Source: a virus
IMG/VR virus record: IMGVR_UViG_3300022074_000483
Span: 1-20,288 of that record
DNA: 20,288 bases
Reading direction: 5' to 3' (one strand)
The notes under the pieces were generated by a model. It did not search any database. It was not told the DNA's origin and worked only from the letters and a program-made list of their open reading frames with translations. Both the position numbers and the translations under genes were made by a program. Positions within the stretch are counted from its first letter, which is position 1, and every line of letters starts with the position of its first letter. Positions 1-20,288 of the stretch are shown here, one piece after another.

Positions 1-213
1 AACTTGAAGTTTAGCAGTATCAGTAACTGGGTGTATATTTATAAATTTAAAAATATATTCTTTGTAAGTTGAGTCTATGCCACTTGTAAAAGATAACGAG
101 GAACTGCTACTAGCTGTCTGTGTAGATATTAAATTTAATCCACCACCTGATATTGAAGCTGGTAAAGCTGTGATTGATGATAATGAATTGTTGGTAGCAA
201 AATTTAATGCCAT
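1..213 (-). CDS. Tail tip-like protein, C-terminally truncated by window edge
   Basis: Only the first 71 codons are present; the reading frame is open at base 1. It starts with ATG at 213-211, which overlaps the stop of the upstream gene as TAATG, so translation is probably coupled. The N-terminus is shorter and different from its three neighbours. From about residue 28 it enters the shared module, with LISTQTAS, FTSGIDSTYKEYIFKF and the NIHP motif. That makes it the sixth consecutive carrier of the same C-terminal module. By position it is a virion tail or receptor-binding component; this is inferred from context, not from a recognised enzyme or lectin motif. The rest of the module lies outside the window. 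Confidence 0.82.
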   Translation of the reverse strand, partial: MALNFATNNSLSSITALPASISGGGLNLISTQTASSSSSLSFTSGIDSTYKEYIFKFINIHPVTDTAKLQV

Positions 214-857
214 TAGTTAACTCCATACATTGTTATGGTTCCTGAATCAATGTTTCCACTAGCAAATTTAAATTGAACTGCATCAATAGCAGATGTTGTA
301 TTTGCATACCCAGCTACATGATGATTTCCTGTGTAATCTCCTTTTTCACAAGCATTACAATTTGAAATAAAATGTTTTACAAAAGTTGTGTTACTTGGTT
401 CAAATAAATGTAAAGTTCCCGATACAGATTGGTCATTATCTGACCCAACTGGAAAAGATAAATTTTGAAAGCCAGTTCCTTGTGCTAGATCATCACCTGG
501 TTCATATTGAATAAAAGCTGTTGCACCATCTTCTTTATGTGCTGCAGTAAAAGCAGTAGAAGTTTTAGTTACATTGTAATTGCTACCACTATCTATTGAA
601 AAATTTATTTGAAAAGCAGTATTATCAGTGCCTGGGTGTATACTATTATACACAAATATATATTCTTTATAGGTACTAGTTAAACCAGAAGTAAAAGAAA
701 CTGTTGAACTTGAACTTGCAGTTGTAGATGCTATCTTAATTAAGTTACCCCCAGCATCTGCTGTCTCTAAACCATTAGCACTTGAATTAAATCTTATGGC
801 TTTACTAGCAGAAGGTGTAACATTTATACTATTAAATTTTAATTTATTAAGAGCCAT
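213..857 (-). CDS. Tail tip-like protein, 214 aa, paralogue 3 of tandem array
   Basis: This is one of three back-to-back 214 aa paralogues. It has a short N-terminal part (MALNKLKFNSINV, then FNSSANGLETADAGG), followed by the shared module: FTSGLTSTYKEYIFVYNSIHP near residues 55-75, DDLAQGTGFQ, LHLFEPSNTTFVKHFI, and a closing AIDAVQFKF-SGNIDSG-TMYG near the C-terminus. The variable stretch has a Cys pair (NCNAC) and HH absent from the copy at 1488-2132. The sequence is rich in Ser, Thr, Gly and Asn, as in beta-rich phage fibre tips. Start and stop overlap both neighbours as TAATG, implying co-translation. A role in host-surface contact is inferred from position behind the fibre gene and from the multi-copy, variable pattern. 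Confidence 0.85.
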   Translation of the reverse strand: MALNKLKFNSINVTPSASKAIRFNSSANGLETADAGGNLIKIASTTASSSSTVSFTSGLTSTYKEYIFVYNSIHPGTDNTAFQINFSIDSGSNYNVTKTSTAFTAAHKEDGATAFIQYEPGDDLAQGTGFQNLSFPVGSDNDQSVSGTLHLFEPSNTTFVKHFISNCNACEKGDYTGNHHVAGYANTTSAIDAVQFKFASGNIDSGTITMYGVN

Positions 858-1501
858 TATTTTGCTAATCCGTACATTTTAATTACACCGCTATCTATGT
901 TACCACTAGAAAATTTAAAATCTACTCCGTCAATAGCTGCGGTTACATTACAATAACCAGCAGTCGTATATAATTCTGCGGCATCTGCGTGACGACAATT
1001 ATGTGTTCTAGCAATAAAATGTTTTACGTGAGTTGTGCTTGATGGTGAAAAAAGAAAAAGGTCACCTGTACACCCCTGATCATTATCTCCACCTGTATTT
1101 TCTGTTAAAGATTGATAAGAAGTGCTTTGCGCTAAATCATATGAAGTCATATAGCTTATTGCGGCATACGCATCATTTTCTGCGTGATTAGATAAAAACA
1201 TAGTTGTAGTTTTTGTTGCATCAAAAGCTGAACTACCATCTCTAAAATTAACTTCAAAATTTTTTTGATCACTAGCTGGGTGCATATTAATAAATTTAAA
1301 TAAATAAGTATCGTATGTGCTATCGATACCTGAAGTAAAACTAGAAGATGATACCCCTGAAGATATAGTGTTCGTAGTAATTAAAGTCATTGCACCTGAA
1401 GCTGCTGTATCAAATCCATTAGCACTTGCATTAAAAGCTAACCCTGTGCTTGCAACTGTTGTCAAATCAAAACTATTAAAATTAAATTTAGTTAACGCCA
1501 T
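857..1501 (-). CDS. Tail tip-like protein, 214 aa, paralogue 2 of tandem array
   Basis: Paralogue of the genes on both sides, identical in length (214 aa). The N-terminus MALTKFNFNSFDL leads to FNASANGFDTAASG, then the module with FTSGIDSTYDTYLFKFINMHP, YDLAQSTSYQ, LFLFSPSSTTHVKHFI and the terminal AIDGVDFKFSSGNIDSG-IKMYG. The central part differs strongly from the neighbours (THNCRHADAAELY, two Cys), while the framing motifs are kept. The ATG at 1501 lies inside the 3' end of the upstream gene (14 bp overlap), and its own stop overlaps the next ATG. There is only a weak, distant GGAG ribosome-binding site, so translational coupling is likely. Function as a tail adhesin-type protein is inferred. 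Confidence 0.85.
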   Translation of the reverse strand: MALTKFNFNSFDLTTVASTGLAFNASANGFDTAASGAMTLITTNTISSGVSSSSFTSGIDSTYDTYLFKFINMHPASDQKNFEVNFRDGSSAFDATKTTTMFLSNHAENDAYAAISYMTSYDLAQSTSYQSLTENTGGDNDQGCTGDLFLFSPSSTTHVKHFIARTHNCRHADAAELYTTAGYCNVTAAIDGVDFKFSSGNIDSGVIKMYGLAK

Positions 1502-2132
1502 ATAATTTTATAACTCCACTTTCAATATTTCCTGAATCAAACTTAAATTGTATAGCATCAATAGCACTTGTTGTATTTAAATAACCAGCAACATAATTTG
1601 AATTAACATAAGCATTAGCAACTAAAGTTCCCGTAGCAATAAAGTGTTTAACAAATGTAGTATTAGATGGGTCAAATAAGTGCAAAGTTCCGCTACCACT
1701 ATCATCAGCATTTGCTGTTATACTACTTAAAACTCTTTGAAAGTCAGTTGATTGTGCTAAATCTTTACCACCCTCATAACTTAAATTTGCTGTTGAATCT
1801 GCTTCATTATGATCTGTTTGAAAAAATGATGAAGTAATATTAATTCCATAAGAACTTCCACTATCTGTGCTACCTTGAAAACTAAAGTGTCTACCAGTTC
1901 CGCCATCAGGGTGAACATTATAAAACTTAAAAATATATTCTTTATAAGTAGAGTCTAATCCGCTTGTAAAAGATATTGTTGAACTATCACTAGCCGTTTG
2001 TGTTGATATTAATTGTAATGCCCCACCAACATCATCCGCAGCTAACCCATTGTTACTAGAGTTAAATGTTATAAATTTACTCGCTGTGGGAGTAACGTTG
2101 AAGCTATTAAAGTTTGCTTTAGATATTGCCAC
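1488..2132 (-). CDS. Tail tip-like protein, 214 aa, paralogue 1 of tandem array (GTG start)
   Basis: First of the three 214 aa paralogues. The start at 2132 is GTG, preceded by an AGGAG ribosome-binding site six bases upstream; a nearby ATG at 2134 is out of frame, so GTG is the supported start. The N-terminus AISKANFNSFNVTPTASKF and FNSSNNGLAADDVGG match the copy at 213-857 closely. The shared module follows: LISTQTAS, FTSGLDSTYKEYIFKFYNVHP, KDLAQSTDFQ, LHLFDPSNTTFVKHFI, AIDAIQFKFDSGNIESG-IKLYG. It has no cysteine pair in the variable part, unlike its two siblings. The role as a virion tail protein that may touch the host is inferred from the fibre gene context. Confidence 0.85.
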   Translation of the reverse strand: MAISKANFNSFNVTPTASKFITFNSSNNGLAADDVGGALQLISTQTASDSSTISFTSGLDSTYKEYIFKFYNVHPDGGTGRHFSFQGSTDSGSSYGINITSSFFQTDHNEADSTANLSYEGGKDLAQSTDFQRVLSSITANADDSGSGTLHLFDPSNTTFVKHFIATGTLVANAYVNSNYVAGYLNTTSAIDAIQFKFDSGNIESGVIKLYGVN

Positions 2133-2141
2133 ATTTTACTC

Positions 2142-3167
2142 CTAACTATTTGCTACACCAAAGAGTGTAAAGTTACCTCTATCAATATTTCCTGAACTTG
2201 AAATAACTTGAATTCTATCTATTGCACGAACTTCGTTTTGCTGACCACCAGAAAAGTTACTTAAATTAAATCCACCACTCGAATCAACATAAGAACATTG
2301 ACCATAAATTAATTTATGTGTATCAGTTTGAGTTGTTTTTCCTACATAAGCTGTAGCATTTAAACATTCATCAGAAGCATTGCCAAGATTCGGAATTGTT
2401 ATATTAACACCTAAATTACCACCACCATTTCCACTTGCTACTTCTGTAGCTCCACCACTAGATCTACCAATAGATGCTCTTCCATAATTATTACTGTAAA
2501 AACCATCCTCCGTTGAATCACCTGTTCTAATAAAAATTTGCACACCATCACTTGCTGTTTTTAAATCTGAAATCATTAGTTGATAAACATTATATGTACT
2601 ATCAATTCCTGATGTAAAATCTACTGAAGAAACACCACTTGTTATATTTTGAGTTTGTAAATGAATTAAACCACCACCACCTTTTATAAGTGAATAGTCT
2701 ATTCTCTTTAATACTCCAGCATCACTAACTAAAAACTCATCAGTATCCGCAGGTTCTGCTGCTAAAGCAGTTTGCCCTGAGATAATATTATTATTTAAAT
2801 GTTCACTTTCAACAGCATCATCGGCTATCTTTGCTTCTGTTACTGCATCTGCAACTAGTTTTGCAGTTGATATACTATTGTCTGATGGTGTGCCTAAATC
2901 TAATACATCCCCTAAAATAATTACAAAGTCTATAACATCACCTGTTGCTAAGTTACTAGCAAAAGTAAGTGTAGATCCTGATACCGTAAAGGAATCACCT
3001 GGTGCTTGTAGTACACCATTAAGAGATACTAACATATGATTAGCATTCTCAGGGGATACCGCTGCACTACCAACGTTTAGTGTGTATGCTGCTTGTCCAT
3101 TAACTACAGTAATCGCATCACACTTTTGAAAGTTTCCTACTACTGGTTGTTTTCCTATATATGCCAT
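2142..3167 (-). CDS. Tail fibre-like protein, 341 aa, anchor plus shared C-terminal module
   Basis: Modular protein. Residues 1-100 open with MAYIGKQPV and a beta-rich region (LNGVLQAPGDSFTVSG, VIDFVIILGDVLDL) typical of marine phage fibre N-termini. A linker near residues 100-165 contains STAKLVADAVTEAKI, LNNNIISG, TDEFLVSDAG and LKRIDYSLI. From about residue 168 the module shared with the downstream tandem paralogues begins (VDFTSGIDSTYNVYQLMI), closing with AIDRIQVISSSGNIDRG-FTLFG. It is a full-length paralogue of the next gene upstream (3177-4151): the same start motif, linker and module are present. A GGAAT ribosome-binding site precedes the ATG. Likely a tail fibre or spike subunit; no catalytic depolymerase motif is visible. 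Confidence 0.85.
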   Translation of the reverse strand: MAYIGKQPVVGNFQKCDAITVVNGQAAYTLNVGSAAVSPENANHMLVSLNGVLQAPGDSFTVSGSTLTFASNLATGDVIDFVIILGDVLDLGTPSDNSISTAKLVADAVTEAKIADDAVESEHLNNNIISGQTALAAEPADTDEFLVSDAGVLKRIDYSLIKGGGGLIHLQTQNITSGVSSVDFTSGIDSTYNVYQLMISDLKTASDGVQIFIRTGDSTEDGFYSNNYGRASIGRSSGGATEVASGNGGGNLGVNITIPNLGNASDECLNATAYVGKTTQTDTHKLIYGQCSYVDSSGGFNLSNFSGGQQNEVRAIDRIQVISSSGNIDRGNFTLFGVANS

Positions 3168-3176
3168 AATTTATTC

Positions 3177-4151
3177 CTATGTAATTCCGTAAAATTTTAT
3201 AATACCTGATGCCATATTACCACTACTAGGTGCTACTTTTAAAGCATTTACAGCAGTTTCACTTCTGTAAGTACCACCAGTGACAGAAATAAAACCAGTT
3301 CCACTAGAGTTATCTCCTGCTGTTGTACCTATTGCAGTTTTATGATTATCTGTGCCTAATAGATCATAGAACCTCATCTCACCACTGCACGTCTCACCAC
3401 TGGCAGTACCTAAATCTGCAATTCCACTCAATTTAATATCATTTCTACCAGTATCTGTTCCAACTTGTACAGTATCTGAACTTGCTATTAAGCCAAACTG
3501 ATTTCTGTGACAATTTCCAGTTGGATATGAAGATCCATTGTCAGAAGAAAAAAATACGTATAACTCCACTCCATCTGCTGATGTTTGAAGATTAGAAAAA
3601 GTAATTTGATAATCTCTGTAAGTGGAGGTTATTAAACTATTATTGAACACAACTTCACTCGTACTACTTAATGTCGTTGTAGATAATAGAGTTTTGTGTG
3701 GTGTAGAAGCTAATAAACTAAAATCAACTCTTTTAATCGTTCCACCATCTGACACTAATAATTCATCTGTGCTGGCTGGAGCTTCTGATAGTGCTGTTAA
3801 ACCAGAAATAATATCGTTATTTAATTTAGCAGCTGTTACGGAAGTGGCAGCTAACTGTGATGTGCCAACAGATGCATCTGCTGGATTAACTGTTTGTAAT
3901 GCTCTACCTAAAAATACAGCATACATAGTATCTGTGCTAGCTGTAGCCGCAGATAATGTAAGTGCAGTTCCAGTAGCTGTGTATGCTTTACCTGAACCAG
4001 GTTGTTGTCTTACGTTATTAATAAATAACGCTATTTCATTTTCATTTGTAACCGCATGATCTAAAGTGTAGGAGGTTGTAGCACTCGTTGAAAATTCTTG
4101 AGTTGCAAATGAAGTAAATGTTTCTGCTGGTAAAGGACCAATATACGCCAT
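3177..4151 (-). CDS. Tail fibre-like protein, 324 aa, anchor plus shared C-terminal module
   Basis: Same architecture as the neighbouring 341 aa protein. MAYIGPLPAETF starts the anchor part, followed by LFINNVRQQPGSGKAY and MYAVFLGRALQTVNP. The linker has TSQLAATSVTAAKLNNDIISG, TDELLVSDGGTIKRVDFSLL. The C-terminal module (from about residue 150) has VVFNNSLITSTYRDYQITFSN and ends with AVNALKVAPSSGNMASG-IKFYG. It is the most divergent version of the module in the array: SGNI has become SGNM and the FTSGIDSTY motif is altered. A GGAG ribosome-binding site lies ahead of the ATG. Together with its paralogue it may link the variable short proteins evolutionarily to true fibres. Function is inferred as tail fibre. 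Confidence 0.85.
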   Translation of the reverse strand: MAYIGPLPAETFTSFATQEFSTSATTSYTLDHAVTNENEIALFINNVRQQPGSGKAYTATGTALTLSAATASTDTMYAVFLGRALQTVNPADASVGTSQLAATSVTAAKLNNDIISGLTALSEAPASTDELLVSDGGTIKRVDFSLLASTPHKTLLSTTTLSSTSEVVFNNSLITSTYRDYQITFSNLQTSADGVELYVFFSSDNGSSYPTGNCHRNQFGLIASSDTVQVGTDTGRNDIKLSGIADLGTASGETCSGEMRFYDLLGTDNHKTAIGTTAGDNSSGTGFISVTGGTYRSETAVNALKVAPSSGNMASGIIKFYGIT

Positions 4152-4152
4152 C

Positions 4153-4518
4153 TTACGTTATCTCCATTATTGATAGCGTGCCTGAAAGTTTATCAGCTAC
4201 AGAACAATCTATTTTGATTTCATCTGTTGCCTCTAAAACTACCTTACCACCTGATAATAATTCAAGTGATGTTCCTGCTGGTATGTTCACATCTTTTACA
4301 AGAAATGAAGTTCCATTAGAAACGTTATTTGCACCACCCCTACTGCCTGTATCACTAACTAATTCTACCTCTGCAGTTACTGCTGAAGTATGAATGTTAG
4401 TAAGTATCAGACCAAGAACAACTGTAGTTGTACTTCCAGCACAAGTGTACATCTTATAAGGTGTACCTGCTGAAGCTGGTTCTGCTGCAAAAGTCACTAC
4501 TTTGAAAGTATTTGCCAT
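4153..4518 (-). CDS. Small virion structural protein, 121 aa
   Basis: A beta-rich 121 aa protein with no Trp. Features are TTTVVLGLILTNIHTSAV near residues 30-47, SFLVKDVNIPAGTSLELL, then GGKVVLEATDEIKI and an end in LSIMEIT. This pattern (NI-hydrophobic, LVKDxxIPAG, VLEATDxI) is familiar from small uncharacterised structural proteins found among tail fibre genes of marine phages; no precise function is known to me. It has a full AGGAGG ribosome-binding site (bases 4528-4533) and its own sigma70-like promoter immediately upstream, so it may be made in large amounts. It is followed at once by the first module-bearing fibre gene. Confidence 0.8.
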   Translation of the reverse strand: MANTFKVVTFAAEPASAGTPYKMYTCAGSTTTVVLGLILTNIHTSAVTAEVELVSDTGSRGGANNVSNGTSFLVKDVNIPAGTSLELLSGGKVVLEATDEIKIDCSVADKLSGTLSIMEIT

Positions 4519-4545
4519 TTATTATATCCTCCTGTTTACCTATAT

Positions 4546-4573
4546 ATTATATCACGTATTGACAAAAAGTCAA
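4546..4573 (-). promoter_or_regulatory. Putative sigma70-type promoter for the distal tail operon
   Basis: Read on the minus strand: -35 TTGACT (4568-4573), 16 bp spacer, -10 TATAAT (4546-4551). It lies in one of the few gaps between tail genes, just ahead of an AGGAGG site and the ATG at 4518. The -35 box sits inside a small perfect inverted repeat, ATTGAC-AAAAA-GTCAAT (4558-4574), which could be an operator or merely a weak hairpin. TATAAT-like strings are common in AT-rich DNA, but the near-perfect -35 at good spacing makes this better than chance by eye. Confidence 0.45.
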
Positions 4574-4580
4574 TGATTAT

Positions 4581-6386
4581 TTATCCTAATGCTATTGCTA
4601 GTGCTGTAGGATCTTCTGTTACAAATCCTGCACTACTTAAATATGTTTTAACATCTGTTAATGCTACTTGTTTCATAGTGCCTGCATCATTTGCAACTAA
4701 TCTATCTGCGTCTACTAAAGTAGTAGCTGTAGCTGATGTATCTCCATCTATTATATTTAATTCTGCTGCTGTTGATGTTACTCCATCTAATATATTTAAT
4801 TCAGCTGTCGTAACTGTCGCACCATCTAATATCTCTAATTCTGCTTCTGATATACCTGCAGATCCAATAGTTACTGTGCCTGCAAAAGTTACATTAGCAC
4901 CACTAAATGTCATAGCTGTAGTAGGTGTAGATCCTGATTTAATTACTAACTCACCACTCGAATTTGTTAAACTACCAAAAGTTGTACCATCATCTTTAAG
5001 TGTGACATCTGCTCCACCTGCATCTAAAACTATATCTGCTGTAGCATCTAAAGTTATACTAGCTCCAGAATCTATTTCTGCTATAACTGGTGTAGTTAAA
5101 GTTTTGTTTGTTAACGTAGATGTAGATGCATCCGATACTAGAGTTGAATCACCACCAGTACTTGGAATTGTTAAAACATTATTAGCACTTTCTGAGTGTG
5201 CTGCAGCTTTAATTTGCTGTCCATGAGAGTTATTCTCACAGTTAAATTGAATAGTACCTTGATTTGTATTACCTTTAATAGTTACATGCCCTGTGCCATT
5301 TGGTGCTAATTCTAAATCTGCATTTGAAGTAGTAACAATATCTGCACCATTCATGTCAAGATTACCACCTAACTGAGGTGTTGTATCTTCAACTACATTT
5401 GATATTGCACTTGATGTAGCAAGTCCTGCTACAATTGTTGATCTTGAAATTTTTTTAAGTCCACCACCTGAAGTATCTACTGCTATAAAGACATCATCAT
5501 TTGCAACTGTAGATATTTCAGATAAACTACCTGCAGCTATTGAATTAAAATTTGTACCATCTGCAATTAATAAATTACCTGCAGTGTTAGTTCCCATAAC
5601 AATATCATCACCTGTTACAGTAAGATCTCCACCAACAACTACATCACTATTAAATGTTGCTTTACCTGCTTCACTACCATCAAGAGTAAGCATAGTAATA
5701 TCAGAACTATTATCAGTTCCTTTAAATATAATATCTGTATCATTTGCAGCTGCATCAATAGTAATACTACCTGAACTTGTTGTAAGATTAACTGCTGCAT
5801 CACCTGCTGAAATATCATCTGCTGCTATAGCTGCTGCTGTAACACCAGTTTGAAAATATGTTTTAAATGTAGTAGCACTTGTAACTCGCATAGTACCACC
5901 ATCATTATGAATAATACCATCTCCATCTGCAACTGCTGTAGTCCCAACTGTAGCACCACCATCTATTAAATTAATCTCTGTTCCTGTTGCTGTAACAGCT
6001 GTACCATCTAAACTTAGTGTATCAATATTAGCTGTGCCATCTATAAATAAATCTTTAAATTCAAGAGAAGAAGTACCTAAGTCAATATCATTATCTGTTA
6101 TAGGTACAATAGCACCATCTTGTATTCTTAATTGTTGTACTGCTGAAGATGATACTTCAACATAAAATTCTAAATGATTATTAGTTGAATCAACTAATAC
6201 TTTATTTAAACTATCAGCATCTCTAATAGATCCAACAGGACCTCCTTCACCCGCAGTGCCATCATGCGTGTGTCCTGTAGTTGCATTAAATGCAGCTAGT
6301 ACTTGGTTAAACTCATCATTAGAATGAGCTGCGGTGATAGTATCACCTGTTGTAAAACTGGATTGTCTTGCTGAATAGCCTGCCAT
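4581..6386 (-). CDS. Long tail fibre protein, 601 aa, with AELNILDG-type repeats
   Basis: The N-terminal region (residues 1-60) has FTTGDTITAAHSNDEFNQV and GHTHDGTAGEG, a pattern typical of the virion-attached end of phage fibres. LGTSSLEFKDLFIDG then marks the start of a repetitive shaft. The shaft carries TGTEINLIDGG, many Asp/Gly/Thr-rich beta repeats (SGSITIDAAAND, GADVTLKDDG) and, near the C-terminus, three 13-residue tandem units of the AELNILDG type known from trimeric fibres. The protein ends in DPTALAIALG without a recognisable adhesin or chaperone domain, so tip functions may come from the separate downstream proteins. Its ATG overlaps the stop of the hub gene as TAATG, pointing to coupled synthesis with the tail hub. 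Confidence 0.88.
   Translation of the reverse strand: MAGYSARQSSFTTGDTITAAHSNDEFNQVLAAFNATTGHTHDGTAGEGGPVGSIRDADSLNKVLVDSTNNHLEFYVEVSSSAVQQLRIQDGAIVPITDNDIDLGTSSLEFKDLFIDGTANIDTLSLDGTAVTATGTEINLIDGGATVGTTAVADGDGIIHNDGGTMRVTSATTFKTYFQTGVTAAAIAADDISAGDAAVNLTTSSGSITIDAAANDTDIIFKGTDNSSDITMLTLDGSEAGKATFNSDVVVGGDLTVTGDDIVMGTNTAGNLLIADGTNFNSIAAGSLSEISTVANDDVFIAVDTSGGGLKKISRSTIVAGLATSSAISNVVEDTTPQLGGNLDMNGADIVTTSNADLELAPNGTGHVTIKGNTNQGTIQFNCENNSHGQQIKAAAHSESANNVLTIPSTGGDSTLVSDASTSTLTNKTLTTPVIAEIDSGASITLDATADIVLDAGGADVTLKDDGTTFGSLTNSSGELVIKSGSTPTTAMTFSGANVTFAGTVTIGSAGISEAELEILDGATVTTAELNILDGVTSTAAELNIIDGDTSATATTLVDADRLVANDAGTMKQVALTDVKTYLSSAGFVTEDPTALAIALG
4743..4860 (-). repeat. Three 39-bp tandem repeats in fibre gene
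   Basis: Three imperfect direct repeats with a 39 bp period, seen as recurring CCATCTA/TTTAATTC-like blocks with unit starts near 4744, 4783 and 4822. They encode the 13-residue units LEILDGATVTTAE, LNILDGVTSTAAE and LNIIDGDTSATAT. The coding phase is kept, so copy number could change without breaking the frame. Confidence 0.75.
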
Positions 6387-7936
6387 TATCTTCTCCCTCC
6401 TGGAGTAAATTCTAATTGAAAGCCTTTAACTGAAAATGAGTCTGCACTATTTTGATCATCAATCTGTAATGCTACTGCAAATCCTGAACCTTCTACTGAT
6501 TGTCTTACTAACGGAACACCTGATGCATCATATAGTGAACTACCATATTTTGCTGCTCCATATTGTCCAGCACCACCTACACTAGGTAATGCTATCTTTG
6601 TTGGTTGTGGTGTATTTTGGTCATCGTAATCATACCTAAGAGCTAAATTTGCATCAATAGAAGTTCCTTCACCTTCATAGTTTAAATTAACTCTTTGCAT
6701 ATATTTTCTTAGACCAGGATCTCCCATTACCATATCTGGAGATCTATATACTGCTTGTATTGTTGTTGTAGTTGAGCCTGTTGCAAAAGTATTTCCTGTT
6801 TCCATTTTATAAATAAAACCATCATACCCTCCAAATACTTGTGTCTCAACATTACTAATAAAATCTGAATCTGTACAAGCTGGTTTAATACCTACTATAT
6901 CTGCATATTCAAATCCTATTGATCCTGTGTTAGGATTATTTTTTAATACACCTATAATTCCTTTTGATGATAATTGTCCTGTAGCATCTACTGGATAAAA
7001 TAATCTATATTGTGATTTACCTCTAATAACTACAGATGATATTCTATCTAATGTTACTTCATCAATTCTAGACTGTATTTGTCTAGATATAGAACCAAGT
7101 TCAACGTCACCAATTCTTGCCGTACCTGCAATAGTTCTTAATCCATCGGGTGCTAAAAATATAACGTCACCACCAATCTCTTGAATACTGCCACCATCTC
7201 TACATCCAATGTTTCTTGTAACTTCTTGTACAGCAAATGTGCTGGAAGATGTTCCTGTTAATTTATATATTCTATCTTCACAGAATATAATTAATTCATT
7301 TCTAAATACTTTTAATCCAACAACTGTAGAGTCAACTTTAAATGATCCTGCTCCACTTGCTGTTGTAAAGTTATCTTCTTCAAATGGTACACTAAATATA
7401 ACTTCTTGTGAATTAGTTGCACCAGCATAAAACATATGGTTTTGAAATGCTTTTACAAATTTAGGATTAGATGGAGCTGTTCCACCGCCTGTTGCATTTA
7501 CAACATCAACTGCAAAGCTACTATTAATTATTTGTGCAGCTGAGTGTCCTGTTGCAATAACTAGTTTATCAGTTCCATTAAAATTAAACTTTTCAAAATC
7601 ATAAGCTCTAGTAGAAGTTCCAAGTCCAGTAGTTAAAGAAGTAAAACTACCTGATGTAGTTCCTCTATGTATATCACCACCTCTAGCAACTATTACTTGA
7701 TTATTAAATATTATTGAGCAGTCTACTGTTAAACTAGAATTACTAGATCCTTCTGGTACAATTGTGCTATTAAATAAAGCTGTACCACTAACACGTCTAT
7801 ATCCACCCTTAATATCGGGTTCAAAGTTTTGTAAGATTAATGCTTCACCTGGTTGCATAGAGAACACGTCTTTGTTCAATGTTAAACCACCAGCACAACT
7901 TACAACAAATGGGGATATTAAATCTGTTGTTGGCAT
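6386..7936 (-). CDS. Tail hub/nozzle protein, P22 gp10-like beta-propeller (putative)
   Basis: A 516 aa protein in the slot where podoviruses encode the tail hub. The N-terminus has a glycine-rich start (CAGGLTLNKDVFSMQPGEA), then LQNFEPDIKGGYRRVSG, the classic opening of nozzle/hub proteins in P22- and T7-type tails. The body repeats blade-like patterns such as FNNQVIVARGGDIHRG, KAFQNHMFYAG, LKVFRNELIIFCEDRIYKL, VIFLAPDGLRTIAG and VFGGYDGFIYKMETG, consistent with a beta-propeller that binds the adaptor ring. It ends in FQLEFTPGGRR. It lies directly after the adaptor gene region and overlaps the fibre gene start, as expected for a protein holding fibres. Assignment rests on recalled family pattern and synteny. 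Confidence 0.75.
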   Translation of the reverse strand: MPTTDLISPFVVSCAGGLTLNKDVFSMQPGEALILQNFEPDIKGGYRRVSGTALFNSTIVPEGSSNSSLTVDCSIIFNNQVIVARGGDIHRGTTSGSFTSLTTGLGTSTRAYDFEKFNFNGTDKLVIATGHSAAQIINSSFAVDVVNATGGGTAPSNPKFVKAFQNHMFYAGATNSQEVIFSVPFEEDNFTTASGAGSFKVDSTVVGLKVFRNELIIFCEDRIYKLTGTSSSTFAVQEVTRNIGCRDGGSIQEIGGDVIFLAPDGLRTIAGTARIGDVELGSISRQIQSRIDEVTLDRISSVVIRGKSQYRLFYPVDATGQLSSKGIIGVLKNNPNTGSIGFEYADIVGIKPACTDSDFISNVETQVFGGYDGFIYKMETGNTFATGSTTTTIQAVYRSPDMVMGDPGLRKYMQRVNLNYEGEGTSIDANLALRYDYDDQNTPQPTKIALPSVGGAGQYGAAKYGSSLYDASGVPLVRQSVEGSGFAVALQIDDQNSADSFSVKGFQLEFTPGGRR

Positions 7937-7939
7937 CTA

Positions 7940-8188
7940 TTAACTTCTTTTATCTGCTAGTTTTTGTAATTGTATTAATTCTGATTTTGTTAAACCTGGT
8001 GGTATTAAATCTTTAACAGGATCACCAGATTGATATGCACTAATATATTTATTAATTTGTGTTATACTCATTTTATCTGATAAATCTGCTGTTTGCATAT
8101 TTAATTTATCATTAGCTTTTTTTTCACCATCCATATTATCAGTAACTTTCATACCTACTTTTTTTTCTTCTTCTTTTCTAATAGCCAT
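7940..8188 (-). CDS. Small charged protein between adaptor and hub, 82 aa, unknown
   Basis: Not recognised. The N-terminal half is strongly charged (IRKEEEKKVGMKV, DGEKKANDK). The C-terminal half looks folded and helical: MSITQINKYISAYQSGDPV, then LIPPGLTKSELIQLQKLADKR. The ATG at 8188 overlaps the stop of the adaptor gene as TAATG, so the two are likely translated together. Position suggests a minor virion or assembly factor for the neck or tail; nothing in the sequence shows a catalytic role. Confidence 0.7.
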   Translation of the reverse strand: MAIRKEEEKKVGMKVTDNMDGEKKANDKLNMQTADLSDKMSITQINKYISAYQSGDPVKDLIPPGLTKSELIQLQKLADKRS

Positions 8189-9291
8189 TAACTAACTCTG
8201 CCTCCTATATTTGTTGCAATACTTTCGCCAATTACATCAGTTCTCATATAATCATTTTTAGTTGCATAATCTACTTTTAATAATCTAAGTTTTCTTTGAA
8301 AGTCTCTATCAGCTAATTGTGCATGTTGTGGATCTGATCTTAACATGTATGTATAGTATTTAGCTCTATCTACTATCAAAGTTCTAAATCTGTCAGGTAA
8401 ACTCATATTATCACCGTGAGCAGACAAATCTGTATGTGTTGTATAATAATCAAAACTTACTGTGTATTCATTTGTATTTGGCCTTGGACTTATTCCAAAT
8501 GCAGAATGATCTGGCAAAATATAAACTCTTAATGGCACAGAATAATTACCTTCATTATTTGTATCATCAGTTGGTTTATGATTTTGTAAATAACTATCAT
8601 ATGTTATGTATGATAATTTTCTAGTTGCAATATCACTTCTAGATATTCTAACATAGTCAACATCTAATTGAACACCAGATGCTTCTAAGTATATATAAGA
8701 AGTTTGTGCTGTTGCAGTAAATGTTGTTTGTAATATATCACCTTCTCTAAAATTAGTTACTGCTTTTGTTGTATTTAAATTTTGTGTTCCACCTGCTGAT
8801 GTTCCAACTCTTACAATTAATGCAGTGCTAGAACTATTTGGACTTAAAACTCTAACTTGTAATCTATAAGTTTTATTTACTGTAGTGTTAATAGCCTGAT
8901 AAGCTGCTGCACTATTTAAATTTAATCTACCATTACCACTTGATGTATGTGATGGTGATCCATCTCCAGTTGTCCAGCTATTTATATTAGACGTAAATTC
9001 ACCATTAGTTACTAATTCTTTTGGTCTTAACGAAAATGAATCCATATCTGCTTTTCTAAAATCAGCAGGAAATGTATATTCATTAGTTCCTATAGTTAAA
9101 TCTTGTGTAGTTCTAGAATATAATAAAGGTATTTCACCTGTTTCATTATAAATATCATGAATACCCTTATTAATAAAATCTTTTACTGCAGTTTGTATAC
9201 CTCGACTTGAACTAAACGTACTAGAGGTTAACTCTGTTTCGTTTAATTCTCTAAGTACACTATTTGCTAACGTTAAGTAGGTTGTTGCCAT
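8188..9291 (-). CDS. Head-tail adaptor (P22 gp4-like, putative) with inserted carbohydrate-binding-like domain
   Basis: 367 aa. Residues 1-90 (LTLANSVLRELNE, GIQTAVKDFINKGIHDIYN, YTFPADFRKADMDSFSL) and residues 220-367 (SYITYDSYLQN, VYILPDHSAFGISPRP, LPDRFRTLIVDRAKYYTYMLR, DRDFQRKLRLLKVDY) look like the two halves of a podovirus adaptor that plugs the portal. Such proteins are usually about 200-250 aa. Between the halves, residues about 92-219 begin with ELVTNGEFTSNINSWTT and end with VQLDVDYVRISRSD, the start and finish typical of jelly-roll carbohydrate-binding modules. So a beta-sandwich domain appears inserted in the adaptor. The start at 9291 lies within the upstream small gene (32 bp overlap). 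Adaptor identity is inferred from pattern and position. Confidence 0.75.
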   Translation of the reverse strand: MATTYLTLANSVLRELNETELTSSTFSSSRGIQTAVKDFINKGIHDIYNETGEIPLLYSRTTQDLTIGTNEYTFPADFRKADMDSFSLRPKELVTNGEFTSNINSWTTGDGSPSHTSSGNGRLNLNSAAAYQAINTTVNKTYRLQVRVLSPNSSSTALIVRVGTSAGGTQNLNTTKAVTNFREGDILQTTFTATAQTSYIYLEASGVQLDVDYVRISRSDIATRKLSYITYDSYLQNHKPTDDTNNEGNYSVPLRVYILPDHSAFGISPRPNTNEYTVSFDYYTTHTDLSAHGDNMSLPDRFRTLIVDRAKYYTYMLRSDPQHAQLADRDFQRKLRLLKVDYATKNDYMRTDVIGESIATNIGGRVS

Positions 9292-9448
9292 TCTGTAATA
9301 ACTCTAATATTTTATCAAGTTTTTCTTCTTGATTATTAATTCTTTGTTCTAATCTAATAACCCTCATAGTATTATCAGGTGGACCTAACCTTGTAACTTT
9401 TTGTCCTGTACTTGCTCTAGTTTTTTTTGTTAAATCATATAATGCCAT
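9260..9448 (-). CDS. Small coiled-coil protein ahead of adaptor, 62 aa
   Basis: Unknown function. MALYDLTKKTRASTGQKVTRLGPPD is followed by a helical heptad-like segment (MRVIRLEQRINNQEEKLDKI to LELLQ), which could form a short coiled coil. A GGAGA site stands close to the ATG at 9448. The 3' end overlaps the adaptor start by 32 bp, in another frame, which suggests coupling. Small coiled-coil proteins of this kind occur in the neck or tail regions of podoviruses, but I cannot name this one. Confidence 0.65.
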   Translation of the reverse strand: MALYDLTKKTRASTGQKVTRLGPPDNTMRVIRLEQRINNQEEKLDKILELLQNGNNLLNVSK

Positions 9449-9480
9449 AAATCTCCTATATATTATAAGGGGTAGTATAA

Positions 9481-9505
9481 TAAGGGGGACATATAGCCCC
9501 CCTTA
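9481..9505 (-). terminator. Hairpin between capsid and tail genes (possible attenuator)
   Basis: Perfect 8 bp stem TAAGGGGG (9481-9488) with CCCCCTTA (9498-9505) and a 9-base loop, just after the putative decoration gene. On the minus-strand transcript it is followed by UUAUUAUAC rather than a pure U-tract, so it should be a partial terminator or an RNA-processing/stabilising hairpin. It would lower expression of tail genes relative to capsid genes. Confidence 0.5.
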
Positions 9506-9517
9506 AAATTATACAAA

Positions 9518-9982
9518 TTACACAGCTGTGTCTTGCTGAGTACTTGTATTTCTGTCAGTTTCATCAATACCTGATACGTCACAAAGTACTGCGAACACAC
9601 GGATTTTACCTGCCGCTGCTGCTGCACTAAGTACTAATACGTCTAAAGTATCTGCACTTGCAACTATAGTTCTAGCTGTAGCTGTTGGTGCAGAGAATCC
9701 TGTAGCGTTAGTATCTCCATCAACGTATCTGTCAACGTCACCACCTGTGATACCTAAATCAAGAGTTACTGAAGAAGATAATGCTGTGATTACCTCGATT
9801 CCAGCTTCCATGATTAATGTTTCTGCAGGGATGTCTAATACTCTAAGAACATCATTTTGTGCTGCTCCAGAGTCACCATTGATTGCTGCTACGTCAATTG
9901 TATTTTCAACTAAGTAAGGTGTTCTACCATTAGACGGATGTCCAGTAGTACCACCTGCTGCTGTTAAGTCATATGTAGCCAT
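9518..9982 (-). CDS. Putative capsid decoration protein, 154 aa
   Basis: Follows the major capsid gene by 21 bp with an AGGAGG-type site. The sequence opens with MATYDLTAAGGTTGHPSNGR and TPYLVENTIDV, then VLRVLDIPAETLIMEAGIEV, VTLDLGITGGDVDRYVDGD, and a final hydrophobic strand KIRVFAVLCDVSG. This pattern (GHPxxGRTPYLVE, DIPAxT, LDLGxTGGDxDxYVDG) is familiar from small beta-rich structural proteins next to the capsid gene in marine phages. A decoration or head-stabilising role is inferred. GC content and codon use look higher than in the tail genes, as often seen in strongly expressed capsid genes. Confidence 0.7.
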   Translation of the reverse strand: MATYDLTAAGGTTGHPSNGRTPYLVENTIDVAAINGDSGAAQNDVLRVLDIPAETLIMEAGIEVITALSSSVTLDLGITGGDVDRYVDGDTNATGFSAPTATARTIVASADTLDVLVLSAAAAAGKIRVFAVLCDVSGIDETDRNTSTQQDTAV

Positions 9983-10003
9983 AGTATTCTATAATCCTCC
10001 TAA

Positions 10004-10942
10004 TTAACCTATTGTTATTACGCCAGATCTTACTGCTTCGCTTCTAAGAATTTTTCTTCCAAAAACGTGTAAGCCTCTGACTACGTCTGCGAATGAATCA
10101 GGGTCTCTGATTAATTCAGTTTTTGCAATGTGATTTACTGTTGCAATTCCTGACATGTGTCCGTATAAGAACGCAAATTCATTTGATCCAGCTGAACCGA
10201 ATGTATGATTTGCAGCACTTCCACTAGACACAGCAATAGCATTTGTTGAGTACATGTTAAAACCAAATAACGGTCTGTCTGTAACTTTACCGTTTCTGAT
10301 TTGTGATGCACCGCCATCAGCCATTACTGATTGGTCAGAAAGTTTAGCACCTGTTTTTCTTAATTGCTCAAAAAATTCAGGTGGTGCAACTAGCCATCTA
10401 TTTTCTTCTGGCACATCATTTTTGTCTAAAACTTTTTTAGCTGCTGATACAACTTCTGCTAAAGTGTCAGTTGCTGCGTCACCATCAATTGGTGAACCAT
10501 CAGTTCCTGTGTCACTAGCAGATGTAGAAGCGTTATCGTAGATAAACTTCAATACATTGTAGTCATAGTTTTTCTTTAATGAATATGCACCTGAAGAGGT
10601 TGCAAGAGCTTCAAAGTTAACATGAGATTGTCTTTCTTCAATATCATCTACTTTAAAAGCAAAGTATGAACCTTGATCAACTGTCATAGTTATTTGGTCA
10701 TCAGCTAATATTTGTGTATCAACTGTTTGACCTCTAGCATAATCTCTGACTGTGATTGTAGGCTCTTTTATTATCTTTACTGTGTCACCAAAGTTTTCAA
10801 TTTCTCCAGCGTAATCAGTGTTAGTAATATCCTCTACCACTGATGCTCTTCTGAAGAATTTTTGAACTTTCTGACTAAAGATTTGTGGAGTAAAATTACC
10901 TTGAGAAAGGTTATTGTATCCACTAGCATTTGTAAAAGCCAT
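10004..10942 (-). CDS. Major capsid protein, 312 aa
   Basis: The head shell subunit. The N-terminus MAFTNASGYNNLSQGNFTP leads into SQKVQKFFRRASVVEDITN and TDYAGEIENFGDTVKII, then the ITVRDYARGQTVDTQ and DDIEERQSHVNFEALAT segments, which I recognise as the capsid pattern of many marine phages with a HK97-type (P22 coat-like) fold. Further on are DVPEENRWLVAPPEFFEQL, FGFNMYSTNAI and LIRDPDSFADVVRGLHVFGRK, matching the usual E-loop/P-domain order. It sits directly after a scaffold-like gene and before a small beta-rich protein, as expected. A good ribosome-binding site (AGGAGAAG) precedes the ATG. No N-terminal protease-cleaved delta domain is seen, which fits use of a separate scaffold. Confidence 0.88.
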   Translation of the reverse strand: MAFTNASGYNNLSQGNFTPQIFSQKVQKFFRRASVVEDITNTDYAGEIENFGDTVKIIKEPTITVRDYARGQTVDTQILADDQITMTVDQGSYFAFKVDDIEERQSHVNFEALATSSGAYSLKKNYDYNVLKFIYDNASTSASDTGTDGSPIDGDAATDTLAEVVSAAKKVLDKNDVPEENRWLVAPPEFFEQLRKTGAKLSDQSVMADGGASQIRNGKVTDRPLFGFNMYSTNAIAVSSGSAANHTFGSAGSNEFAFLYGHMSGIATVNHIAKTELIRDPDSFADVVRGLHVFGRKILRSEAVRSGVITIG

Positions 10943-10972
10943 ATGCTTCTCCTTATTGTTTAGTTAGATTGT

Positions 10973-11902
10973 TTAACGTTGTTCAATCCTACCTTCTAAA
11001 CGAGCAAGGTCAATATCTTTTTCATGCTTCTCAAATTCATGAGGTTTCAATTTTGAAATCTCACTAGCTGTCCAAACTTTCTTTTTAGGAATATCGGACT
11101 CAGTACTTTTTCTTGTTTTAGAAATTGCTTTAGCAGCTTCTTTTTTAACATCCTTCTCTTCTTTTTTAGTTAGTTTACTTTGACCACTGTCCATTTTATA
11201 TAGATCAATAGCCCTAGCAGCTAACTTAGCATTAGATGTATTTTCATACAACCAACTTTGAATAGTTGGATCTTGATTTGCAGCCCATTCATGAAATGAA
11301 TCTTGCGATCTAATTTCAGTAAAGTCAGGATGCAATTTTAAAAGTTCTACTTCTGCTTTTTCTTTTGCAATTTGTTCTTGCTGGAGTTGAAGATTTTTAT
11401 ATTTATCTTCAATTTCTGCAGTTTGAGTAGTAGCTTTGTTTATAGCTATAGTTTCAACCATATCATAAACATCGGGGTACTCTTTTCTCCATGCCTCTAA
11501 CTCTTCTTTAGATTTAGGTGGCACAAATTGTGTAGTACTTGATTCTAATTGAGAACGCAAAGAATTAACTTCTTCCTTGTGTTTATTTATAGTAGAATCA
11601 TAGTGTCTTTTAAGATCGTCATAACGTTTCTTAAAAACACGATCTTCAGCTTTTGCAGGGCGTTCAGCGATAGGAGTAGCCTTTTGATCTTTAGGTTCTG
11701 CAGTCTCTTCAGATGCATCGGTGTCCTTCTGCTCGGTTGCTGCTTCTGCTTTGTTTTGTTGTTGTTCCCTATGAAACTTAGATAATTCACCTTTAGCAAA
11801 TGCTTCTACTTCAGCATCATCTTCTCCTCTATCCTTTTTATAAGGATTTGGATTAGGCATTTTAACTTTAGTTTCTTCAGAAACTTTTTTTTCTTCTTCC
11901 AT
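10973..11902 (-). CDS. Scaffold-like protein, 309 aa
   Basis: Highly charged and mostly helical, directly upstream of the capsid gene: the usual position of a procapsid scaffold. The N-terminal third is disordered and Glu/Lys/Gln-rich (EAATEQKDTDASEETAEPK). A coiled coil follows (FKKRYDDLKRHYDSTINKHK, SLRSQLESS), then KSKEELEAWRKEYPDVYDMV and a long helix (EDKYKNLQLQQEQIAKEKAE), VELLKLHPDFTEIRS and DSFHEWAANQDPTIQSWLYE. The Lys-rich C-terminus (KLTKKEEKDVKKEAAKAIS) resembles the coat-binding helical end of scaffolds. An AAGAGGT site precedes the ATG. No protease motif is visible, so self-cleavage is not suggested. Confidence 0.78.
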   Translation of the reverse strand: MEEEKKVSEETKVKMPNPNPYKKDRGEDDAEVEAFAKGELSKFHREQQQNKAEAATEQKDTDASEETAEPKDQKATPIAERPAKAEDRVFKKRYDDLKRHYDSTINKHKEEVNSLRSQLESSTTQFVPPKSKEELEAWRKEYPDVYDMVETIAINKATTQTAEIEDKYKNLQLQQEQIAKEKAEVELLKLHPDFTEIRSQDSFHEWAANQDPTIQSWLYENTSNAKLAARAIDLYKMDSGQSKLTKKEEKDVKKEAAKAISKTRKSTESDIPKKKVWTASEISKLKPHEFEKHEKDIDLARLEGRIEQR

Positions 11903-11946
11903 TATTTTTACCTCTTGGGTTGAGTGCCTTATGGATAAGGGTAGCT

Positions 11947-12510
11947 CTAAACTGTTTCCATATTTTGTGGGCTGACATCAGAATCTATAGAATTAAAATC
12001 CATACCAGATTCAGGTTGTTCAGGAGTATTACTCTGAGCAACCATTTGATTATCAGGTGGCACATTTGTTTGTTGTGTTTCCATCTGTCCTGCAAGATCA
12101 TTAACAAAACTTTTTAATGAATCTTGTTCAGTTTGTCCACCATATTTTCTATTAGCAAAATTTTTTACTAATGAAACTGGTAGTACAACATTTTCTTCAT
12201 CCTTAGTAAATTGATCCAAAAGTGGTTTTACTTCTGGTGCAATCTTACTAATGACTTTACTAACAGATGGAGATAGAACTATACCTAGTGTAGCTTTATC
12301 TTCATCGGTTAATCCTTCAATTTTTTGTGCTAAATCAGCTGTAACTTGTTTAGGTTGAGCTACAGTTCTAACTGGTCTTTCTGTAGATCTAACTTCTCTA
12401 TTAGTTGGCATTTTCATTTTAGACATATTAGGAACTTTTGGTGCTGCTGGTTTTTCATTCATTAAACCAGTTGTTGTTGCAACAGTTCCTTTCATATCAG
12501 TTATCGCCAT
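11947..12510 (-). CDS. Unknown protein before scaffold, 187 aa, probably virion- or assembly-associated
   Basis: Not recognised by name. Residues 1-55 are Met/Pro/Lys/Arg-rich and probably disordered. A folded helical core follows: VTADLAQKIEGLTDEDKATL, then GIVLSPSVSKVISKIAPEVK, PLLDQFTKDEENVVLPVSLV and KNFANRKYGGQ. The C-terminal 50 residues are Gln/Asn/Pro-rich. Its ATG overlaps the end of the upstream 522 aa gene by 10 bp. Placement between portal and scaffold is the place where podoviruses often keep internal virion or assembly proteins; a specific function cannot be given. Confidence 0.72.
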   Translation of the reverse strand: MAITDMKGTVATTTGLMNEKPAAPKVPNMSKMKMPTNREVRSTERPVRTVAQPKQVTADLAQKIEGLTDEDKATLGIVLSPSVSKVISKIAPEVKPLLDQFTKDEENVVLPVSLVKNFANRKYGGQTEQDSLKSFVNDLAGQMETQQTNVPPDNQMVAQSNTPEQPESGMDFNSIDSDVSPQNMETV

Positions 12511-14069
12511 AATCTACCTACTAAATAACATATTGGTTCTAATATTTTTCTGTATACTCTACCTATCCAAGAAGGTTTACTATTAAACATAATATGTTTT
12601 AAATCTTGTGTTCTGTGTTTTGCAACATGTGCACCTAATGCTTTTATAATATTACTTTTGTGCATTCCTTTTACAAAAGGTTTAAATAATATGTGATAAC
12701 CTTTTTCGTGATATGGTGTTAAATATTTTCTTTCAAATATTTGCCAAACTCTAATATGTTTTTTCCATTCTTCTAAACCTGTAGTTTTATACATAGCTGT
12801 ACAAACTATTTTACTACTACCACTATCATCACTACCACCTCTAGCTGCATCTCTGTTAGCTGCTTCTTGTGCAACTGCTGAATCTCTAGATTTAGATGCT
12901 GAAACTGATGATTTATAATCATCTTGTTGATTTTTCATATTTTGAGTATCATCATAAAATTTATCTCCAGGACCATACCCTTTCCTTTCTATAGTTTTTT
13001 CTCTTGTTTCAATTCTTTTTTCTCCAGCTTTTTCTAAATTACCAAAAGCTGAGACTCTATTAAATCCTGCATATAAATCTGTAGTTGGATTACCAGCTAT
13101 TCTCATACCATCACTTCTCACATTAAAATATTTTTTAGCATGTGATTGAACAGATGTTTCAGGCGGAGCAACTGTTCTTAATATAGTCCCAACAACTGAA
13201 GGTATTGTTATATCTTTAAAAGTTTCTTTAACTGATGTTGCAAAAGTTTGTAATGATGATCTTTTTACTGGTTCTATAGTTCCACTAGCAAAATCTTTTT
13301 CTTTTGCTTCTCTTGTACTAATACCTAATGTTCCACTAGCAAAATCTCTTTCTTTTGCTTCTCTTGTTGCTGATGGTTGTGTATCTGTAGTAATTCCTAA
13401 TGCTGGTCCTAAATCTGGATAATCAGTTAAAGCTGGTTCAGGCATACCTGCATCATCTGTAAATCTTTGATCTCTTTGCGGTCTAGGGCTAAATGCTCCT
13501 ACTGGATCAAAACCTTGTGGTGTACGAGTAGTTGTTGTTTGAGTTGTTCCTAAATCTCTTGGTCCTCTTATTCTAGATTTTGATAAAGTTATAGTTGTAT
13601 CATCTTCTTTAACTTTTGCTTCATTTAAAATATTTTCTAAAGGTGATGGATCTCCTAAATCAGGTTGATTTACCTGAGCTGTAGTTGTTTGCTTTTCAGA
13701 AAAATCATCATATAAAGGTGCAGTTGGACTTTTAATTTCAACTGGTTTATCAAATGTTTCAGTTAATAATTTACTTGTTTGTGCAGCTTCTTTTGTCATA
13801 TCACCAGAAAAATCTGTTTGAGTATCTTGCTGCATAGCAGTTGGCATTTTAAATGCTGTTGATGTTTGTGTTTCTAAATTTTCCTGAGCTTTTTCTGCTG
13901 CAGTTGTTGTTGCGTCTGAAGTAGTCGTAGCAGCTGTAGTTGTAATCTCAGGTAAGTTTAAACTTGCTATTTGATTAAAGCCAGTAACTTGTGATTTGTA
14001 AGATCCATCAGGATTTCTTACAAGTTCTATTGTACCACCAGTTACTCTACTTGGATCAAATTTAGCCAT
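12501..14069 (-). CDS. Large, mostly disordered protein with conserved C-terminal domain, 522 aa
   Basis: Residues 1-410 are low-complexity, Thr/Gln/Asp/Arg-rich and probably disordered (TTTAATTTSDATTTAAEKAQ, RTPQGFDPVGAFSPRPQRDQ), with an internal duplication of TREAKE(R/K)DFASGT. Residues about 420-522 are different: a compact Trp/Tyr/His-rich domain starting IVCTAMYKTTGLEEWKKHI, with WQIFERKYLTPYHEKGYHIL, PFVKGMHKS and ending ILEPICYLVGRL. A domain of this type (ICT-x-L/M-Y near its start, a central GY and a C-terminal PICxxIG) recurs at the ends of phage virion-associated proteins; its function is not known to me. The gene follows the portal and may encode an internal or ejected protein, which is inference. 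It overlaps the next gene by 10 bp. Confidence 0.78.
   Translation of the reverse strand: MAKFDPSRVTGGTIELVRNPDGSYKSQVTGFNQIASLNLPEITTTAATTTSDATTTAAEKAQENLETQTSTAFKMPTAMQQDTQTDFSGDMTKEAAQTSKLLTETFDKPVEIKSPTAPLYDDFSEKQTTTAQVNQPDLGDPSPLENILNEAKVKEDDTTITLSKSRIRGPRDLGTTQTTTTRTPQGFDPVGAFSPRPQRDQRFTDDAGMPEPALTDYPDLGPALGITTDTQPSATREAKERDFASGTLGISTREAKEKDFASGTIEPVKRSSLQTFATSVKETFKDITIPSVVGTILRTVAPPETSVQSHAKKYFNVRSDGMRIAGNPTTDLYAGFNRVSAFGNLEKAGEKRIETREKTIERKGYGPGDKFYDDTQNMKNQQDDYKSSVSASKSRDSAVAQEAANRDAARGGSDDSGSSKIVCTAMYKTTGLEEWKKHIRVWQIFERKYLTPYHEKGYHILFKPFVKGMHKSNIIKALGAHVAKHRTQDLKHIMFNSKPSWIGRVYRKILEPICYLVGRLWR
13279..13367 (-). repeat. Two 38-bp direct repeats, 51-bp period, inside the 522 aa gene
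   Basis: Copies at 13279-13316 and 13330-13367 differ at one base. The 51 bp period equals 17 codons and yields TREAKERDFASGTLGIS and TREAKEKDFASGT in tandem. The near identity at DNA level suggests a recent duplication. Confidence 0.85.
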
Positions 14070-14274
14070 TTAATTTATTCCGTTTGTTCGCTTCTTCTAG
14101 GTTGAGTATTTGCCGCACTAAAGCCAGCTTCCCCTGGCATCGGTACATCACCTGTTCCGATGTTGCCACCTCCAACTCCTGTTGGATCTGTTGGCGAAGC
14201 TCCTGTAGGTATTGGGCCAGTCTGTCCCATTTCACCTTGTCCTCCAGTAGCGGTTGTATTGTTTTGATTTCCAT
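14062..14274 (-). CDS. Small helical protein overprinted on the portal 3' end, 70 aa
   Basis: This frame starts inside the portal gene (portal codon ~629) and shares about 200 bp with it, shifted by one base. The product looks like a genuine fold: IQPLLEDKVKWDRLAQYLQE, LRQQIQQELEVATSEQVMYR, CQGKLALVRQILNLEEANKR. It has regular hydrophobic spacing, one Trp and the pattern W-x2-L-x2-YL ... LE ... YRxQGKLxxVR-x-LxL, which resembles small helical proteins found after portal genes in other podoviruses. A GGGGA ribosome-binding sequence stands 6-7 bases ahead of the ATG, and the stop overlaps the next gene's start by 8 bp. The GC-rich third positions follow from the frame shift relative to the portal and are not independent evidence. 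The portal frame is also credible here, so I call both. Confidence 0.6.
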   Translation of the reverse strand: MEIKTIQPLLEDKVKWDRLAQYLQELRQQIQQELEVATSEQVMYRCQGKLALVRQILNLEEANKRNKLNG

Positions 14275-16159
14275 TTGCCATCCCCATTATTTGTGCATAG
14301 ATCGCAGCTTTTTCTGGATCGTTGATTAATTGATCTGGATCAATATCTAAAGATTTAGCTATTTCAGTTAAACATGTATGCCATCTGACAAATGGTGCAA
14401 GTGCAGGATTAGCTGCTGTTTGCATAAATGTCATTAATCTTTGAGATCTAACTTCTTTCTGCATTAGAGAAGAAGTTCCTTGTGCTTTGATTTCTAGATC
14501 ACCTTTTATTTGCGGAGCATCTTCATTAAATTGCATGTTCCAATAAAATAAAGATTGTCCTAGGGGCTTTAGTAAATAATCATCAATGTTCTTGATAACT
14601 GTTTTAATACTTAATGCTGCTGCACCCATAAGCATTGACATGCCTGATGCAGTTCTTGTTGTAGACTGTACACCTGTTGCTCCATGTGAATATGATGGAA
14701 TACCAGTTGCTTCATCTGCAATCTGTCTAAACTTGTCAAACATTTGTAAATTTTCATAAGCTGTATTAGGAAACTTAACTCCATGTATAGCTTGTCCTGT
14801 TTGACCACTTTGTCTTCTAAATATTTTACCAGGAAATACTTTCATATCCTGACCTGGCACTAACATTGTTTCATCAACATCAAACACTAAGTTACCAGCT
14901 AATGCTAAATTATCAATAGCCATTCTTGCATGACCATTCATAACTAGCTGTGAGTCTTCCATATTTTCAGGAATACCTACACCAAAAAATTGATAAGGAT
15001 TTAATTCATATGGACATACTAAGTATGGTATTCTATTTGGTGTAAATGGATTCTCTACCATCCTTAAAACTTTATTACCACATATCCATACATTAACAGA
15101 TATTACATCACCTGTTCCTTCATATTCTAAACCACACTCATCTGCAGTTTGTTTATCTACAATACCCCAATATTCTAAAACTTCAAATCTATTTTTATAT
15201 ATTGTCTGTATATTTTCTCTATCATAAAGAGATGATTCAAAACCTCTTGTTTGATAATTAGGACCCATCTCTAAACACTCTTGTACTGCTTGAGCATTAA
15301 ACATAGGTTTATCCATTAAGTCTTGAAACTGTTGTTTATTATAAGAATGTCTTTGAATAACATAATCACAATCATTCATATTTGTTGCATTTGGATCTGG
15401 ATAAAAATCCCAACAAGATACTGCTTCTATTGATGGTATTGTTTTTAATTTTTTAACATTAACATTTACCTTATTACCTTTTTCATCTTCTGCTACATCA
15501 AAATAATTATATTCTTTTAAATCTGTAAATGGTCCTTTTAAAATTCCTGTACCCAGTAATGCCATTTCAAAAAATACATGACGCATAATTGTAATAGCTT
15601 TACTTTCTTCAAGTTGATCATGTAATAATTTTTGCATTGCCTCAGCAGCTTTTCTTGCTGGTTCTATTTGAGGTTGACCTTGTGATGCAGGTCCTTCAGT
15701 AAATCCTAAATTATTATAATCTTGTGCTAATGTTTTCATTAAATCATTAGCTGTTGTACCAGGTTCTATATTTCTTCCATCACCATTAAATCCATAAGGA
15801 CTTTGCATTTGTTGTTGTTGCTGTGGATCAAGATGTGCTTTTTCAGCAATATCTTCTGGCATAGAAGTTGGAGTAACTCCTAATGGAAATTTACCTTGTG
15901 AAAATAAAACTTCTATAATTTGACCAAATGAAGCTAATACTTTAGTCTTTGTTATTTTAACAAAAACTCTAGACCTTTCATTTTCACGAAAAGCCATTTC
16001 AGGTCCATATATACCTCTATAATTTCTGTAAGCCTTTAGCCATCTTTTTTCATCGTATATTTTAGATGTTTCAGCTTGTTGAAATCTACTTCTTACAAAA
16101 CCGACAAGAGGATTACCTTCAGCTTCATAGCCGCCATTTTTAGTTTTATCTTCTTCCAT
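14075..16159 (-). CDS. Portal protein, P22-type, 694 aa
   Basis: The dodecameric DNA channel at the head vertex, docking site of terminase and adaptor. The length is near that of the P22 portal. The N-terminus (GFVRSRFQQAETSKIYDEKR, then WLKAYRNYRGIYGP) is the usual portal clip/stem lead. A Gln-rich insert is at residues 113-117. Typical portal segments follow: RHVFFEMALLGTGILKGP, IEAVSCWDFYPDPNATNMND, CDYVIQRHSYN, NPYQFFGVGIPENMEDSQLV, and the crown-proximal RQIADEATGIPSYSHGAT, TRTASGMSMLMGAAALSIK, FYWNMQFNED. The last 65 residues are Gly/Pro/Thr-rich (GPIPTGASPTDPTGVGGGNI) and coincide with an overprinted gene. It lies after the terminase block and small genes, and before the scaffold and capsid, as in P22-like order. 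Confidence 0.93.
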   Translation of the reverse strand: MEEDKTKNGGYEAEGNPLVGFVRSRFQQAETSKIYDEKRWLKAYRNYRGIYGPEMAFRENERSRVFVKITKTKVLASFGQIIEVLFSQGKFPLGVTPTSMPEDIAEKAHLDPQQQQQMQSPYGFNGDGRNIEPGTTANDLMKTLAQDYNNLGFTEGPASQGQPQIEPARKAAEAMQKLLHDQLEESKAITIMRHVFFEMALLGTGILKGPFTDLKEYNYFDVAEDEKGNKVNVNVKKLKTIPSIEAVSCWDFYPDPNATNMNDCDYVIQRHSYNKQQFQDLMDKPMFNAQAVQECLEMGPNYQTRGFESSLYDRENIQTIYKNRFEVLEYWGIVDKQTADECGLEYEGTGDVISVNVWICGNKVLRMVENPFTPNRIPYLVCPYELNPYQFFGVGIPENMEDSQLVMNGHARMAIDNLALAGNLVFDVDETMLVPGQDMKVFPGKIFRRQSGQTGQAIHGVKFPNTAYENLQMFDKFRQIADEATGIPSYSHGATGVQSTTRTASGMSMLMGAAALSIKTVIKNIDDYLLKPLGQSLFYWNMQFNEDAPQIKGDLEIKAQGTSSLMQKEVRSQRLMTFMQTAANPALAPFVRWHTCLTEIAKSLDIDPDQLINDPEKAAIYAQIMGMANGNQNNTTATGGQGEMGQTGPIPTGASPTDPTGVGGGNIGTGDVPMPGEAGFSAANTQPRRSEQTE

Positions 16160-16164
16160 TTAGA

Positions 16165-16356
16165 TTAGTAATCTCTTTCTTCAGCCATTCTAAAGATTGC
16201 TGGGTCTACTTTTGATTTTGATTTACCTTTAGCATCATTACCATCACCGCTTGTAGCTCCTTGATTCACTTTTGAATTAGGATCTATCGCCATAGGTTCA
16301 TTTGGTCTTTTAGGTGCATCAGGTGCAAGTTCCCCTTGTTTGTATCTTTGCATCAT
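16165..16356 (-). CDS. Small protein ahead of portal, 63 aa, paralogue of 16546-16767
   Basis: Hydrophilic and mostly disordered (MMQRYKQGELAPDAPKRPNE, AIDPNSKVNQG, a Gly/Asp/Lys stretch), ending in PAIFRMAEERDY. The DP-x2-KV-x-QG block and the F-x-MA-x-E-x-DY tail are shared with the gene two places upstream, so the pair arose by duplication. A GGAGG site precedes the ATG pair. Function unknown; its position 5 bp before the portal start suggests a head or portal assembly role. Confidence 0.68.
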   Translation of the reverse strand: MMQRYKQGELAPDAPKRPNEPMAIDPNSKVNQGATSGDGNDAKGKSKSKVDPAIFRMAEERDY

Positions 16357-16357
16357 A

Positions 16358-16543
16358 TTATTTTCCTCCGTTTAATAAATCTGTTTCACCATACTTTTTA
16401 TTTTTAAAAGTACTTTTTACTCCAGACATAACTTTTTTAACTTTTGTTTTATATTTATCCATAACCATGCTATGAGCTTCTTTTACTCCAGCAATAACTT
16501 CAGGTATAAAATTACTATCTTTTCCTAGTTTATTATTATCCAT
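16358..16543 (-). CDS. Small basic protein, 61 aa, unknown
   Basis: Lys-rich, helical sequence: DNNKLGKDSNFIPEVIAGVK, EAHSMVMDKYKTKVKKVMSG, VKSTFKNKKYGETDLLNGGK. It sits between the two paralogous small genes with gaps of one or two bases, so it belongs to the same tight operon. I do not recognise a family. The amphipathic middle helix and high charge would fit binding to nucleic acid or to a virion partner, but that is speculation. Confidence 0.65.
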   Translation of the reverse strand: MDNNKLGKDSNFIPEVIAGVKEAHSMVMDKYKTKVKKVMSGVKSTFKNKKYGETDLLNGGK

Positions 16544-16545
16544 AA

Positions 16546-16767
16546 TTAGTAATCCTTTTCATCAGCCATTTTAAACAATGACTCTTGAACATGCTCTGCT
16601 CCAGGTTTACTTGGAACATCTGGATCATATTCAAACTCTTGATACTTCTTAGGTGCATGTTGAGAAAAGTCAATATTAGTATGTTCCCTGTTTGGCTGTT
16701 TGCCATCAGGACCATCACTTAATTGACCTTGCTTAACTTTTGCTTTTGGATCAAATTTAGTTTCCAT
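16546..16767 (-). CDS. Small protein, 73 aa, paralogue of 16165-16356
   Basis: Hydrophilic: METKFDPKAKVKQGQLSDGP, DGKQPNREHTNIDFSQHAP, KKYQEFEYDPDVPSKPGAEH, then ESLFKMADEKDY at the C-terminus. The DPKAKVKQG block and the FKMADEKDY tail match the 63 aa gene downstream (DPNSKVNQG and FRMAEERDY). Unlike that copy it has a middle YDPDVPSKPG segment. It starts at an ATG eight bases after the previous gene's stop. Function unknown. Confidence 0.68.
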   Translation of the reverse strand: METKFDPKAKVKQGQLSDGPDGKQPNREHTNIDFSQHAPKKYQEFEYDPDVPSKPGAEHVQESLFKMADEKDY

Positions 16768-16775
16768 GTTGTCTC

Positions 16776-17069
16776 CTATAATTTAAGTTTTTTTATTGCT
16801 AAAACATTCTTGGTAGGTATGGTTGTATAACCACCGCCTTGTTTTATATCTCCATTATCTTCAAAACTAAAATCTGCCATTACAACTGTTGTTGTTGAAT
16901 TTTCATTTATCAGCCACCCAACACTACAGCATATTGCTGTTTTAGATTTTTTGATATCAATTAGATCAGTCCAATTAGTTTCACCAATAATGTCTTCCCA
17001 ATAAATCCTTACTAAGGGATAGGGGAAATCTTTTTTATTTATTTCTGGTATTTTTCTTTTTCTTGACAC
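16776..17069 (-). CDS. Conserved phage protein of unknown function, 97 aa (GTG start)
   Basis: Begins with GTG at 17069 within the 3' end of the upstream 48-codon gene; no in-frame ATG lies near the start of the conserved part. The core FPYPLVRIYWEDIIGETNW, TDLIDIKKSKTAICCSVGWL and ITTT-like C-terminal strand YTTIPTKNVLAIKKLKL follow a pattern (P-L-hydrophobic-x-W-D/E-D ... W ... CxSVGWL ... IP) that I recognise from small proteins in marine phages, though no function is established to my knowledge. The fold looks like a compact beta-sheet. The long overlap (35 bp) with the previous gene suggests translational coupling. Confidence 0.75.
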   Translation of the reverse strand: MSRKRKIPEINKKDFPYPLVRIYWEDIIGETNWTDLIDIKKSKTAICCSVGWLINENSTTTVVMADFSFEDNGDIKQGGGYTTIPTKNVLAIKKLKL

Positions 17070-17181
17070 TTTTTAATTTTCCAGAATTTTCCATAGCATA
17101 GAAAACAGACTGGCCTTTTTTCTTGCCATACTGTTTTACCATTGCCTTTTTAATTTTTTTACCTTTTTTATTTAGTGGCAT
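17035..17181 (-). CDS. Small basic protein, 48 aa
   Basis: Too short for most gene calls but well supported. The ATG at 17181 overlaps the stop of the large terminase gene as TAATG, and the TAA is at 17037-17035. The product is MPLNKKGKKIKKAMVKQYGK, then KKGQSVFYAMENSGKLKSVK and a basic tail. The pattern MxKQYGxKKGxxVFYAxxNxGK is one I recognise from many small phage proteins. Very basic, so a DNA- or RNA-binding or virion role is possible, but no function is established. The 3' end overlaps the next gene's GTG start by 35 bp in another frame. Confidence 0.78.
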   Translation of the reverse strand: MPLNKKGKKIKKAMVKQYGKKKGQSVFYAMENSGKLKSVKKKKNTRNK

Positions 17182-18815
17182 TAATATCCAAATTTATTAT
17201 CTACCATATGATAGCTATCTTGAACTGATGACAATCTAAATCTTGCTGCATATTTAGGATGTGTAGGTCTACTCATACATCCATATCTTAATGCATCGTA
17301 TGCATGATCTTCTGCATTTGTATCAACATCTTCAGGATTCTTATCATCAGTAGGTAATGTTCCTAAAGTTCTAATTAAGTTTCTACAATTTTTAAAAATT
17401 CTTATACCTGGTACTTTATCTTCACCTACTCGTAATCTCTTGTGAACTTCTAACTTACCATTAATTCTACTCTTTGGAGATCTATCTGATGGTCTCCATC
17501 TACAACCTTGTTGTATCATTGTCTCTGCAATACTAGGACCAACATCACCTCTCTTAGCCCATGTACTAACATCTAATACACCGTAGTGTATATATTCACC
17601 TTTTTCTAAAGTAAGGACTTGTCGTGCGAAATAATCTGCTGTAACCTTTTTGGTATACAATTCTCTATAGATCCAGATATTGTTATCATAATCAATAGCA
17701 AACCAAAGGACACAAGCAGGAGAACTGTAACCCCAATCAGCAGCACGAAATTTATACCAACTACGAGGTATCTCAAAAGGTTCGACCACGTGAGTTGTTT
17801 TACTAAATTCTGGAAAAGCTGAATCTTCATATGCATCCCAATCTCCATCTAAAAATTGTTTTCGTTGTACTTCAGGTAATGATGCAAGCATGATATAATA
17901 ATCATCAGTTTGCATTAGATAGGGATTGTCTTGTAACTTAGCAGGAATAAACCTACGAGTAATATATTTTTTACCGTTAGGTGTATCTATCCCTACATCA
18001 AAAGCACTATTGGGTTCTGCTGGTTCTACAAACATTTCTCTTACCCATTGTGAACCAATGTTACCTGGATTACCCGTTGCTCTTAAGTATACTGGTATTT
18101 CAGGATCTACACTTCTAAGTGATGATCTTAAAAAGTTATATATATCTGGCGAAGGATATTGTGGAAGTTCGTCTATTCCTATCCATGTGTATGATTGACC
18201 TTGGTATCTTAAAACATCCGTCATGTTTTCTGCGTAACCAAACTCTATCTTTGCCCCTGATGGGAATCGCCACTCTTTTTCTTGCTCTCTCCATTTTGCT
18301 CCTGGAAATGCTTTCGAGTATAATAGTTGAGACTTTTGAATTAAGTCTCTTAACTCTGGCATTGTCCTTCTAATTAGGAGTGCTCGGTGTTGAGCTTTGG
18401 AACAGTATCGAAGCGGATCTACTAGCATCGCATATGACTTACCACCGCCTCTTGCTCCACCATAAAAAACTTCTCTTTCAGAAGCTGCAAGGAATTGTGT
18501 CTGTGGACCTGAGTTAGGTTTAAAGATCACTTCTTGCTGATTTATGTGCTCTTGTATATTTTTAGGAGCACTCTCGATTTGATCTTCCGTAAGTAGTTTA
18601 GTTTCTTTACCTTGTAAAGATTTATCTATGGTTAACAGTTTTGTTTTAATATTTTCTGCTGACCGTTTGGCAGATCTTAGAGATTGTTCTGCCTTTGCAA
18701 CTTTCTTACGACTGCGAGCTAGAATCTGTTGTGTTGACTTCTTGGCTTTCTTTTGAATTATCTTCTTGGGTTTCGGAGGTTGTATTTCTTGCAAGTCTTT
18801 TTTTAAGTCCGACAT
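17181..18815 (-). CDS. terL: Terminase large subunit, 544 aa
   Basis: DNA-packaging motor ATPase and nuclease. Residues 1-100 are a Lys-rich, helical extension not needed for the core. ATPase: Walker A YGGARGGGKS at 118-127 (Lys126), Walker B WIGIDE at 211-216 (Asp215, Glu216), coupling motif ATGNPG at 246-251. Nuclease: RAADWGYS with Asp360, GVLDVST with Asp415, and EDHAYDALRYG with Asp503/Asp507, giving the RNase H-like metal-binding set. All key residues are present, so the enzyme should be active. It works with the small subunit encoded just upstream and docks on the portal. Its 5' end overlaps the preceding HTH-like gene by 110 bp; an AGGAAG-like site lies about 11 bases before the ATG. 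Confidence 0.96.
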   Translation of the reverse strand: MSDLKKDLQEIQPPKPKKIIQKKAKKSTQQILARSRKKVAKAEQSLRSAKRSAENIKTKLLTIDKSLQGKETKLLTEDQIESAPKNIQEHINQQEVIFKPNSGPQTQFLAASEREVFYGGARGGGKSYAMLVDPLRYCSKAQHRALLIRRTMPELRDLIQKSQLLYSKAFPGAKWREQEKEWRFPSGAKIEFGYAENMTDVLRYQGQSYTWIGIDELPQYPSPDIYNFLRSSLRSVDPEIPVYLRATGNPGNIGSQWVREMFVEPAEPNSAFDVGIDTPNGKKYITRRFIPAKLQDNPYLMQTDDYYIMLASLPEVQRKQFLDGDWDAYEDSAFPEFSKTTHVVEPFEIPRSWYKFRAADWGYSSPACVLWFAIDYDNNIWIYRELYTKKVTADYFARQVLTLEKGEYIHYGVLDVSTWAKRGDVGPSIAETMIQQGCRWRPSDRSPKSRINGKLEVHKRLRVGEDKVPGIRIFKNCRNLIRTLGTLPTDDKNPEDVDTNAEDHAYDALRYGCMSRPTHPKYAARFRLSSVQDSYHMVDNKFGY

Positions 18816-19008
18816 GTGATATGTATCTTCCTGTTTTTCTATGTAGCCAAGATGCTGTCTCTCTTAGTGAGCAAGTCTTTGAATATTCTCTTGCTTGACC
18901 CAGAGCATCTAATTCTTCTTTGATGGGTTCTAAATAATTTGGATCACTAGATTGTTTAAAACCAAATGGTATAGTTCTAGCTCTCTTTTTTATCTTTATT
19001 GGTTCCAT
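18706..19008 (-). CDS. Small HTH-like protein between terminase genes, 100 aa
   Basis: The N-terminal part IKKRARTIPFGFKQSSDPNY leads to a helical region KEELDALGQAREYSKTCSL, then RETASWLHRKTGRYISHVGL and KKRLARN. The segment SLRETASWLHRKTGRYISHVG resembles a helix-turn-helix of the kind found in small proteins next to terminase genes in marine phages. The last 35 residues are Ser/Thr/Gln/Asp-rich and disordered; they are encoded by DNA that also encodes the Lys-rich head of the large terminase. It overlaps the small terminase by 32 bp and the large terminase by 110 bp. A role in recognising DNA during packaging or regulation is inferred only. Confidence 0.72.
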   Translation of the reverse strand: MEPIKIKKRARTIPFGFKQSSDPNYLEPIKEELDALGQAREYSKTCSLRETASWLHRKTGRYISHVGLKKRLARNTTSETQEDNSKESQEVNTTDSSSQS

Positions 19009-19399
19009 CTTTTGCTGGTAATATAAATATACCGTGCAGAGCTTTCATGCTAATATCTAATTGATCCTTTTTAACAATACCTACTCTGTCTAATATTGAG
19101 TTAGCGGCTGCTAGACGAATACTTGCCTGTGGAGTAGTGCCGTCTTCATCTAGTAAGGCGATTAACCTATTAGCCGCTTGTGCAGAGTGCGTTGATAAGT
19201 GAGTCTCCGCTAATTCTGTAATCTCTTTTTTCAAATTCCTAATTACTTTAGGATAAGAATGGGAGGAATATCCTGCCAATCTTGCTGCTTCTCTTGGATT
19301 TCCCTTCGCTTCTGCGAACAATACGTCTAGAAACTTTTCCTGCATATCTGTTAAGTTTCTCTTTTGAGTTTTTGTTATAGAAGAATCCATGTTTTGCAT
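18977..19399 (-). CDS. terS: Terminase small subunit, 140 aa
   Basis: DNA-recognition partner of the large terminase. LTDMQEKFLDVLFAEAKGNP and REAARLAGYSSHSYPKVIRN form the N-terminal helix-turn-helix typical of small terminases (the GNPxEAAxxAGY pattern). A helical oligomerisation segment follows (EITELAETHLSTHSAQAANR, LIALLDEDGTTPQASIRLAA, NSILDRVGI). The start ATG at 19399 has a weak GGA site; a second in-frame ATG lies three codons later. The gene stands directly downstream of a consensus promoter and inverted-repeat leader, so it should be the first recognised gene of the packaging/head operon. Confidence 0.88.
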   Translation of the reverse strand: MQNMDSSITKTQKRNLTDMQEKFLDVLFAEAKGNPREAARLAGYSSHSYPKVIRNLKKEITELAETHLSTHSAQAANRLIALLDEDGTTPQASIRLAAANSILDRVGIVKKDQLDISMKALHGIFILPAKDGTNKDKKES

Positions 19400-19463
19400 T
19401 TATTAATTCCATTATCTCACCAAATGGGAGATCTTTTACTAGTTTTTTGTTAAGTTCTGTCAT
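19248..19463 (-). CDS. Possible leader peptide or out-of-frame ORF ahead of terS
   Basis: The first 22 codons (MTELNKKLVKDLPFGEIMEL and IN) lie upstream of terS and read like normal protein. The remaining ~49 codons overlap terS in another frame and look like a shadow (Arg/Lys/Ser-rich). The ATG directly abuts the 3' arm of a 16 bp inverted repeat and has no clear ribosome-binding site. It may be a short translated leader, a coupling peptide, or chance. Confidence 0.2.
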   Translation of the reverse strand: MTELNKKLVKDLPFGEIMELINAKHGFFYNKNSKEKLNRYAGKVSRRIVRRSEGKSKRSSKIGRIFLPFLS

Positions 19464-19542
19464 TTTATATGTTTTATTTGTGATGACCCTGTTTGTGTGT
19501 TAACTGTGTGTGTCTGTGTGTCCCTTAAATAAAACATATAAA
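19464..19542. repeat. Perfect 16-bp inverted repeat with GT-rich 47-base loop
   Basis: Arms TTTATATGTTTTATTT (19464-19479) and AAATAAAACATATAAA (19527-19542) are exact reverse complements. The loop on the plus strand is rich in GT steps with a central GTTAAC. The right arm overlaps the predicted leftward start of transcription (near 19539), so most of the stem would form in the 5' leader of the terminase mRNA, its 3' arm ending directly at an ATG. It could also be a protein-binding site, a packaging-initiation site or a replication element. Confidence 0.85.
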
Positions 19543-19545
19543 TAC

Positions 19546-19574
19546 ATTATAGTGCTTATATGCAATTTTGTCAA
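19546..19574 (-). promoter_or_regulatory. Consensus sigma70-type promoter driving the packaging/structural operon
   Basis: On the minus strand: -35 TTGACA (19569-19574), exactly 17 bp spacer (19552-19568), -10 TATAAT (19546-19551). Both hexamers match the bacterial housekeeping consensus at all 12 positions. Predicted start is near 19539, inside the right arm of the inverted repeat. It precedes the small terminase with no other gene between, so it is the likely main late promoter, read by host RNA polymerase. Confidence 0.75.
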
Positions 19575-20006
19575 GTATTATTTTTAAAAAATTACATCTG
19601 CGACATTATTGTAGTAGACAAAATTGGAATAGAGGTGTATAATGTTCATAGGAACCCCAGGGGGGCCTTTACACCTATCCTATTCTTATTTTTAGAAGTA
19701 CCCCCTAGGGTATTCCTAGGGATATTGTCGGAATATTTAACCTAAAAATATAGCCCAGAGTTGGTTAACAAGGACTTTGGAGATTTTCTGGTAACTGGGT
19801 ATATCTATCCCCCTATACGGGGGTGTACCCCTGCCCACCCGTAGAGCTTTACAAGTTTTTTTTACGTCAATCACAAAAATATTGCCAGCTAAAAACTGGG
19901 GTTTCTCTTGGGTGTACTTGGTTTCCACTTGGTAGCCGTAAAGGTAAAACTTAATTTTGTTAGCTAGGGTTAATCTGTGAACCACTAAATTATTTTTATT
20001 GCACCC
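19575..20006. other. Non-coding, hairpin-rich intergenic region
   Basis: About 430 bp without a convincing gene. A GTG-started minus-strand frame at 19737-19985 exists, but it lacks a ribosome-binding site and looks unlike its neighbours. What stands out is a series of G/C runs in AT-rich DNA: CCCCAGGGGGGCC (19655-19667), CCCCCTAGGG (19701-19710), TTCCTAGGGA (19713-19722), a 6 bp stem CCAGAG/CTTTGG (19755-19760 with 19775-19780), and mutually exclusive pairings among 19809-19813 (C5), 19819-19823 (G5), 19828-19831 (C4) and 19838-19843 (CCCGTA pairing with TACGGG at 19816-19821). A T8 run (19856-19863) follows. These could be a structured RNA, a replication origin or a packaging region. Confidence 0.5.
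19615..19643 (+). promoter_or_regulatory. Putative rightward promoter in the intergenic region
   Basis: TAGACA (19615-19620), 17 bp spacer, TATAAT (19638-19643); 11 of 12 consensus bases. It points away from the structural operon, back-to-back with the leftward promoter 41 bp away. No convincing coding frame follows on the plus strand, so if active it would make a non-coding RNA starting near 19650. Confidence 0.4.
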
Positions 20007-20040
20007 AAAAAAAAACCCCCCTATTTTACTAGGGGGGCTT
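20007..20040 (-). terminator. Strong rho-independent terminator
   Basis: Stem CCCCCCTA (20016-20023) with TAGGGGGG (20030-20037), loop TTTTAC, followed on the minus strand by nine T (A-run at 20007-20015). This is a textbook intrinsic terminator for leftward transcription. It closes the transcript of the small gene at 20059-20268 and separates it from the packaging operon. Confidence 0.9.
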
Positions 20041-20058
20041 TAAAATCTAGCTAGGGGA

Positions 20059-20268
20059 TTAAGCTGATTTTTTTACTTCACCTGAAACACTTAAATTTTC
20101 AGTAGCATTAGTATAAGCATTTCTTATCTCGTTATTTTCTAATAATGCTTTTATGTTGCCTAGACTTTCAATGGCTCTTTCATCTAACAGATCAAGTATT
20201 TTAGCCTGATCTTTTTTAGTTGCTATATTGTAAATTTTTTCTAATTCTTTTTCAAAATTTACTGCCAT
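20059..20268 (-). CDS. Small helical protein, 69 aa or longer, unknown
   Basis: The sequence MAVNFEKELEKIYNIATKKD, AKILDLLDERAIESLGNIKA, LLENNEIRNAYTNATENLSV ends in EVKKSA. It is mostly helical and charged; I do not recognise it. The ATG at 20268 lacks a clear ribosome-binding site and the frame stays open to the window edge, so the true start may lie outside the window. It is followed by a strong terminator, so it is the last gene of an upstream, separately regulated leftward transcript. Confidence 0.6.
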   Translation of the reverse strand: MAVNFEKELEKIYNIATKKDQAKILDLLDERAIESLGNIKALLENNEIRNAYTNATENLSVSGEVKKSA

Positions 20269-20288
20269 TGAGCCAAAGTTTATTTTCG

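Follow-up and report, generated by a model that had tools for sequence, protein, structure and literature searches.

The window analysed here, the whole 20,288-nucleotide stretch of IMG/VR record IMGVR_UViG_3300022074_000483, is a fragment of an HMO-2011-type pelagiphage; its nearest isolate is HTVC033P, which lacks the gene array described below. At one end of the window lie six adjoining genes for proteins with a common C-terminal module, comprising three complete free-standing proteins (C1-C3), a further free-standing one (C0) and two anchored fibres, F1 and F2 (Table 1). They are located in a tail-fibre operon, in keeping with the initial annotation of them as tail proteins. The main fibre-like protein of this operon has 94% amino acid identity over 261 aa with its counterpart in a related locus, L030, and its equivalents in isolates are annotated as tail fiber, those of the 121-aa gene as virion structural protein. 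The start of C0 and the stop of C1 overlap by 1 nt, as do C2 and C1, and the 14-nt overlap of C3 and C2 is the most frequent one between the corresponding genes (classes a and b, below) in the family. Directly downstream of the module genes in the isolates tested is a PF16778 tail-assembly chaperone gene, and most related loci have a gene of 95-99 aa at the chaperone position; a place in a tail-fibre operon together with an assembly chaperone is one expected of receptor-binding fibres.

Table 1. Module genes and neighbouring genes of the tail-fibre operon in the window
Feature	Position	Strand	Description
C0	1-213	-	71 aa, N-terminal part of free-standing module protein; cut by contig end
C1	213-857	-	214 aa, free-standing module protein; class c, triplet 1
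C2	857-1501	-	214 aa, free-standing module protein; class b, triplet 1
C3	1488-2132	-	214 aa, GTG start, free-standing module protein; class a, triplet 1
F1	2142-3167	-	341 aa, anchored fibre: N-terminal MAYIG domain, linker, C-terminal module (~165-341)
F2	3177-4151	-	324 aa, anchored fibre, layout as F1
121-aa gene	4153-4518	-	precedes anchored fibres in nearly all related loci (gene maps)
Main fibre-like protein	4581-6386	-	601 aa, begins operon of module genes

The common module noted in the initial annotation is genuine, with the extent and motifs described there. All five complete proteins end with A(I/V)(D/N)-x7-SGN(I/M)-x2-G-x4-(Y/F)G, C1-C3 retain DLAQ(S/G)T and VKHFI, and FTSG(I/L) is present in C0-C3 and F1, with a diverged form in F2; cysteines number two in C1, three in C2 and none in C3. 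The family PHROG 14820, whose function is unannotated, matches C1, C2 and C3 over the whole protein (E 4.5e-73, 6e-63 and 1.5e-66) and, weakly, the C-terminal parts of F1 (161-339, E 3e-7) and F2 (152-323, E 3e-9), and a profile built from C1-C3 recovers F1 at 6.5e-11 and F2 at 2.1e-10, so that the likeness is not due to chance. F1 and F2 also match the tail fiber family PHROG 18673 (E 4e-50 and 7e-10), and the copies are linked by DNA repeats of 60-79% identity. A Pfam search with the module gave no match, and the profile, when run against PDB sequences, had a single weak one, to a cement protein (E 0.14).

Structure prediction is consistent with the expectation of a beta-sandwich module whose loops are hypervariable. 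The AlphaFold2 model of C1 (pLDDT 89.9) and the predicted C-terminal beta-sandwich of F1 show the same order of strands. The best fold matches of C1 were to a GH32 C-terminal domain (VIA Z 7.9) and galectin-9 (7.7), where a Z below 8 denotes a possibly common arrangement, and those of F1 reached 8.3, scores that do not suffice to class the module as a galectin. The fold matches listed comprise beta-sandwich lectins along with GH32 C-terminal domains, and T4 gp37 is absent among them. It is highly improbable, given that the domain is common to the anchored fibres and that the genes lie between those fibres and the tail-assembly chaperone gene, that the free-standing copies are soluble non-virion products such as decoys or lysis aids which happen to be encoded in a tail operon, even though our literature search found no virion proteomics for the module proteins and the isolates annotate them as hypothetical.

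The array is cut by the edge of the window, so six is not its real copy number, and the number of copies is better judged from about 380 related loci. Among the 208 complete arrays sampled, 207 carry exactly three or six free-standing copies. Distinct runs clear of locus ends with three or six copies number 203 (183 with three, 20 with six); five further loci gave seven odd entries, and on inspection four of these loci still have three copies and one (L313) has five. Open-ended expansion is rejected by this distribution, in which copy numbers of 1, 2, 4 or 5 almost never occur, the phage Lederberg EXVC029P with its single free-standing copy being one such case. The stepwise duplication envisaged in the initial annotation, if taken as an open-ended widening of the repertoire, was thus not borne out: copies come in threes or sixes, in three old orthologous classes, with order and overlaps kept. 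This combination looks like a part of fixed stoichiometry rather than a growing repertoire, and the near-constant sets of three, or two sets of three, suggest a tip built from three unlike chains.

On the evidence of sequence, the free-standing copies belong to three old subunit classes (a, b and c) whose order is usually fixed. On a tree of 287 copies the position labels require 13 changes, against 136 with shuffled labels, and on a 91-row IQ-TREE tree they require 5-6 against 44. When class profiles were trained on long triplets and applied to short ones, or the other way round, 183 of 223 triplets were called as having every class once (22% would be expected by chance); the other 40 are counted against a heterotrimer. 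In six loci triplet 1 is reversed (c-b-a) and still has one of each class. Class-specific residues concentrate in the head, at residues 53-71, at residues 148-153 and in the last strand. Tree placement puts C1 in class c, C2 in class b and C3 in class a, the last being 96% identical to the class a protein of triplet 1 in L034. The best class profile for C0 is a, by a margin of 39 bits, and its position is that of the first gene of triplet 2 (T2a) in L030 and L034; C0 is taken here as T2a, so that the window contains triplet 1 in full and the opening gene of a second. The initial annotation had held that invariant one-to-one orthologues would speak against its proposal; orthologous classes do exist, but they are highly variable.

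This variability is greatest in the C-terminal domains, which differ sharply among near relatives. Between the window and L030 the five complete proteins are 84-99% identical at their N-termini and only 25-59% in their C-terminal domains. The module evolves fast, which is counted in favour of the earlier proposal: its omega is about 0.47, that of backbone genes 0.07-0.20, and the pooled omega of the loops 0.81. Whole-protein dN/dS above 1 was found in only 2 of 189 pairs. Sequence comparisons indicate that entire triplets move between positions and between phage lineages: triplet 2 of L042 is close to triplet 1 of L034 in all three genes, and L290 and L294 have triplet 1 in common and not triplet 2. 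Exchange of the C-terminal domains themselves may well be the cause of their divergence. The fast-evolving loops, and the independent variation of the bodies between copies, might be read as independent adhesins that widen host range, each with its own receptor and freely gained or lost, as first envisaged. This is improbable, however, because the copy numbers that free gain and loss would produce are nearly absent, the classes are old rather than recent duplicates, and the heads are matched.

The matching of heads is apparent from similarity within triplets, where the N-terminal heads (about residues 25-45) covary and the C-terminal beta-sandwich domains vary independently. Head similarity correlates at r 0.39-0.51 in short triplets and 0.63-0.78 in long ones, against 0.06-0.15 for bodies. 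Gene conversion among the three heads is not supported as the cause, since heads are no more identical inside a triplet than between triplets, except slightly for the long b-c pair. The cross-triplet control is clean in the 22 genomes whose triplets have an anchored fibre between them; in the back-to-back architecture heads correlate across a genome's two triplets at r 0.62-0.84, a figure confounded by lineage. The upstream fibre shows a correlation with the heads as well, in its N-terminal anchor domain (r about 0.2-0.6) but not in its C-terminus. Phage lineage or shared docking would therefore account for some of the head signal.

Shared docking is central to a reading that we consider unlikely, in which three homotrimeric adhesins sit next to one another at a single anchor or tail site, their heads fitting a common dock or stacking in a fixed order. 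The fixed number, the order and the head covariation, including the correlation with the anchor, would then be explained without mixed trimers; phage fibre tips are usually homotrimers, and Lederberg keeps a single copy, which is also counted against a heterotrimer. This reading does not by itself explain why there should be three or six copies and why a triplet, reversed ones included, should have every class once, and the head-head correlation persists once the anchor N-terminus and the bodies are allowed for (partial r 0.32-0.74). The published analogue, moreover, is described as a heterotrimer (PMC12724248). A test of ring handedness, comparing same and transposed covariation matrices, gave no signal, which is counted against a heterotrimer with a direct-contact ring; its z-scores were inflated by conserved columns, and the repeat used variable columns only.

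The explanation we favour, as probable though well short of certain, is that C3, C2 and C1, as unlike subunits a, b and c, together form a single receptor-binding tip, and that this tip is most likely a 1:1:1 heterotrimer. Of the two options in the initial annotation, free-standing adhesins and a mixed tip, the latter fits best, and the earlier proposal is to that extent supported. The three chains would be made from overlapping genes followed by the tail-assembly chaperone gene. In each chain a short N-terminal head (about 45 residues) would serve for chain assembly, for docking on the virion or for both, and the variable loops of a C-terminal beta-sandwich (about 150 residues) would touch the host surface. 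Heads would hold the set together, and binding domains would be swapped by recombination, altering recognition chain by chain. The two anchored fibres, F1 and F2, have a tip domain of this kind too, their number agreeing with the two triplets per genome, and a virion would bear two a+b+c sets. More tentatively, and with somewhat less than even confidence, these may be two heterotrimeric tips, a-b-c and a'-b'-c', expressed together but insulated from each other and carried by the two anchored fibres, with matched heads separating the sets and six binding domains exchanged independently, giving combinatorial receptor recognition.

The closest precedent is the virophage DSLV2, in which three consecutive tail proteins co-purify as a 1:1:1 heterotrimer that binds bacterial cells (PMC12724248). 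As there, the pelagiphage triplets consist of related tail genes, three in a row, which group into clades according to their position and have diverged binding domains. DSLV2 differs in being a virophage with one set, described as T4 gp37-like, and the portion of that report available mentions neither anchored partner fibres nor a second set, unlike the pelagiphage arrays. Within pelagiphages, HTVC010P, HTVC019P and HTVC034P have three consecutive PHROG 14820 copies and then the chaperone gene, one triplet as against two in window-type relatives. In Lederberg a member of the same family (E 9e-24) is flanked by an anchored fibre and the chaperone gene, and this one free-standing copy is presumably a homomeric version. 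Marine phage metaviromic islands with C1q-like and tail-fibre genes likewise place hypervariable host-recognition genes, in HTVC010P-related pelagiphages, beside a tail fibre, and that fibre also has conserved N-terminal and variable C-terminal parts; the portion of that report available describes no three-subunit organisation or class structure (PMC3909814). Our literature search, which covered papers outside subscription journals, turned up no account of the pelagiphage triplet.

SAR11 bacteria are among the most abundant marine hosts, and their viruses are among the commonest in the ocean. To our knowledge, how these viruses recognise host cells is largely unknown. If the proposal is true, a fixed three-part tip would point to candidate proteins for recognition by SAR11 phages, and matched heads with exchangeable binding domains would explain the variability of this region in ocean viromes. 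The heterotrimeric virophage tail would also have a counterpart among phages, and the natural series of copy numbers, from one (Lederberg) through three (HTVC010P) to six (HMO-2011-type relatives), may illustrate how a homomeric part becomes heteromeric.

The window is a linear IMG/VR virus record of 20,288 bases. Compared at the protein level with HTVC033P, a Pelagibacter phage of the HMO-2011 type that infects strain HTCC1062, its portal is 86% and its large terminase 89% identical. All listed genes of its tail-fibre operon lie on the minus strand. The initial annotation described six consecutive tail proteins sharing one C-terminal module, and all six open reading frames, with their coordinates and motifs, match that description: two anchored fibres (F1 and F2), three complete free-standing proteins (C3, C2 and C1) and one copy cut by the contig end (C0). 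The 214-aa C1, C2 and C3 belong to PHROG 14820, a family without an assigned function in PHROG, which the C-terminal parts of F1 and F2 match weakly; a Pfam search gave no family for the module. The genes overlap by 14 nt (C3/C2) or 1 nt (C2/C1 and C1/C0). A module search of the phage collection returned no match in HTVC033P, whose annotated genes downstream of the 121-aa gene differ from those of the window, and thus the isolate closest to this backbone is without the array.

Features and loci of separate interest in the window and related records
Feature	Location	Strand	Observation
Adaptor gene	window 8188-9291	-	SU10-type adaptor protein (PF24175, E 1e-19); N-terminal to this match, weak CBM_4_9 carbohydrate-binding-like stretch at residues 92-204 (E 0.005, under curated cut-off)
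Repeats in 601-aa fibre gene	window 4734-4849		three 39-base tandem repeats close to the 3' end of the gene, encoding TAELNxLDG-like repeats
Array in L313	745-3747		five copies, class calls a b c b c; sole clear exception to the triplet rule
Array in L088	1144-2712		third copy within a 522-aa protein, module preceded by a long glycine-rich N-terminal stretch
Array in L381 (Roseovarius MAG)	2193-4546		203-aa free-standing copy and a copy inside a 580-aa ORF; at least two copies

In related loci, free-standing copies almost always occur in threes or sixes. About 380 loci were gathered from IMG/VR by five scans with different module queries and one with the protein of phage Lederberg, the last returning two loci. 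Runs of free-standing copies that differ in sequence and end at least 250 nt from the locus end comprised three copies in 183 cases and six in 20, with seven odd entries from five loci. Four of these five (L342, L367, L376 and L214) proved on inspection still to have three copies, the causes among them being a gap, a fusion, an insertion and frameshifts, so that the copy number is divisible by three in 207 of 208 arrays, in a sample that is non-random because loci were selected for their similarity and a number of contigs were retrieved repeatedly. Annotated phages with the module amount to six records, all pelagiphages (HTVC034P once, HTVC010P and HTVC019P twice each, and Lederberg). HTVC010P, HTVC034P and HTVC019P, the last assigned to Autographiviridae, each have three consecutive copies beside fibre genes; in HTVC019P and HTVC034P the triplet is followed by a gene for a Phage_tail_APC chaperone (PF16778), and the corresponding HTVC010P gene matches the chaperone PHROG common to those two. 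Lederberg has a single copy, followed by a Phage_tail_APC-type chaperone gene. A search of 84,980 species genomes of bacteria and archaea gave just four matching loci. Two come from Pelagibacter genomes, single-cell or uncultured, and all but one of the four have three copies.

The copies fall into three classes, a, b and c, that follow position within the triplet. On a FastTree phylogeny of 287 distinct copies, position needs 13 changes (136 with shuffled labels) and membership of the first or second triplet (T1 or T2) needs 18 (72 shuffled), and an IQ-TREE phylogeny of 90 copies plus the Lederberg protein needs 6 for all groups (44 shuffled). Mean identities agree, T1a being nearest T2a, T1b nearest T2b and T1c nearest T2c, a pattern most simply explained if the triplet was duplicated as a unit. 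Class profiles built from long triplets and applied to short ones, and vice versa, recovered one of each class in 183 of 223 triplets, against a chance expectation of 22%; in 176 triplets the order was abc. Six loci (L226, L290, L294, L352, L355 and L359) have, with good margins, a reversed first triplet, c-b-a, followed by an a-b-c triplet; two of them have one first triplet in common. At the a/b junction neighbouring copies overlap by 14 or 1 nt, and at b/c the overlap is usually 1 nt. In the window C3 reads as a, C2 as b, C1 as c and C0 as a again.

The common gene order in maps of related loci is a fibre of about 600 aa, the 121-aa gene, an anchored fibre and a triplet (about 214-220 aa), then a second anchored fibre, a triplet (about 201-210 aa) and a gene of 95-99 aa. 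The window's lineage has the two anchored fibres ahead of both triplets, which lie back to back; judging from relatives L030 and L034, T2a, T2b, T2c and the 95/96-aa gene should lie past the window edge. Anchored fibres without a detectable C-terminal module usually precede a gene of about 100 aa in these maps, and module-bearing ones mostly lack such a gene after them, an apparent mutual exclusion.

An AlphaFold2 model of C1 is all-beta (pLDDT 89.9). Over residues 37-214 its closest matches among solved folds are, at Z 7-8, galectins and the sandwich at the C-terminus of GH32 enzymes, and a Haloferax virus tail fibre scores 6.7, values that do not prove kinship; residues 165-341 of F1 are modelled as the same kind of sandwich. 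A BFVD search matched Lederberg and more than 100 other viral models. Entropy (C1 numbering, used also for heads and bodies) is maximal at residues 75-84, 105-124, 135-144 and 165-184, reaching 3.15 bits at 165-174. Among 189 same-class pairs median omega is 0.47, with 0.81 in pooled loops and 0.39 in head plus core; backbone genes compared with HTVC033P (portal, terminase, capsid and one tail gene) give 0.07-0.20. Between the window and L030 the main fibre is 94% and the 121-aa protein 100% identical. Identity at the N- and C-terminus is 99% and 31% in F2 and 94% and 25% in F1, and that of head and body is 96% and 59% in C3, 84% and 58% in C2, and 96% and 59% in C1. L263, with a different backbone, has the F1 C-terminus in common with the window at 90%. 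The simplest cause of the N-/C-terminal contrast would be exchange by recombination, and whole triplets move too, the second triplet of L042 being near the first of L034 in all three genes. Mizuno and colleagues (PMC3909814) described hypervariable genes for host recognition in related phages.

Mutual information between subunits peaks at residues 25-45 for all three pairs, in long and short triplets, and there exceeds the maximum from scrambled pairings. Between subunits, the similarity of heads is correlated at 0.39-0.51 (short triplets) and 0.63-0.78 (long triplets). This head correlation drops to about zero beyond residue 40, except for b-c, where it reaches about residue 60, and the correlation of bodies is only 0.06-0.15. 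Head similarity also follows that of the upstream fibre's N-terminal domain, but the C-terminus of that fibre shows no such correlation; where the two triplets lie back to back, their heads correlate with each other as well. Part of the head signal is lineage; with fibre N-terminus and bodies controlled for, the partial correlation is still 0.32-0.43 in short and 0.55-0.74 in long triplets. Homogenisation of heads within a triplet is unlikely, because same-triplet heads are no more identical to one another than to those of other triplets. Covariation was also searched for handedness of the subunit arrangement, and none was found.

The simplest account is that a tip would combine an a, a b and a c chain, held together by their matched heads. 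Head covariation does not distinguish direct contact between the chains from docking on a common partner; three homotrimers sharing one docking site are a rather less likely alternative. In virophage DSLV2 (PMC12724248), the products of three adjacent tail genes fall into clades by position and co-purify as a heterotrimer. The pelagiphage triplet is likewise consecutive and divided by position; this precedent makes the heterotrimer account less novel and more plausible. A literature search, mostly outside subscription papers, found no description of the pelagiphage triplet. A heterotrimeric a-b-c tip, if borne on the virion, would display three different putative binding domains, and each phage of the window's lineage would carry two such sets.
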